Assembly: GCA_030949995.1 (NCBI GenBank)
Contig: JAUZRY010000030.1
Location: forward strand, 1 to 64,000
DNA: 64,000 nt
DNA from: Ardenticatenia bacterium
GTDB taxonomy: Bacteria > Chloroflexota > Anaerolineae > Ardenticatenales > Ardenticatenaceae
Reading direction: 5' to 3'
The notes below the pieces were generated by a model that was not told the origin of the DNA, did not search any database, and saw nothing but the letters and a program-made list of their open reading frames with translations. Position numbers and translations under genes: made by a program. Positions 1-64,000 of this stretch are shown here, one piece after another. Position 1 is the stretch's first letter, and every line of letters starts with the position of its first letter.

Positions 1-327
1 CCCTTCTCCTATTCAACCCATCAACCCGGCAGCCATCGAGCCACACCGCCGGGTCTATCCCCATCCAAAGACCAGGGCCGTCGGTGTCACCGGCAGGGTC
101 ACGGTGAACGTGGCCCGCGAGGGCGGGTGCATAAAGAGCACCGCCCGCCGCACCGGCTCCTCCGGAAGCCACCACCCCGCCGGCTGTCCCTCCGGCGCGT
201 CGGGGCATCTCCCACGCCGCCGAGGCCACAAAGCAGGACTGAGGCATCTCCCCTTGCCTGCAGTAAGGGGTGTCCAATAGAGCACGTCAGGTGTCTCGAT
301 CACGGCCATCGAGAGCGGGACGGTCAT
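1..327 (-). pseudogene. unrecognised gene, broken and running off the left edge
   Basis: A minus-strand reading frame starts at ATG 327 and stops at 55, giving 90 residues. Beyond the stop, another frame reads on to the window edge with a plausible continuation (IDPAVW). Adding one G to the GGGG run near 58-61 joins the two pieces. The visible protein has no domain I can name; it contains HPPSRATFTVTLP followed by a short beta-strand-like stretch. A TATAAT-like element lies just upstream on the same strand (about 343-349), but no ribosome-binding site is evident. It could instead be the tail of the TPR gene upstream, because the open frame extends back to about 369. No function is assigned. 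Confidence 0.3.
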
Positions 328-343
328 CGGCGGGCGGCGCCTA

Positions 344-818
344 TTATATCCCCACTGGCCCTCCCCCGTCTAAGTCTCGGGGCAAACGCCACCTCAACCG
401 CCCCACTCCACCCTCCGTGCCCAGCCGCTCGTAGGCCAGGCCCAGTTCCCACCAGCCCAGGGGGTTCTTGGGCCGCAGGCGGGCGTAGGCGGAGAAAGTC
501 AGCACGGCCGCCTCGGGGTCATCCAGCAGGAGAGAGGCCCGCCCCAGCCAGCGGTAGGCCTGGCTGTTGGCTTTGTCCGTCTCCACCGCTGCCCGGAAGC
601 GGGCGGCGGCCTGCTCGGCCAGCACCCGGGCTTCCTCCGCAGTCAGAGGCTCCCACAGCAGGGAACGGACACCCCCCGATCGTATCACCCTCCGCCGCGA
701 GGGCCCGGTCCAACGCCCGCCCGCCGGCCTCCAGGTGGTAGAGGGCCAGAGCATAAGGCCGCAGCCAGAGCCCCAGAGCCAACACCAGCGCCAGCCCCGC
801 CCACCACGAACCTCTCAT
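344..818 (-). pseudogene. TPR-containing membrane-anchored protein, frameshifted
   Basis: The start at ATG 818 follows a purine-rich GGAGAGAGGGGGG tract that can act as a ribosome-binding site. The N-terminus is one hydrophobic anchor (LALVLALGLWL) followed by a helix. The frame then breaks at a run of six C (672-677); removing one base joins it to a second frame with tetratricopeptide-like helices (QAYRWLGRASLLLDDPEAA, then LGWWELGLAYERLG). The end after about position 390 is ambiguous, and the frame stops at 344. TPR proteins of this type are scaffolds, often next to polysaccharide polymerases. Its partner is not visible here. Confidence 0.4.
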
Positions 819-890
819 CCCCCCTCTCTCCTGTCTCCTTGTCCCCCTGTTCCCTGTCCCCTTGTCTCCCTCTCTCCTTGTCTCCTCCGC
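819..890. repeat. pyrimidine-rich short repeats (TGTCYCC-like)
   Basis: The plus strand shows a run of imperfect 7-9 base units such as CTTGTCCCC, TGTTCCC, TGTCCCC and TTGTCTCCC. It resembles the short tandemly repeated repetitive sequences known from cyanobacteria and some other bacteria. It lies directly between a truncated HepT-like gene and the TPR remnant. Similar sequence recurs at 3192-3225 on the other side of the toxin-antitoxin cluster. Confidence 0.6.
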
Positions 891-918
891 ACGAGCGCCC
901 CGTACAACCTGCTCCTCA

Positions 919-1095
919 TTACAGCTCCAACCCGGCGTAGAAGCCATGCAGATTCAGCGCTACGCCGTCCAGATAGAGATCATCGGATGACATCTGTGCT
1001 CGGCGCCATCCTTCCTGCGCGCGGTCGAGCACTCGGGCCATGTCACCCAGTTCATCACGAATGCGCCGGGCGACCTGGAGCAACTGTTCGTTCAC
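919..1095 (-). pseudogene. HepT-like (HEPN) toxin fragment, C-terminally truncated
   Basis: This 58-codon frame starts with GTG at 1095, overlapping the stop of the upstream nucleotidyltransferase by four bases (GTGA). The residues (MNEQLLQVARRIRDEL, then SSDDLYLDGVALNLHGFYAGLE) match my recollection of the N-terminus of HepT-like HEPN proteins that pair with MNT-type nucleotidyltransferases. Family members usually run to about 110-150 residues and carry an Rx4-6H active-site motif in the second half. Here translation ends after GLEL, and the sequence passes into the repeat tract at 819-890, so the catalytic part is gone. It is most likely a dead remnant. Confidence 0.6.
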
Positions 1096-1478
1096 AAGTC
1101 AACCCCTTCCCGCTCGATAATCTGATGCAAAGCGGGCCGACAATCTTCAGGTGCTACCAAGTCAATTTCAAACTCTGGGCTAAGGCCTGTCACAAGCGCC
1201 ACCGCTCGATAGAACGCATCAGGCGGTATCCCCCAGGCTGCCAGGTCTATATCCGACCAAGGCGTAAACCACGCGCGGTGCACCAGAGAACCAAAGGCCA
1301 CCACCCGCGTGGCCCCGAACTCCTCGCGTAGCAGACGGGCAGCAGCACGCGCCACCTCCCAGGCACGGCTCCCTTCGCCGGGCCAGTTCCGCTGCTGCTC
1401 CTGCTCCCGACGGAGTCGCGCGGCCCGCCTATACTGCGCCACCTCCTCTGGTGTCAGGTCCAATGCCATCCGCGCCAT
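1092..1478 (-). CDS. MNT-type nucleotidyltransferase-domain protein (antitoxin-like)
   Basis: A 128-residue protein with a minimal nucleotidyltransferase fold. The active-site loop reads GSLVHRAWFTPWSDIDLA, the GSx(n)DxD signature, at about residues 62-79. In HEPN/MNT toxin-antitoxin systems the MNT protein neutralises the HEPN RNase toxin, in characterised cases by adding AMP to a toxin tyrosine. The four-base overlap with the downstream HepT-like fragment is the normal pair arrangement. ATG 1478 is preceded by AGGAAGG; an alternative ATG lies nine bases further in. With the toxin truncated, this antitoxin would be an orphan. Confidence 0.75.
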   Translation of the reverse strand: MARMALDLTPEEVAQYRRAARLRREQEQQRNWPGEGSRAWEVARAAARLLREEFGATRVVAFGSLVHRAWFTPWSDIDLAAWGIPPDAFYRAVALVTGLSPEFEIDLVAPEDCRPALHQIIEREGVDL

Positions 1479-1496
1479 GGCCTTCCTACCACACCT

Positions 1497-1568
1497 TTAT
1501 AGATGAGCCGGCAACTCAAAATACCCCAGTCTATTCAACCGCTTACGGATGACCTCAACCTTGACCAC
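1497..1568 (-). pseudogene. HepT/DUF86-like toxin fragment, 23 codons
   Basis: A GTG start at 1568 sits behind a strong AAAGGAGG ribosome-binding site and overlaps the end of the upstream nucleotidyltransferase by 14 bases. The peptide starts VVKVEVIRKRLNRL, which resembles the first helix of DUF86/HepT toxins. It then runs into GYFELPAHL and stops. The well-formed start with almost no gene behind it points to a large deletion of the toxin. The functional HEPN motif is absent. Confidence 0.5.
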
Positions 1569-1989
1569 CTAAAATCCTCCTTTTATAGGCCTCGCGTTGC
1601 ACATCCAGATAAGGAAGAAAGTCCAAGTACTGACGCACGATCTTGGAGTACATCGCTCCCCGATCGAAATCCTCCGCCTGATAAACCAACCGATTATGAC
1701 AGATAGCCTCGTATTTGAGGACGATGTCGTCGGTGTCCAGAAACACCAAATCCACGTCGCAGAAGCCATGGCGGGCCAGGTCGGTGAGGATATCTACCCT
1801 GCGATCTCGGAGAGCCCCCCTCCGGCGGGGCAAGATCGCCAAGTCGAGGTCACTCTCGCGGTGCGCGTGGCCGGCCGCATAGGAGCCGAATAGATACACA
1901 GCGGCGATATCCCTGTATGGTCGAAATATCTGCTCCAAAAGAGCCAAATCGGGCATTGCCGCCTGTTGTTCCTTTGACCTCAATTGCAT
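1555..1989 (-). CDS. MNT-type nucleotidyltransferase-domain protein (antitoxin-like)
   Basis: A nucleotidyltransferase-fold protein of about 144 residues. Its signature GSYAAGHAHRESDLDLAIL fits GSx10DxD exactly, and a later DVDLVFLD supplies the third acidic strand. The C-terminal part (YLDFLPYLDVQREAYKRR) looks like the helical tail of MntA-like antitoxins. The start is uncertain: the frame is open from 2040, and ATG 1989 or ATG 1956 are the likelier starts because the first 17 residues look non-coding. It overlaps a 23-codon HepT fragment downstream, so this pair has also lost its toxin. Confidence 0.75.
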   Translation of the reverse strand: MQLRSKEQQAAMPDLALLEQIFRPYRDIAAVYLFGSYAAGHAHRESDLDLAILPRRRGALRDRRVDILTDLARHGFCDVDLVFLDTDDIVLKYEAICHNRLVYQAEDFDRGAMYSKIVRQYLDFLPYLDVQREAYKRRILGGQG

Positions 1990-2029
1990 GGAGTTTCCCT
2001 GTTCATTCCCATGAAGCCAGAGGCGACTG

Positions 2030-2183
2030 TCACCCGCCAAGATAGAGTTCCTCGCTCATCCGGAACCCCGAAGCCACTTCAAATGCACCCGGACGCTCCT
2101 GTACCGAGGTGAGCACCTCTTCCCGGACGGCGGGAGGGATATACAGCTCTCCGTATAGAAGCCACAGCAAATCGAGACTCGTG
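2030..2183 (-). pseudogene. DUF3368/PIN-like toxin remnant
   Basis: Just downstream of the fused MNT-HEPN gene, one frame reads SLDLLWLLYGELYIPPAVRE followed by VLTSVQERPGAFEVASGF. This resembles the N-terminal third of DUF3368 PIN-like proteins (LLxxLYGEVxIPPAVxEEV...RPGA). There is no start codon or N-terminal beta strand with the first catalytic Asp, and the frame ends at 2030. I read it as a fragment of a VapC-like toxin. The identification rests on motif memory only. Confidence 0.45.
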
Positions 2184-3086
2184 TCATTTTTCCTCTGCCT
2201 CCAGCCCCTCCAAATATTGAAAGATACACTGGATGGTCCTCCCGAAGGTATCCAAGTGGTCCATAATGGTCCTGTACAGCAGTGCGTAATCGATATCCCA
2301 GTAGAGATGTACCAACACGTTGCGCATACCGGCCATAGCTTGGAGCTGGCTGCCCAAGTCAGCAGGCACAATTCCTTGCTCCTGGAGAATCTTCCCCACC
2401 TCCCTATATTCATGTGGCAGACCCAGCCCCGTCTTGACAACCACATGTCGTCCCAAGTCCAGGGTTGCTTCGATGGCAATGCGTAGGTAATGTTCGGACA
2501 GGGCCTTGGCCCGCTTGTCTGCCAGATACGTTTCCAATCCCATCTCCTCCAAGCCCAAGCCCTCTAACTCGCGAACGGCATCCCGGATCAAAAACACGAA
2601 CCGCTCGACTCGCTCCCTGTCTATCATGTTTATCTCTCTGATCATACCCTGTCGGCTCAATCCCCGCGTGACAATCCAATTCTCCCGACGCCACCCAGCC
2701 AAGTCGGCGTAACGTGCCAGCACTCGTTCCTCCCACTCCATCACGCCACGCCCTTCGAGAATACGGAGTCCACTGAGTACCACGTGAGCCTGCAAGGAAA
2801 GGGGTGCCTGATCCAGCAGCACCAGGTCTATGTTATCGGCCTGAAATACCCGGCACAGATCTCCATGCACATTGTTGTAGTAGTCAAGCCAGTCGACTTC
2901 CTCTGGAGGGGGCAAAACGGCGATGTCAAGGTCACTCAAGCACCTGTCGGGATCCTGAAGCACAGATCCAAAGATGTAGGCTCCTCGTGCATGGTGCCGG
3001 AGGAGCACCTCACGCACAGCCGGTATCATCTCCTGAACCTCAGCTAAGGTGAAGAGTTGAGGATTCAAGCACAAATCCACACGCAT
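2184..3086 (-). CDS. fused MNT nucleotidyltransferase-HepT (HEPN) protein
   Basis: A 300-residue single frame. The N-terminal half is an MNT nucleotidyltransferase: GSVLQDPDRCLSDLDIAV fits GSx10DxD at about residues 40-57, followed by DNIDLVLLD. From about residue 155 (MIDRERVERFVFLIRDAV) it becomes a DUF86/HepT-like helical domain with RNVLVHLYWDID, matching the HEPN Rx4HxY motif exactly. These are normally separate overlapping genes, antitoxin then toxin. In studied pairs the nucleotidyltransferase AMPylates the tyrosine of Rx4HxY. A fusion would fix the ratio at one to one. All key residues of both halves are present, so it may be functional. The start at ATG 3086 is a reasonable choice. 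Confidence 0.8.
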   Translation of the reverse strand: MRVDLCLNPQLFTLAEVQEMIPAVREVLLRHHARGAYIFGSVLQDPDRCLSDLDIAVLPPPEEVDWLDYYNNVHGDLCRVFQADNIDLVLLDQAPLSLQAHVVLSGLRILEGRGVMEWEERVLARYADLAGWRRENWIVTRGLSRQGMIREINMIDRERVERFVFLIRDAVRELEGLGLEEMGLETYLADKRAKALSEHYLRIAIEATLDLGRHVVVKTGLGLPHEYREVGKILQEQGIVPADLGSQLQAMAGMRNVLVHLYWDIDYALLYRTIMDHLDTFGRTIQCIFQYLEGLEAEEK

Positions 3087-3191
3087 TGGCCAGCACCATT
3101 TTTATATCATGTCCCTCCCCACTGCGAGGGTCCCGTACAGCATCGCCCGCCCCGCTCCTGGTATAAAGGCTCAAACCGGAGCACCAGCCAG

Positions 3192-3225
3192 CCCCCCAGC
3201 ACCCCCTCCCCTTGTCCCCCGTCCC
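3192..3225. repeat. second copy of the pyrimidine-rich short repeats
   Basis: The plus strand carries CACCCCCTCCCCTTGTCCCC and similar C-rich units, resembling the tract at 819-890. It sits in the 151-base gap between the toxin-antitoxin cluster and the glycosidase gene. Otherwise nothing recognisable is seen in 3087-3237. Confidence 0.4.
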
Positions 3226-3237
3226 GGTCGGTCACCG

Positions 3238-4770
3238 TCAAGGAGCCGGTCCGGCCACCACAATGACCGGTTCAAACCCCACTGCCACCCCATTCGATGT
3301 CACGTTCACTTGCTCGCCACGGTAGGAGTAGAGGGCAACGGCATCATCCGGCAGCTCAAGAGAGGTCACATTGTCGTCATTGCGCCAGTAGACGTAGATG
3401 CGCTTCTGTCCTTGGCGAAAAACATACGCTTCCAGCAGGTCCGTGCCCGTGGGGAGCGCCATCTCGAACTTGGCGCCATCGAAGAGATCGACCAGGAACT
3501 TCATAGTCGTGTACGCCGGCCGAGGTTGCTGGTTCTCGTCTAACAGCCCCCCTTGACGCCAACCGGGGCCGTTCAACGTGTACCACACCACACCGTCAAG
3601 CCCGTTGGCCCACCCGCGCACGTAGAGACGAACCACGTAATTGGCTTGATCATCGCGAAATTCGTCCTGGTAAGCCCCACCTTCATTACAATCTGGCGTG
3701 AGCGGGTGGCACAACAGACCACCTTCGTTCATAAGAATGGGCTTAGTTACACCGTAGCGAGCTAACACTTCCCGAAGGAAATCCAATTTCCCCAGGAAAA
3801 TCCCCCCTCGATGTCTCCACGACGGGTGGAGCAGATCCCAATCGGCCGGAGACGTCAACGTTTCCCAATTCAGTTTACTCCAGTGGGGGTACGCGTGGTA
3901 GGCTAGGATGTCAAAATAGGCTGCCCCTCCGTTACGCAAGACACCCTCCAGAAAGCGTCCCGAGGAACAGTCTTTGCCCGGTGGCGGATTTTCGGGATCA
4001 CAGTCGATCAGCAATCCTCCGAAGATTACACGGGATCTTGGGCTAGTCTCCTTAACAGCTGAGTAGAAATACTCAAGCATTCTGGCGTAGTATCCACCTC
4101 CATAATATGGAGCTGTAAGATCTCCCAAACACCCAAAGGGCCACATGGGCTGGGCGATCTGATATGCCACATCCGGCTCGTTCCAGAATTCCCAGAACCG
4201 CACATTGTAAGGCGGTTCACTGTAACGGCGCACGGCGGCAGCCACGAAGGCCTTGAAGTCCCTCAAAGCCTCCTCCTGAATGGGCCCACATCGATACCCG
4301 GGCACCTTTTGGGCCCATTCCGGAGTTCCCGCAATCACAAGGGAGACGTTCATCCCTTGCGATCCCAGATCTGCTAACATCTTCTCCAGCGTAGCCACTT
4401 GGCTCCAATCGTACACGCCGCGTTGAGCTTCCACAGCCCACCAAGAGAGACCATTGATCCGCACCCAACCGGGCTTGAGCTCAGCCACACGCGTGATCAC
4501 CTGTGGGGCCGATCCACGGGAGATTTCTACCCCGAAGATACTCGGTTGGGGGGGGTAATTGCGGAAGGTCAGGGGGAGGTAAAGGGACGATGGAGAGCTG
4601 ACACCGGTCATGGCCCTGTGATCACCCTGCTCAGCAGCAGGCGTCGCGGCGTGTACGCCCACAGGAGATCGCACTGTATATTGAACCACACCTGCACCAC
4701 CCACGGCCACAGCGACAATCGCCCATAAGATTATGGCCCATATCCGCAACTGAGCAAATAAAGACCCCAT
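3238..4770 (-). CDS. secreted glycoside hydrolase, clan GH-A type
   Basis: A 510-residue protein with an N-terminal hydrophobic segment (about 11-30, signal or anchor) and a low-complexity spacer holding YLPLTFRN (64-71). A TIM-barrel hydrolase follows. The predicted acid/base is Glu198 in FWNEPD, and the predicted nucleophile is Glu349 in MNEGG; this spacing is typical of clan GH-A families such as GH5 and GH39. A small C-terminal beta domain follows (FDGAKFEM onward). It would cleave a polysaccharide outside the membrane. It is the last gene after wzz and the NusG paralogue, so it may trim the exported polymer. The inverted repeat at 4801-4829 could reduce transcription into it. Confidence 0.8.
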   Translation of the reverse strand: MGSLFAQLRIWAIILWAIVAVAVGGAGVVQYTVRSPVGVHAATPAAEQGDHRAMTGVSSPSSLYLPLTFRNYPPQPSIFGVEISRGSAPQVITRVAELKPGWVRINGLSWWAVEAQRGVYDWSQVATLEKMLADLGSQGMNVSLVIAGTPEWAQKVPGYRCGPIQEEALRDFKAFVAAAVRRYSEPPYNVRFWEFWNEPDVAYQIAQPMWPFGCLGDLTAPYYGGGYYARMLEYFYSAVKETSPRSRVIFGGLLIDCDPENPPPGKDCSSGRFLEGVLRNGGAAYFDILAYHAYPHWSKLNWETLTSPADWDLLHPSWRHRGGIFLGKLDFLREVLARYGVTKPILMNEGGLLCHPLTPDCNEGGAYQDEFRDDQANYVVRLYVRGWANGLDGVVWYTLNGPGWRQGGLLDENQQPRPAYTTMKFLVDLFDGAKFEMALPTGTDLLEAYVFRQGQKRIYVYWRNDDNVTSLELPDDAVALYSYRGEQVNVTSNGVAVGFEPVIVVAGPAP

Positions 4771-4800
4771 TTCGCCTTTCGCCTTTCGCTAAGGGCCAAA

Positions 4801-4829
4801 GTAACAGCCACCTTGAAAGCGGCTGTCAC
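4801..4829 (-). terminator. inverted repeat, possible weak terminator
   Basis: On the minus strand an 11-bp stem (GTGACAGCCGC with GTGGCTGTTAC, two G-U pairs) closes a 7-base loop and is followed by only a short T tract (CTTTGG). It sits 140 bases after the NusG-like gene and 30 bases before the glycosidase start. It may act as an attenuator within the operon. Confidence 0.4.
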
Positions 4830-4967
4830 TTACACACGGCTCCGCCACAGGAGAAGAGAGATAAAGGGCCTCTTCTCCTAAACGACACCATGTACAGGCC
4901 CCCCGGAGCAGTGGCTACAACGGAAGGGCCGTTCTGTGAGGGGAACGTCGGCCCACTGTTCAGGGTA

Positions 4968-5585
4968 TCACTTGCGGCGATACCTGTCGTGTGACACCGG
5001 GCTTTCCCTCTTCTGCGGCTGTTGCCGACCTCGAATCCATCGCCCTTTGCCGCGAGTGCGACGCGGCGGACGAGAAGCACAAGGGGGTGTATTCGCGATA
5101 GGGGTCACATGTGTGACCGGCACATCGGCCTGGTGAACCTGCCCCAAGAACTCCAGCAACACCCTCACACGATCCGAAGCCCGCAGGTACCCATCGAAGA
5201 CAGCCTCCAAGCCTTGAAATGGCCCGGCCACAAAGCGCACCCGCTCTCCTGGCTGAAGCCTGTAAGGTCGCAGACCACCTTGGGCCTCTAACTCCTCCAA
5301 CCGTTCCCGAATGGCCCCTATAGTCTCGTCTGGCACCACAGCCGGCTGGCCGCCAAAACCAACAACCCGATGAACTCCCGGTGTCCAGACCACGACCGTG
5401 AGCGGCACATCGCTCCAATCGGCGCGCACAAACAGATAACCGGGAAAGAGGGGTTCTGTGAGGTATCCACGACGAGGCCTCCAGGAGCGAATTTCAGGGA
5501 AAAAGACCTCTATCCCCTTCTCCTGGAGCAAGCGAGCCACTCGGTACTCGGCATTCGGCTTCGTGTGGACGGTGTACCAACTCAT
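4968..5585 (-). CDS. NusG/RfaH-family transcription antitermination protein
   Basis: A 205-residue NusG paralogue. Start at ATG 5585 gives the classical NGN opening SWYTVHTKPNAEYRVA. PLFPGYLFVRAD (about 43-54) is the core of the NGN domain that binds the RNA polymerase clamp. LQPGERVRFVAGPFQGLEA (about 108-126) starts a KOW domain. The last 40 residues are a basic, Arg-rich tail not usual in NusG. Specialised NusG proteins of the RfaH/UpxY type allow polymerase to read through long polysaccharide operons. Its place directly after wzz supports that role. The longer open frame upstream of 5585 looks non-coding. Confidence 0.85.
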   Translation of the reverse strand: MSWYTVHTKPNAEYRVARLLQEKGIEVFFPEIRSWRPRRGYLTEPLFPGYLFVRADWSDVPLTVVVWTPGVHRVVGFGGQPAVVPDETIGAIRERLEELEAQGGLRPYRLQPGERVRFVAGPFQGLEAVFDGYLRASDRVRVLLEFLGQVHQADVPVTHVTPIANTPPCASRPPRRTRGKGRWIRGRQQPQKRESPVSHDRYRRK

Positions 5586-5637
5586 TGCAAGTGCATTCGC
5601 CCGGCCAGCATGCGGCCATGACCAGACACACACCCAG

Positions 5638-6942
5638 TTACATTTCGGCGGGTTGCGGCACCCCCGCCTCTCTGCCCTCGTCGATGACCTGCTCTTGCTC
5701 CTCGGGTCGCAGGAACTCGGCAACAAAGACCGCAAATGCGCCCAAGAATCCTCCCAGCACACCGGCCAAGAGCGTGTTCAGCAGAGGCTTAGGACGTGCC
5801 GGTTCCTCGGGCGGCGCCGCCCGGCTCGCCACTTTGAATGTCATGGCCGGCGCTTGAACGGCCAGACGTGCCTCCTCAAGTCGTCGGTTCACCACCGAGT
5901 ACTTCTGGCGAGCTACGCTCACCCGCTGCTCCAAACGCGTTCGTTCCAGCTCCACAGCAGCGATACGCCCTTGGAGCTCCAAAATCTGGGTGTCCAAGTT
6001 CTCCAACTCGGCCTTCAGGACCGCCGACTTCTCATCAATGATCCCCAGCATCTGATCCAACAGCGTGGCCAACTCACGGGACGTACGACCCCGCAACTCC
6101 TCCGGGCTCACTTGGAGTTGTACACCGGTGCCGCCCGCGTTGAACACCTGGATCTGTAAGAAGAGGGCTGTCAACTCGTCATTGACTTGCACAGGCTCAT
6201 TGGGCGGCTGGGCTGCCACCTGATCCCTCAATCCCTGCACGTCCTTGGTGATGAAATTCAGCTGGCGCAATTCGCCAAGTCGTTGGGCGTACGCCTGGCG
6301 CACGCTGTCCAACTGAGCCCTGAGCACACCCAGCTCATTCTTGGCTTGAAACTCCACCACCGCCTGCTCGGCCACCTCGCGTTCCTTTGCCACTCGGGCG
6401 AGCTGACGTTCTAAAAGCGCCACTTGGTTGGCGCTCTCACCGTACACCAGGTTGGCGTGCTCCACGAACACCTCGCCCCACACGTTGGCCACTTGAGCCG
6501 CCCACTCCGGATCAACGCCGCTCACGCGCAACTCCACAATGCTCGGGTCACTTCCCGATTCCGCCGAAACACTGTCCTTGAGCTGTTGAAGAGAGAACCC
6601 AGGCTCCGGAGCAGGAACTCGGGCAAGCACCTTTTGGAGCACCTCATCAGAAGTAGCTAGCTGGGGGAGGGCCTTCTGGGCCACCTCAATCTGGGGGATC
6701 TCCTCGCCTGGTGTGAGGCGCACAACGTAGACTGGTGGAGCCACAGCGGCCATTGCCGTGGCCTCATACGTCGGTGTGAGCACAAAAAGACTGACCACAG
6801 CCGCCGTCACCGCGGCTACCACCGCAAGCCCGACCGGCCAATACCAGAAACGCATCAAAAGCAGCACGTACTTGCGCAGGTCAACTTCATCCTCGTAAGC
6901 CGGATACCATTCGGGTGGGGGCTCACGGCGCGGTGCATCCAT
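5638..6942 (-). CDS. Wzz-type polysaccharide chain-length determinant
   Basis: A 434-residue polysaccharide co-polymerase. VDLRKYVLLLMRFWYWPVGL leads into the first transmembrane helix (about 31-55). A long periplasmic or extracellular region rich in coiled coil follows (about 180-370, heptads with LERQLARVAKEREV and LENLDTQILELQGRI). The second transmembrane helix is near the C-terminus (LLAGVLGGFLGAFAVFV), followed by an acidic tail. There is no Walker tyrosine-kinase domain. The family sets the chain length of exported polysaccharide. It is the first gene of the wzz / NusG-like / glycosidase operon, behind a good promoter at 6977-7004. Confidence 0.85.
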   Translation of the reverse strand: MDAPRREPPPEWYPAYEDEVDLRKYVLLLMRFWYWPVGLAVVAAVTAAVVSLFVLTPTYEATAMAAVAPPVYVVRLTPGEEIPQIEVAQKALPQLATSDEVLQKVLARVPAPEPGFSLQQLKDSVSAESGSDPSIVELRVSGVDPEWAAQVANVWGEVFVEHANLVYGESANQVALLERQLARVAKEREVAEQAVVEFQAKNELGVLRAQLDSVRQAYAQRLGELRQLNFITKDVQGLRDQVAAQPPNEPVQVNDELTALFLQIQVFNAGGTGVQLQVSPEELRGRTSRELATLLDQMLGIIDEKSAVLKAELENLDTQILELQGRIAAVELERTRLEQRVSVARQKYSVVNRRLEEARLAVQAPAMTFKVASRAAPPEEPARPKPLLNTLLAGVLGGFLGAFAVFVAEFLRPEEQEQVIDEGREAGVPQPAEM

Positions 6943-6976
6943 TGGTCTCTATCCCTCCTCAGTTTGGGCGTTCGGC

Positions 6977-7004
6977 ATTATATCAGCACCAGAACGCCTG
7001 TCAA
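6977..7004 (-). promoter_or_regulatory. sigma-70-type promoter for the wzz operon
   Basis: On the minus strand TTGACA (7004-6999), 16 bases, then TATAAT (6982-6977). Both boxes are exact consensus. The predicted leader before the wzz ATG is about 28 nt. The rest of the 6943-7120 gap holds nothing else recognised. Confidence 0.8.
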
Positions 7005-7120
7005 ATTACACTCTCCCACCTGTTCTGTGTTCTGACACATGGCTTCGCAGAAGGCGGTCTCTTCACAGCAGTAGCCTTGCTTCCCAAAAGCTCTCCAATC
7101 ATACACCAAAACAGGGGGCG

Positions 7121-8215
7121 TCAATCACTTTCGAAGGGCAGCACGCCTGTTCCAACAGTCACGTCTACAACTCTGTCAGCCGCGCGCACCAGGCGGTCGT
7201 GGACGGCCAAGCCGAGGCCTTGGCGGGGAAAGTCGCGGGCCAGAATCAGGTCAGGATTTTGGGCGTCCAAGGTGCGCAGCGCCGCGAAGAGACGTTGAGC
7301 TACGACAGCTCCTTCGTGGCTTGGCCCTACAGCTATGACCACCACGTCCTTCGCCTTGGCGCGCACACGCGCCACATCCTCATCGGCCACAAGTGCTGCC
7401 ACACGCCTCCCGGCCTCCCGTGCGCGGCGAACCTCCTGGCACAAGGCCTCAACCACGGGTTCAGTGGGCCCTGTGAACAGCCACAATTCAGCGCGCGGGG
7501 CGTAATGGCGTTCGAGCAGGCCGGGCGAGCGCAGGGGCATATTCCTGCCCGGCCCACGCTCCACCACAGCGACTTGGCCGAGTACGGCCTCGAGCGCCTC
7601 GCGGGGTACTCCCCCGGGCCGTAGGATAGTGGGAATCTCGGCTGTGAGGTCGAGCACGGTGGACTCGACGCCCACGGGTGTCGGACCGCTGTCGAGCAAC
7701 AGGTCAAAGCGGCCCGCCAAATCGTCCAAGACGTGCTGAGCTGTTGTGGGACTGGTGTGGCCAAAGCGGTTAGCACTGGGCGCCGCAATAGGCGTTTGGC
7801 TGGCCCGGATTAGGGCTAAGGCCACAGGGTGGGCCGGACAGCGCACGGCCACGGTCTCACCGCCGGCTGTGACCACCGGGGGAACCACGTCGGCCTTGGG
7901 CACCACCAATGTCAGCGGCCCGGGCCAAAAGATCTCGGCCAAGTGCTGGGCTACCGACGGCACCTCGCGGGCCACCCGTGCCAGCTCGTCCACGCCAGCC
8001 ACGTGGACAATAATGGGGTCGTGAGCCGGCCGCCCTTTGGCCTCGAAGATGCGGGCAACCGCCTGCGGGTTCAGCGCGTCGGCGCCTAAGCCGTAGACCG
8101 TCTCCGTGGGGAAGGCCACCAGTCCGCCTCGCCGGATCACCTCCGCCGCCCTGGCCACAGCCTCCACATCAGGTTGATCCGGGTTGACTCGCACTCGCAC
8201 GACCTCAGAGCTCAT
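7121..8215 (-). CDS. tsaC: L-threonylcarbamoyladenylate synthase (TsaC/Sua5, long form)
   Basis: A 364-residue Sua5-type enzyme that makes threonylcarbamoyl-AMP from Thr, bicarbonate and ATP for the t6A37 modification of ANN-decoding tRNAs. The YrdC domain fills about residues 15-205: GGLVAFPTETVYGLGADA, the KGRPAHDP nucleotide-binding loop, and SANRFGHTSPT. A linker (GPGRNMPLRSPGLLERHYAPRA) leads to the C-terminal Sua5 domain (about 245-355), which short TsaC proteins lack. It is a single gene with its own promoter upstream at 8266-8294. Confidence 0.92.
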   Translation of the reverse strand: MSSEVVRVRVNPDQPDVEAVARAAEVIRRGGLVAFPTETVYGLGADALNPQAVARIFEAKGRPAHDPIIVHVAGVDELARVAREVPSVAQHLAEIFWPGPLTLVVPKADVVPPVVTAGGETVAVRCPAHPVALALIRASQTPIAAPSANRFGHTSPTTAQHVLDDLAGRFDLLLDSGPTPVGVESTVLDLTAEIPTILRPGGVPREALEAVLGQVAVVERGPGRNMPLRSPGLLERHYAPRAELWLFTGPTEPVVEALCQEVRRAREAGRRVAALVADEDVARVRAKAKDVVVIAVGPSHEGAVVAQRLFAALRTLDAQNPDLILARDFPRQGLGLAVHDRLVRAADRVVDVTVGTGVLPFESD

Positions 8216-8265
8216 TCTAGCTCACCTAACACGGTACTCGGACGAACTTTCGCTCAGTGCCACGT

Positions 8266-8294
8266 ATTGTACACGGCTTTGCCGTCACCTTCAA
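8266..8294 (-). promoter_or_regulatory. sigma-70-type promoter for tsaC
   Basis: On the minus strand TTGAAG (8294-8289), 17 bases, then TACAAT (8271-8266). This gives a leader of about 45 nt to ATG 8215. It lies immediately after the terminator of the upstream gene, as expected for a separate transcription unit. Confidence 0.65.
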
Positions 8295-8298
8295 GCCC

Positions 8299-8336
8299 AA
8301 AACAGCGAGCGGGTGGACATGTGTCCACCCGCTCGC
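8299..8336 (-). terminator. intrinsic terminator, 15-bp perfect stem
   Basis: A perfect inverted repeat GCGAGCGGGTGGACA (8305-8319), two-base centre TG, and its complement (8322-8336). On the minus strand it is followed by TGTTTT (8304-8299). It lies 36 bases after the stop of the large secreted repeat protein, whose transcript it would end. With only two bases at the centre, the inner pairs must open to form a real loop. Confidence 0.75.
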
Positions 8337-8372
8337 CGGCGCTGTGGCCGCGTTCATTCGTTCTTATTGAGC

Positions 8373-11300
8373 CTACCGTATCACCAGCGGCAAGTACATG
8401 AGCGCTCCTCCGGCTTCACCCATGAGGGCAAAGCGCGTGAAGTGGTCAATCTGCATGGTGACGCGGTCGGCGGCCGTGTCCACCACGAAGCTTTCAGGGA
8501 AAGTCCACTCGTTCGTCGTGGTGGAGAAATAGGCAGGTTTGAGTCGGGACTCCAGGATGCCACGCTGCTGCAGACGAGCTTCATCGTAGGGGAACGTGAT
8601 GATCACGTCCTGGTTGAAGTTGGCCTCGATGGGCTGTCCGCGCTCGTCAGAGGCCAAGAAAATGTAGCCATACGCCACCACACTGGCATGGCGCTGGCTG
8701 GGCAACGCCGCAATGGGCACCACGCGCAGAGTGACCGTGCCGCTTACCGGCATGGCCCCGGCCGGAATGAAGATAGTGGTACCGTCGGCCAGCTCGACGC
8801 GCTGGGGCTCAGCCGCGTCAAAGGTGACCACTACCGGTGCCGGCTTGGGGGTGGGTCCGGTGAGTTCCAGGTCCAACGTGGCGGTTGTGTCGGTCACCAC
8901 CACGGTGCCAGCCCCCTTCCAGTAGGCTCCCCTGGGCCTCGAAAACGGCGCCCACATGCCACACAGTGCCCGAGGTAACGTCGAGCTGATACGTTCCAGT
9001 GGCCTGGTTCGCACCACTCACCTGGGTCACAGTGAAGAGCTTCGTCGCGAACGCCCCGTCCTCCGACCAAGCCCAGACGAGCACCGGCCCCCTCAGCCAC
9101 CGTGTCGGTGACAATGAGTGTGCCGTTCAACTGAGCATCAGGCTGGCGGAACTGGAGCATGTGACCGCCGGAGACACCACCGGCCGGCACCATCACCTCA
9201 CGCTCAACGGGCTTCAACCAGCCCGGACGCCGGTAGACAGCCCCCAAACGATAGCGGCCATGGGGCACCCAGAGCTCGAAGGTGCCATCAGCTCGGCTAC
9301 GGGCGTGGAGGCGCACCCCGCGGATGTCATCGTCGAGGCCACGTGCCACCACCACAGCTCCCGGCAATGGCGAACCATCAGGTGTCATCACGGTGCCGGT
9401 AATGCGGCCATCCTTGGCCGTCACAAGCAGGGGGGGGCACCACGGCTGTCTTTCCGGATTCCACGGCCACATTCTGGCCGCCTGAAAGCTTCACGTAGTC
9501 GGACATGGGCTCAATTCGGTAATTGAGATGCCACACGCCAGCCGCCACGTCGAGCCGGTAGGTGCCATTTTCCGGCCGAATGGGCCCAACCGCCCAGTTG
9601 GCACCGGACCAGGCGGCGGCCACGCCGGAGACGCCCTGCACGATCGAGGCCCCCTGTCTGGGGTCCACGAGCGCGCCGACAATGGCCGCGTCCTTGGCGC
9701 GTACCGTCAGCGTGATCTCCACCCGCTCCCCGGCCGCGACCGCGACCGAACGCTCACCGGCGGACATGTAAGGCCCACTGGGCTGCAGGTGAGCCGCCAC
9801 CACATAGGTGCCGGCGGGCACGAGGACCTCAAAAGCACCGTTGAGCACAGGAGCCCCAGCATGCCACCCGGGCGAGCCGGTGGGACGTGTGCCGTGGCCC
9901 AGCCCTGCGCGTCGGCCACCGGTCGGCCGTCGGCGTCCACCAACACGCCGGCGATGGTGGCCTCGGCCCGCTCCAACGCGAAATCCACGCCGGTGATCAC
10001 CTGGCCGGCACCAACGGTGACCTCCCTGCCCTCGCCGGTGAAGACGAACGGCTGGCGGGGTGTAGGTGCCGGCCGCACCTGCCACGTGCCGCTGCTGACG
10101 GCCAGTGCGTAGATGCCCCCGGGGCCACTGTGCGCGCGCACGCTCCCGGGCACGCCTGGACGCCAGGCAATGACCGGAATGCCTTCTGCACTGGCCGGCG
10201 CGCCTGTTGTGGTGATGCGGCCCGTGATCATGGCATCACGCGCCACCAGCTCTAACGTCCCCAAACTCACCGTGGCGTTCGGCGGCACATTGATCGGCGC
10301 TACCGCCGGCCCGAGGTAGTGCGGGGCCTGGCGGGCACCACGGTCACCTTGTAGCCTCCGTGGGGCACGCGGGCCGCGAAGGACCCATCCGTCGGGTTCG
10401 TTTGGACTTCTATTCCCACCCCCTCATCGTTTCGCAGGGCCACCGTCACCGTGAAGCCCGGCACGCCGCCTCCGGGGAGAGCCACTGTGCCGGTCACTTG
10501 GGCATCGGCCGTCACCACAGTGAAATTCACCTCTTGGACCTCGGGGTCGGCGGTGGGCGCAAAGCGCACCAACGTGGGCGGGCGAGGAGACACCCAATCC
10601 GACGGCGCCGTGTCAGTCACGTGACGCACGGTGAGCGCCCACACGCCGGGCCCCAGCCGCATCTGGTAGCCTCCATCGGCACCGGTACGCTGCTCCACCC
10701 GTCCCCGGTGATCCACACGGCGGGCAACCACCAGGGCGCGGACAACCGGTATGCCCGTGTTCGTCTTCACGGTGCCGCTCACCACTTTGGGGGGGAGTTT
10801 CCAAGGTGAGCGTCATGGGAGCTGCAGCCCCGGGCACCGTGGTTGAGACCGGCGTGGAGGGGACTAATCCGTGTGCGTACGGCGGGGGCAGCGCGCCAAC
10901 CCAATACGTTCCTGGCGTGAGCCCGCCAACAGCCCAAAAGCCGGCCGGCCCGCTGTAGTCCACGGCATGAACGCCGCCCCGGTTGGCCACGCCCACCCGG
11001 GCTCCGTTCACAGGAGCATTGGTCTCATCCACCACCACGCCCCACAAATCAGCCTGGCGCAGTGTGAGCGTCAGCGGGCTCGACGTGCCGGGCACAGTCA
11101 CACTGCGGCGCGCTGAACGCCAGAAGGGGTCAGCCGTGGCCCGGCGCGCTTCCACGGCGTAGCTGCCGGGCACGAGCCCACCCAACGCAAATTGGCCGCC
11201 CGGCGCCTCCACGCGGAGCACCGGCACCGTGCCGCCGGCGTAAACGTGTACTGTGGCGGTTACGGGCGTGATGCCATCAGGTGCCACCACCGTGCCCGTA

Positions 11301-11671
11301 ATCTGGGGCGTGGTGAGCACTAGCGTACCCACGTTCGCATTGCCCCCGAAGACCGAAACCGCCTTGGGCAAGGAAGGGGTCAGGCCACTGCTGGTGGGTG
11401 GAACAGCACGCACGACGTAGAGGCCATTGGGCACAGGGCCGATTTGGAAGCGTCCGTCCGCGATGTCAGGATGGGCCATGCCGTACACGTCCTCGCTACC
11501 GGGCTTGTACAGCTTGACGACCGTGCCGGCGGGCAAGGGGTAGCCCAACGGCGAGCTGACGACACCGCTGATCGTCCCGCCTTGGGCATAGACAATCAGC
11601 GCCGACCACGCCAACAACACAGCCGTCACTCCCAGGACAAGGCCAAAGCGCCAAAACCGTGAGGGCTTCAT
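8373..11671 (-). pseudogene. large secreted carboxypeptidase-regulatory-like repeat protein, multiply frameshifted
   Basis: One gene of about 1,100 codons is split over seven reading frames. Start ATG 11671 follows AGGGAGGTGCGAG. A signal peptide (FGLVLGVTAVLLAWSALIVYAQ) leads to repeated beta-sandwich units of the CarboxypepD_reg type, each with G(T/R)V..PDG.P.PGA and a GTY/GSY turn. The C-terminal part has a different fold and ends exactly at YLPLVIR. Breaks lie near 10789-10795 (seven G), 10322-10336, 9850-9885, 9430-9437 (eight G), 9088-9092 and 8929-8932. At several of these a one-base change in the run restores the frame. Either sequencing error or real decay is possible; the intact protein would be a cell-surface or exported adhesive protein. 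Confidence 0.7.
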
Positions 11672-11726
11672 CTCGCACCTCCCTGTTGCGCGGTTCATGC
11701 CTGCCGTTGCACCTTGAGGGAGCCCG

Positions 11727-11749
11727 GTCGCCTGGCGTCATCAGGCGAC
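11727..11749. other. 8-bp stem hairpin in the leader of the repeat-protein gene
   Basis: GTCGCCTG (11727-11734), seven-base loop, CAGGCGAC (11742-11749). It lies between the argH stop (11822) and the secreted-protein start (11671). No T tract follows on either strand, so it is not a clear terminator. It could be a leader structure or a protein-binding palindrome. Confidence 0.35.
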
Positions 11750-11821
11750 CACGTGACTCCGAGTTCTGTACACGTAGGCTGTGATAGACGTGTTCAAGAA
11801 GTGTAAAGGGCCTGTAAAATC

Positions 11822-13195
11822 TCACTCCTCAGCCAACACGTGGCGCGCGGCCTCGATTTGTGCGCGAACGGCGGCACTGGCAGTGCCACCCTCGCTGCTG
11901 CGCGCCTCCACAGCCCGTTCGGCGTCGAAAACGCGGTACAGGTCGGCGTCGAAGAGAGGGGAGATCGCCTGAAAAGCATCCAGGGGGAGTTGATGGAGGG
12001 GTAGACCGCGCCGTTCGGCCTCGGCGACAGCCCGGCCCACCACGTGGTGGGCTTGGCGGAAGGGCATTCCCCGGCGCACCAGGTAATCGGCCAAGTCAGT
12101 GGCCAGCGTGGCCGTGTCCAAAGCTGTCCGCATTCGCTCGGGCTGGGGCTGCAGGGTGCGCACGACACCGGTCAGCACGGGCACCAACATGTGGAGGGTG
12201 TCAAGCGTGTCGAAGAGCGGTTCCTTGTCCTCCTGCAAGTCCTTGTTGTAGGCCGACGGTACTCCCTTGAGCACCACCAGCAAGGTGACCAAGTTGCCGA
12301 TCAGACGGCCACTCTTGCCCCGGGTCAACTCCAGGGCATCGGGGTTCGCCTTTTGGGGCATCAGGCTCGATCCCGTGGTGTAGCGGGGGTCCAAGCGCAC
12401 AAAGCCAAACTCCCGGGAGGCGTAAAGGATGAGATCCTCGGCCAGGCGGCTGGCATGAACGCCGAAAATAGCCGCCCACGCTAACACCTCGAGCACCACG
12501 TCCCGGTCGCCCACAGCATCGAGGCTGTTCGGGCTGACGCCGTCAAAGCCCAAGCGTGTGGCCAGGAAACGCCGGTCCACACCCAGGCTGTGGCCGGCCA
12601 GGGCACCGGCACCCAAGGGCAAGATGTTGATACGCCTGCGGGCATCGGCCAGGCGCTCCCGATCACGCTGAAACATCCAGAAAAAGCTCAGCACCCAGTG
12701 GCTGTATCGGATGGGCTGTGCCTGCTGGAGGTGCGTGTAGCCGGGCATCACCAGGTCGAGGTGACGCTCAGCCTGCTCCACCAGGGCCTCCTGCAGGGCG
12801 CGCAGGAGACCGTCCAGACGGTCCAACGACTCCCGCAGGTAGAGGCGTTCGTCGGTGACCACCTGATCGTTGCGGCTGCGGCCCGTGTGCAGCTTGCCGG
12901 CCACGTCGCCCACCAGCTCGTGAAGCCGGCGCTCCACGGCCGTGTGGATGTCCTCGTCACTGGGCTGCACCTCGAAGCGGCCGGTGCGCCACTCCTCGGC
13001 CACTTGGTCCAGCCCTCGCAACAGGGCCTCCAACTCCTCGACCGTCAAGAGCCCGGCCCGGTGAAGCCCTTCGGCCCAGGCACGGCTTCCCTCGATGTCC
13101 ACCTCCCACAGGCGGTAGTCAAAGGGAAGGGAGGCGTTGAAGCGCTCCATCAACTCGTCCACGTCCACGTCGTAACGCCCGCCCCAGAGTTTCAT
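11822..13195 (-). CDS. argH: argininosuccinate lyase
   Basis: A 457-residue protein of normal length for ArgH, which splits argininosuccinate into arginine and fumarate in the last step of arginine synthesis. WGGRYDVDVDELMERFNAS is the usual N-terminus. TGRSRNDQ (105-111) binds substrate, and YTHLQQAQP (about 153-161) carries the conserved histidine of the superfamily. GSSLMPQKANPD (275-286) is the lyase signature loop with the catalytic serine. Its ATG overlaps the stop of the upstream propeller protein by four bases (ATGA). No other arginine genes are nearby, so its operon partners are unexpected. Confidence 0.96.
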   Translation of the reverse strand: MKLWGGRYDVDVDELMERFNASLPFDYRLWEVDIEGSRAWAEGLHRAGLLTVEELEALLRGLDQVAEEWRTGRFEVQPSDEDIHTAVERRLHELVGDVAGKLHTGRSRNDQVVTDERLYLRESLDRLDGLLRALQEALVEQAERHLDLVMPGYTHLQQAQPIRYSHWVLSFFWMFQRDRERLADARRRINILPLGAGALAGHSLGVDRRFLATRLGFDGVSPNSLDAVGDRDVVLEVLAWAAIFGVHASRLAEDLILYASREFGFVRLDPRYTTGSSLMPQKANPDALELTRGKSGRLIGNLVTLLVVLKGVPSAYNKDLQEDKEPLFDTLDTLHMLVPVLTGVVRTLQPQPERMRTALDTATLATDLADYLVRRGMPFRQAHHVVGRAVAEAERRGLPLHQLPLDAFQAISPLFDADLYRVFDAERAVEARSSEGGTASAAVRAQIEAARHVLAEE

Positions 13196-15603
13196 GGCCC
13201 TGTGTGCTCCTGTTGAACGGTCATCGCCACACGCCAGATGCCCGTTGTCGTCAGCAGGTACAGCGTCCCGTTGGGCTCATCGGCGGTCAGGTCGCGGATC
13301 TCCCCCCACGGTTGGCCTTCCTCGGGCCAGAATTGCACCACCAACTGCCCCTGTTTGTCGAACACCAAGACACGGTCGGCCTCAGCCACGTAGAGATACC
13401 GCAGGGGGACGTCAGGCGCCTGCTCGTCGGTGAAGAGAGCAACCGGTGCGCTCAGGGGAGGCACAGGTGTCTCCAGCTCGAAGGGGCGCTGCTCGCCCAC
13501 GGTCATCTTGATCACGTCCCCGTCAGCCTCCAACACGTAAATGTCACCGTCAATGGCGAGGCGAATGGGGTCTTGGACGGCGGCCTGCGTATCAGCCTTC
13601 ATCCAGGGGATGGGCGGATCACCATATCCGCCGGTGGTATCAGGGATGTACTTCCAGATTTGGTTCTCCGTCCGGTCCAAGACGTACAAGTTGCCGTTGT
13701 AGTGGCCCACGTCCATGAGCTCACCGGTCAGGGACACGAAGTTGAGGCGGCGCAAGGGCTGGGCCACGCGCTCGGGGGCGAACTCGAAGGCTCCGCCTTC
13801 GGCCAAGGCCACAAGGGCGGGGTACCCCCGCGTGCCACCCGGGGGCATCCAGGTGATGAAGAGGATGCGCCCGGAGACCGGCAAGCCAGGGGCAGCCAGG
13901 GGAGCGCGTTCGTTGAGGGGAAGCGTCTCCCCGTCGTCAGGAGTTGCGCGGAAGAGAGCACCACTGGCCAGGTCAAGGACGTAGAGCACGCCGTCGGCGT
14001 ACACCAGCTCAGCCGGGTCGGCACCGGTCGAGAACGGTGCCACCTGTGTTGCCCGCACTCGCCGGATGCGCCCCAGCCGGGCTTCCAGTTGGCGAAGCTG
14101 CTCGCGGAGCCGGCTCACCTCCTCCGAGCCAGGGCGTAGAGCCTCCGCCTGGGCGACTTTTTCAGCCATGGAGAGCAACAACACGCCGGCGGCTTGGGGA
14201 TCGGCTTGTTCAACCTGGGCCATTTCAGCCCGCACAGCGGTCACAAGTTCCTCAAAGCGGGCCACGTCCGTGCGGTCGGCACGCCAGTAGAGCCCCACAG
14301 CGACCGCGATGAGCAACAGGGGAAACACGAGGGCCACGAGGGGATAGAATGTGTGCCCCTCGGGCGAGGGTTGAGGCCGGGGCTTGGGCGGCAGGCGGCT
14401 CGGCTGGTCCGCGTGCGTGCCGGGCAGCGTGTGGCGCACGACGGCGATCAGGCGCCGAACGAGGGCACGGCCAAGCACCACGATTTCAATGGCCAGGGCG
14501 TCAAGCCACGGCACCACGCGGCGCCAGGCGGGCACCAGGTAGCGCCGGTAGACCTCTATGCCCCCTTCCACCAGGCGCACGACCCAAATCAGCCCCCACA
14601 TCCCCCACGCGATCACGTGGCGCATGCTACTCACACCCACGCCCAGGAGGGGGCGCAGCCGGCTGAGCGTTGTCCGTCCCCAATGGGCTGACGGCAATGG
14701 TCGCCGCAGGCGCGAGACGGTCTCGCGCCAGGCCGGCGCGGCGGGACGACGGGGCGCTCCCTGCGGCCTTGGCCGGGGGCGGGAGGGCGCACTTGTCCGC
14801 GGGCGCGACATATCGGCCTGCGCCGGCTCCGACCGAAGCTTGGGAGCCACCGGCGGCTGCACGGGCGTGGGGCTCGTCCTGGAGACCTCGGGGAGCACGG
14901 TCACCACATCCTCAGCAACGCGGGGGCCAGCGGCCTCGGTTCCCACTTGCAGGGCAAGGGCCGAATAGTCCTGTCCCTCCACCAGACTGGCCAAGGCCTC
15001 AACGGTGTCACCCACATCGCCCCGGGTGAGCGCGGCGTGGATGGCCGACTCCGAGGCCAGAGAGGGAAGGTGGGAAGCACTCAACACAATCAGGTCGCCT
15101 GGCTTGAGGGTAAACCGCGCCAGGCGCACGTGTACGCGGCGATCGTCGCCCAAGGGGGCCGCCGACGCCTGTGTTTCGGCCTGCAGGTCATCGAGTGCCT
15201 TGGGAAACCGGGTAACCCGCGCGCCGCGGGCAATGTAGGTGAGAGCCGGCCCGGCTTGGGCCAGAAAGAGCGTCTCCCCCTGTTGACAGGCCAGGTTGAG
15301 GCCGGCCCAAATTTGGTCTTCGGGGGGAAGGCGTTCGTTTTCAATGAGCAGCGCCCGGTTAACCCGCTGGGCGGCCTCGTGGAGCGCAGCGGTCACCGAC
15401 CCCTTGGCCAGGGTGACCGCCTCAACGGCCACGTCCACGAGCAGGGAGCTCACGTCGTCCCACATGTCGGCCGGCGCGGAGAGTTCAACCAGCACGAAGA
15501 GCGTGCCGTGCGGGGTGTCGGCCCACGCCATCTCCGGCGGCGCGGCGCGGCGCTCGCCATCCACGAGGCTCAATTCAACCACGCGCGCTTTGAGGGAGCT
15601 CAT
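13192..15603 (-). CDS. PP2C-like domain / transmembrane / beta-propeller protein
   Basis: An 803-residue protein. Residues about 1-220 have the pattern of a PP2C/SpoIIE-type phosphatase fold (GTLFVLVELS, LFLAQAGPALTYIARG, FTLKPGDLIVLSAS), but the metal-binding DGxG and DN acidic motifs are not seen, so it is probably catalytically dead. A Pro/Arg-rich linker (220-300) and an amphipathic hydrophobic patch follow. A transmembrane helix lies at about 425-445 (LVALVFPLLLIAVAVGLYW), then a short coiled coil and a C-terminal propeller of about 290 residues with blade-like repeats (LYVLD, IYVLEADGD, LYLLTTTGIW). It overlaps both neighbours by four bases (SbcD-like upstream, argH downstream). Function unknown; a membrane sensor or scaffold is my inference. 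Confidence 0.65.
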   Translation of the reverse strand: MSSLKARVVELSLVDGERRAAPPEMAWADTPHGTLFVLVELSAPADMWDDVSSLLVDVAVEAVTLAKGSVTAALHEAAQRVNRALLIENERLPPEDQIWAGLNLACQQGETLFLAQAGPALTYIARGARVTRFPKALDDLQAETQASAAPLGDDRRVHVRLARFTLKPGDLIVLSASHLPSLASESAIHAALTRGDVGDTVEALASLVEGQDYSALALQVGTEAAGPRVAEDVVTVLPEVSRTSPTPVQPPVAPKLRSEPAQADMSRPRTSAPSRPRPRPQGAPRRPAAPAWRETVSRLRRPLPSAHWGRTTLSRLRPLLGVGVSSMRHVIAWGMWGLIWVVRLVEGGIEVYRRYLVPAWRRVVPWLDALAIEIVVLGRALVRRLIAVVRHTLPGTHADQPSRLPPKPRPQPSPEGHTFYPLVALVFPLLLIAVAVGLYWRADRTDVARFEELVTAVRAEMAQVEQADPQAAGVLLLSMAEKVAQAEALRPGSEEVSRLREQLRQLEARLGRIRRVRATQVAPFSTGADPAELVYADGVLYVLDLASGALFRATPDDGETLPLNERAPLAAPGLPVSGRILFITWMPPGGTRGYPALVALAEGGAFEFAPERVAQPLRRLNFVSLTGELMDVGHYNGNLYVLDRTENQIWKYIPDTTGGYGDPPIPWMKADTQAAVQDPIRLAIDGDIYVLEADGDVIKMTVGEQRPFELETPVPPLSAPVALFTDEQAPDVPLRYLYVAEADRVLVFDKQGQLVVQFWPEEGQPWGEIRDLTADEPNGTLYLLTTTGIWRVAMTVQQEHTGP

Positions 15604-16866
15604 GGCACCGTGACGTGGGTTGTGGGCGAAGGAGGACTGACCGCCTCTCCAGCCTCTTCACCCCAGATTTCTTCCGCGTAGCGCAGCAGGATGTGAGCTT
15701 CCCGGGGCTCCACCTGCCTCTGCTCCAAATATCGTTCCAACAACTCCCTGGGACTGCGACCCGCAATGGAGCCCAGGTCACCCAGCCGCAGGCGTCGGGG
15801 GCGCTCCACATGTCTCTGGATGGAGGCAATATGTTCGGCCTCGGCCAACAGGCGGCGAAGGTCGATGTCCCGCAACCGGTTGGCCTGTTCCAAGGTGTGG
15901 CGCACGGTCAGCTTGACGACAGCACCGGCAATCTTCTGTTCCCCAACGGCCTGGCCCACCGCTTCCAGCGGGTCCTCGGCGTCGCGCACGTCCACGTCAA
16001 CGGCCACCAGGGGGCGCGTCTTGACTTCCACAAACGTCCACGTAGTGCCCCCCCCGACGCACATCGGCCACCACGAAGCCCTTGGGTTCCTGGGCCTCGC
16101 CGAAATCAATGCGCTCGACGCTGCCGGCGTAGACCACGGGCGGCTGTTCGTGAAGGCACTGATGTCGGTGAATGTGTCCCAGGGCCACGTAATCAAAGGC
16201 AGGGTCAGCCACCACCTCCTTGGGAACGACGATGTCGTGGCCCAGGAGCACATGGCGTTCTGCGCCGGGAGCGGCGCCCTCAACAGTCAAGTGGGCTGCC
16301 AGCACCGTGGGGGCTTGACTCTGCCGCGCCCGGTGGGCGAATTCTTGAATCACACGCACCACGGCCTCCTGGAGCTCCTGCACCAGCTCCTGGTTAGAAC
16401 GCCCCCGGGCTTCCTCCCGGGCGAGCAAACGGCTGCGCGTCACCCAGGGAACCGCGAAGATGGAGAGGGGGCCCGAACGCGTGGGGACATTCACGGCGGC
16501 CGGCTTGTGGGCGACGTAGAGCCCGTTAAGCCCCAAGGTCGCGTAAATCTCCATGCTGTGTGCCCGGTTGGCGGCATTGGGCATGTCGTGGTTGCCCACC
16601 AGCAGGAAGACGGGGATGTCGGCCTCCCGGAGACGGCGGAGCCGTCGGGCGAACTCACGTTGGTGGGTCGGCGTGGGATCGCGATTTTTGAAGGCATCGC
16701 CGGTGAAGAGGACCAGGTCCACCTGCTCGGCGAGAGCGTACTCGACCACGGTGTCGAGGGCCCGCAAGAAGTCCATCAAGCGCGTGCTCAGGCCGGTGTT
16801 CACGTCCAGGCGACCATAATTTTCCACGCCCAGGTGCAAGTCGGAGAAGTGCAACACGCGCGGCAT
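15600..16866 (-). pseudogene. SbcD/Mre11-like metallophosphoesterase, frameshifted once
   Basis: The N-terminal 270 residues are a calcineurin-like phosphoesterase of the DNA-repair exonuclease (SbcD/Mre11) type: FSDLHLG, LFTGDAFKNR, LLVGNHD, AAHLTVEG and ALGHIHRHQ supply all metal-binding motifs. The frame then breaks at a run of eight C (16048-16055). Removing one base continues it through a capping domain (TTWTFVEVKTR) and a helical C-terminus ending at 15600. With one base removed the gene looks complete, at about 422 codons. SbcD normally works with the ATPase SbcC, for which no gene is visible here. It heads the overlapping operon with the propeller protein and argH. Confidence 0.75.
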
Positions 16867-16918
16867 GATGTTGCTCCCCCAAGTGATGTGGCCCGGCAGT
16901 TAGCCCCGGTGCAACGCG

Positions 16919-17515
16919 CTAGGGCCCCACAGTCACATACGGGCGCAAGCGCTCGAGCAGCTTGTCACCGATGCCCTTGACCTGTTTCAACTCGTCCACG
17001 GTGGTGAAAGGCCCGTTGACGGTGCGATACTCCACAATGCGAGCCGCCAGCGTGGGGCCGATGCCCGGCAGCGCCTCCAGCTCATCCTCCCCGGCCGTGT
17101 TGATGTTCACGGCCCCGCCGGGTTCGTCTGGGCGGGACAGATTTGTCGGCGGCGCCACGTGGGCGCCCGCGCTCAGCTCCTCTTGGGATGGCACGTGGAC
17201 TTGGACGCCGTCCTGCAGAGGAGCCGCTTGGTTGATGGCCTCTGGCACGGCCTCGTCCGTGAGGCCGCCGGCAGCAGCCACCGCGTCCACCACGCGGCTT
17301 CCGGAAGGTATCTCGTAAACGCCGGGCCGCCTCACAGCGCCGCTCACGTACACGGTGAGAGGGGCCGGTGTGGGTGTCGGCGCCACGGTGGGTTCGACCA
17401 AGATCAGGGGTTCGGCGGGCACACGTCCTGTCCACCAGACCAGCACGCCGTTGACGCTCACGGAGAGGACGAGCACCAAGAGTGCCCACCGCACCATCTG
17501 AAAGCGGTCAACCAT
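16919..17515 (-). CDS. comEA: ComEA-like DNA-binding protein (SLBB + helix-hairpin-helix)
   Basis: A 198-residue protein. An N-terminal membrane anchor (LLVLVLSVSVNGVLVWW, about 12-28) and a Pro/Thr linker lead to an SLBB-like domain (VYVSGAVRRPGVYEIPSGSR, about 54-73). The C-terminus holds tandem helix-hairpin-helix motifs: VNINTAGEDELEALPGIGPT and VKGIGDKLLERLRPYV. This is the architecture of ComEA, which binds incoming double-stranded DNA at the cell surface during natural transformation. The usual neighbour comEC is not next to it. It may also be read as a general surface DNA-binding protein. Confidence 0.85.
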   Translation of the reverse strand: MVDRFQMVRWALLVLVLSVSVNGVLVWWTGRVPAEPLILVEPTVAPTPTPAPLTVYVSGAVRRPGVYEIPSGSRVVDAVAAAGGLTDEAVPEAINQAAPLQDGVQVHVPSQEELSAGAHVAPPTNLSRPDEPGGAVNINTAGEDELEALPGIGPTLAARIVEYRTVNGPFTTVDELKQVKGIGDKLLERLRPYVTVGP

Positions 17516-17661
17516 GTACTACGCTCCTGCGGCCAAGCTCGTGCTCCGGGTGGCATCGGGGCACTCACCACCGTTGGGAAGTGTAGCCCGTTTCGCCCCT
17601 TTGCGCAACCGGTGGGGGGCCTCTTGGCACCGGGGACGCCAGGCGAGGCGGGCAAAGCCGT

Positions 17662-18582
17662 CTACGTGAGCCCCCGTTCCAGGAGAGCGTAGATCGTCTC
17701 CATGTCAAGCTCGAAGACCACGTGGGCGTTGGGCGCTTTCCCGCCCACACCGTGGTAGTCCACAATGGTCTGGCCCCGGCAGTGGCGGCCACAGAGCTCC
17801 ACGTGGACGGGGAAGTGGTGCGCCCGGCGGACAGCCTCGGGGGCCATGGCCACGGCGGCTGCCAAGGGGTCTGGGATGGGGAACCCCGGGAGGCGGAAGG
17901 TGTGGCGTACTACCTTCTCGATGTGGCCGGTGATGGCACGGGCAAAGCGCGCCTTGGGCGTGGGTTGACGCAGCAGCTCGCCCCATTGGCCCCAGGGAAT
18001 CAGGTGCTCCAGGGTGGTTTCCCAGGAGATGAGCCACAAGTTCGCGCCGCTGTTGAGCACAATGTGGGCCGCTTCCGGGTCAGCCCAGACGTTGTATTCG
18101 GCCGCCGGGATCACATTGCCCTGCCCGCGAATTGTCCCCCCCATAACGATCAGACGGTTGAGGCGGGAGGGCACCTCGGGGTCCAAGCGGAAGGCCAGGG
18201 CGACGTTGGTGAGCGGCCCAAGGGTGAGGAGGGTGAGGTCAGGGCAGGCACGACTGGCCTCGACAATGGCCAGGGCCGCGTGCGCGTCGGACACGGGACG
18301 GGAGGAGGGCGGAAAGGCCGTGTTGCCCAACCCGTCGGCGCCGTGGACCCCACCGGCATCCCGGTGCTCGCCGACGAGCGGGCCGGCACATCCCCGGTAG
18401 ATGGGAATGGGCGGGGCACCGGCGGCATCCAAGACCACTCCGATGTTGCGCATGACGTGGTCCAAGCCCACATTGCCGGCCACACCGCAGATGCCCACCA
18501 CGTCCACCTCCGGCGCGGCCAGCACCATCATCAGGGCCAACGCATCGTCAACGCCCACGTCTGTGTCCACCAACATTCTCAT
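17662..18582 (-). CDS. inosine-uridine preferring nucleoside hydrolase family protein
   Basis: A 306-residue protein of normal length. The N-terminal calcium-binding motif reads LVDTDVGVDDALALMM (usually DTDPGxDDA), followed by ICGVAGNVGLD with the conserved Asn. LTLLTLGPLTNVALAF and EYNVWADPEAAHIV are the other family blocks. IU-nucleoside hydrolases split ribonucleosides into base and ribose for salvage. Its ATG overlaps the stop of the upstream glycosidase by four bases (ATGA), so the two are co-translated. A role in splitting another N- or O-ribosyl compound cannot be excluded. Confidence 0.88.
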   Translation of the reverse strand: MRMLVDTDVGVDDALALMMVLAAPEVDVVGICGVAGNVGLDHVMRNIGVVLDAAGAPPIPIYRGCAGPLVGEHRDAGGVHGADGLGNTAFPPSSRPVSDAHAALAIVEASRACPDLTLLTLGPLTNVALAFRLDPEVPSRLNRLIVMGGTIRGQGNVIPAAEYNVWADPEAAHIVLNSGANLWLISWETTLEHLIPWGQWGELLRQPTPKARFARAITGHIEKVVRHTFRLPGFPIPDPLAAAVAMAPEAVRRAHHFPVHVELCGRHCRGQTIVDYHGVGGKAPNAHVVFELDMETIYALLERGLT

Positions 18583-19762
18583 CGTTGCTCACCTCCGCCG
18601 GATTCTTTGACCGCCAAACGCCCGGTGGCCACAAACTGCTGATAGAGCTCGTCAAAGGGCACCCTGCTGTAATACCGGTTGGGGTCCAAGCGTTCGTCCG
18701 GAGGAGCGGGCACCACGGGCTGGCGGAGCGCTTCTTGGATGGCAGCCAACGCCGGCTTGGGCGTGCCGTCAGCCCGCACAAGCCCCATAGTGCGCTCAGC
18801 CGGCGCGACGTTCAGGGGCGGGTGGTGCCACAACTGACGGTCATAGTCGCTCCACGTCCACCAGTAGAGTTCGGACACGCCCAAGCGGCGGGCCAGAAGC
18901 ACCATCTCCGCGGCCCAGGCGGCCTGCTCCTCCTCCTCCACGCCCATCCCGCCGGGCGGATGCGCCGTGGGCGCGCCCACAGCGTGGAGAAGGGGAACCT
19001 GGCCAGCCAAGGCTGTGACCAGGCGAACCACGAACTCCACAAACTCGAGTCCCGGCGGGTGGCCACCTTCCCCCCTGTGGCACCACTGAAATGGCCGCCT
19101 GCCCTAGGATGCGGGCCATGTCGTTAACGCGCAGGCTGCTCTCCTCGCGCAGTTCGCGCAGGGAGGCCCCCATCCAGATGGTGGCCCCAGGGGCAGAGCG
19201 GCGCATGGCACGCACCAGGGCCGAAAGCCAGTTGCGCCCCTCCTGCGAGCGCCCTAACGGGCGCCAGCCGTCGCCAGTATGGTGTCCCACGTCCCAGGCG
19301 TGCAGGGCAGGATGAGCCGCCAGGGGAGCCACTACGCCCTCAACGAAACGATGTTGGGCTGCTGTCAGCGACGTGTCACGCCAGATGTCGCGAATGTACC
19401 GCTGTTGGGGGCGTCGGCCGGCGAAGAGGCGCAGGCCGGCGGGCACATCGCGGCCGCCGAGGGCCCACGGGGGGCCAGAAGACGACGTTGGAACCCACAG
19501 TGCCCGTGAAGAGGGATGGGACCACGCGGAGCGCGGTGTCCGCGGCCACGTCCAGGACGCGCTCCAGCCGGGCCACCATGGCGGGGTCCACGCGGTCGCG
19601 TTCCGGCTGAAAATCCTCCCAGAGGAGGAACAGGCGCACAGCTTGGAACCCGGCTTCTGCAATGGCCGTAAAGTCATCGGCCACTTCATTCCGGTCGAAT
19701 CGGCGCCACCACTCCACGCCCTTGCGGGCCGGCCAGTAGTTCACTCCCAAGCGCATCTCCAT
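18579..19762 (-). pseudogene. glycoside hydrolase (TIM-barrel, cellulase-like), two frameshifts
   Basis: Three frames form one gene of about 394 codons. The first piece (GVNYWPARKGVEWWRRFD and LFLLWEDFQPE) looks like the start of a GH5/GH42-like barrel. The second follows a break at six G (19469-19474) and continues through IRDIWRDTSLTAAQHRFVE and AWDVGHHTGD. In that strand-4 position an NEP motif would be expected, but VGHH is seen. The third follows a break at six C (19070-19075), with LYWWTWSDYDRQLW near the end. At both sites deleting one base rejoins the frames. It overlaps the nucleoside hydrolase downstream. Substrate unknown; the apparent lack of NEP makes the catalytic status doubtful. 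Confidence 0.65.
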
Positions 19763-19923
19763 GCCGCCTCACCTCCCCGGTGTGTGGAGCTCCTTATTTT
19801 ACTCCGTTCCGCGGATTGACCAATTTCAACCAATTCCGCTCGGAGGCTTCCCGCCAAGTAGCACTTTCTCTTTCTGCAGAACCTGTGCTATTATCGGGCC
19901 GAACGCCGAGGGAGCTGCTAGTT

Positions 19924-20679
19924 ATGAGATATCTCATCATCTCCGACATTCACGCCAACGCCGTCGCCTTGGAAACCGTGCTGGAAGCCGCTGCGGTGCA
20001 GGGCTTCGACGAGGTGTGGTGCTTGGGCGACATTGTGGGATACGGTCCCGACCCCAACGAATGCGTGGAGAAAGTACGAGACGTGGCCACCGTTGTGTTG
20101 GCCGGCAACCACGATTGGGCTGCTCTGGGCAAGTTGGACGTGAACGACTTCAACCCCGAAGCCCGCCAGGCCGTTGAGTGGACTCAGGAGCAGCTCACCG
20201 ATGAGAGTCGGGCCTACTTGCTCCAGCTTCCTCCCCGCGTTGATGCCGTGGCCGAGCTCTTCACCCTCGCCCATGGCAGCCCACGCCATCCCATTTGGGA
20301 GTACATCCTCTATCCCTCAACGGCCTCCGAGAACTTCGAGCACTTTGAAACCCCCTTCTGCTTGGTGGGCCACACCCACCAGGCAGTCCTCTTCCGCCGC
20401 GACCCGGTTGATGGGGCCGTCCAGGCCCTGATGCCCGCCCTCGAGTATCCTCTGCCCCTCCACCGGGCCGCGGAACAGGGCGTACGCCTCATCATCAACC
20501 CGGGGTCCGTGGGCCAACCCCGTGACGGTGACCCGCGCGCCAGCTTCGCCATTTACGACGCCGCGCAAGGAGTATTCACCTATTACCGGGTGAGCTACCA
20601 CATTGAAGAGACCCAAGAACGAATGCGAGCGGTCGGCCTCCCCGAACGCCTCATCACACGGCTGGAGTACGGTTGGTAG
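19924..20679 (+). CDS. metallophosphoesterase, YfcE/MJ0936-like
   Basis: A 251-residue calcineurin-like phosphoesterase. The metal motifs are in order: ISDIHANAVAL (D-x-H), CLGDIVGYGPDPNECVE (GD), VLAGNHDWA (GNH), and near the C-terminus LVGHTHQ and INPGSVGQPRDGDPRA. This pattern is shared with bacterial proteins annotated as diadenosine tetraphosphatase-like or phosphodiesterases. ATG 19924 follows GAGGGAGC; the open frame to 19780 is not coding-like. It is the first rightward gene after the leftward block, in its own transcription unit before the rpsA promoter. Substrate not predictable. Confidence 0.88.
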   Translation: MRYLIISDIHANAVALETVLEAAAVQGFDEVWCLGDIVGYGPDPNECVEKVRDVATVVLAGNHDWAALGKLDVNDFNPEARQAVEWTQEQLTDESRAYLLQLPPRVDAVAELFTLAHGSPRHPIWEYILYPSTASENFEHFETPFCLVGHTHQAVLFRRDPVDGAVQALMPALEYPLPLHRAAEQGVRLIINPGSVGQPRDGDPRASFAIYDAAQGVFTYYRVSYHIEETQERMRAVGLPERLITRLEYGW

Positions 20680-20705
20680 CGCGGAGCTCACCCGGATGAG
20701 AGCGC

Positions 20706-20734
20706 TTGACACACCTCTTCCCTTCAAGTATAAT
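20706..20734 (+). promoter_or_regulatory. perfect consensus sigma-70 promoter for rpsA
   Basis: TTGACA (20706-20711), 17-base spacer, TATAAT (20729-20734): both hexamers and the spacing are ideal. The expected transcript start is about 20741, giving a leader of nearly 300 nt before the rpsA start. Confidence 0.9.
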
Positions 20735-20740
20735 AGCGCT

Positions 20741-21036
20741 ACACTTTGCCAGGCCGAAAAAGGGAGTCCGCTCGAGTACACTTTGCGCGTCGCGTTGGGT
20801 ATGGTGCCGCTCATGAACAGGTAAGGCCGCAGTCACGGCGACAACCCCAAAGCGGTCCACCGACAAAGCGCGTCCGCTGTGGCGCGCTTTGTTGATGAGA
20901 GGCAACGCTCATTTTGATGACTCGGGCACCATCGGCTCGCACAGCGGTGGCAGGCCGGGTCTTTCTGTTCTCTCTCAGAAGACTCCCCGAGACGGCGAGG
21001 GCAAAAAACTTTTCTCAAGGAAATGAGGTGCCAAAC
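20741..21036 (+). promoter_or_regulatory. long structured leader of the S1 gene
   Basis: About 296 nt lie between the predicted transcript start and GTG 21037. The leader has a strong hairpin, ACAAAGCGCG (20863-20872) with a 10-base loop and CGCGCTTTGT (20883-20892), and a possible seven-codon upstream frame ending at 20824. No known riboswitch was recognised. In other bacteria S1 represses its own translation through its leader; a similar role here is inference. Confidence 0.5.
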
Positions 21037-22338
21037 GTGAACGAATTTACTGGAGCTCAGCAGGACAAAGAGACTTCACCGATGTGGCAGTACTTGGAGC
21101 ACGAGGAGTACAACTATCAGGCGCCATCCCCAGGGGACATCAGGGAAGGGATCGTGCTCAAAAAGACGAACCATGAAATCCTCGTTGATTTGGGGCTCAA
21201 ACGCGAGGCCGTCGTTCCCTACCGGGACATTCAGAAGCTCACCCCCGAGGAATTTGAAGCATTGGCTGAGGGGGAGCCAGTTCGGGTCTTTATCCTCCCC
21301 ACTGAAGACGACGAGGGACGGCGTCTCGTCTCCATTAACTTGGCACGAGTCCGTGAAGATTGGAAGCGGGCTGAGGCCATGCACGCCAACGGCGAGATCT
21401 TTGAAGGTGAAGTCATTGACGCCAACAAGGGCGGAGTCATCGTGGCCTTTGGCAGGTTGCGGGGCTTTGTGCCGGCCTCCCAACTCGTCCGGCTGCCCCC
21501 ACAACAGGAGGGACAGTCACACCAGGAACGCCTCAAAGGCCTCGTGGGCCGGCGCCTGCCCCTGAAGGTGATTGAAGTGGACCCCCGACGCCGCCGGCTG
21601 ATTCTCTCCGAGCGGGCCGCCCACCGCGAACAACGGGCCGCCCAGCGGGAGAAGCTCCTGGCCGAGCTCCAGCCCGGCGATGTCCGCCGGGGCACGGTGA
21701 CTAACCTCCAATCCTTCGGCGCTTTCGTGGATTTGGGCGGCGCGGACGGGCTCATCCACGTTAGCGAGCTAGCCTGGTACCGGGTCAAGCATCCCCGAGA
21801 GGTCCTTCACGTGGGCCAAGAAGTGGAAGTCTACGTCCTCAACGTGGACCGGGAGGAGAACCGCATCGCCCTCAGCCTCAAGCGCCTGCAGCCAGACCCT
21901 TGGGTTCAAGTGGCCGACAAGTACACCAGGGGCGACACCATCGAAGTGGAAATCACCAACGTGACGAGTTTCGGCGCCTTCGCCCGCGTGGAAGAAGGCG
22001 TTGAGGGGCTTATCCACATCTCGGAGCTCTCCCATGAGCCCATCGAAAATCCGGCCCACGTGGTTCGCCGTGGTCAGCGGGTTGTGGCCCAAATTATCAG
22101 CATTGACCCGGACCGGCAGCGCATCGGGTTAAGCCTCAAGCGCGTCCAAGGTCAAGATGTCAGTGTGGAGCCGGAGGTTGAGGGGAAGCCAGCACATGTC
22201 GGCGAAGAGGCAGCTGCCGAGCACGCCGAGCCTCCAGTATCCGGCCAAGAGCCGGCGGACGGGCTCTCCGGGCCCGCACCGCCTGACCAAGCCGACGACA
22301 ATCACGCCGTGACCACCGGCCTCAACACCGAACAGTGA
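21037..22338 (+). CDS. rpsA: 30S ribosomal protein S1 (four S1 domains)
   Basis: A 433-residue protein from GTG 21037, chosen because GAGGTG sits six bases ahead and the frame upstream looks non-coding. Four S1/OB-fold RNA-binding domains can be counted at about 32-103, 119-192, 212-283 and 297-369. The last two carry the best-conserved blocks (SFGAFVDLGGADGLIHVSEL and SFGAFARVEEGVEGLIHISE). The C-terminal 60 residues are acidic and disordered. S1 holds mRNA on the small subunit. Escherichia coli S1 has six domains; four is common in Gram-positive-like and Chloroflexota proteins. Confidence 0.93.
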   Translation: MNEFTGAQQDKETSPMWQYLEHEEYNYQAPSPGDIREGIVLKKTNHEILVDLGLKREAVVPYRDIQKLTPEEFEALAEGEPVRVFILPTEDDEGRRLVSINLARVREDWKRAEAMHANGEIFEGEVIDANKGGVIVAFGRLRGFVPASQLVRLPPQQEGQSHQERLKGLVGRRLPLKVIEVDPRRRRLILSERAAHREQRAAQREKLLAELQPGDVRRGTVTNLQSFGAFVDLGGADGLIHVSELAWYRVKHPREVLHVGQEVEVYVLNVDREENRIALSLKRLQPDPWVQVADKYTRGDTIEVEITNVTSFGAFARVEEGVEGLIHISELSHEPIENPAHVVRRGQRVVAQIISIDPDRQRIGLSLKRVQGQDVSVEPEVEGKPAHVGEEAAAEHAEPPVSGQEPADGLSGPAPPDQADDNHAVTTGLNTEQ

Positions 22339-22473
22339 GCCCGCACGGGCCAAGCGCCCCGGCATCACCCAAACCCAAGCTCATTGGACCGCACGTACAT
22401 GCCAGGAATATGCACACGAACACGTGTTGGTTCCATCAAGCGGTGAATTCAACAATGGGGAGGTGAGAAAGAC

Positions 22474-22686
22474 GTGACTGTACGATTGCGCCCAGGTGAG
22501 AGCCCGGAAAGCCTCTTGAAGCGCTTCCGCAAGGAAGTCTCGCAGGCCAGAATTCTCAGCACATACCGCCGGAAACGGTGGTTCATCAGCAAGAGCGAGC
22601 AGCGCCGCAAGGACCGCAAGAAAGCGTTGCGCAAATTGCGCCGCAAGCTCGCCAGACAACAGCAGCGCCTTCAACAGCGCCGGTGA
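22474..22686 (+). CDS. rpsU: 30S ribosomal protein bS21
   Basis: A 70-residue very basic protein beginning MTVRLRPGESPESLLKRFRK, the standard bS21 N-terminus, with a Lys/Arg-rich helical tail. GTG 22474 follows GGGGAGGTGAG. bS21 sits near the anti-Shine-Dalgarno end of 16S rRNA and aids initiation. It follows rpsA by 135 bases. That gap holds only a small GC-rich hairpin (22342-22351) without a T tract, so read-through from the rpsA promoter is likely. A clear terminator follows. Confidence 0.95.
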   Translation: MTVRLRPGESPESLLKRFRKEVSQARILSTYRRKRWFISKSEQRRKDRKKALRKLRRKLARQQQRLQQRR

Positions 22687-22699
22687 ACTTTGGCCGCCT

Positions 22700-23710
22700 T
22701 CACGAAGGCCCTCGATCCTGATCGGGGGCTTTTTTGTGTCCGCCAGCGGGGGCACCCACATGGTGGAGCACGAAGGGAACCACGTCGGTCAGGCGCCGCA
22801 TTTCGGGCGCATGGGGATCGATGCGGCCCCATGTGAGTATGGGCACAGGGTTGAGCGTGTGTTTGTTCGTGCTCAGGTCCTCACAGTTGCCGTGATCACT
22901 GGCCACAATGACCAGAGTGCGCTCGGGGTCCACATGGGCTAACAGGCCGGTCAGCAGCCCGTTCACCACCTCAATGACCCGAATGGCCCACGCCATCTCC
23001 TGACGGTGGCCCGCGTGATCGGTCTGGAAGAACTCGAAGGCCGTCAACGTGTGGGCACGCGCCAGGCGGGCCAGACGTGCGCCGGCCTCCTGCGGTGAGA
23101 TCACAGGGATGGAAGGAGCCACCCGGTTCCAGCGCTCGTTGGTCACAAAGGCGGAAAGGGCCAAACCCCGCTCCAGCTCGCGGGCGCCTCGTAGCCGGAC
23201 GCCGGCGGCCAACGCTGCCCTCGTCATGGTGGTGCGACGAGCGCGTCCCCGTGCCAGGCGCTCCAAGTAGGATGGAGGAAAGGCGTTGGCCAAAGTCACC
23301 GTGCCCCCTAACGAGCGTACGCGAGCGAAGAGGTTCCGCTCTCGAAGCACGGGGTGAAGGGGAGATGGTGGGAAAGGTCCCTCGTGGCGCCCGAGCAGTC
23401 GGGCTGCGTTCACCCCGGTGAGCAAGCTCGTGGTGCCGGTGCCGCTCTGGGGCAAGCCGGAGACACCCAAGGAGGCATCGGCCGCGTAGAGGCGCGCCCT
23501 GTGACCTCGCCACCACAGCCCGAGCTCAGCCTGTTCCTCCACGACGGGCCAGCCGGTGCCCACAAGATCACGCAGTGCTCCGGCCGACGCCCTGAGAAAG
23601 GGGTTCACGTGTGGGTCGGGCGGGCCAATGCCCACGCCATCGAGGAAGATGAAGACCACATGTGTCTGGGCGTCCACGCCGTGATCATCCTCCAGCCGCT
23701 TCACGTCCAC
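22700..23710 (-). CDS. alkaline-phosphatase-superfamily metalloenzyme (phosphoglycerate-mutase-like)
   Basis: A 336-residue protein. The metal-binding motifs of the iPGM/alkaline phosphatase superfamily are visible: FIFLDGVGIG at the N-terminus, QSGTGTTSLLTGVN (nucleophile loop), FFQTDHAGH and SDHGNCEDLS with the paired His/Asp ligands, and KHTLNPVPIL. It is shorter than bacterial iPGM (about 510) because the inserted transferase domain is missing, so phosphoglycerate mutase activity is unlikely. A phosphatase or phosphopentomutase-type role is possible. Its last codons form the terminator of the convergent rpsU. GTG 23710 is the best start seen. Confidence 0.75.
   Translation of the reverse strand: MDVKRLEDDHGVDAQTHVVFIFLDGVGIGPPDPHVNPFLRASAGALRDLVGTGWPVVEEQAELGLWWRGHRARLYAADASLGVSGLPQSGTGTTSLLTGVNAARLLGRHEGPFPPSPLHPVLRERNLFARVRSLGGTVTLANAFPPSYLERLARGRARRTTMTRAALAAGVRLRGARELERGLALSAFVTNERWNRVAPSIPVISPQEAGARLARLARAHTLTAFEFFQTDHAGHRQEMAWAIRVIEVVNGLLTGLLAHVDPERTLVIVASDHGNCEDLSTNKHTLNPVPILTWGRIDPHAPEMRRLTDVVPFVLHHVGAPAGGHKKAPDQDRGPS
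22708..22735 (+). terminator. rho-independent terminator of rpsU
   Basis: Stem GCCCTCGATC (22708-22717), 2-base centre, GATCGGGGGC (22720-22729) with one G-U pair, then six T (22730-22735). It lies 22 bases after the rpsU stop and inside the last codons of the convergent gene at 22700-23710. Confidence 0.88.
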
Positions 23711-23813
23711 CTCGGGAGAATGGTGAGCTTTTCTCCGCCGGGCGGGCGTGCTACAATCAAGGTCGGGAAGCCCAGCGCACCACGTAACTTTTCCCCCGGC
23801 GGAGGGTTTTCAC

Positions 23814-24422
23814 ATGCAGATGCCCGGTCCTGCTTCGCAATCGAACGACCATCACGGCCTGAGCCGGGAACATGAACTCGTCGAACGCGCCAAACACGAC
23901 CGTCAAGCCTTTGGCGAACTGTACGAACGATACGTAGACCGCGTCTACCAGTACGTATACTACCGGGTTGGCAACCGTCAGGATGCCGAAGACCTCACCG
24001 CGCGAGTATTTTTCCGGGTGTTGGACGCCCTCCCCCGGTACCGGTGTGGTCGGGCCCCCTTTGAGGCGTGGCTCTTCAAGATTGCCCGCAACCTGGTCTC
24101 GAACTGGCACCGTGACCAGAAACAGCGGCGCCTGATCTCCTTGGATGACATGCCGCTCCTCCAACGCTTGGTTGACCACGAGCCACCTGACCGCATTGCC
24201 GAACGCCGAGACGAGTACGAGCAGTTGTACCAGGCCATCCGGGCGCTGGCTGAGGAGCGTCAGACGCTGCTCTACCTAAAATTCATCGAGGGCATGAGCA
24301 ACGCTGAAATCGGTGAAGTCCTCGGCAAGAGCGAGGGCGCTGTGAAAGCCCTCTACAACCGCACGCTTCACACTTTGCGACGTGAGCTCCGCAAGCGGGG
24401 CGTGCACGTGGGACGCCGTTGA
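23814..24422 (+). CDS. ECF-type RNA polymerase sigma factor
   Basis: A 202-residue sigma-70 family protein. Region 2 covers about 30-95 (FGELYERYVDRVYQYVYYRV, DAEDLTARVFFRVLDALPRY, FEAWLFKIARNLVSNWHRD). Region 4 covers about 135-190 (LYLKFIEGMSNAEIGEVLGK, AVKALYNRTLHTLRREL). Regions 1 and 3 are absent, as in ECF sigma factors. ATG 23814 follows GGCGGAGGG. It is followed after 56 bases by a small one-helix membrane protein, the usual sigma/anti-sigma order. Confidence 0.9.
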   Translation: MQMPGPASQSNDHHGLSREHELVERAKHDRQAFGELYERYVDRVYQYVYYRVGNRQDAEDLTARVFFRVLDALPRYRCGRAPFEAWLFKIARNLVSNWHRDQKQRRLISLDDMPLLQRLVDHEPPDRIAERRDEYEQLYQAIRALAEERQTLLYLKFIEGMSNAEIGEVLGKSEGAVKALYNRTLHTLRRELRKRGVHVGRR

Positions 24423-24478
24423 CCTGAAGCGAGATCGGTTTGCCCACCGGGACACCCACCGTAAGGAGGTTATCTGAA

Positions 24479-24856
24479 ATGACACCTGACGTCTTGGCTG
24501 AACTTGTGTCCGGCTACGCGGATCATCGCTCGCCTGCTCATCGTCAAACCCTCCTGCGCCTCTTCCCCGAGCAGGCCAACGTGCTGCGCGAACTGCTGGA
24601 CATCACCGACGCGCTGGCGGCCTTCTTCAGCGTCCACACCCACCGCCCGACGCCCGTGTTCCGGGCCGAATTGAAGCGGGAGCTGCTGGCAGAAATGGAA
24701 CGCCGCCTGGCACAGGAGGACAAAGCTCCCCCGTCCAGCTCGCACTCGGGGCGCCGTTACCTGGCCGCGGCCGTGGGCGTCGGGTCGGCCGCCGTGGTGG
24801 TAGCCGCGGGCGCCCTCGTCTACTGGCGCCACCGCCACACGGCCATGGCCGCGTGA
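24479..24856 (+). CDS. small membrane protein, candidate anti-sigma factor
   Basis: A 125-residue protein from ATG 24479, eight bases after a near-ideal AAGGAGGT. The N-terminal 70 residues are helical and soluble (LAELVSGYADHRSPAHRQTL, LRELLDITDALAAFFSV). One transmembrane helix lies at about 98-118 (LAAAVGVGSAAVVVAAGALVYW). No zinc-binding HxxxCxxC motif is present. Its position directly after the ECF sigma gene suggests that it tethers or regulates that sigma factor. This is inferred from context, not from sequence similarity. Confidence 0.65.
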   Translation: MTPDVLAELVSGYADHRSPAHRQTLLRLFPEQANVLRELLDITDALAAFFSVHTHRPTPVFRAELKRELLAEMERRLAQEDKAPPSSSHSGRRYLAAAVGVGSAAVVVAAGALVYWRHRHTAMAA

Positions 24857-24872
24857 GCGCGCAGGCGCCCCA

Positions 24873-25349
24873 TCACTGCCCCTTGGGAGCCACATGGCCC
24901 AACCCGAGCTGCTCCATAATGTGCGCCTGGCGAGCCCACATCCGTGCCCGTGCCTCTGGTACCTCATCGTCGTACCCCAACAGGTGCAACACCCCGTGTA
25001 CCACGAGCAAGTCCACTTCATCTTGAGGCGTGTGCCCTTCCTCTCCAGCTTGGCGTGCGGCTTGGGGCCAGGCGATCACCACATCGCCCAAGTACTCGTA
25101 CTCCTCTTCCTCCCCTCCGGACAGGGGCTCGAAGGGAAAACTGAGCACGTCGGTAGTGCCCGGCTCGCCCCGGTAGGTCACATGCAGTTGCTCCATCTCC
25201 GCATCGTCCACCACTGCCACGGTGAGGCCCACCGGGCACTTCACCTCCTCTGCCAGCAGCACCGCGCGGACAGCGCGGGCCAGCCGGCGGGCATCAACTC
25301 GAGTGCTCAGCGATCCGGTGATCTGGAGGTTGAGCTGGCGCATGGTCAT
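24873..25349 (-). CDS. ybeY: endoribonuclease YbeY
   Basis: A protein of about 158 residues of the UPF0054/YbeY family, a zinc RNase for 16S rRNA 3' maturation and ribosome quality control. GTTDVLSFPFEP is the family block, and HGVLHLLGYDDEVPEARARMW holds the metal site. The usual motif is HGxLHLxGYDH; here the third ligand position is Asp. The gene overlaps the end of the upstream HD-hydrolase by 56 bases if ATG 25349 is used (ATG 25343 is an alternative). The ybeY-pgpH pairing is common in bacteria. Confidence 0.9.
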   Translation of the reverse strand: MTMRQLNLQITGSLSTRVDARRLARAVRAVLLAEEVKCPVGLTVAVVDDAEMEQLHVTYRGEPGTTDVLSFPFEPLSGGEEEEYEYLGDVVIAWPQAARQAGEEGHTPQDEVDLLVVHGVLHLLGYDDEVPEARARMWARQAHIMEQLGLGHVAPKGQ

Positions 25350-27465
25350 CAGCCTCGGACCGGGAGGACACAGGCCCATCTGTTGCCGCATCGGGCGTCG
25401 GGTAGAGCACGCGCGTGTGGTACATTCCCGACAGGGTGGTCACGAAGGCTTGGCGAATCAACTCCAAGTCGCGCAACGTCAAGGCGGTGTCCACGAGTTG
25501 GCCTTCGTCCAACTTCTGTTGGATGATGCGGCAAACGAGCCGGTCAATGGTTTCCACGTCAGCGGGCTTCTCGGCACGCACTGTGGCCTCCACCGAGTCA
25601 GCCAGCATGAGCACTGCCGTTTCCCGGGTCTGTGGGCGTGGTCCCGGGTAGCGGAATTTGGCCTCGTCTACGTTTTCAGGGCCGTAGCGCTCACACGCGC
25701 GGCGGTAGAAGTACTCCACACGGGTCGTGCCGTGGTGCTCCTGGATGAAATCCACGATTCTGGCGGGCAGCCGGTGCTTGCGCGCCAGGCGGACGCCCTC
25801 CGTGACGTGCTGGATGATGATCTGGGCGCTTTGTTCCGGGTCGTCCAGCTCGTCGTGGGGATTTGTTGGGCCTGTCTGGTTTTCCACGAAGTAGTGGGGC
25901 GCCGAGAGCTTGCCGATGTCGTGGTAATAGGCGGCCACGCGCACCAGGAGGGCATCGGCCCCAATGGCTTCGGCCGCCCGTTCGCCCAAGTTCCCGGTCA
26001 TGATCGAATGGTGATAGGTGCCGGGCGCCTCGACCAGCAGGCGTTTGAAGAGCGGATGCGTGGGCCGGGCTAACTCCATGAGTTGGAGGAACGTGGTCAC
26101 GCCGGCAAAGGTGGAGAGGACGTAAAACCCGGCCAAGGTCAGGCTGGCGCTCAGGGCACCGTTGACCAGGGCCAGAGCCCCCCGCACCGCCAGCGCGAGG
26201 GGCGACCAGCTCGCCTCCTGGAGGGCAAAGGCCAACACCACACCCAAGTTCGTCAGCCCAACCAAAAAGCCGGCGGAGACAAAGCCTTGGAGGCGTTCGA
26301 CCCGCCAGAGGATGAGAGCAGCCACTCCACTGCCCACGAAGGTGTAGGTGGCCAGCTCAAAGGAACCCGTGAACTGTATGACCAGAAAGGCTAGTAGGGT
26401 GGAGGCAATGAGGGCCACATCAGGGCCGGCCAACATGGCCAACAGCATGGTAGCCGAGGCCGTGGGGGTGAGGTAGGCCAAAAAGGAGCGGTCGGACATG
26501 ATCACGCGCACCCCCGCCGCGGTCAGCCCCAGTGTGACGACCAAGGCGGCCATCATGCGGGAATGCGTCCAGATGTGTGGGTGGACACGGGCCACGTAGA
26601 AGCCAAACAGCAGCGCCAGCAACGTGGCCATCAGCCCGGCACCGACCAACCGCTCCCGGGTGACGGTGGCGCTCTGCAGTCCCAGGGCCTCAAGGGCCTC
26701 GATGTGTTCAGGCTGTACGATCTCCCCCTCGCGCACGATGATCTGGCCCTGCTCGTAGGTCACCTCCACATCGGGCACGCTGAGGCGGGCGTTCTCACGT
26801 GCCTCTTCGGTCTTGGTCTCATCGGGGAAACTGTTGGGCTGGAGCAGGGCCGACACCCACTCAGTGACCACGAGGGTCTGGTCGTTGTCGAGGGTGACGT
26901 TCACCTGGGAAGCTACCTGCCGGCGCACGGCCGGCAGTTGGTCTTCCCGAATCTGGCGTCGGTTGAGCTGTTCAAGGAGGCGCTGGGTTTCCTCGACCAC
27001 TTCCACCCACTCCTGGTCGGTGAAGTCGAGGATGGCCTCGATGGCCCGCTCCGAGAACTGGACCGGTTCCAGAGCAGTGATGCGTGCTGCCTTTTCGGCA
27101 CGCGAAATGGTGGAGTCATCGCGCACCTTGGAGATGAAATCGGCCACTTGGCGCGCCGTGGCCAACTGCTTCATGGCCAGAGCCCGGTCTGGAGGCGTGT
27201 AGATCGTGGCAACGGCCGCCGCTGCCGCCTCGCGGGCTTGCTGCGTGCGCACCTGGCTCACGAACGTGATGCGCCGTGGCGCACGAATGTCCTGGGGGCT
27301 GACGCTTCCCACTTTCAGCGTGGCCGAGGGGGACGGGTTGATCACTACGGCTGCCAACAGGGCTCCCACCAGCAGTGCCGTCCAGAAGAGGCCTTGGAAC
27401 TGCTGGCGCAGCGAAAGGGAAGCAGAGGCCGGACGGATTGTGTGTGACGAATTGGACGTGTACAT
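25294..27465 (-). CDS. pgpH: 7TM-HD phosphohydrolase, PgpH family
   Basis: A 723-residue membrane enzyme. An N-terminal transmembrane helix (about 25-45) precedes a long extracellular 7TMR-HDED region (to about 285). A bundle of seven transmembrane helices follows (about 290-480), then a cytoplasmic HD domain with HHSIMTGNLGERA, AYYHDIGKL, IIIQHVTEGV and IQEHHGTTRV. PgpH of Listeria hydrolyses cyclic di-AMP; this substrate is inferred from family architecture. It is directly upstream of ybeY and probably co-transcribed with it. The length matches the family. Confidence 0.9.
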   Translation of the reverse strand: MYTSNSSHTIRPASASLSLRQQFQGLFWTALLVGALLAAVVINPSPSATLKVGSVSPQDIRAPRRITFVSQVRTQQAREAAAAAVATIYTPPDRALAMKQLATARQVADFISKVRDDSTISRAEKAARITALEPVQFSERAIEAILDFTDQEWVEVVEETQRLLEQLNRRQIREDQLPAVRRQVASQVNVTLDNDQTLVVTEWVSALLQPNSFPDETKTEEARENARLSVPDVEVTYEQGQIIVREGEIVQPEHIEALEALGLQSATVTRERLVGAGLMATLLALLFGFYVARVHPHIWTHSRMMAALVVTLGLTAAGVRVIMSDRSFLAYLTPTASATMLLAMLAGPDVALIASTLLAFLVIQFTGSFELATYTFVGSGVAALILWRVERLQGFVSAGFLVGLTNLGVVLAFALQEASWSPLALAVRGALALVNGALSASLTLAGFYVLSTFAGVTTFLQLMELARPTHPLFKRLLVEAPGTYHHSIMTGNLGERAAEAIGADALLVRVAAYYHDIGKLSAPHYFVENQTGPTNPHDELDDPEQSAQIIIQHVTEGVRLARKHRLPARIVDFIQEHHGTTRVEYFYRRACERYGPENVDEAKFRYPGPRPQTRETAVLMLADSVEATVRAEKPADVETIDRLVCRIIQQKLDEGQLVDTALTLRDLELIRQAFVTTLSGMYHTRVLYPTPDAATDGPVSSRSEADDHAPAQPPDHRIAEHSS

Positions 27466-27530
27466 GGCTTCCTGGTGAGGCGCCTGGGGGGCATCAACCG
27501 CGGCATGGGCCGCGCGCGAGCCACCTTATG

Positions 27531-27986
27531 TCATTCGCCCCGCCGTGCCAGAAGCTCGCGCACCACGCGCTGAACCAGAGCGCCATCAGCACGGCCCCGC
27601 AGTTTGGCCATGAGGGGCCCCATCACCTTGCCCATGTCCTTCGGGCCGGTCGCCCCCACGGCCTCGATCTGGGCCAGAGCTTCCTGTCGAATCTCCTCCT
27701 CGCCGAGCATCCGGGGCAGGTAGGATTCAATCACGGCCAGTTCGGCTGCCTCTTCCTGGACGAGGTCCTGCCGTCCGGCCTTCCGGTACTGTTCGATGGA
27801 CTCGCGGCGCTGTTTGGCCTGTTTCTGCAGGAGCACCACAACGTCCTGTTCTGTGAGCTCCCCACCCTTGTCGATCTCGGCATTGTGTATGGCGCTCAGG
27901 AGCAGGCGCACCGTGTTCCGCTTGACCGTGTCGCCAGCCTTCATGGCCGCTTTCAAGTCACTTTGCAACTGTGCTTTGAGGCTCAT
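27531..27986 (-). CDS. yqeY: GatB/YqeY-domain protein
   Basis: A 151-residue protein, normal length. ATG 27986 follows GAGAGGAGCTGCC; the open frame extends nine codons further but that part lies inside the HIT gene. LQSDLKAAMKAGDTVKRNTV and LRLLLSAIHNAEID-type blocks, then the C-terminal MGKVMGPLMAKLRGRADG are typical YqeY. The domain resembles the tRNA-binding tail of the amidotransferase GatB. It is usually found near rpsU; here it follows a HIT gene. Precise function is unsettled in the family. Confidence 0.92.
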   Translation of the reverse strand: MSLKAQLQSDLKAAMKAGDTVKRNTVRLLLSAIHNAEIDKGGELTEQDVVVLLQKQAKQRRESIEQYRKAGRQDLVQEEAAELAVIESYLPRMLGEEEIRQEALAQIEAVGATGPKDMGKVMGPLMAKLRGRADGALVQRVVRELLARRGE

Positions 27987-27997
27987 GGCAGCTCCTC

Positions 27998-28353
27998 TCA
28001 CCCGGGAGGCCACCCCATGCGGCGTCCGCCCAACACGTGAAGGTGGACGTGATAGATGAGCAAGCCGCCCTCCTTACCGTAGTTGAGCACCAGGCGGTAC
28101 CCCCGGTCGGGCGTGTGAACACCTTCCTGTTCTGCCACCTTCGTTGCTACACGCAGCATGTGGCCCAAGAGCGGTTCGTCCTCGGCAGTGATCTCAGCCA
28201 CAGTGGCAATGTGCCGGTTGGGCACGATGAGCACGTGAACCGGCGCCTGGGGGTTAATGTCCCGGAACGCTGTCACCTGTTCGTCTTGGTAGACAATGTC
28301 GGACGGCACCTCCCGGACACAATCTGGCAGAAAATGCACTCCTGGTTCGCCAT
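27998..28353 (-). pseudogene. hinT: HIT-family purine nucleoside phosphoramidase (HinT), one-base frameshift
   Basis: The C-terminal 100 residues are a complete HinT core (EVPSDIVYQDEQVTAFRDI to HVHLHVLGGRRMGW), with the catalytic triad motif HxHxHxx. The natural N-terminus lies in another frame from ATG 28353 (MANQECIFCQIVSG). The two meet at the run of three C/G at 28312-28314, where one more G would give SGEVPSD. HinT hydrolyses aminoacyl-adenylates and AMP phosphoramidates. One base is probably missing in the sequence; the gene would then be 118 codons long and intact. Confidence 0.85.
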
Positions 28354-28468
28354 AGGCACCTCCACGGCTTGTGGGTTATTGCTGTGCGCTCGCCCTTCTG
28401 CCCGGTTGTCGGCTCACATCTTAGCACGGGAACCGGGCGTGACCAAACGTGGGCCCAAGGGCCCTTTG

Positions 28469-30024
28469 TCACGCTTCCATATTCGCCCCCTGCCAGATGA
28501 GGAGTAGTGGGTTATCCGCGTCGGGCTCATCGTCGGTCTCTTGGGCCTCGATGCCGATGCGGGCCGCGGCCACGGCCACGCCAACGAAGAGCCAGAAAAG
28601 CGCTACACTGTGAGGAAAGGTAATGTTAAAGAAATAGTGGTCAAAAATACCGCCCACCATAGCGCCCAAAATGGCCGACGTGGCGCCCAACAGGAGCGGC
28701 TCGACGCGCTCATCCCCCTGCAGGGCGCGCACGGCACGGGCCGTCAGCACGAAGAACGCCACCATCGTGGTCAGGAAGGTTCCTAATCCCACCAAGCCCA
28801 TGAATTCGGCCATGAGCAGGTAAACACTGCTCACACCGATGTACAGGTCGATGTCGGGCGTGCCGGAAAAGCCCACCCCAAACCAGGGGTACCGTTGAAT
28901 GAGCCGCCATGCATCCTTGTACTCGCCGAAGCGCATCTGGGTGGCCAAGTCCTGACCACGAAAGCCTTCCACAAAGCGTTGCAGGTACACTTGTGCTTGG
29001 GGCAACAGCAGGAGCAACAGGCCGCCGGCCACAGCGTAGGGGATAAGTCGACGGTAGCGCAGCACCATGAGGGGGGTAAGCCCTGCGACCAACCCCAGCA
29101 TGGCACCTCGCGAAAACGTCAACACCATGGCAAGCCCCATCGTGACGACCATGCCCACACGACCACCCATCTGGGGAAAAGTGGCTTGGGGGCTGCCAAT
29201 TGGGGGGCTGTAAAGGCAGTGACCAAGATGAGCAGCCCGCCGAACACGTTGGGGTCCACACTGGTGCTGATCGCCCGCTGGGGTAAGCTCGGGTTGTCCT
29301 CGATGAAACGGAGGACGCCTGGGCCGGCCGGGTAGTCGAAGACGCGCAGGGCCGAGAGCAGGCGCACACTCATCGCCTGGGGCAGCACGTACAAGACCAC
29401 GCCGATTAGGGCCGCGAGAAAGCCACACAGGATGATCACTGTGGCTAGGCCTTCCAATTGACGGCGGTGTCGCACGTGGTCGACCACCACGAAGAAGAGA
29501 GAAACGCCCAACATCACCTCGCCGAATCGGCGGAGGGTGTTCTTGTCCAAGGGAGCGTGCTCCAGGCCGGCCACGAAGGCCACCATGGCCACGCCCATGA
29601 AGGCCAACACAAAGGGCGCCAGGGGCGTCAATTGGAGCCGGCGCACGCGCCCGGCGGCTAGGCGCATGAACCAGACGAAGAAGGTGATGCCTAAGGCGCC
29701 GTCCAGGAAGGTGGGTTTAAACCCCACGTTGACGGGCACGGCGCCAAAGGGGAGCAGGATGGCCACGGCCACCACGGCGTAGAGCCCCCACTGGGGTGAA
29801 CGCAGCATGACGGCCAGCCCCACGGCCGCTACCAGCCCCATGCCAGCCACAAGGGGCGAGGTGAAGGCCACCGCAGCGCCGGCCACGCCCCCGCCGACCA
29901 CACAGGCGGTCAACAGCGCCAGCAGCGTGCGCCGGTCACGCACCAAGAAGCTCAAGCGCACGGAGCGGAAGATGCTGTGCAACGCCCGCCGGGAACGCAG
30001 GCGTGGGAACGTGCGCGAAACCAT
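28469..30024 (-). pseudogene. O-antigen ligase-like (Wzy/WaaL) membrane protein, one frameshift
   Basis: Two frames join near 29177-29206 into a protein of about 518 residues with 10-12 transmembrane helices. The N-terminal part includes GLYAVVAVAILLPFGAVPV and FDYPAGPGVLRFIEDNP. The C-terminal part holds the ligase/polymerase loop with SRGAMLGL, RYPWFGVGFSG and FDHYFFNITFP. One more T in the AAAA/TTTT run at 29177-29180 would give PLFPQMGGRVG. This family polymerises or transfers polysaccharide from lipid carriers. It heads a leftward series with the HIT gene downstream, separated by 115 bases. Confidence 0.75.
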
Positions 30025-30031
30025 TGCCCCC

Positions 30032-32242
30032 TCACTCCGACGGCCGAATCACCACTGTGCCCAGGAACACACGTCCATCCTGCCGGCCTTCCACGGGCAG
30101 GCGTTCTCCTGTACTAAAATCGTAGAGCCCAGCCCACAGCAAGTAATCACCGGGCGGCAGGTCATCCGGCACGTCCAGCCGGTGGCGGTCTGGCACCAGT
30201 TCACCAGCTACCCAGCGGCTCGTGGGCGTGTAACCGCCACCAGGATCACCATCTGACTGGGCCAACGGCCGGCCACCATCTGGGCCCGTTAGGTGGACGA
30301 AGACTTTGTAGTTCATCGGTGTTGGCCGTCGGCTCAACCAGTATAATGTAATTGAGAGGCTCTGTCCACTCTTGGGGGCCACGGGGACCTGGCGCCACCC
30401 CACAAGCCACGCCAAGTCACCGACGGCCGCTCCGGCCGGCGTGAAACGTTCCGGCTTCGGTGAAGGGTGCACACGCCCCGCTGCCATCACGACTGTGATC
30501 ATCAACGTGCCCACAACACCCGCACGCCAGACACGTCGGCTGCCCACGCCTGGCCATCTTCTGGCAACGCCAACCAACACAAGCCCCACACCAACGGCCG
30601 TGAGCCCAATGCCGACCGCCACTGGGCGTGTTGCCCGCCACGCAAAGGTGACCCTGTGACGCCCCGGGGGCACGGCAGTCGTCACGAGCCCCAAGGATGT
30701 GGAGGGCCATGTGGAAACAGGCTGACCATCTATCCATGCCTGCCAGGCAGGCACGTAAAACTGGTGCAGGCGCAATGGGGCCGGCGCACGCAGCTCCACG
30801 TCCAGTTCGTACCACCATGGAGTAGCCCTCACGAGGCGAACCCGCTCGGCAGGCAGTCCCCCTCCCACCTCCGGCCGTTGAACGGGCAGAGGCACGGCCC
30901 ACCGTTCCTCGCGCACCCATCGGGGCAGGTATTCAGCCGTCCACGTGGCCCCGATCTGGCGCAGGCGGAAATCCTCGGCCCACATGGCCTCTGGGTATCG
31001 GCCCACCTCCACGGTCATCGTCTCCGTGGACAGGCGGGGCAAGCTGCTGCCCGCCAGGACGACCAGTGCCCCCAGCACCACGCCAGCGCGCGCGCGCCGG
31101 CCGTGCGCCAGCATCACAGCCGGGCCACTCAGCAGGGCGGTGAGCAGCACGATGGGGCCCAGCCATCGCCAGGGATATTGGATCATGCCGAAGGGCACCG
31201 CGATGAGTGTCCACACGGGCTTGGACATGTCGGTGAGGAGGAAGAGAAGCCCGGCCAGCAGGGCCACCAGGGGAGCGCTCGGCCACCGGCCGCGCCGACG
31301 GCGGTGCCACCACCACACCGGCACCAGCATGAGGAGCAATGCCAAGTGCACCCAGCTCAGCGGGTGCTCGGCGGCCACGGCCTGTTCGGGCACATACTGG
31401 TAGACGAAGGTGCGGGAGATCAGTTCTGACCAGGGGTAGAGGTGGCGGAGAAAGCCCTGTCCACCCACGTCGCCGGCCAGCAGCACCCACGTGGTCTCCA
31501 GGAGGACCGGTAACCAGTAGAAGGCGCTCAACAGCGCGGCCAGCGCGACGTCGGCAATCACGCGTCGGCCGAAGTCCCACACGTGCGGCCAGAGCGGTGC
31601 CCCTGGAGGCCGACGCGCCCAGACGACCGTGCCCCACCAGACCGCCAACACGGGCGCGAAGAGCAGTGCCGACAGGTTGTGGGTGAGCACGAGCGCGGCC
31701 AACCCTACGACGACGGGCACACGGCGTCCGCGCCACACGCCCCACATGACCAAGGGCCACCAGACGAAGGCCCAGCTCTCGGCCAGGGCACCGCGCCGGT
31801 AGACATCGGCCAGGTGATAGGGCAAGTAGGTGTAGATCAGCGCGGCCATCAGGCCGGCGGCCTCATCGGCCCACACGTCCCGGGCCAACCACCACATGGC
31901 GAGGGCAGAGGCCACCAGGCTGAGGCCAAAGGCCCCCTTCATGGCCGCGATGTCCCCCGCGCCGGCCCACGTGAGGAGGAGGCCCACGTAGTAGGTCAGA
32001 GGCGCATAGTAATGGAAGACGGCAAATCCGTACTCGAAGGCAAACTCGGGGAAGAGGCGCGGATACCAGTTGCCGGCTTCCACCGCCTGGCGCAAGGCCA
32101 TCAGGCGGAAGAGGTGAATCAGGCCATCGTCGCTGCGCCAATAGCCCGGACGCGCCAAGGGCCACAGTGCTGGCAGCGTGAGAAGCACAACCAGCACAGC
32201 CGTCGGCCAAGGCCAACGCCCCTTGTTATTCGGGTGTTCCAC
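30032..32242 (-). CDS. large multi-spanning membrane protein (6-pyruvoyl-tetrahydropterin-synthase-related / YfhO-like)
   Basis: A protein of about 736 residues from GTG 32242, whose start overlaps the previous gene's stop by 17 bases; the longer open frame begins in non-coding sequence. About 11 transmembrane helices fill the first 420 residues, with RSDDGLIHLFRLMALRQAVE and HYYAPLTYYVGLLL near the first loop. This N-terminal pattern is typical of membrane glycosyltransferase-like (GT-C fold) proteins annotated as PTPS-related. The extracellular C-terminus has beta-rich blocks (HQFYVPAWQAWIDGQ and LLWAGLYDFSTGERLP). The same LY(D) (P/F)xTGE pattern appears in the next gene upstream, suggesting a shared accessory domain. 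Confidence 0.75.
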   Translation of the reverse strand: MEHPNNKGRWPWPTAVLVVLLTLPALWPLARPGYWRSDDGLIHLFRLMALRQAVEAGNWYPRLFPEFAFEYGFAVFHYYAPLTYYVGLLLTWAGAGDIAAMKGAFGLSLVASALAMWWLARDVWADEAAGLMAALIYTYLPYHLADVYRRGALAESWAFVWWPLVMWGVWRGRRVPVVVGLAALVLTHNLSALLFAPVLAVWWGTVVWARRPPGAPLWPHVWDFGRRVIADVALAALLSAFYWLPVLLETTWVLLAGDVGGQGFLRHLYPWSELISRTFVYQYVPEQAVAAEHPLSWVHLALLLMLVPVWWWHRRRRGRWPSAPLVALLAGLLFLLTDMSKPVWTLIAVPFGMIQYPWRWLGPIVLLTALLSGPAVMLAHGRRARAGVVLGALVVLAGSSLPRLSTETMTVEVGRYPEAMWAEDFRLRQIGATWTAEYLPRWVREERWAVPLPVQRPEVGGGLPAERVRLVRATPWWYELDVELRAPAPLRLHQFYVPAWQAWIDGQPVSTWPSTSLGLVTTAVPPGRHRVTFAWRATRPVAVGIGLTAVGVGLVLVGVARRWPGVGSRRVWRAGVVGTLMITVVMAAGRVHPSPKPERFTPAGAAVGDLAWLVGWRQVPVAPKSGQSLSITLYWLSRRPTPMNYKVFVHLTGPDGGRPLAQSDGDPGGGYTPTSRWVAGELVPDRHRLDVPDDLPPGDYLLWAGLYDFSTGERLPVEGRQDGRVFLGTVVIRPSE

Positions 32243-35088
32243 GCTCCACTCCTGCGGGCAGCTCGATCGCGTCGCCACCGCCATCCAGGGGCAGGCGGGC
32301 TTCACTGACAGGGTCGTAGAGTCCCACGCGCAGGCGCCAGCCGGGCTGTGGGTCAACAGGCAGTGTGAAGGGATCGGGGACGACGGTGCCAGGTTGCCAG
32401 CCCGATGTGGGAGCACGCCCTGCTTGGGGCACGTGGTCAGCTTGGCCTACCAGTCGGCCTTCATCGTCGAGCAAGTGGACGAAGACGGTGAAGTTCAGGG
32501 GCACTTCCTGACGCGCTTGCCAGTACAAGATCACCTCACGTTGGTCACGCCATTCGTACCCCACGAAATCGATAATGCCTCCAAAGGTGGCTTCCAGGGA
32601 TTGTGCTCCGTCGGGAAGGTGGGGAAGGCGCTCGTAATCGGCCACCTTCACCTCACCCAGGAACACATCCCGAGTGCGCCGCCAAAGCCCCACACGGGCC
32701 GGTTCCACAGTGGCCCCTGGCGGGCGCAACAGGGTAAGGATCAGGCGGTAGGAGCCGGGCCGGACGGACGACGCCAGACGTAGGCGTAACGCTTGGCGCC
32801 TCACGTCGGTCACAGGGTCAGACCAACGTCCCCCTACCCTCAGGGGCACTTCCCACACTTGAGCTTCTGTTTCTCCGTCTGCCGGCACCAGTCGAAGCTG
32901 CACAGTGTACTGGCGAGGCCGGCGTCCCACGGAGAGCCACGTAAGCGTGACCGGTATTTCCTGGCCGGGGAAGAAAGTGGTGCCCTGCACCTCAACACTT
33001 CCGAGCCGAAGCGTCCGCCACAACGCTCTTCCCTGAAACCCATGAGCCCGCAAGGCCTGCGGTTTCGGCGCCTCGGGAGCGGCCTCCACGGCAACGGGCC
33101 ATGCCACCGGTGAACCGTCTTCAGCAACGCCCGGCCACGTTTCGCCGGTAACGGGATCGAAGAGCGCTAACTCCAGCGTGTACCGGCCGGCCGCCAGTCC
33201 CCACGGCACGGGCACCATGGGCCTGCTGACAATCTCCTGGCCGGGCGGGAGCGTGGCGCGCGGGTCCCACAAACTGGCCAGCCGGCGGTGCCACTCAGCC
33301 ACCACTTGTTCGGCCCCATCGCGCAGGCGCAGGACCAGGAGCATGTCGCGGGAAACGGACTCCTCGGCAACCCAGCGGAACGCCAACGAGACAAGTTCCC
33401 CCTTCCCGCCATGTTCGGGGCACCTCGTGGGCAGCCAATCGCACGGTTTCGTCAAAGCGGGCGCCCTCCTCCGGCAGGAGCACCGGCTTGTCGGGCAGTT
33501 CCACGCGCACGAAGAGCCCGTCAGGCACCAGGCGGAAACGGGTTGGCAGGTCAGTGCCCCAGTCGATCAGTGGGCCCGCCAGGTAAAGCGGACGCCCAGC
33601 CTGCAGCCATGCTTCGGCCAACTCGACACTTGGCGGGAAGAGGCCCACCAAGTCCTGGCGTCGGCCCAAGGCGTATTGCTGGTACCAGAAGGGCGTCAGA
33701 TCCCCCCAGTGGGCCATGAGCCCTGCGCCGGGCGCCAGGGGTTGGGCAAGCGCTTCATCCCAGTACGCTTGAATGGCCGGGCTCTCCTCCTGGTCGCCCG
33801 AGGAGGGACGGGACACCAGGGCAATCGCCTGAGGGAGGAAGAGGAGCAGTGGCAGCCCGATGACCAGCCAGCGGCCAGGCAAAGTTGTGACTGTCGTCCG
33901 CCCGCGCTCCCAGATGGCGGCTGCGCCCACGCCGATGAGAAGCACGTGGATCACGTGGACGGCCATCAAGTGCCCCTCCACGTGGGCGATTTCCTGATTC
34001 ACCGCAAAATCCCGCCAATACTTGAGGGCCAAGGTGCCGCTGAGGGCGTAAACACTCATGAGGGACAACACCACCCCCCGCCGCCAACGCCAGAGGGCAA
34101 GAAGGCCCACCAAGGCCAGAAGCAACCACCCGGCTCCCAACGGCTTCCACACTCGGTCCCACCACAATGGGGGCAAGTCGGCCCAGCCTGTGCTTATATC
34201 GGTGAGCAAGGAGCGACCGAGCACGTAATCCAGGAAACCGCTCAGGCCAGGCCGGTAGAAGGGGCTGATCAAGCCCTTCGCCACGGCCGGCGTTAAGCCG
34301 GGCACGTCGGGGAACGTCGGGTCGGGCCGGTTCAGGACCCACGCCCGCCAGGGCAGGTAGGCGTAGGTGAGGGCACCCACACCCAGCGGCCACATCAGCC
34401 GGAGGAGGCGCCAGCGTCCACCTCGCCGTGCCTCAGCGCGGAGAACCACCAGTACGAGAGGGGCAAGGCCTAACAGGAAGATGTTGAAGAGGTCAGGAAT
34501 TTGGTTTGCGCGGGCCCCGGGCGCCACCGGAAGTCAGGAAAAGGTGTGCGCTGTGCGGCTTGATGGCTCACCAGCCGTTAGGCGCTGCCACCAGGCGTGA
34601 AGGCGTTCCGGGGTGACCACGAGGAAGAAAGCGTGCAGGCTGTAGACGGCTGCAGCCGTGCTGTAGCGCCAAAAGTCGGGCCAGACGGCTAAGGCGACGC
34701 CGGCCACCAGGGACGCCCCCCAGAGAGGCAAGGCTCTTTTGAGCCAGGCCATTAACCAGGCCACCGCCAGCGCCCCCCAGAAGGCACTGAAGAGGTTCAT
34801 CTTCCAGGCAGGTTCACCAAAGGGCACCAGACGTTGCCAGAGGGCACCTGTCAGCAGGTAGAAGGGATATCCATTTGGGTGGGGAATACCCAGGACAAGC
34901 GGATGATAGCCGAACTCGCCAGAATCGCCGCTGAGGACGCCGGGAACCAATGTGGCCGCGAAAAGCGCAAAGGCCACCAGGAAACTCGTCGCCGGCACGA
35001 GCACCTCGTGCCAGGGATATCCGGTGGCACGTGATGTAGGCCGGATGCCTTGCCGAGGCCGACTGCCAGTTCTAGGCAATACCTCCAT
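32226..35088 (-). pseudogene. DUF2723-type membrane glycosyltransferase-like protein, disrupted
   Basis: Three pieces of one gene. The N-terminus (from 35088) has the DUF2723 opening SGDSGEFGYHPLVLGIPHPN and NGYPFYLLTGALW. An in-frame stop at 34534 interrupts it, and the frame resumes at IPDLFNIFLLGLAP. The conserved helix usually carrying HHRT is not found, so a segment may be missing. A second break lies at GGGG 33417-33420; dropping one base gives VPEHGGKGELV. The C-terminal 400 residues are beta-rich extracellular repeats (GLYDPVSEARLPL). Homologues are GT-C-fold proteins of the protein O-mannosyltransferase type. The damage here exceeds one simple indel. Confidence 0.65.
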
Positions 35089-35090
35089 CG

Positions 35091-36087
35091 TTATCGCGGC
35101 ACCTCCACATCAGCCTGCCGGACAGATCGGGAGCGCCCCAGCAGGAGAGCATTTTCAAGCGTGTAGAGGAGCCCTCCAATGAGGCCGGCCAGTAAGGTTA
35201 TGGCGTAGAAGGCCAGTGACATGGCCAGGGCACTTTCCTGGGAGACGCCAACTTGGCCAAATAAGGCCACATACCCACTCTCGCGCACGCCCAGCCCGTT
35301 AATGGACACCGGCAGGACGAGCAGAAAGGAGATAATGGGCACAAAAACCAGATAGTACCGCAGGGGAACATCCAAGCGAAAGGCCGCGCCCAGGGCCACG
35401 TTCACCAAGATGATGAGCCCATTGAAGAGCAGCGAGACCAGCGCAGCGCGGCCAACCACCGGCCAGGAATAGGCATCGAGGGAGGCGTAGAGCCCTCGCA
35501 CCCCCCGCCGGTGAATCAGCCACAGGAAACCCGGAACATGCTGCTCAGCCCATGTGCGCCACTGACGGCTGAGGAGCATGACAACCGCCCCGACACTGCC
35601 GAGGGTAAGGCCTGATAACCCCAAGAGGACGGGGGCGGAGAGAGGACCAGACACCCACGGCATGGCGGCCACGCCCATGATGAACAACACCACCAGCCCG
35701 CTGGCCCGGTCGGCGATGACGCTGCTGGTCACACGGGCCTCGAGGTGGGACAGCTCACCAGCGCCGCCGCGGCTCAGCTCGTACACCTTGACCACGTCCC
35801 CGCCAACGCCGCTGGGTAACACCATGTTGAAGAAAGAACCCACGAAATACAGGTAAGCCAGCCGCCGGGTGGATACTTGGACACCTTGGGCCCCCACCAG
35901 GATACGCCAGCGCACCGCGCGCACCAGCAGGGTGAGCATGTAGAGCCCGGCCGCGCCGGCCAGGGGAACCAAGCGGGGCCCGCCGCAGAGCACCCCACGT
36001 CTCCTGCCACCCCACAGCGCGCAGCAGCAGGACCATCAGGCCAACGCTCACGGCCATTTTCACCAGGCTGAAGAAACGTCCACGCAC
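35091..36087 (-). pseudogene. lysylphosphatidylglycerol-synthase-TM/flippase-like (UPF0104) membrane protein, one frameshift
   Basis: The main frame (35091-35993) encodes about 300 residues with the UPF0104 motifs LLVRAVRWRILV, FVGSFFNMVLPSGVGGDVVK, SSVIADRASGLVVL and LPVSINGLGVRESGYV. The first helix is in another frame (GRFFSLVKMAVSVGLMVLLL), with a GTG start at 36087 behind CGGGAGC. The two meet at GC-rich runs near 35985-36005, where one base fewer joins GALRR to PRLVPLAG. These proteins are membrane transporters or flippases often linked to glycosyltransferase genes. It ends three bases before the DUF2723 gene start. Confidence 0.75.
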
Positions 36088-36223
36088 GAATGTGCTCCCG
36101 TCGGTTGTCCATTGGCACATGAACAAACTCGTATTCTACGCGCTTTTGCCCAAATGTCGAACGCCGCGCTGCCCCCTCCTCGGTCATCGCGGCGCCACGG
36201 AGAGGCCCCGAACCCGATGAGGT

Positions 36224-36251
36224 TTGGAAAAACTCCTTGGATGGCTATAAT
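36224..36251 (+). promoter_or_regulatory. sigma-70-type promoter for the ccm operon
   Basis: TTGGAA (36224-36229), 16 bases, TATAAT (36246-36251), about 57 bases ahead of the expected transcript start to ccmE distance. It lies in the gap between the divergent UPF0104 gene and ccmE. Confidence 0.65.
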
Positions 36252-36314
36252 CCTTCCAAACTCCAACTTGAGAAAAATGGCACAAACGGTCAAGAGAACA
36301 GCAGGGGGAGAACC

Positions 36315-36803
36315 GTGACGACCATCACCTACGAGCAACCCAAGATCGGCCCGATACCCAAGCGGAAGCTCAAGTTCGTGATCGGCGGCGTCGTGGCCCT
36401 ACTCTCCATTGTGGCCCTGATCGTCAACGGGTTAGTGAACGCCAGCAACTATTACATCACGCTCGAGGAAGCCCTCTCCCAAGGCAACCGGCTGGTGGGC
36501 AAGGGCCTTCGGATTAACGCCGTGGTGGACAAGGAATCGGTGCAGTATGATCCCAAGAACATCGTGCTCACCTTCGATTTGGTGGATGAAGCTGGCCGAC
36601 GTGTACCGGTCGTTTACCGTGATGTGATGCCCGATCTCTTCATGAAAAGCGAGAGTGTCATCGTGGAAGGGCGGTTGAACGAGAAGGGCGTGTTCGAGGC
36701 AGACATGATTTTGGTGAAGTGTCCCTCCAAGTATGAGGAAGCGATTGAAGCCGGCGAACAGGTACCAACTAACCACCTGACGATCCCCACGCAATCGCAA
36801 TAA
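36315..36803 (+). CDS. ccmE: cytochrome c maturation heme chaperone CcmE, CxxxY type
   Basis: A 162-residue protein from GTG 36315, behind GGGGGAG. One N-terminal transmembrane helix (about 21-45) anchors an OB-fold domain: SNYYITLEEAL, GKGLRINAVV, VVYRDVMPDLF and VIVEGRLNEKGVFEADMILV. The heme-attachment region reads VKCPSKYEEA: Cys in place of the usual His of the HxxxY motif. CxxxY CcmE proteins are known from archaea and Desulfovibrio (System I*). It is the first gene of the operon and passes heme to CcmF. Confidence 0.93.
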   Translation: MTTITYEQPKIGPIPKRKLKFVIGGVVALLSIVALIVNGLVNASNYYITLEEALSQGNRLVGKGLRINAVVDKESVQYDPKNIVLTFDLVDEAGRRVPVVYRDVMPDLFMKSESVIVEGRLNEKGVFEADMILVKCPSKYEEAIEAGEQVPTNHLTIPTQSQ

Positions 36804-36813
36804 GGGAGGCCCA

Positions 36814-38827
36814 ATGAGTGACATCGGATACCTCAGCCTCTTAGGCGCATTGGCCCTAAGCGTTTACGCCACGTTGGCGCTCTTCTTCGGCGCACGCCGT
36901 CGTCTCCCCGAGCTGATTGCGAGCGGCCGGCGGGCGACTATTGCCATCGCCATCTTGAACGCTGTGGCCTTCTTGGCCATGGAGTATCTGCTTATCGTCC
37001 AGGATTTCAACGTGGAGTACGTAGCCCGCCAAACCAGCATAGGTCAACCCCTCTTCTATACCATCACGGGTATTTGGGGTGGGCAAGAAGGTTCCCTGCT
37101 CTTTTGGGTGCTGCTCCTCTCCCTCTACACGTTGGGCGTCATGTGGGTCCACAGGGACGACGCGCCGGAGTTGATGCCCTACACCCTCGCAGTGATGAAC
37201 TTTGTCATGACGTTTTTTCCTGATCGTGCTTAACTTTTCCGCCCCTCCCTTTGAGCGCCTCGACTTCGTGCCGGCCGACGGCCAGGGGCTCAACCCCCTG
37301 CTCCAGAACCCGGCCATGATCATGCATCCCCCGAACCTCTACGCCGGGTTTGTGGGGTTCACTGTGCCCTATGCCTTCGCCATGGCTGCCCTGCTCAGCG
37401 GCCGCACAGGGGCGACGTGGGTGCGGCTCTCACGCCGATGGACTCTTATCGCGTGGATGTTCCTAGGGCTAGGCATGTTGTTGGGCGGCTGGTGGGCCTA
37501 CAACGAGCTGGGATGGGGCGGTTATTGGGCGTGGGATCCGGTGGAGAACGCCTCGCTCATGCCCTGGCTCATTGGCACGGCGTTCCTGCATTCGGTGATG
37601 GTGCAGGAACAACGGGGCATGTTCAAAGTCTGGAACATGCTGCTCATCATTCTGGCCTTCGTGCTCTCCATTTTCGGCACGTTTCTGACACGCAGCGGCA
37701 TTCTCGACTCCATTCATGCTTTCGCAGTGAGCAGCATTGGCGTGTACTTCCTCGTCTTCATCTCGATCACTTTGCTGGGCTCCTTCATGCTCCTCTACGA
37801 CCGCCTGCCCCTGCTGAAGAGCGAACACGAACTGGACGCTCCTCTCTCCCGGGAGGCCGCGTTCCTGCTCAACAATATCCTGTTCCTGGGGATTTGGTTC
37901 ACCGTCTTCTGGGGCACAATGTATCCCATTATCAGCGAGCTGGTGACCGGCCGGCGTATTTTCGTGGGCCCGCCCTTCTTTAACATGGTGGCCGGGCCCC
38001 TGCTGCTGGTCATGTTGGTGCTCATGGGCATAGGCCCGCTATTACCCTGGCGGCGCACGTCATGGACCCATGCCAAGCGCCACATGGTACCCCCACTGAT
38101 CTTCGCCTTTGTGCTCATGGGCGTGTTGTGGCTCGTGGGCGTGCGCCGGGGGGTTGTGGTGGTGGCCTACGGAGTGGTGACGTTTGCCACAGCCGGCCAC
38201 CTCCTGGAGTTCTGGCGCGGGTGGCGCGCCCAACGGGAACGCAGCGGTGCTCATCCCGTGGCGGCGTTCTTTGAGCTGATCGCCAAAAACCGCCGGCGCT
38301 ACGGGGGCTACATTGTCCACTTGGGCGTCCTCTTGCTCACCATTGGCGTCATTGGCTCCAAGTTCTACGAGCAAGTGGTGGACATCACGCTGGCTCCTGG
38401 CGAGCGCACTCACGTGGGGGGGTACACTGTGCAATTTCTGGCCGCTGAAGGCTCCCGCGATCTCGTGAAGGAACGGGTGGCCGCTCCCCTGCACATCTGG
38501 AAAGGGGAACGCTTCCTGGGAACTTTGACGCCCTCCCTGGACTACTACTTCAAAGTGCCCGGAGGACAACGGGAGACCGAGGTGGCCGTGCGATCCTCCC
38601 TCTTCGAGGATTTCTACGTCGTCCTCACGGGCGTGAACCGGGACGGATCAGCCACGTTCAAGATCTTCGTGAACCCGCTGGTGGCGTGGGTCTGGATCGG
38701 CGGCCTGCTCCTGCTCTTCGGCACGTGGGTGGCCATGTGGCCTGACCCACGCGAGGAGCGCATCCTGGAACGCCTGCGCGCCCGCGAGGTCAGCCGTCGG
38801 TCGCTCTTGAGCTCATCCCGGGCCTAA
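36814..38827 (+). pseudogene. ccmF: cytochrome c heme lyase subunit CcmF, one frameshift in T run
   Basis: A protein of about 670 residues with some 13-15 transmembrane helices. The N-terminal 135 residues end at NFVMTFF, then six T (37213-37218) shift the frame; with five T the reading gives TFFLIVLNFSAPPF and continues to 38827. The tryptophan-rich heme-handling motif WGGYWAWDPVENASLMPWL is intact, as are conserved regions such as HPPNLYAGFVGF. Late features include a soluble domain (about 555-620). CcmF with CcmE completes heme attachment to apocytochrome c. It starts 11 bases after ccmE. With one T removed it looks complete. Confidence 0.9.
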
Positions 38828-38863
38828 ACGGGGGGCCGAGGTACAGGAAAGGGGGAAGACACT

Positions 38864-39282
38864 GTGGAGGCGTGGGTTCCCGTGTTGATTGGCATTGGAG
38901 TGCTGGCCGGGCTCATGGCGTACACGGCCGGCCCCTCTTCCGACTCGGCCGTCAGCCCACCGAGGCCGAGTCGTGGCTTTCCCAAGAGGGAGCTGCGGAT
39001 GAGTTGGCCGAACTGCTCTTCCAGCGTGATGCCCTGTTGGCCGCGCTCCACGACCTGCAAATGGACCTCCAGATGGGCAAGATCGGCGAGGAGGACTTCC
39101 GACGGCTCGACGCCCTCTACCGCGCGCGGGCCGTGGAGGTATTGCGCCGGCTCGATGAACTCCAGGAGGAGGACGCCGGAAGCGCCACATCGGCGTCGGC
39201 TGCGGAACACACGTGGGAGGCGTGGATCGAGCGCGCGGTGGAGCGAGCTCGTCAAGCCACCTCCTCCTCGACCCCAACGTAG
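38864..39282 (+). pseudogene. small CcmI-like membrane protein, one frameshift
   Basis: GTG 38864 starts a hydrophobic N-terminus (WVPVLIGIGVLAGLMAYTAGP). The frame breaks at CCCC 38932-38935; one more C continues it as PLFRLGRQPTE, then a helical domain: ELLFQRDALLAALHDLQMDL and GKIGEEDFRRLDALYRARAV. This pattern (hydrophobic start, then a coiled pair with LxALxDLxxDxxxGKIxEEDYxxL) is common to the N-terminal part of CcmI-like proteins. CcmI in proteobacteria presents apocytochrome to the lyase. Here only that short part is present, about 139 codons. Confidence 0.65.
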
Positions 39283-39295
39283 GCCTCGTCGGGCG

Positions 39296-40015
39296 ATGAC
39301 ACTGCCGCCCCTCATTGAGGTTGAAGACCTTCACAAGAATTACGGCCTGCGTCGGGCCCTGCGGGGCATTCACATGAGGGTGGCCCAAGGAGAATGGGTC
39401 ACCCTCTTTGGTCCCAACGGGGCCGGCAAGACCACGCTGATCCACATCATTGCCACCTTGGTGCGCCCCTCACGGGGCACAGTGCGCCTTCAAGGCCACC
39501 CCCTCACCGGCGACTGGACGGAGGCCCGCCGCCACATCGGCTTGGTCTCTCACAGGAGTTTTCTCTATCCCGATCTCACAGCGGCCGAGAACCTGCGCCT
39601 CTACGCCCACCTGTACGACGTGTCGAGCCCCGAGGCGCGCATCCGTGCCCTAGCCGAGCGGGTGGGGCTGGCCAAGCGGCTTCACGATCCTGTGCGCACG
39701 TTCTCGCGCGGCATGGTGCAACGCCTCACCATTGCCCGCGCACTGATACACGATCCCCAGATCCTGCTGTTGGACGAGCCCTACACCGGCTTGGACGCCG
39801 GAGCCGTGGCGTGGCTCACCCGCCTCTTGGGCCAAATGGCACGTGAAGGGCACACCATCCTCATGGCCACCCACAACGTGGAACAGGGTTTGGCCCTCTG
39901 TGACCGCGCCATCATCCTTCACCGGGGCCGCCTGGTCTTCGAGTCGTCACGCCAGGCACTCTCCCCCGACGAGTGGCAGGCCGTCTACCGCGCCTACGTG
40001 GAGGAGCCGGCGTGA
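39296..40015 (+). CDS. ccmA: heme exporter ATP-binding protein CcmA
   Basis: A 239-residue ABC ATPase. Walker A is GPNGAGKTTL (about 39-48), the Q-loop region reads GLVSHRSFLYPDLTAAENL, the signature is FSRGMVQRLTIARALIHDP, and Walker B is LLLDEPYTGLD. The H-loop follows at MATHNVEQG. ATG 39296 is 14 bases after the CcmI-like stop. It pairs with CcmB, whose GTG overlaps its stop. Together with CcmC these release holo-CcmE from the membrane complex. Length and motifs are normal. Confidence 0.93.
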   Translation: MTLPPLIEVEDLHKNYGLRRALRGIHMRVAQGEWVTLFGPNGAGKTTLIHIIATLVRPSRGTVRLQGHPLTGDWTEARRHIGLVSHRSFLYPDLTAAENLRLYAHLYDVSSPEARIRALAERVGLAKRLHDPVRTFSRGMVQRLTIARALIHDPQILLLDEPYTGLDAGAVAWLTRLLGQMAREGHTILMATHNVEQGLALCDRAIILHRGRLVFESSRQALSPDEWQAVYRAYVEEPA

Positions 40016-40689
40016 GGGCCTACTTGCGCAAGGCGTGGCTCATCGCCTGGAAGGACTTGGTGAGTGAATGGCGCTCCCGGGAAGTGTTCAGCATTATGGC
40101 CGTCTTTGCGCTGCTCACCATTCTCATCTTCAACTTCGCGCTGGAGCTCTCCTCGGTGAACCGCGTGGAAGTCGCGCCTGGCCTGCTCTGGGTTACGTTT
40201 ATCTTCGCCGGCCTTTTGGGCGTGAACCGGAGCTTCACTCGCGAGCAGGAGCAGGGCAATTTGGCCGGCCTCATGATGGTACCGGTGGACCGCAGCGCCA
40301 TCTACTTGGGCAAGCTGATGGGCAACCTGGCCTTTATCGTCAGCGTAGAAGCCGTGACGCTGCCCCTCTTCGCAGCCCTTTTCAACATCAGCGTGCCTGT
40401 TTGGCCCCTGCTCGTGCCCCTGCTGTTGGGCACGTTGGGATTTGCTATTATCGGCACTGTTTTCGCCGCCATCAGCGTCAACACACGCCTGCGCGACGTG
40501 CTCCTGCCAGTGCTCGTGTTACCTATCTTCGTGCCCGTGGTCATCGCCGCTGTGAAGGCCAGCAGCACCGTCTTCGCCCGCCGTTCACTCCTCGAGGAGG
40601 CCCGACACTGGATCGGATTGCTGGTCACCTTTGACGTGCTCTTCTTCACCTTGGCCGTGCTCCTCTTCGACGTGATCTTGGAGGAATAG
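40012..40689 (+). CDS. ccmB: heme exporter membrane protein CcmB
   Basis: A 225-residue protein with six predicted transmembrane helices. The N-terminus WLIAWKDLVSEWRSREVFS is the typical CcmB opening, and NRSFTREQEQGNLAGLMMVPVDRSAIYLGK is the conserved cytoplasmic region (quoted in part: EQEQGNLAGLMMVPVDRS). GTG 40012 overlaps the ccmA stop (GTGA). It forms the permease of the CcmAB transporter. No ccmC follows; the next gene is an acetyltransferase. Confidence 0.92.
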   Translation: MRAYLRKAWLIAWKDLVSEWRSREVFSIMAVFALLTILIFNFALELSSVNRVEVAPGLLWVTFIFAGLLGVNRSFTREQEQGNLAGLMMVPVDRSAIYLGKLMGNLAFIVSVEAVTLPLFAALFNISVPVWPLLVPLLLGTLGFAIIGTVFAAISVNTRLRDVLLPVLVLPIFVPVVIAAVKASSTVFARRSLLEEARHWIGLLVTFDVLFFTLAVLLFDVILEE

Positions 40690-40703
40690 GGAGGAGGGAT
40701 GGC

Positions 40704-41249
40704 ATGGAGTGGCCCCTGCGCGTGGAGCTCAGTGACGGGAGCACAGGGGTCTTACAGCCGATGCGCCGGCGCGACGTGTGGCGGGCAGCGGCCGGCCTGG
40801 CGCGCCTCTCGCGGGAGGATGTCAACCTGGGCGTGGAGCACGTGAACGTGGGTCACGTGGCCGACCGCTACCTGCGGACATTGAATCAGCCCGGTTATCT
40901 CTACGTGTTGGCCGAAATCGAAGCCCAGTTCGCCGGTCTGGCCTCCGCCCGGCCAGGCCGTTTCGGCCAGAAGGACCGTCACGTGGCCACGCTCAGCCTG
41001 TGGGTCCTGCCTTGGGCCCAAGGCCGTCGGCTGGGGGCCTGGATGATGCGCGCCCTCTTGGCCTGGTGCCAGGAGACGGGATACGAAAAGGCCGAGCTGG
41101 AAGTCTTCGCCAGCAACACGCGCGCCCGTCGTCTCTACGAGCAACTGGGATTTCACGTCGAGGTGCGGCAACGGCGAGCCATCAAGCTGCCCGGAGGCAG
41201 GTACACCGACAACTTGATCATGGGTCGTTTCCTGCGCCCGCCGAACTGA
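40704..41249 (+). CDS. GNAT-family N-acetyltransferase
   Basis: A 181-residue GNAT protein. The acetyl-CoA binding region is LWVLPWAQGRRLGAWMMRAL (Q/RxxGxG/A-like, about 95-114), followed by ELEVFASNTRARRLYEQLGF, the standard C-terminal motif B. It follows ccmB by 14 bases behind GGGAGG, but shares no obvious role with cytochrome maturation. Substrate unknown. It is convergent with murJ, 11 bases apart. Confidence 0.88.
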   Translation: MEWPLRVELSDGSTGVLQPMRRRDVWRAAAGLARLSREDVNLGVEHVNVGHVADRYLRTLNQPGYLYVLAEIEAQFAGLASARPGRFGQKDRHVATLSLWVLPWAQGRRLGAWMMRALLAWCQETGYEKAELEVFASNTRARRLYEQLGFHVEVRQRRAIKLPGGRYTDNLIMGRFLRPPN

Positions 41250-41260
41250 TTTGGGTGGGC

Positions 41261-42877
41261 TCATCCCATGTGTTGCTGGCGCAGGCGTCCGATTACCAGC
41301 TGGGCTGCGGCCCGGATCTCTTCCAGCCCCAGGAGGGCAGCCATCAGGGCGTACACGCCCATTCCCACGAACGCCGGCACGGCCACGACCACCAACCGGC
41401 CGCCCAGCCCGGCGACGGCCAGCCCTTCAAGCCACACCAGCGTGGCAGCCACGACCACTCCCATGCAGAGTGAGGCCACGGCTGTCCTGCCGGCCATTGA
41501 CACCACACCCTCTATCACTTGGGCCCCTACGGCGCGACGAGTGAACCAGAGCATGATAAGGGCATGTCCCACCCACTGGACTGAATTGGCCAACACCAGG
41601 GCCAACATGCCCAACATTTGCACCAGGGGCAAAGCCACGGCCAAGTAGATGCCCACGGCCACTGCGCCCACCGCGGCCGGCACGAGAGTGTTCTGGCGAG
41701 CATAGTACCCGAAGACGAGCACTTGGTCCACTGCCGCGAAGATCAGGCCGATCAGGTAGAGGCGCAGCGCGCGGGCCGTCCAGAGGGTGTCGAAGGCCGT
41801 GAACTCGCCGTGTTCAAACAGGAGGGCCACAATCGGAGTGGCCAACACGAAAAGCCCTACAGCCGCCGGCACAATGAGCACGATCACCATGCGGATGCCC
41901 GTGCGCAGCGTCTGGAGGTAGCCGTCGCGCGCCTCCTGGGCTGCCAGGTGCGAGAGGTTGGGCAACACGGCCAAGGAAACAGCCGTGGCCACTAAGCCCA
42001 GCGGAAACTGGATAAGCGTGGTGGCGTAGCGCATCCAGCCAATGCTCTGTTCGCCCGTCGTCGAGGCCAGGCTGCGATCAATCACGATCCCCACGTGGCT
42101 CACCAGGAACCCCAAGGCCACCGGCACGTACAGGCGTACAATGCGCCGTAGGGCCGGATGTCGCCAGTCAAAAATCAGCATCAGGCGCTGATCCCGGAGC
42201 TCTGGCATCAAAATGAGCACTTGCCCCAACGCACCGGCCAACATGCCCAAGGCCAGCCCGTAAATGCGCTCGGGGCCGACGAAAAGGCGGGAGAAGAACA
42301 CCGCGCCCACAATAAGGCCCAAATTGTAGATGGCCGCGCCGAAGGCCGCAAATGTAAACCGCCTGAGCGCGTAGAGGAGCCCCGTGAGCACCCCGCTGAC
42401 GCTGAGCAGCATCACTGCGGGCGTCACCAGCCGAATGAGCCGGCCGGTGAGCCCCTGGAGTTCGGGCTCAAAGCCGCTCACCAGCAGGGCCGCTAACCAC
42501 GGAGCAGTCAACTCCACGAAGACCACCAAAAGGGCCACCACAGCGGCCGTGGCGCTCAGGACAACGCTCGCAAGGCGCCATAGCTCGGCACGCCGCTCCC
42601 GGTGTTCGCTGAAGACGGGCACGAGAGCCGAGCTGAGCAGCCCGCCAATGAGCATGTCGTACACCATCATGGGAATGGCCGAGGCGGCCACGAAGGCACT
42701 GTACGCCCCACTGCTCCCGAACTGATTGGCGAAAACCGTCTCTCGCACTAAGCCCAGCACTCGGCTGGCCACGTTACCCAAGCTGATCAGGCCGGCTGCC
42801 CGCGCGATGTGACGGCGTTGGGGCACCAAGTGCCCATGTTCCTCCACCTGGTTGAGCGATGATGTCTCCACAGTCAT
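41261..42877 (-). CDS. murJ: lipid II flippase MurJ
   Basis: A 538-residue MOP-superfamily transporter with 14 predicted transmembrane helices. The family opening GNVASRVLGLVRETVFANQF and SSALVPVFSE is clear, as are GALGQVLILMPELR and FGYYARQNTLVPA. MurJ flips lipid II across the membrane for peptidoglycan synthesis. Its presence argues for a peptidoglycan wall. It lies 12 bases after the heptose adenylyltransferase gene, so the leftward operon is rfaE1-rfaE2-murJ. A role in flipping another lipid-linked sugar cannot be excluded. Confidence 0.92.
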   Translation of the reverse strand: MTVETSSLNQVEEHGHLVPQRRHIARAAGLISLGNVASRVLGLVRETVFANQFGSSGAYSAFVAASAIPMMVYDMLIGGLLSSALVPVFSEHRERRAELWRLASVVLSATAAVVALLVVFVELTAPWLAALLVSGFEPELQGLTGRLIRLVTPAVMLLSVSGVLTGLLYALRRFTFAAFGAAIYNLGLIVGAVFFSRLFVGPERIYGLALGMLAGALGQVLILMPELRDQRLMLIFDWRHPALRRIVRLYVPVALGFLVSHVGIVIDRSLASTTGEQSIGWMRYATTLIQFPLGLVATAVSLAVLPNLSHLAAQEARDGYLQTLRTGIRMVIVLIVPAAVGLFVLATPIVALLFEHGEFTAFDTLWTARALRLYLIGLIFAAVDQVLVFGYYARQNTLVPAAVGAVAVGIYLAVALPLVQMLGMLALVLANSVQWVGHALIMLWFTRRAVGAQVIEGVVSMAGRTAVASLCMGVVVAATLVWLEGLAVAGLGGRLVVVAVPAFVGMGVYALMAALLGLEEIRAAAQLVIGRLRQQHMG

Positions 42878-42889
42878 GATGTGACGTCC

Positions 42890-43369
42890 CTAGTCTCGGT
42901 GCTGGTGCACGATGCGCTCCACAAGCCCACTGCTCGACTTGCCCGGCACCGGGGGCACCAGGACCAGCCGGATGCCCAAGGCCCGAACCACGTGTATCTC
43001 AGGCAAAGTGGCCGGCGAATAATCTCCCCCCTTCACGTAGACCTCGGGGCGAAGGTTGGCCAACAGGGGGGCCGCCGTGACGTGTACTATCGGGAGCACA
43101 CCGTCCACAGCTCGCAGCGCGGCCACCACCCGTGCTCGTTCCTCCCAAGGCACCAGTGGACGCAGCTTTCCCTTCAATAAACGCACGCTTGTATCGTCAT
43201 TCACACCCACCCAGAGCACATCCCCGTGGTCGGCGGCCACTTCCAAGGTGTGAATGTGCCCCACGTGCAACAAGTCAAAGCAGCCGTTGGTGAAGACCAA
43301 CGTGTGTCCTGCTAAGCGGAGGCGATCGCGCGCTTCGACGGCGGCATCCAAGGTGAGGAGGCGGCTCAT
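42890..43369 (-). CDS. rfaE2: heptose 1-phosphate adenylyltransferase (RfaE domain II)
   Basis: A 159-residue nucleotidylyltransferase. FTNGCFDLLHVGHIHTLE carries the (H/T)xGH signature of the cytidylyltransferase superfamily, and VNDDTSVRLLKGKLRPLVP, YVKGGDYSPATLPE and GKSSSGLVERI match RfaE/HldE C-terminal domains. It adds AMP to heptose 1-phosphate. In many bacteria it is fused to the kinase; here the kinase is the upstream gene with a four-base overlap. It lies in the order kinase, adenylyltransferase, murJ. Confidence 0.93.
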   Translation of the reverse strand: MSRLLTLDAAVEARDRLRLAGHTLVFTNGCFDLLHVGHIHTLEVAADHGDVLWVGVNDDTSVRLLKGKLRPLVPWEERARVVAALRAVDGVLPIVHVTAAPLLANLRPEVYVKGGDYSPATLPEIHVVRALGIRLVLVPPVPGKSSSGLVERIVHQHRD

Positions 43370-44358
43370 GGGGGATAGGACTCCTCAGCAGCGTGGGAAG
43401 CGGCGTGGGCAACCAACTCGGCGCGGGTCGGGGCGTAGTTGCCCAACACTTGCAGCACCAGACCGGCGGCCACATTGGCCAGCCAACACGCCCGGGCTAG
43501 AGGCAGGCCGGCCAGAAACGCCAAGGTCAACACGGCCATTACCGTGTCCCCGGCGCCCGTGACGTCGAAGACAGTCGCCCGGCGTTGAGGAGGACACTCC
43601 CCGTACCCTTGGCGGTCAAGCCAGGCAATCCCCTCCTCGCCCAGAGTGACCACCACAGCTCCAGCCCGGCAGCGGGCGCGCAGGGCAGCCAACTGGGCGG
43701 CCCGCCCATCACCGGCGGGGCGCAACGGTTCGCCCAGCTCGGCTTCGGCTTCGGCACGATTGCACTTCACCACATCGAACCCCTGGAAACGGCCCAGCCC
43801 GCCTTGGGAGTCCACCAACAGCGGAAGGGCGTGACGTGCCCTCAGGGCCAGACAGCGCTGGATGAGTTCGTCGGTGACCACGCCGTTGCGGTAGTTGCTG
43901 ATCAGAATGGCTCCGGCGCCGGGGACCAAGCGGGAAAGCCGCTCGGCCAGAGCGCCTTCGACCTCGACATCAAGGGGACGCCGGTCCACGTGGTCAATGC
44001 GCGCGAGGTGCTGACCGTGAACGAAGCTCCCCTCGGCAAGAATGCGCGTCTTGGTCGTGGTAGGGCGGGACGGGTCCACAATGAGGCCCTCTGTGTCCAC
44101 ACCGGCCGCCAGGAGGGTGGCTTCCAGCTCCCGGCCGGCAGGATCGTTGCCAATGACGCCCACGGCCACAGCCTGACCTCCGAGGCGCACGATGTTGACC
44201 GCCGGGTTAGCCGCACCGCCCGGCACCACATGGCGACGTGTGCGTTCCAACACAGGCACAGGGGCCTCCCGCGAGAGGCGGGTGGCTCGCCCGATCAGGT
44301 ATTCGTCGAGCATCACGTCCCCGACCACGAGGACTGTTGATAACACCGGGGGCAGCAC
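43366..44358 (-). CDS. rfaE1: heptose 7-phosphate kinase (RfaE domain I, PfkB family)
   Basis: A 330-residue ribokinase-family protein. VVGDVMLDEYLIGRATRLSR and VLERTRRHVVPGGAANPAVN form the N-terminal sugar-binding part, where GGAAN is typical of HldE. VFDVTGAGDTVMAVL is the PfkB signature with the catalytic Asp. GTG 44358 follows GAGGAGC. With the adenylyltransferase it makes ADP-heptose, used for glycans even in bacteria without classical lipopolysaccharide. Isomerase, phosphatase and epimerase genes are not in the window. Confidence 0.92.
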   Translation of the reverse strand: MLPPVLSTVLVVGDVMLDEYLIGRATRLSREAPVPVLERTRRHVVPGGAANPAVNIVRLGGQAVAVGVIGNDPAGRELEATLLAAGVDTEGLIVDPSRPTTTKTRILAEGSFVHGQHLARIDHVDRRPLDVEVEGALAERLSRLVPGAGAILISNYRNGVVTDELIQRCLALRARHALPLLVDSQGGLGRFQGFDVVKCNRAEAEAELGEPLRPAGDGRAAQLAALRARCRAGAVVVTLGEEGIAWLDRQGYGECPPQRRATVFDVTGAGDTVMAVLTLAFLAGLPLARACWLANVAAGLVLQVLGNYAPTRAELVAHAASHAAEESYPP

Positions 44359-44438
44359 AAGCTCCTCACAGCGGTACAGGCATCCGCCCTGGATGTGGTG
44401 TTCATGGCCCGGGAAGATTCTACACCAGAAGAGAAACT

Positions 44439-44466
44439 TTGCGAAAAATCACACCCGAGGTATAAT
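44439..44466 (+). promoter_or_regulatory. promoter of the tRNA-Arg gene
   Basis: TTGCGA (44439-44444), 16 bases, TATAAT (44461-44466). The tRNA begins 17 bases after the -10 box, so the 5' leader is short. Confidence 0.75.
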
Positions 44467-44482
44467 TGGAAGTGTCAACCGA

Positions 44483-44554
44483 GCCCCCGTAGCTCAGAGG
44501 AGAGAGCACTGGCCTCCGGAGCCAGGTGCGCAGGTTCGAGTCCTGCCGGGGGCA
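44483..44554 (+). tRNA. tRNA-Arg (anticodon CCG)
   Basis: Acceptor GCCCCCG (44483-44489) pairs with CGGGGGC (44547-44553), then discriminator A. The D arm has AGCTCAGAGGAGAGAGC, the anticodon stem CTGGC/GCCAG closes loop CTCCGGA with anticodon CCG, and the T arm is GCAGG-TTCGAGT-CCTGC. CCA is not encoded. It reads CGG arginine codons, which suit a GC-rich genome. Only tRNA seen in the window. Confidence 0.95.
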
Positions 44555-44564
44555 CACGTCTCTG

Positions 44565-44585
44565 GCCCGGCGTAGCCGGGCTTTT
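44565..44585 (+). terminator. terminator after tRNA-Arg
   Basis: GCCCGGC (44565-44571), loop GTA, GCCGGGC (44575-44581), then TTTT. Eleven bases after the tRNA end. Confidence 0.8.
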
Positions 44586-44605
44586 CTTCATGGTCTAACC
44601 TGCTT

Positions 44606-44634
44606 TTGGCCCACCCCCGAGAAACGCATATAAT
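44606..44634 (+). promoter_or_regulatory. sigma-70-type promoter for the hydroxyacid dehydrogenase gene
   Basis: TTGGCC (44606-44611), 17 bases, TATAAT (44629-44634), followed by a leader of about 21 nt to ATG 44662. Confidence 0.7.
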
Positions 44635-44661
44635 AGTCCAAACTGGGCAGGCCCCCCGATC

Positions 44662-45636
44662 ATGAACAACGTGTTCGTCACCCGTCCCATTCCCCAAAAC
44701 GCCTTGGACCACCTACGACGTGAGGCCACCGTGGAGGTGTGGCCAGGCCCCCTGCCGCCGCCCTACGAGGAACTGCGCCGGCGCGTGGCCACGTGTGACG
44801 GGCTGCTCTGTTTGCTCACCGACCGTGTGGACGCCACGCTCATCGCGTCCGCTCCCAAGCTGCGCGTGATCAGTCAAATGGCCGTGGGCTACGACAACAT
44901 TGACGTGGCCGCTGCCACATCCCGGGGCATTCCCGTGGGCCACACGCCGGGCGTGTTGACCGAGGCCACGGCCGATCTGACGTGGGCCCTCATCTTGGCC
45001 ACGGCACGGCGAGTGGTGGAGGGTATGCGCTTCATCGACGCCGGGCAGTGGCAAACGTGGGATCCGCTGGGCCTCCTAGGGATGGAGCTCCATGGAGCCA
45101 CATTGGGCATTCTGGGACTCGGTCGCATCGGGGCTGCTGTGGCCCGAAGAGCGGTCGGCTTCGGAATGCGCTTGCTCTACACCGGTCCCCGGGAGAAGCC
45201 GGATGTGGCCGCCGGCGTGGGGGCCATCTACACGGATGTCGACACCTTGCTGCACGAGAGCGACGTGGTGAGCATTCACTGTCCCCTCACGCCGGCCACT
45301 AGGCACCTCATTAATGCCCACGCCCTGGCGCGCATGAAGCCCGGGGCCATCCTCGTCAACACGGCTAGGGGCGGCATCGTAGACCACGCTGCCCTGCTGG
45401 ACGCCCTTCGGAGCGGTCACTTGGGAGGTGCCGGCTTGGACGTGACCGAGCCAGAACCCCTGCCCGCCGACCACCCCCTCATGGGCGAGGACCGGGTCAT
45501 TATCACCCCCCACATTGGCTCAGCCACCGTGCGCACCCGTGCTCGCATGGCCGACATGGCTGTGAGCAACCTGCTGGCCGGCCTGCGGGGCGACCCACTC
45601 CCCCACTGTGTGAACCCGGACGTCTACACCCGATAA
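44662..45636 (+). CDS. D-2-hydroxyacid dehydrogenase (glyoxylate/hydroxypyruvate reductase-like)
   Basis: A 324-residue NAD(P)-dependent enzyme. MAVGYDNIDVAAATSRGIPV is the substrate-domain signature, GATLGILGLGRIGAAVARRA the GxGxxG Rossmann motif (about 145-164), HCPLTPATRHLI and MKPGAILVNTARGGIVD the next blocks, with catalytic Arg in that region, Glu in DVTEPEPLPADHPL and His in ITPHIGSAT. It fits glyoxylate reductases. It sits alone behind its own promoter, 26 bases before the HIT gene. Confidence 0.9.
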   Translation: MNNVFVTRPIPQNALDHLRREATVEVWPGPLPPPYEELRRRVATCDGLLCLLTDRVDATLIASAPKLRVISQMAVGYDNIDVAAATSRGIPVGHTPGVLTEATADLTWALILATARRVVEGMRFIDAGQWQTWDPLGLLGMELHGATLGILGLGRIGAAVARRAVGFGMRLLYTGPREKPDVAAGVGAIYTDVDTLLHESDVVSIHCPLTPATRHLINAHALARMKPGAILVNTARGGIVDHAALLDALRSGHLGGAGLDVTEPEPLPADHPLMGEDRVIITPHIGSATVRTRARMADMAVSNLLAGLRGDPLPHCVNPDVYTR

Positions 45637-45662
45637 GGGTGGAGAAGCGGAGGTAAGAGGCC

Positions 45663-46187
45663 GTGGAACACTTGTGGACTCCCTGGCGAATGGAGTACAT
45701 CGTGTCTGACAAGGAACCGGGATGCCCTTTCTGCCGGGCGCTGGACGCCGGTGACGACAAAGCCGGCCACATTCTCCACCGGGGCACACGCTGTTTCATT
45801 ATTCTCAACAAGTATCCCTACAACAATGGCCATCTCATGGTGCTGCCCTACCGTCACGTGGCCGAGCTCCACGAGCTGACGCCCGAGGAGCGGCTTGAAC
45901 TCATTGAACTGGTGGAACTGAGCGTTCGCGTGTTGCGAGAGAGCTCCCGCCCTGATGGCTTCAACGTGGGCATGAACTTGGGCACGGCGGCTGGAGCCGG
46001 CGTGCTGGGCCACCTCCACATGCACGTGGTGCCCCGTTGGAACGGCGACACCAACTACATGACCGTGATCAACCAAGTGCGCACCATCCCCGAACTGTTG
46101 GAGGAGACATGGGGCCGACTGAAGCCGGTGCTCGACGTGCTCATCACCTCCCCTGAAGACGGCACATCTCCTGGGGCTAACCAGTGA
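45663..46187 (+). CDS. HIT-domain protein (AP4A phosphorylase/hydrolase-like)
   Basis: A 174-residue HIT protein from GTG 45663. LWTPWRMEYI and CPFCRALDAG at the N-terminus, NKYPYNNGHLMVLPYRHV, and the triad HLHMHVVPRWNGDTN match the long actinobacterial/Chloroflexota HIT family related to Ap4A phosphorylases. Nucleotide hydrolase or phosphorylase activity on a dinucleoside polyphosphate is the likely role. It differs from the HinT gene at 27998-28353 in length and motif. Confidence 0.88.
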   Translation: MEHLWTPWRMEYIVSDKEPGCPFCRALDAGDDKAGHILHRGTRCFIILNKYPYNNGHLMVLPYRHVAELHELTPEERLELIELVELSVRVLRESSRPDGFNVGMNLGTAAGAGVLGHLHMHVVPRWNGDTNYMTVINQVRTIPELLEETWGRLKPVLDVLITSPEDGTSPGANQ

Positions 46188-46243
46188 ACTCCGTTTGTCC
46201 CTCGCGCCAGTGAGATCGCACCCCGGATGAACCTGAGAACCGT

Positions 46244-46271
46244 TTCGGCTTTTGCCGAAGTTTGGTATAAT
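46244..46271 (+). promoter_or_regulatory. promoter with overlapping inverted repeat, acyl-CoA dehydrogenase operon
   Basis: TATAAT lies at 46266-46271. The -35 region holds no good TTGACA; instead it contains an inverted repeat TTCGGC-TTTT-GCCGAA (46244-46259). The repeat covers the expected -35 site, as an operator for a repressor or activator would. Which regulator binds is unknown. Confidence 0.5.
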
Positions 46272-46279
46272 CCTGTTAG

Positions 46280-46298
46280 GTGGCCCTCAAGGGGCCAC
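46280..46298 (+). other. leader hairpin ahead of acyl-CoA dehydrogenase
   Basis: GTGGCC (46280-46285) and GGCCAC (46293-46298) close a 7-base loop just after the predicted transcript start. No T tract follows. It may stabilise the mRNA 5' end. Confidence 0.35.
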
Positions 46299-46338
46299 GC
46301 TTCCATTTCCAAAGCGCCAAATGCAGACGGAGGCAATC

Positions 46339-47514
46339 ATGGACTTCACACTCACCGAAGAGCAACGCATGATCCGCGATGTGGCCCGAGAGTTCGCCCA
46401 ACAGGAGATCGCGCCCGTAGCGGCTCAACACGACGAGAGCGGCGAATTTCCCCTGGAGACCGTCCGCAAGATGGGAGAATTAGGCTTGCTGGGCATCGAA
46501 GTGCCTGAGGAGTACGGTGGCGCCGGCCTCGACACTGTGGCCTACGTGCTGGCCCTTGAGGAGATCAGCAAGGCCGATGCTGCCCACGGCACCATCATGT
46601 CGGTGTGCAATTCCCTCTTCTGCCACGGCCTGCTCCATTTTGGCACGGAGGAGCAGAAACAGAAGTTTTTAGTCCCCGTGGCCAGCGGAAAGTGGATCGG
46701 CGCCTACAGCCTCACCGAGCCGGGCAGCGGTTCGGACGCGGCCGGGATGCGCACCCGGGCTGTGCAAGAGGGCAATGAGTACATCATCAACGGGCGGAAG
46801 AGCTGGGTCACCAACGGCCCGGTGGCCGACGCCATTGTGCTCTTCGCAGTCACGGACCCAAGGGCCGAACCCCGCCACCGGGGCATCACGGCCTTTGTCA
46901 TCGAAACCGACAAGCCGGGGTTTGTGCAGGGCAAGGTGGAACCTAAGCTGGGCATCCGCGCCAGTGCCACGTGTGAGTGTCTCTACGAGAACTATCGCTG
47001 CCCGGCCGAAAACCGCTTGGGGGCCGAGGGTGAAGGATTCAAGATCGCCATGACCGTGTTGGACGCCGGGCGCATCGGCATTGCTGCCCAAGCCGTGGGG
47101 ATCGCCCAAGCGGCCTACGAGGCCAGCGTGCAGTACACCAAGGAGCGGTATGCCTTCGGCCGTCCCATCGCCGAATTCCAGGCCATCCAGTTCAAGTTGG
47201 CCGACATGGCCACACGCATCGAGGCCGCCCGCCTGTTGACCCTCAACGCCGCCTTGGCCAAGGAGCGCAGCAAGAAAACAGGCGAACGGTACACCAAGCT
47301 GGCCAGCATGGCAAAGCTTTTCGCCAGCGAGACGGCCATGTGGGTCGCCCATCAGGCAGTCCAGATCCACGGTGGCATGGGATACTCCAAAGAATTGCCC
47401 ATCGAGCGTTACTTCCGAGACGCCAAAATCACCGAAATCTATGAGGGCACCAGCGAAATCCAGCGACTCGTGATTGCACGGAACGTGCTCCGCGAAATAG
47501 GCCACGCCCTCTGA
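46339..47514 (+). CDS. acyl-CoA dehydrogenase (short/branched-chain type)
   Basis: A 391-residue FAD enzyme from ATG 46339, behind CGGAGG. GAYSLTEPGSGSDAAGMRTRA is the FAD/substrate motif, QAVGIAQAAYEASVQYTKER and YAFGRPIAEFQAIQFKLADM are signature blocks, and the catalytic glutamate sits in EIYEGTSEIQRLVIAR. The first step of beta-oxidation or branched-chain amino-acid breakdown is catalysed by this family. It opens a cluster with an acyltransferase-fold protein and acyl-CoA carboxylase genes. Confidence 0.92.
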   Translation: MDFTLTEEQRMIRDVAREFAQQEIAPVAAQHDESGEFPLETVRKMGELGLLGIEVPEEYGGAGLDTVAYVLALEEISKADAAHGTIMSVCNSLFCHGLLHFGTEEQKQKFLVPVASGKWIGAYSLTEPGSGSDAAGMRTRAVQEGNEYIINGRKSWVTNGPVADAIVLFAVTDPRAEPRHRGITAFVIETDKPGFVQGKVEPKLGIRASATCECLYENYRCPAENRLGAEGEGFKIAMTVLDAGRIGIAAQAVGIAQAAYEASVQYTKERYAFGRPIAEFQAIQFKLADMATRIEAARLLTLNAALAKERSKKTGERYTKLASMAKLFASETAMWVAHQAVQIHGGMGYSKELPIERYFRDAKITEIYEGTSEIQRLVIARNVLREIGHAL

Positions 47515-47526
47515 GGTCAAGCGCGC

Positions 47527-48059
47527 ATGGAGCACACGAGCGGCCACAGCCACATCCCGCGCCGGCATGAGCGCCTCTTCCACTCCCCTTCCTTGGGCCC
47601 AGAAAACGCGCTCAGCTATTGGTGGAAGACCGTTCACCCGCTGCGGGTCATGTGGAACTTCACCTGGATCTACGCTGCTCGCTATTGCCCCTCCTTGGCC
47701 ATCAAGCGGAATCTCTTGCGTTTGACCGGGATGAAAGTGGGCCAACACGTCTCCGTGGGGCTCGCTGTGGTCTTCGACATCTTCTTCCCCGAACTCATAA
47801 CCATTGGCGACAACACCATCATCGGCTACAATACGGTCGTGCTAGCTCACGAGTTCACAGTGAACGAGTGGCGAAAAGGGCCAGTAATCATTGGGCGCAA
47901 CGTGAGCATTGGCGCCAATTGCACCATTTTGCCCGGCGTGATCATCGGTGACGGCGCCACCGTTTCGGCCATGAGCTTAGTCAACCGGGACGTGCCCCCG
48001 GGCGCTTTTGTGGGCGGCGTGCCCGCCCGCGAGCTTGTGGGAGCGAAGAAGGAGGCACC

Positions 48060-48063
<4 letters not shown>
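47527..48063 (+). CDS. left-handed beta-helix acyltransferase-like protein
   Basis: A 178-residue protein. The N-terminal 65 residues are helical with aromatic content ([20 protein letters not shown]). The rest is hexapeptide repeats of the LbH fold: [40 protein letters not shown] and [14 protein letters not shown]. The end [14 protein letters not shown] is typical of maltose/galactoside-type O-acetyltransferases. Its stop overlaps the carboxyltransferase ATG by four bases, linking it to the acyl-CoA cluster. Acceptor unknown. Confidence 0.85.
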
Positions 48064-49610
<1,547 letters not shown>

Positions 49611-49637
49611 CTCCTGAGGCTGAGGGAGTCACACGCC

Positions 49638-50424
49638 ATGGACGATACCTTGATGCCCACGAGCGACATTGGATGGACGCTGAGCTCCTGTATCATCACC
49701 AACGCTGGGCAAACGCAGATCACCTGTATGACAATGAGAGCTCGCGGGTGCTCCCAACATCTACAACTTGGAACAGAAGGCCTTCGCTCCCTTCGTGGAA
49801 TTCGCTAAAAAGCCGACTGGCGTGATCGCCGTAGGCACAATGGACGGGAAGCACCACCCCCAAAAGATAAGACAAGCACTCCTGACAGCTCTGCCAACCG
49901 AGGAGAACCTGTACAGTGATCTCCCGCCGGGTCGTGGCCGCCGTCGGAGCACCCCCTATACGTGGATCGCCAACCATTTGGCGATGCCCGTGGCCGAGTT
50001 TCCCCCCGCACCTTCCTCACAGCCGTGCGGGAAACCGCTGAAGACTCATCACAGCGGTATGAGGACTACACGTTTCCGTTGCACTACGAGAGCATCAAAT
50101 GGGGAGTACAAAAAGCTTCGACCGTTCGCGTACATGAAGTGGCCGAGGATTACGGATTACCCCTGGGTTGGGCACTCATGCAGCCCCTGCGCGGCCTTGT
50201 CGTCCCCTGCAAGCTCAATGAGATCGTGGACAGACGGTTTGCTGCATTCAACATGCCGTCTACGCTCTTTGATGCTGGTCCGCTCACCCTCTCCGGCCTG
50301 CCCCCTGAACATTGGCAAGAAGGCTGGGGGGTATCGTGAAGGACTTGGAGCTTTGGGCATCTTCTACAAGCTCAGCGACGGACGAATCAACGTACCCGAC
50401 ATCTACCGTATCGGCTCGGGCTAG
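49638..50424 (+). pseudogene. decayed, unrecognised coding sequence
   Basis: Several overlapping frames share protein-like fragments. One begins at ATG 49638. Another carries EQKAFAPFVEFAKKPTGVIA and TALPTEENLYSDLPP, then a change of frame gives RVSPRTFLTAVRETAEDS, LHYESIKWGVQKAS and YGLPLGWALMQPLRGLVVPC. A final switch gives EGLGALGIFYKLSDGRINVP and DIYRIGSG before 50424. At least two to three shifts are needed. The last blocks resemble the C-terminal part of large uncharacterised ATPase-like proteins I half remember; this is not firm. It separates pccB from accC. Confidence 0.5.
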
Positions 50425-50479
50425 GCCGTCGTGGTGGCGTCAGGCCCGTGCGCTAGAACCCGATCGAAGGTGAAAGCCT

Positions 50480-51976
50480 ATGTTCCGCAAAGTGCTGGTC
50501 GCCAACCGAGGTGAAATTGCCGTGCGCATCATTCGCGCGTGCCAGGAATTGGGCGTGCAGACGGTGGCGGTCTACTCGGAGGCCGACCGCCGCGCCCTGC
50601 ACGTGCGCTACGCTGACGAGGCATACTTCATCGGTCCGCCACCGCCTGGTGACTCCTACCTGCGGATCGACAAGCTCATCGACGTGGCCATCCGCTCTGG
50701 CGCAGACGCCGTTCACCCCGGATACGGCTTCCTGGCTGAAAACGCCACCTTTGCGCGCGCCGTGGCCGAAGCCGGCCTGACCTTCGTCGGCCCGTCGCCG
50801 GAGGCCATTGCCCTTATGGGCGATAAGGTAGCCGCCCGCGAGAGTGCCCTGCGCGCCGGGGTGCCCGTTGTGCCGGGTACTCCCCGCTCCCTTGTCGACG
50901 ACGAGCTCATCGCCGCCGCCGAACGGTTGGGCTTTCCCCTCATGGTCAAAGCAGCAGCCGGCGGCGGCGGCAAGGGCATGCGCGTTGTCCATGATCCTGC
51001 TGAATTGCCATCCGCCCTTCAAGCTGCCCGCCGGGAAGCCAAAGGCGCCTTCGGCGACGGCCGCATTTACTTGGAAAAACTGATCGAAGGTGGACGTCAC
51101 ATCGAGATCCAAGTCCTGGCCGACGAACACGGGAACAGCATAGCCCTGGGCGAACGCGAATGTTCCATCCAACGGCGGCATCAAAAGCTCCTGGAAGAAG
51201 CCCCTTCCCCCTTCGTAGACGAGGACCTGCGCCAGCGCATGAGCGAGACAGCCTTGGCTCTAGTGCGCGCCGTGAATTACACCAACGCCGGGACTGTGGA
51301 ATTTCTCGTGGACCGGGACAGAAACTTCTACTTCCTGGAAATGAACACCCGCCTCCAAGTCGAACATCCTGTCACTGAAATGATCACCGGCGTGGACATT
51401 GTCAAGGAACAACTGCGTATTGCCTCCGGTCGCCGTCTGCGCTACAAGCAGGAGGACATCCGGCTCAAGGGGTGGGCTATGGAAGCTCGCATCACGGCTG
51501 AAGATCCGTACAACAACTTCCTGCCCTCCACCGGCCGGATTACCTTGCTTCAGGAACCCACAGGGCCAGGCGTGCGCGTGGAAAGCGGCGTCTTTGAAGG
51601 ACTTGAAATTTCCCTGTTTTACGATCCCATGATTGCCAAAGTCATTGCATGGGGCGAAACCCGAGGGGAGGCCCTGTTGCGCCTCCGCCGGGCCCTCCAG
51701 GAATACCGCATTCTCGGCATTAAGACCAACATCCCCTTTCACCGCCGCCTGCTCGACAACACGAACTTCATTGGCGGCGTCTATGACACTGGATTCCTGG
51801 AGAACACACCCGAGCTCTTGACCTCCTCGGCCCGTCATCACCTGCACCCGGCGGCCATTGCGGCCACACTGCTCATGCACCAGCGCCGTCAGAGGGCCCT
51901 CGTGCTCGTCAGTGGCACGGGTGACGACCGCTCCAGCCTGTGGAAAATCGCTGCCCGAAGGGAGGCCCTGCGATGA
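50480..51976 (+). CDS. accC: biotin carboxylase subunit of acyl-CoA carboxylase
   Basis: A 498-residue ATP-grasp biotin carboxylase. FRKVLVANRGEIAVRIIRAC is the standard opening. The glycine-rich ATP loop reads AAAGGGGKGMRVV, and EKLIEGGRHIEIQVLADEHG, ERECSIQRRHQKLLEEAP and FLEMNTRLQVEHPVTEM follow in order. It carboxylates biotin on BCCP using ATP and bicarbonate. The extended C-terminus (about 450-498) is somewhat longer than bacterial AccC. The downstream BCCP gene overlaps by four bases. Confidence 0.95.
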   Translation: MFRKVLVANRGEIAVRIIRACQELGVQTVAVYSEADRRALHVRYADEAYFIGPPPPGDSYLRIDKLIDVAIRSGADAVHPGYGFLAENATFARAVAEAGLTFVGPSPEAIALMGDKVAARESALRAGVPVVPGTPRSLVDDELIAAAERLGFPLMVKAAAGGGGKGMRVVHDPAELPSALQAARREAKGAFGDGRIYLEKLIEGGRHIEIQVLADEHGNSIALGERECSIQRRHQKLLEEAPSPFVDEDLRQRMSETALALVRAVNYTNAGTVEFLVDRDRNFYFLEMNTRLQVEHPVTEMITGVDIVKEQLRIASGRRLRYKQEDIRLKGWAMEARITAEDPYNNFLPSTGRITLLQEPTGPGVRVESGVFEGLEISLFYDPMIAKVIAWGETRGEALLRLRRALQEYRILGIKTNIPFHRRLLDNTNFIGGVYDTGFLENTPELLTSSARHHLHPAAIAATLLMHQRRQRALVLVSGTGDDRSSLWKIAARREALR

Positions 51977-52485
51977 GCACCCGCTACATTGCCTACGTGG
52001 ACGGCCAACAGGTGGAACTGCTGATCCACCCCCACGGTGCCCTCGACGTGGACGGACACCCGGTGGAAGTCCACCTGGAACACATCGCCAACGAGACCAT
52101 CTACTCCCTAATCATCGAGCATCACTCCTACGAAGTGTACGCTGAATACTTACAAGAGGGCCGATGGGTTATCCTCGTGGACGGTGAACGCCACGAAGTC
52201 GTGGTGGAAGACGAGCGCATGCAACGCCTCAAACAACTCGGCGGTGGCGCCGCCAAGCCCGTGGGCGACGTGCAGATCAAGGCGCCCATGCCCGGCCTCA
52301 TCGTCAAGGTGCCCGTGCAAGAAGGCCAACAGGTGACCGCCCACGAGGCCGTTATCATCCTCGAGGCCATGAAAATGGAAAACGAAATCCGTACGCCTGT
52401 TGATGGTGTGGTGAAATCCATCCTCGTGAAGCCGGGACAGGCTGTGGACCAGAACGAGATTCTCGTCGTGCTAGGGCCACCGTGA
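51973..52485 (+). CDS. biotin carboxyl carrier protein
   Basis: A 170-residue protein from ATG 51973. The N-terminal 90 residues form a small beta-rich domain found in BCCPs of acyl-CoA carboxylases, then a biotinyl domain: IKAPMPGLIVKVPVQEGQQV, EAMKMENEIRTPVDG (biotin on the Lys of MKM) and ILVKPGQAVDQNEILVVL. It forms the carboxylase together with AccC and PccB. Confidence 0.93.
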   Translation: MSTRYIAYVDGQQVELLIHPHGALDVDGHPVEVHLEHIANETIYSLIIEHHSYEVYAEYLQEGRWVILVDGERHEVVVEDERMQRLKQLGGGAAKPVGDVQIKAPMPGLIVKVPVQEGQQVTAHEAVIILEAMKMENEIRTPVDGVVKSILVKPGQAVDQNEILVVLGPP

Positions 52486-52518
52486 CTCCGGCTCCTGTGA
52501 AAGGGTGATGTCCGAGCC

Positions 52519-55031
52519 GTGCTCGAGTGGGAAGTCTTTGAAGAACCACAGCCGCTACCAGATCTGCCGCCGGATGAATCTTCGCCGACGCGCTCTCGTC
52601 GCTTTTGGCTGGTGCTCGCCTTGGGCATCGCTCTCCTCGTCCTCCTGATCCTGTGGGTGCTCCGACAGGAAATGGAGCGGCGCCAGGCTGCCATGCGCGC
52701 CGACCTGACCGAATTCATCCTCCAGGAGGAACAGGCACGTGCCTTTGGTCTCAGGGACCAGGCTGCCTACCTGATTACGCCCGGCGTCACGTGGGAGTGG
52801 TGGACGAATTACCTGAAATCGTTTCAGCTACCTGGCGTGGACCCACGTCCTGTGGACGTACAGGTGGCCGAAGTCCGCTTTGACGGCGAGGGGGCCCTCG
52901 TCACCGTGACCATCAACGGGCACCCCCAAATGCGATACTACCGGCTGATGGGCCAGGAGTGGCGACGCGCCATGCTTCCTGTCGAGCAAGTATGGGGTAT
53001 CCGCCGAGTCGCCATTGCCCCCTTCGAGGGGCTCTCCATCATCTACCGTCCCCCCTTGGATCGTCCCTTTGGCCAGCAATTGGGCAAGGATATTAACGCG
53101 CTCTACGACGAGGTGTTCCCATCCTGGCCGGCCACGCCACAGGTCACTCAAATCGAGATCGAGCCCCGCGATGTGGGCCCAGCGCTTATTAGCGCCCAAG
53201 ACGACCGGATCGTGATCAACTCCCCCCTGCTCGTCGTCCAGGACGGGGTGCTCGGCGGCGAGGGCGCGGTACGCCTCGCCCTTGCCGAGGCCCTTCTCGA
53301 CCAGGCAGACGGGATCGAGACGCCCACCACAGCGGTGTCCCTTCTCAACGCCTCCCGCTTCCTCAAAGCTATCCACGTCACAGTGGCCATGCACTGGGCC
53401 CTGACCCCTGAAGAACATGAGGCGCTCGTCGCCTCGTGGCGCCAACACCTGCTGGAGACTTGGACCTCCCCCTTCGAGGCCATCACCTCGCCTGAACTCG
53501 CCTCCCAAGGTGCTGCTGCCATCATCCGCCAGGCCAACGTGGCCGCCCTTTTCACCGCCGAATACCTGTACGAGAGCGCCGGCCCCCAAGCCCTGGCCCA
53601 CATCGTCCGCCGCTTGCCCTTCACCGACACGTGGGATGAGCTCTTCCAGGACACCGTCGGACAGCCACGCCGCGCCGTGGAGGCGGGCGCGGCCACGTTT
53701 GCCGCCAACGTGTCCACGTCCCAGGCCCCACCCACCACGCAGCCTGTCAGGCGTTCCCGCGACGGGGTGGACGCTGAACTGCTGACCTTCGGCCCAGGCC
53801 GAGTCGTGCGAGGGCTTGTGGAGAACAGGAACGTGGAGATCCGCCTTCCCGACAAGCGCAATTCTTTCTACGCTGACGCCAACCTGTGGCGGCCGGCTGT
53901 TTGGGCGTTCGCTCCCAGGTGTTCGTTGAGGGGACGTGGCAGCTTGAGGGCCAACAGTTACAAGCCGAACGCCTGACTATCACCCGGGCCAAGCTGCCCT
54001 TTCTCCTGCGCACCACGGCACCGCCGGCGAACACCGTGGGCTACGTGGTCAGGCGCACTCCTTTCCGACCGGCCGACGTGCTGGCCATCGGCGCCAACAC
54101 CACTGCCACGCCGATCCTGGAATTGGAACAAGCCATCGAGATTCGTGCCGCGGCCCGAGAAGACGGGGCCTTGGATTTTGTGATCACCTTCTTTATGCCC
54201 GGATGTGACCGGTACTGGGTGGTGGTGTACTCCCCCAGACAGGGCATCGTGGCCAAGTGGCTGGCCGAGCGCCCGTCCACCGATACCGGCTTCTTCCACA
54301 CCATTTGGCGCCCTGAGTCCGGGGACATGTTCTTCCTGGTGGGAACGCCGGCCAACGGCACGTGGCAATACCGCCTGTACCGAGCCGACCGCAGCCGGCT
54401 CACGGCAGAACCAGGTGCCCGCCTCCGGCCCGGGCTCCTTCCCCTGGGCTGGAGCACCTTCTCGGAAGAGCTCGTGGCCTTCGACATGGGGGCATCCCGG
54501 CCCACTCTCGTGCTCCTGGAGCCTTCTGGCGAAGAGACCCGCCAGATTCCCCTCACAGCCACGCCATCCAACATCCGGCTGAGCCCCGACGGCCGCCGTC
54601 TGGCCTTCACCGCGCGCTTCCGACGCACTGAAGGCCCACCGGACACGCTCATAGTGTTGGATGTGGCGGATGGGAGCCAACAGGTCCTCTGGTCGAGTGC
54701 TATCGGAGAAGGGCTGGGCACACCGGTCTGGGCACAGGCCACCACTCCTGTGAAAGTAGCCGTGCCCGTAGGTCCCCTGCAGGGCGAGGGCAAGCAGCGC
54801 ACCTTTGCCTCTCTCTACACCTTCACGTTCGGGGACGAAGGCCGACCTTCGCCCGAGGTGACGCTCTTCAGCCAGCTCCGCGAGCTCGTCGGCGTGGCCC
54901 TCTGCCCTGATGAGAGGCGCATGTGGGCCTACCGGGATCAAGGCCAGACAATCCTTATCCACGAGAGAGTCGGGGAACGGCAGGTTATCCCGTTAGCGTT
55001 CACCAGCGCACAGGTGTTGGGATGTGAGTAA
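52519..55031 (+). pseudogene. membrane-anchored protein with C-terminal propeller-like domain, one frameshift
   Basis: About 837 codons across two frames that meet near 53895-53915 (around GTTTGGGCG). The start is GTG 52519. The cytoplasmic N-terminus is acidic (EEPQPLPDLPPDES), then one transmembrane helix (about 27-48). The middle has a domain of unknown type (LGKDINALYDEVFPSWP, then HVTVAMHWALTPEEHEALVA); an HExxH motif is not seen. The C-terminal 300 residues carry TolB/WD40-like blade signs (IRLSPDGRRLAFTARF, LIVLDVADGS). It begins 33 bases after the BCCP stop, but a link to the carboxylase is unproven. Confidence 0.6.
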
Positions 55032-55048
55032 CTCAGGAGATGGCCGCC

Positions 55049-56617
55049 ATGCCAACCCTCTATGTGAACGGGCGCATCTATGCACAAGACCTCTCCCGCC
55101 CCTTGGCCGATGCCTTCCTCGTGGCCGGCGGGCGCATTCAATGGGTCGGTCAGGAAACGGAGGTGGGCACCAACGTGGCGTGGAAACGCGTAGACCTATC
55201 AGGGGCAACTGTGCTCCCCGGGCTGCGCGACGCCCACACCCACATGATGGCCTATGCGCTGTTGAAGCACCAGGTGGACTTGCGGAACACGCGCAGCGAG
55301 GCAGAGGCGGCCCGGCGTGTGGCGGAGTACGCTGCCCGTTATCCAGACCGCCCGTGGATTCGTGGACACGGCTGGAACGAGCACTTGTGGGAGGAAGGTC
55401 GCCCGCCTACCCGGGCCTCCTTGGACCAAGCGGTTCCCAACCGCCCGGTGGTGCTCTCCCGCGTTGACGGCCACGTGGTGTGGGTGAACTCGCGCGCCCT
55501 CGAACTGGCCGGCGTGACCGACGAGACGCCCGATCCTCCCGGAGGCCACTTGGAGCGCGATACGCAAGGCGGGCTGACAGGGCTGCTGCGCGAGACGGCC
55601 CCGCGCTGGTGGATCAACACGTGCCACCACCTCCCCTCCACGAGCGCGTCGAAGCCATCGAGGCCGTGCAACACGAAGCTCACGCCTTGGGACTGGTGGA
55701 AATTCACACAATTGAGGGCGCCGAGGCCTTGGAAACGTTCCAAGTGCTCCACACAGCCGGTCGTTTGAGCTTGCGGGTGCTCTTCCTGCCCCCCCATCTC
55801 ACTCCTCGAGCCCCTGCGCGAGGCCGGCGTGCGGGCCGGCCTCGGCGACGACTGGCTACGGCTTGGGCAAATCAAGATCTTCGCCGATGGAACCTTAGGC
55901 TCCCGCACGGATTGGATGCTGGACCCCTTCGAGGGCGACGCCGAACAGCGTGGCCTGCCAGCCTATGCTCCCGACGAGCTCACCAGGCTCGTGAGAGAAG
56001 CTCACGAAGCCGGGTGGCCGTGTGCCATTCACGCCATCGGCGACGCGGCCAACCGGGCAGCCTTGGACGCCCTGGAGGCCGCCCCGCCCTGTGCAAGTCC
56101 TCTGCCCGACCGCATTGAGCACGTCCAACTCATCCACCCAGAGGATATGCCCCGCTTGGCCGCCCAAGGTGTGGTGGCCTCCATGCAGCCGATCCACATG
56201 GCCAGTGACTGGCGCCTCGCTGACCTCTTCTGGGGGCCCCGGGCCCGCTGGAGTTACGCCTGGCGCTCCCTTCGGCGCTTGGGCACCGTGCTGGCCTTCG
56301 GCTCCGACGTGCCCGTGGAGTCGTTGGATCCGTGGCCAGCGTTGGCTGTGGCCATCACCCGGCAAAATCTGGAGGGGCTCCCTGAAGGAGGGTGGTACCC
56401 CGACGAGACGCTCACCCTCGCCGAGGCGCTTGAGGGGTTCACACACGGTGTAGCCCGTGCGGCCGGCCGAGCAGGCGCCGGCCGGGTGGTGGTCGGAGCG
56501 CCGGCCGATGTGATCGTGCTCGACCAAGATCCCTTTGAGCTTCAGCCAGAGGAACTGGCTCGCGCACGGCCACAGGCCACGCTCGTCGGGGGAGAGGTGG
56601 TCTGGGGGGAAATGTAG
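55049..56617 (+). pseudogene. amidohydrolase family protein (YtcJ-like), two frameshifts
   Basis: About 523 codons in three frames. ATG 55049 sits nine bases after AGGAG. The first frame has ATVLPGLRDAHTHMMAYAL (metal HxH) and WIRGHGWNEHLW. A break near 55600-55640 (a base missing) leads to PLHERVEAIEAVQHEAHALG. A second break at seven C (55789-55795; six would give LFLPPISLLEPLREAG) leads to GQIKIFADGTLGSR, CAIHAIGDAANRAALDALE, RIEHVQLIHPEDM and LAFGSDVPVESLDPW. This is the complete metal-site set of the YtcJ group, hydrolases of unknown amide or imide substrates. Confidence 0.8.
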
Positions 56618-56688
56618 TGCTCAACCACAGTGACGTTCGTGGGTCCCATGGAATGGGTGGCTTATTGCCACAGTTCATTGTGGGAATA

Positions 56689-57441
56689 CTAGGAGAGCGG
56701 CTCCTCGACTACGCGCAGCCAGAAGTGATGAGCATAGGAGCGATATCCCAGGCGGACGGCAATGCGCATGGCCGCTCGATTGTCCAGGGGACATGTCCAC
56801 TGTGCCAGGGCTCCGCTGTTGACGATCTCGTGCGTGGCCAGGGAGACCACGCCTGTGCCAATGCCCATGCCCCGCCACCGGGGCAACACGTTCACGCCGA
56901 TCTCGTGGATGGCTCTGCCCCAGGCGCGTTCACCGACCACAGCCACCAGACGCCCCTCATAGTAAGCACCCCACAGCCGCACTTGGCCGATCTCCCGCCC
57001 TCCAATGGCCCAATAATGTAGGGTTTCAGGCTCGCGGGCGCGCAGCAGGCGCACGAAGCGGGCCAATTCGGCCGTGTCCCGCCGCCGCAATCGGCGGGCG
57101 AACGGGTGGGGCACGGGGGTGAACGTAGAGGAGGTAGCGTACCAGATGGCCGTGGGGCCGTACCAAGCCAGGTGATCGAGAGAGACGCTCAACGCACGTG
57201 ACCACCAGCGGGGCGCCATGAGCGCTTCGGGGGCAACTCCGTGGACCAAGCTCTCATACATGGGCGGCACGGCCACTACGCCGCCGTCTGGCGTGAGGAA
57301 GACGTGAATGTGGTCCCCATCACGGGAGACCACGCGCAAATGGCCCTGCCGCATGTGGGCGGGATCGCTTCCCACGATGTGGGCCCACAAGGCGTCCAAT
57401 TTGGGCAGCGGTAACGTCATTGCCGGCAAGGTGGCAATCAT
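56689..57441 (-). CDS. GNAT-family N-acetyltransferase
   Basis: About 250 residues. The GNAT fold is in the C-terminal half: WGAYYEGRLVAVVGERA, EIGVNVLPRWRGMGIGTGVV (acetyl-CoA P-loop), then LATHEIVNSGALAQWTCPLD and AAMRIAVRLGYRSYAHHFWL. The N-terminal 110 residues are a separate domain (PLPKLDALWAHIVG, SRALSVSLDHLAWYGPTAIW). The start is uncertain: the frame is open to 57510, and ATG 57441 or 57420 are likeliest. Substrate unknown. It is the last gene of the leftward set with an abhydrolase upstream. Confidence 0.8.
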   Translation of the reverse strand: MIATLPAMTLPLPKLDALWAHIVGSDPAHMRQGHLRVVSRDGDHIHVFLTPDGGVVAVPPMYESLVHGVAPEALMAPRWWSRALSVSLDHLAWYGPTAIWYATSSTFTPVPHPFARRLRRRDTAELARFVRLLRAREPETLHYWAIGGREIGQVRLWGAYYEGRLVAVVGERAWGRAIHEIGVNVLPRWRGMGIGTGVVSLATHEIVNSGALAQWTCPLDNRAAMRIAVRLGYRSYAHHFWLRVVEEPLS

Positions 57442-57612
57442 GTCCCTCGTACTACTCCGTGAGAGCCTGCGCCTGCTGGAAAGGGCGTTGTGTCGCTCCG
57501 TCCTCACCATCAGGGCGGGTCTCTGCCGCCCTTGCGCGCCCTAAGTGTATCAAGAACCCTGTGAATGGCAAACTGCAGGGACTCCTGTGCGGCCTCCGGC
57601 TCAGGGCAGCAC

Positions 57613-58353
57613 CTAAGGGGTGCGAGTGAGAAACCGGATCACTTCCTTAAGGAAACAGTCGCGCCGCCACGTTCGAGCCCCCACCACGTGAGTTGCGTGG
57701 GGGATCACCCACAGATCGGCGTGGGGCATGGCTCGGAACATCTCCACGGCGTGTTCTAGGGGCACGATGGGATCACGGTCTCCCACAATGATGAGGGTAG
57801 CGGATCTCACGGTGGAGAGTTCCGCTGGCGTGTGCAGATGTTCTGTATCATGGGCAAACATCTCGGCCACCCGGCGGATGACCGTCTTCCACGCCTCGGG
57901 GCCACCTTGGGGTTCGTGAATGCGGCTCATCCACGTGCTCAGCCCCAGGGCGTGCCACCAGGCCGGATCGGCCATGCGGGCCATGATGGCGGCTCCTTGG
58001 GGTGAGCGACGGTGTCCGGCACGGAAGAGCACAAGGCGGTCCACACGCTCTGGCGCGTGCAGACCCACCCACAGGGCCACACTCCCTCCCATCGAGGAAC
58101 CCATCACATGGGCCCGTGGAATGCCCTCAGCATCGAGGGTGGCCAGGACAGCCTCGGCCAACAGGGGGATGCTCAGGCGGTTGCCCCACACGGGAGTGCG
58201 GCCGTGGCCGGGCAGGTCGGGCGCGATGACGCGGAAATGCTCTGCCAGGCTGGCCAAGTGGGGCTCCCACTCAGCACTGCTCATGCCCCCACTGTGGAGC
58301 ACCACCAACGGATCTCCTTGACCTTCGACGCGGTAGAAGGGACGCGGCGACAT
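57613..58353 (-). CDS. alpha/beta hydrolase
   Basis: A 246-residue alpha/beta hydrolase. VVLHSGGMSSAEWEPHLASL gives the oxyanion region, GSSMGGSVALWVGLHAPERV the nucleophile elbow (Ser in GSSMGGS), GDRDPIVPLEHA the acid and PHATHVV the histidine. It resembles bacterial esterases and haloalkane-dehalogenase-like members, but lacks a distinguishing substrate motif. Its stop is 102 bases after the GNAT open frame; nothing else is seen in that gap. It lies three bases after the YIP1-like gene. Confidence 0.88.
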   Translation of the reverse strand: MSPRPFYRVEGQGDPLVVLHSGGMSSAEWEPHLASLAEHFRVIAPDLPGHGRTPVWGNRLSIPLLAEAVLATLDAEGIPRAHVMGSSMGGSVALWVGLHAPERVDRLVLFRAGHRRSPQGAAIMARMADPAWWHALGLSTWMSRIHEPQGGPEAWKTVIRRVAEMFAHDTEHLHTPAELSTVRSATLIIVGDRDPIVPLEHAVEMFRAMPHADLWVIPHATHVVGARTWRRDCFLKEVIRFLTRTP

Positions 58354-58356
58354 CGT

Positions 58357-59127
58357 TCAGATCCCCATCAGCGTGCGTTGGACCATGAGCGGCACCAGCT
58401 TGAGCAGGGCGAAAAGAAGCCAAATGCCCAGCACAACCCCAGCCCAACGGCGCCGCGGGATGCCACTCACGGCCGCCGTGCCGGTGATCAGGAGCCACCA
58501 CGAGGCCAGTTGCCAGAGGGTGAGGGCGTTGAGGAGCTGGAAGAGCGGGTTCAAGGCATCGCGGGCGTAGGTCCCCGTGGCCACGAGGAAGGAGAGTCCC
58601 TCGTTCACGGGCAACGTTCCAGTCACCAGGGCAAATCCTCCGCGGACCACCAGGCCAATTCCCAGAGGAATCCACGCCCAGGCGGCCACGTTGAACATCA
58701 CGTCAAATCGAGAGCCCTCGTGGCCCATGAGCTTGGCCACGTAGTGGAGGACAGCACCCCACACCACCCAGCCCAACATCGTCCCCACAATACCTGCTGC
58801 TAAGCTCAGGGTCAACAAACCCGACGAGGCTCCCTCCTGGCGTTGGCGTTCAATGGCGGCGAGGGCCTCCTCGCGCGCCTCCGGGGGCATTTGTTCGGCA
58901 AAACGGCCGTGCTCGATCCAGTATTGGCTGATGTCAGCTTGGAGCTGGGTTTGCAGGTCTGCCGTGGCCCACGTGTGGAAGAGGACGGCGAGCACGAGCA
59001 GGGTGAGGGGAACGAGCCACAGGCGTCGGGGCTTGGCCGCTATGGCCTGGAACGTCTGAGTTGGCCGGTCCACCAGGCCAATGAGCAAGATAGGTACAGC
59101 CACGTGCGACCGGTCATCCGCGCTCAC
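58357..59127 (-). CDS. YIP1-family membrane protein
   Basis: About 256 residues from GTG 59127, which follows AGGAGGAGG. An initial amphipathic part (PTQTFQAIAAKPRRLWLVP) matches the Yip1 family opening. Five transmembrane helices follow (about 36-52, 103-125, 149-170, 186-215 and 225-250), with a soluble insert (QTQLQADISQYWIEHGRF and a coiled stretch) between helices 1 and 2. Yip1-type proteins are membrane proteins of poorly known role in bacteria. The Cas4-like gene is just upstream. Confidence 0.75.
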   Translation of the reverse strand: MSADDRSHVAVPILLIGLVDRPTQTFQAIAAKPRRLWLVPLTLLVLAVLFHTWATADLQTQLQADISQYWIEHGRFAEQMPPEAREEALAAIERQRQEGASSGLLTLSLAAGIVGTMLGWVVWGAVLHYVAKLMGHEGSRFDVMFNVAAWAWIPLGIGLVVRGGFALVTGTLPVNEGLSFLVATGTYARDALNPLFQLLNALTLWQLASWWLLITGTAAVSGIPRRRWAGVVLGIWLLFALLKLVPLMVQRTLMGI

Positions 59128-59161
59128 AGCAGCACCTCCTCCTGGATTGTGTGGTATGTGC

Positions 59162-59680
59162 TCAGGCCAGGGCTTCATCGCAGGCATGCCGCACTTGACA
59201 GGCCCGACATCGCGCCGGGTGGTTGTGACTGCGGGGGACATCAGGTGCGCCCAGCGCGGCCCTAGCCTCCGCCACGACGCTCAGCACCTCCCGTCTGGAT
59301 TCCGGGGTGTAGGGCACGTCCCACCGGGCGTGCGCATACACCAGGGTACCGTACGGCGGCGGCATTCCTGTGGTTTCCTCCAAGAGCAGGCAGTAGGCCA
59401 TCAACTGGATCATATCGCTTTCGTACGGGCGCCCGGCTCGCCGGTGGGGTTTCACTTCAACAGGCACCTCAGCTCGTCCCACTCGGACCACGTAGTCGGG
59501 GCGTCCGCTGAGCCCAAGGTGAGCGGCCACCAGGAGGGGCGAGGAGGTCTGCTCACATCGGCCAGCCATGTCGCGGCCGACGACGCGGCCGGCCGGCAGC
59601 CCAGCATTTCGGCGAGCGCGCTCTCCCCAGAGCAAAAGCGCCACTCCTGCGCCCACGCACATCACAGCCAGCCATACCAT
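59162..59680 (-). CDS. membrane-anchored Cas4-like PD-(D/E)XK nuclease
   Basis: A protein of about 172 residues from ATG 59680, behind GCGGAGG. The N-terminus is one transmembrane helix (MVWLAVMCVGAGVALLLWG). The nuclease core has GLSGRPDYVVRVGRAEVPVE followed by VKP, giving the PD and ExK motifs, then YESDMIQLMAYCLLLEE with the QxxxY motif. A cysteine at GRCEQ and three at CRACQVRHAC can form the four-Cys iron-sulphur cluster of Cas4/Dna2-type RecB nucleases. No CRISPR array or cas gene is near. Role unknown; membrane-linked DNA processing is inference. Confidence 0.8.
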   Translation of the reverse strand: MVWLAVMCVGAGVALLLWGERARRNAGLPAGRVVGRDMAGRCEQTSSPLLVAAHLGLSGRPDYVVRVGRAEVPVEVKPHRRAGRPYESDMIQLMAYCLLLEETTGMPPPYGTLVYAHARWDVPYTPESRREVLSVVAEARAALGAPDVPRSHNHPARCRACQVRHACDEALA

Positions 59681-59790
59681 ACGCGGCCTCCGCACCTCAG
59701 CTTCCACGGCGGCAATGGTCGGATTATACGACCCTTGCCCTCTGATGCCAAGTGTGTGGAACTCGGGCAGGCACGTCGTTCGGACTGTGT

Positions 59791-59821
59791 TTGCCAAAGT
59801 ACACGTTAAAAGTACTATACT
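59791..59821 (+). promoter_or_regulatory. possible promoter for the membrane-protein gene
   Basis: TTGCCA (59791-59796), 19-base spacer, TATACT (59816-59821). The spacer is longer than ideal. It lies between the divergent Cas4-like gene and the membrane protein. Confidence 0.4.
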
Positions 59822-59843
59822 CTGCCATGCGCATTACGAACGG

Positions 59844-60651
59844 TTGAGCATTGTGGTGAGCCTGGTGTTGCTCGGGATGGTGGTTTCTCTCATCGCCACC
59901 ACTCCCACTCGCTTATTCACTTTTTACATTTTCGATACCCCCTTGATTCTGGCCTCTTCGCCCCAGTGGGTCATCGGAGTGCTGTTGGTGGGGCTCTCCA
60001 TGATGGGCACGGACTACGTGTTGCGGGAGCATCCCCGCTACCGGGCCACGTGGACACGCCATGCCTTTCTGTTCTGGATCGTGCCGGCGGCTGTGACATC
60101 AACGGGGGTTCTCATTGTGCCCCGCCTGTTGGCCTTGCATCCACTGCTGTGGATCGGCACCATGCTGCTCACCGGCTTCGGTCTAGCCTCCGTGATTGTG
60201 GCCGAATACCACACCCTGAGCGGCCAAGCGCGCCACGTGATCTTCGCCCAGCTTTACCTCAACTTTGTGACTTACGTGGTGGCCTTGCTCGCCTTCACCA
60301 CAGTGTACAGCAGCCGCATCCGCAGCCTCGTCTCCGGCCCGGCCATTCTCCTGTTCGCCGCCCTCTTTTTCCCTGGCCCTGTTGCGCACCGAGGTGGAGC
60401 AGGTGCGCAAGACGTGGGCATACAGCGCGATCATCGGGCTCTTGTTGGGCGAGCTCATTTGGGTGCTGAACTACTGGCGCATCAGCGGGCTAATGGGAGG
60501 GACCCTGTTGATGGTGGGATTCTACTTTCTCACCGGTTTGGCCCAATTGGAGCTCCGCGGCCGGTTGAGCCGCCGTCTGGTGGCCGAGTACGCTGGAGTG
60601 GCCCTGTTGGCCCTGCTCTTCCTGCTCAGCCGGGCTTGGCCTCCTCCATGA
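59844..60651 (+). pseudogene. multi-spanning membrane protein of unknown function, one frameshift
   Basis: About 269 codons from a TTG start at 59844 (GTG 59853 is possible). Eight hydrophobic helices are predicted, for example IVVSLVLLGMVVSLIA, WVIGVLLVGLSMMGTDYVL and LYLNFVTYVVALLAFT. The frame breaks at TTTTTCCC (60366-60373); with one C fewer the reading is FFLALLRTEVEQVRKTWAYS and continues to 60651. The family cannot be named with confidence. It ends nine bases before the convergent transporter gene. Confidence 0.6.
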
Positions 60652-60659
60652 GCTCCCGT

Positions 60660-61595
60660 TCACGCCTCCGGCGAACGTTGGAGGAGAAGCACGGCGACCA
60701 AGATGGCGCTGCCGCCGAGGAGCTGGAACCCGTCCAGTGCCTCGCCAAACACCCACCACCCCAGCACGCCGCCCACCACGGGCTCGACCATGGCTACAAT
60801 GCTCGCCCGCCCCGGCGGAAGCCACCGTAGCCCCGAGGTGTAGAGCGCATAACTGCCGGCCGTCGGCAGGAGCCCGATCACCATGAGCCAGCCCACGGGC
60901 AATCCTGTGATGCGTTCCCCCAACCCACCTGAAGACGCCCAAATGACCGGTACCAACAGGACTGCGCCGAAGAGAAGGGCATATCCCATAGCTGAAATAG
61001 GATCGTAGCGCCTTAAGGCAAATTTCCCAAAGATACTGAAAAGCGCGTAGGTAAAACCGCTTCCCACGCCCACGAGGATGCCCACAGCACGGAACGCCCA
61101 CAGGCGCGGCTCGTGCAGGCCCGCCACCAGGGCAGCGCCGGTGAAAGCCAGTACCAGAGCGCCCCCTGTACTCCACGTCAGCGGTTCGTCGAAGAGCCGC
61201 CAAGAGAGGAGCATGACGAACGCCGGCGCCGTGTAGAGCAAGACGACGGCCACTGCGATGGAGTTATACTGGACGGAGAGGGCGTAGAGGACAAAGAAGG
61301 CGGCCACACTGATCAGGCCGTAGAGGGCGAAAAAGGGCACATCACGTTGTTCTAAGGAACGCCGGCCGGTTCCCTTAGCCAGGAAGAAGAGCGCACCACC
61401 CCCAATTGATGCCCGGTAAAAGCCAATTTCCATCGCGGACAGGCCGTTCGCCTGGAGCAGGCGCATGATGGGGCCGAGGGTGCCCCACAGGATAGCTGCC
61501 AGGAGCACGTAGAGTGTGCCCCGTAGCACGTTGCGCCTGGAGGCTGAGTGCCCATCGAAGGCGTTGAGAGGGGGCCGCCGCCCTTGTTGTCCCAC
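60660..61595 (-). CDS. DMT-superfamily (EamA) transporter
   Basis: About 311 residues with ten transmembrane helices in two EamA repeats. The first repeat has ILWGTLGPIMRLL and GFYRASIGGGALFFL; the second has SGFTYALFSIFGKFALRRYD and WLPPGRASIVAMVEPVVGGVL followed by GWWVFGEAL. This is a drug/metabolite exporter family with diverse substrates. The start is uncertain; GTG 61595 lies ten bases after the DnaC-like stop, while the open frame extends to 61706 inside that gene. Probably co-transcribed with the primosome genes. Confidence 0.88.
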   Translation of the reverse strand: MGQQGRRPPLNAFDGHSASRRNVLRGTLYVLLAAILWGTLGPIMRLLQANGLSAMEIGFYRASIGGGALFFLAKGTGRRSLEQRDVPFFALYGLISVAAFFVLYALSVQYNSIAVAVVLLYTAPAFVMLLSWRLFDEPLTWSTGGALVLAFTGAALVAGLHEPRLWAFRAVGILVGVGSGFTYALFSIFGKFALRRYDPISAMGYALLFGAVLLVPVIWASSGGLGERITGLPVGWLMVIGLLPTAGSYALYTSGLRWLPPGRASIVAMVEPVVGGVLGWWVFGEALDGFQLLGGSAILVAVLLLQRSPEA

Positions 61596-61605
61596 TGTGC
61601 CCAAC

Positions 61606-63039
61606 CTACTTCCGAGTCTCGCCCGCCTCCCGGCGCCAGCGGCCACGCGGCGTGTGAGCTTGTCGGCCACGGTAAGGTGGAATGTTGAGCTCGATGAGGC
61701 TCCCATGCCCCACGAGCTTCATCTCCAACATGCGCTCTAACAAGCGTGGCTCCACATCGTCCACGTTGTTCAGGGTGATCACAGTGGGCAATTGGGCCAT
61801 GTACCGGTAGTTGAAGAGCTGGAAGAGCTTCTCCTGGGCCCAGAGAGTCGCACTATGTGTGCCCAAATCGTCCAAAACCAGCAGGGGAGCCCGACGAATC
61901 TGTTCAAAGCGCTTGTCGTAGCTGACCATGCTGTGGGGGCTAAACGTGGCACGCAAGTGATCGAGCAAATCAGGGACCACGACGAAGAGGGCCGAGTGGC
62001 CCAAGTCCACGCGGTAGTTGGCAATGGCCGCGGCCAAGTGCGTCTTGCCCACGCCATATGGGCCCACGAGGACCAGCCAGCCACTCGGCTCTTGGGCGAA
62101 GCGCTTGGCTGCCGTCACCGCGCGCCACAAGTGGTCACGTGCTGTGGCGTCCAGCTCCAGGGCGCGCACGTCGAAGGTATGAAAAGTCATGTGCTTGAGC
62201 AGGCCCAAGCATGAGAGCTCATTTTCGCCGTGAACGATGCCCTGACGGAAGTCGGGTGCCAAGATCGTCACAATAGTGCTGATGTGTGTGTCCACCAGGC
62301 GAGAGCACAAGCGGGGGTCGATCTCGTCAAGGTCGTGGTTGGTGGTGATTACCGTGGGCAGTTGGGCGTTGTACCGGTAGTTCAGCAACTGGAAGAGCTT
62401 CTCCTGGGCCCACGGGGTGCTGGCGTGAGTGCCCAAGTCATCCAGGATGAGCAGGGGAGCGTTTTTGATCTGCTCAAAGCGCTCATCGTAGGTCACCGGG
62501 TTGGCGGGGTTGAACGTGGCGCGCAGGTGATCGAGCAAATCCGGGACTACGACGAAGATCACCGGCTCCCCCCGGTCGATCCGCTCGTTAGCGATGGCTG
62601 CGGCCAGGTGTGTTTTGCCACAGCCGTAGCCGCCCACCAGCACAAGCCACCCGTGGGGGCGTTCGGCGAACTGGCGGCAGACGTCGTAGGCGTGCTGGAG
62701 GTTGGCCTGTTTCTGGGGGTTGAGCCCCACACCCTCTTGGCGGAACGTTTCAAATCGCTGTCGGCGCAGGGCGCCCAAGTTGCTGATGCGGTGTAACTCG
62801 GCCTGGCGACGGGCGAGGAGCTCGGATCGCTTACAGCGGCAGGGCACGGCGCGGCCAAAAAGTGGATGTCCCGGGGGCACCTCGTAGCGCACAAATCCGG
62901 CCCCCTTGCAGACCGGACACGGCTGAGCTGGCTCTGGCTGCCGGGGAGCAGTCTCCCGGGCCTCAGTCGAGTTCCTCGAGGAAACGTCGGCGTGTCTCTG
63001 CGGCACGATGTGTTGGAGCGCGTCCCGAATGTGTTTCAT
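61606..63039 (-). CDS. DnaC/IstB-like helicase loader with two tandem AAA+ domains
   Basis: A 477-residue protein from ATG 63039, whose start overlaps the DnaD gene's end. The N-terminus has a zinc-binding region (CPVCKGAGFV and CRCKRSELLARRQ). AAA+ domain 1 follows (about 135-275): GGYGCGKTHLAAAIANERI, LLILDDLGTHASTPWAQEKL and TTNHDLDEIDPRLCSRL. AAA+ domain 2 (about 310-450) repeats this: GPYGVGKTHLAAAIANYRV, LLVLDDLGTHSATLWAQEKL and TLNNVDDVEPRLLERM. Both have Walker A and B. The repeats are close in sequence, which implies duplication. DnaC-type proteins load DnaB; dnaB lies just upstream. Confidence 0.85.
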   Translation of the reverse strand: MKHIRDALQHIVPQRHADVSSRNSTEARETAPRQPEPAQPCPVCKGAGFVRYEVPPGHPLFGRAVPCRCKRSELLARRQAELHRISNLGALRRQRFETFRQEGVGLNPQKQANLQHAYDVCRQFAERPHGWLVLVGGYGCGKTHLAAAIANERIDRGEPVIFVVVPDLLDHLRATFNPANPVTYDERFEQIKNAPLLILDDLGTHASTPWAQEKLFQLLNYRYNAQLPTVITTNHDLDEIDPRLCSRLVDTHISTIVTILAPDFRQGIVHGENELSCLGLLKHMTFHTFDVRALELDATARDHLWRAVTAAKRFAQEPSGWLVLVGPYGVGKTHLAAAIANYRVDLGHSALFVVVPDLLDHLRATFSPHSMVSYDKRFEQIRRAPLLVLDDLGTHSATLWAQEKLFQLFNYRYMAQLPTVITLNNVDDVEPRLLERMLEMKLVGHGSLIELNIPPYRGRQAHTPRGRWRREAGETRK

Positions 63040-63669
63040 GGCCTCGTCCTTCCCTGGCCCACCGTTCGAGGATGGTCCGAATGTATCGCCAATTGCGCAC
63101 GTTGTGTTCAGCGGCAATGCGGAAAGCCTCCTCGATCCACGTTTCCGGGTATGTCGCCGCGGCTTCGCGCAATTCCTCAGCCAACACGGGCTGGAGCAGG
63201 CCAATATTTGCTCGTAGAGGACAAAAATGGAGGGGCGAGGTGCCGGCACGGCTCTGGGCTCCACGGGTTGGGCCACGGTGTGGGGAGCCAGAGCGCCGCT
63301 GTGAATCTCGGCGACGGCACGCCGGCCCTGCTCGGTATTCAAAAAATACCATGTTTGACGCTCACCGTCCACTTCAACGTCCAACTGGAGGAGCGTGCCC
63401 CGCCAGACGGCGCGCTCCAGCGCCTCTCGCAGCACGTGCCGAGGGTTCTGTCCCGGCCGTTTGAGCGCCCGGAGGAGGAGCGCATCCTGTTCGAGCTCCT
63501 GCTCGCTGAGGTGGCGATGTCTGCCCCGCCTGGTGTGGAGCCGCCAGAAGCAATAGAGGGTGAGCTTCAGCTCGGCCAAGTCGTCGATTTCCTCTAAAAT
63601 CTCACTGAAGAAAAGGTCAGGTATAGGCGTAAACCTCAAAGGGCCTTCGGGAAATCCGGGAAATCCCAT
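62963..63669 (-). pseudogene. DnaD-domain replication protein, one frameshift
   Basis: About 236 codons. The N-terminal frame starts at ATG 63669 (MGFPGFPEGPLRFTPIPDLF) and has a winged-helix-like part (LKLTLYCFWRLHTRRGRHRH, EALERAVWRGTLL). It ends in FVLYEQ, then the frame changes at the TTT/AAA run (63207-63209). One more A gives YEQNIGLLQPVLAEELREAA and the DnaD domain (PETWIEEAFRIAAEHNVRNW, YIRTILERWAREG). DnaD is a primosome protein that works with the loader and DnaB. The gene overlaps the start of the DnaC-like gene by 77 bases. Confidence 0.8.
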
Positions 63670-63708
63670 GCGGAAAGCCTCCTGAGTTCGGGCTCCATTT
63701 GGGTTACT

Positions 63709-64000
63709 TCAGAACACAATGTCTTCGACATCGGGCGGCACGTCGTCCACGTAGACAGTTTCCAAGTTCGAGAACTTGGCCGTTTCCTTCACAAAGCGCA
63801 GCTCCACGGTCCCCGTGGGGCCATTTCTGTGTTTGGCCACGATGATTTCAGCAATGTTGGGACGCTCAGTTTGCTTGTTGTAGACTTCATCGCGGTAAAT
63901 GAACATGACTACGTCGGCATCCTGTTCGATGCTGCCACTCTCCCGCAGGTCACTTAGGAGTGGGCGTTTGTCTTGGCGCATCTCCACCTGACGGCTGAGT
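63709..64000 (-). CDS. dnaB: replicative DNA helicase DnaB, C-terminal part (runs off the right edge)
   Basis: The last 96 codons of Dna[41 protein letters not shown] and [18 protein letters not shown] are the conserved motif H4/H5 region including the arginine-rich loop and the C-terminal RecA-fold strands. The end lacks an intein signature in the visible part. The order dnaB, dnaD, dnaC on one strand places helicase, primosome protein and loader together. Confidence 0.93.

Follow-up and report, generated by a model that had tools for sequence, protein, structure and literature searches.

Does a protein that joins the two partners of a type VII (HepT/MntA) toxin-antitoxin system in one chain still work as toxin and antidote, and if so, what keeps the toxin off? 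This question is raised by a 64,000-nucleotide stretch of DNA from an Ardenticatenia bacterium (Chloroflexota; GenBank assembly GCA_030949995.1, contig JAUZRY010000030.1, positions 1 to 64,000 of the forward strand), hereafter the window. An earlier note, made from the letters alone, had claimed that one frame carries both the nucleotidyltransferase (MNT) motif GSx10DxD and the HEPN RNase motif Rx4HxY, and the claim is exact: both lie in a single open reading frame of 300 amino acids plus a stop codon (2184..3086, minus strand). Judging from its motifs and relatives, the protein is probably a single-chain HepT/MntA toxin-antitoxin that AMPylates itself. Where the standard system has two adjacent genes, with mntA upstream of hepT, the window has one frame with the domain order unchanged, and the gene is therefore filed as a variant of type VII and not as a standard pair.

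The MntA-like adenylyltransferase half spans residues 33-130 (2697..2990, minus strand, as are all features of this gene) and is recognized by NCBIfam NF047752 and by Pfam Polbeta (PF18765, residues 32-111, E 5e-10, 39.9 bits against a cut-off of 26.9). Its GSx10DxD motif, GSVLQDPDRCLSDLD, occupies residues 40-54 (2925..2969), and G40, S41, D52 and D54 are invariant across 22 aligned active fusions. From the alignment of fusions, D87 (2826..2828) is taken as the third magnesium-binding aspartate, presumably equivalent to D71, which binds Mg in Shewanella oneidensis MntA (PMC7641770). The junction (residues 131-153, 2628..2696) consists of the C-terminal helix of MntA, modeled at 129-145, followed by a short, low-confidence loop. 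At its end, a weak Shine-Dalgarno-like sequence, AGAGAG (2634..2639), lies 6 nt upstream of an ATG (M154, 2625..2627) placed where separate hepT genes start. The HEPN (HepT, DUF86) half covers residues 155-287 (2226..2624) by profile and fold matches, with the HepT-like family PF01934 at 169-287 (E 2.4e-26, 92.2 bits against a cut-off of 23.5). Its motif, RNVLVHLY (residues 255-262, 2301..2324), supplies by homology the RNase residues R255 and H260 and the AMPylation-site tyrosine Y262; all three are present, so the loss of the RNase motif that marks an inactive HEPN domain is not seen here. Aligned to the MntA and HepT families, as the earlier note had proposed, the protein scores 97.1 bits with the NCBIfam HepT_toxin model (cut-off 60) and 57.4 bits with the MntA_antitoxin equivalog (59.3 in the genome search), just below the cut-off of 60.

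An AlphaFold2 model built on a 96-row alignment has a mean pLDDT of 92.3 and a pTM of 0.61; as modeled, each domain is well formed, and at this pTM their mutual orientation is uncertain. Foldseek matches both halves to the HEPN and MNT chains of solved HepT/MntA complexes, and among solved structures the sequence is related to HEPN toxins, from S. oneidensis and from the 7ae entries.

The surroundings of the gene differ from the earlier account of three decayed relatives, which was mostly wrong. The first of them (1555..2040, minus strand) is an intact MntA-like gene of 80 bits, over the NCBIfam cut-off, which lies 143 nt from the fusion gene; its partner hepT is missing. This orphan MntA is a possible modifier in trans of the fusion. 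The second, a weaker MNT-like frame (1092-1478, minus strand), is not visibly broken, and the third is unconfirmed; Pfam gave no confirmation of a PIN-like or HepT remnant adjoining the fusion gene.

The search for further fusions in Chloroflexota that the earlier note had suggested shows that the fusion is no isolated case. A full-length fusion of 311 amino acids with both motifs is found in another member of the class (L032, Anaerolineae A05DMB-I-32); it is 53% identical to that of the window and has the N-terminus MRVDLCLNPK in common with it. The weak point that the note had named, a stop codon at the junction lost to sequencing error, thus does not apply, since homologous fusions, this full-length one among them, exclude a local error. 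A census drawn from matches in a 400-genome phylum sample and a 396-genome class sample, supplemented by a small number of searches in relatives and in one plasmid, yielded 72 non-redundant in-frame fusions, with one more found later. Rx4HxY is kept in 30 of the 72, which represent no fewer than 21 genomes of the class sample, a minimum because only the best matches were counted; the architecture is a recurrent one. In all of these fusions, save one cut by a contig end, the MNT motif likewise retains its G, S, D and D. Only the HEPN motif served to sort the fusions; invariance of R, H and Y is therefore built in, whereas G, S, D and D were free to vary.

In the genome of the window (86% complete), only two HepT genes exceed the NCBIfam cut-off, and both are fused. 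The second (L002, contig 72, 1438-2379) is 32% identical to the first; it has a threonine at the third MNT aspartate and an intact RNase motif, while a relative (L124) has a serine at that position. Its modifier half is, from these residues, possibly impaired, and not every fusion need therefore be a working modifier. In the class of genome G166, separate pairs were numerous and in-frame fusions few, and no phage-borne copies were found among 50,697 phage records. Truncated or rearranged relatives also occur (L033, L038 and L084); in a Methylomirabilota sequence (L038:4001-4255), an in-frame gap joins the start of the fusion to the RNase motif and the MNT motif is gone. Another sequence (L109:2809-3363) is a chimera, with a HEPN half 73% identical to that of the window, no MNT half and a different N-terminus, KFEKLEVWELALDY. 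This N-terminus is similar to that of four-helix-bundle (23S intervening sequence) proteins.

Fusion of the two genes has recurred. In the HEPN tree, the fused or separate label switches about 13 times and the well-supported branches alone force at least 6-7 switches, in a tree of 139 columns whose details are unsure and in which gain and loss of fusion are indistinguishable; a single origin of the active fusions is unsupported by it. Of 71 separate pairs, 67 have their two genes in different frames, and in most of the 71 hepT overlaps the end of its mntA, so a small indel joins the two. A plasmid of Cytobacillus pseudoceanisediminis offers a case in point: its fusion and a separate pair 95% identical to it are told apart by a single base that shifts the frame within an A/T run, although a sequencing slip is a possible source of the joined frame. 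This 266-amino-acid fusion (L194:2432-3232, NZ_CP097350.1) has both motifs and is adjoined by macro-domain and DarT genes. Its gene table lists just a DUF86 protein from the internal ATG, which hides the MNT half; annotation can thus conceal MNT-HEPN fusions. In one genus, orthologous fusions show purifying selection on each half, with dN/dS in most pairs of 0.17-0.31 in MNT (up to 0.41 for pairs with a contig-cut sequence) and 0.03-0.21 in HEPN, as measured on fusion clades other than that of the window, whose pair with L032 is saturated. These orthologues reach dS of about 1-2 with all motif residues kept and a linker that is mostly looser.

Two readings would deny the window gene a working toxin and antidote. 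It could be a domesticated fusion with an inactive HEPN domain, since the RNase residues are stated to be typically absent from HEPN domains that share a chain with MNT (PMC3710099), and a large group of dead fusions does exist in the same phylum. This second kind of fusion forms a single clade in the HEPN tree (100/98 support), usually with one match per genome; its tyrosine is gone, and in many cases so are the histidine and the GS serine. Its members (L004, L007-L022, L024-L029, L044-L058 and L060-L062) belong to families f30, f43 and others of the phylum; the clade looks like a domesticated enzyme and fits the inactive fusions already described (PMC3710099). The window protein, however, falls outside this clade and keeps R255, H260 and Y262, and the HEPN half of orthologous active fusions is under strong purifying selection, all of which makes an inactive HEPN domain unlikely here. 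The other reading, a decaying locus or an assembly error in which a chance indel joined two genes that no longer have a use, can draw on the single base that separates joined from separate genes in the Cytobacillus plasmid and on the truncated or rearranged relatives. It is very improbable for the window, given a 53%-identical homologue of the same architecture and fused orthologues that keep every motif residue at dS 1-2.

The preferred reading, a self-AMPylating single chain, rests on chemistry carried over by analogy from two-gene relatives (PMC7641770, PMC11586414), and the enzymatic activities, dimer arrangement and trigger of the window protein are put forward on that footing. The MNT half would spend ATP to place AMP on Tyr262, beside the RNase site R255/H260, either on its own chain (in cis) or, where two HEPN halves pair, on the other chain of the dimer. 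So long as ATP is available and the MNT half is intact, AMPylated Y262 would keep the RNase off; the RNase would be released once the modification is lost, be it through ATP shortage, the action of a phosphodiesterase or phage infection. The fusion would have been born when a small indel merged overlapping, out-of-frame mntA and hepT genes, with both activities kept since; the frame relation of 67 of the 71 pairs and the one-base Cytobacillus case count for this origin. For the reading as a whole count the domain and fold matches, dN/dS well below 1 in both halves of orthologous fusions, the roughly 13 label changes and the fact that both HepT genes above the NCBIfam cut-off in the genome are fused. 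The motifs speak in the same direction: fusions with an intact Rx4HxY retain G, S, D and D as well, and those without the tyrosine are often without the serine too. Against it count the MNT score just under the NCBIfam cut-off, the uncertain domain orientation of the model, the measurement of selection on other clades, the threonine at the third MNT aspartate of the second fusion and the stoichiometry of known complexes, in which HepT outnumbers MntA (two MntA to six HepT, or one to four), a mismatch with a strict 1:1 fusion. The earlier note's reading is supported in part. A genuine single-chain fusion, both catalytic motifs with the AMPylation tyrosine, the existence and recurrence of homologous fusions and, in related orthologues, selection on both halves can be read from the sequences, while AMPylation of the protein by itself, in cis or in trans, is a prediction; the internal hepT start was missed by the note.

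This internal start is of interest precisely because known complexes hold more HEPN than MNT, a ratio that the fusion could match only with free HEPN. The new observation is that active fusions, unlike dead ones, keep the hepT start codon, often with a Shine-Dalgarno-like site; they may therefore also make free toxin. Of 30 active fusions, 29 have a start codon where the HEPN half begins. With the same score for all groups (the best of 12 codons, threshold -7), these sites average -7.9 with 63% at or below the threshold, near the separate hepT genes (-8.89, 77%), whereas equal windows elsewhere in active-fusion genes average -1.98 (5.7%) and dead-HEPN fusions -1.67 (2%). By lineage, 8 of 17 pass against about one expected (null 6.2%, binomial p 3e-6), or 6 with the least favorable representatives (p 4e-4), values to be read in the light of an idea that arose from inspecting the very genes later scored. 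The site is at or near the threshold in five sequences of one fusion clade, at dS of up to about 2, and in four of another whose linker falls to 41% identity. The gene could thus have two products, with starts at the first ATG and at the internal hepT start giving the fusion and free HepT; this is compatible with self-AMPylation, and we regard it as a tentative, rather doubtful addition. HEPN dimers of mixed make-up, or larger assemblies, would in that case have an excess of HEPN over MNT, as in two-gene systems. About half of the active-fusion lineages miss the threshold, however, and the window copy retains M154 behind a weak AGAGAG site (-3.6 kcal/mol, p 0.31), where L032 has AAGGAG; strong sites are those of L002, L093 and L005. 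A synonymous-codon shuffle did not remove the internal-site signal (median p 0.26) and gave no support for codon selection; the amino acids of the linker thus account for much of the signal, selection for initiation is unproved, and the site is possibly a vestige of the former gene start. It is conceivable, if still somewhat improbable, that active MNT-HEPN fusions form a recurrent one-gene class of toxin-antitoxin with two products, in which internal initiation, and not two genes, sets the toxin-to-antidote ratio.

A toxin that shares its chain with the antidote that modifies it cannot serve as an addiction module of the classical kind, in which the antidote is short-lived; that the fusion is maintained all the same points to a conditional RNase held under ATP-dependent self-tagging. 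One molecule thus makes two questions about type VII systems testable: whether AMPylation occurs within the chain or across the dimer, and what frees the RNase. The active fusions also correct the view of MNT-fused HEPN domains as dead by rule.

MNT-HEPN fusions as such have been named before (PMC2701414, PMC3710099), in the latter as typically inactive; no paper on an active, self-AMPylating one was found in the literature searched, whose reach left out most subscription journals. The closest known system is the HepT/MntA pair SO_3166/SO_3165 of S. oneidensis (PMC7641770), which shares with the window the Rx4HxY HEPN RNase, the GSx10DxD MNT, the order of MNT before HEPN and the folds, but consists of two proteins in a 6:2 complex, while the window encodes a single chain, hence a 1:1 ratio barring initiation at the internal start. 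In the HEPN-MNT system of Legionella pneumophila (PMC11586414), the HEPN toxin is AMPylated by MNT, which for the window fusion is a prediction by analogy; that system is again made of two proteins, with one MNT to four HEPN, and its MNT lacks the C-terminal helix 4, whereas in the window fusion a helix modeled at residues 129-145 runs on into the HEPN half. The inactive fusions (PMC3710099) have one chain and the domain order of the window fusion, but in those of this phylum the tyrosine has disappeared, frequently together with the RNase histidine and the GS serine, and there is no internal start site. The fusion of plasmid pAgK84 (PMC2701414) likewise joins both domains, a likeness drawn from its mention alone, order and motifs aside. 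Pfam and fold searches of the window fusion returned MNT and HEPN alone, with no toxSAS domain of the CapRel type. The folds and chemistry of CapRel are unrelated to those of the window fusion, and its toxSAS enzyme is restrained by binding, not by AMPylation. The likeness is one of working: CapRel, too, carries its toxin and its antitoxin on a single chain and responds to a trigger, in its case a phage capsid protein (PMC9712102).
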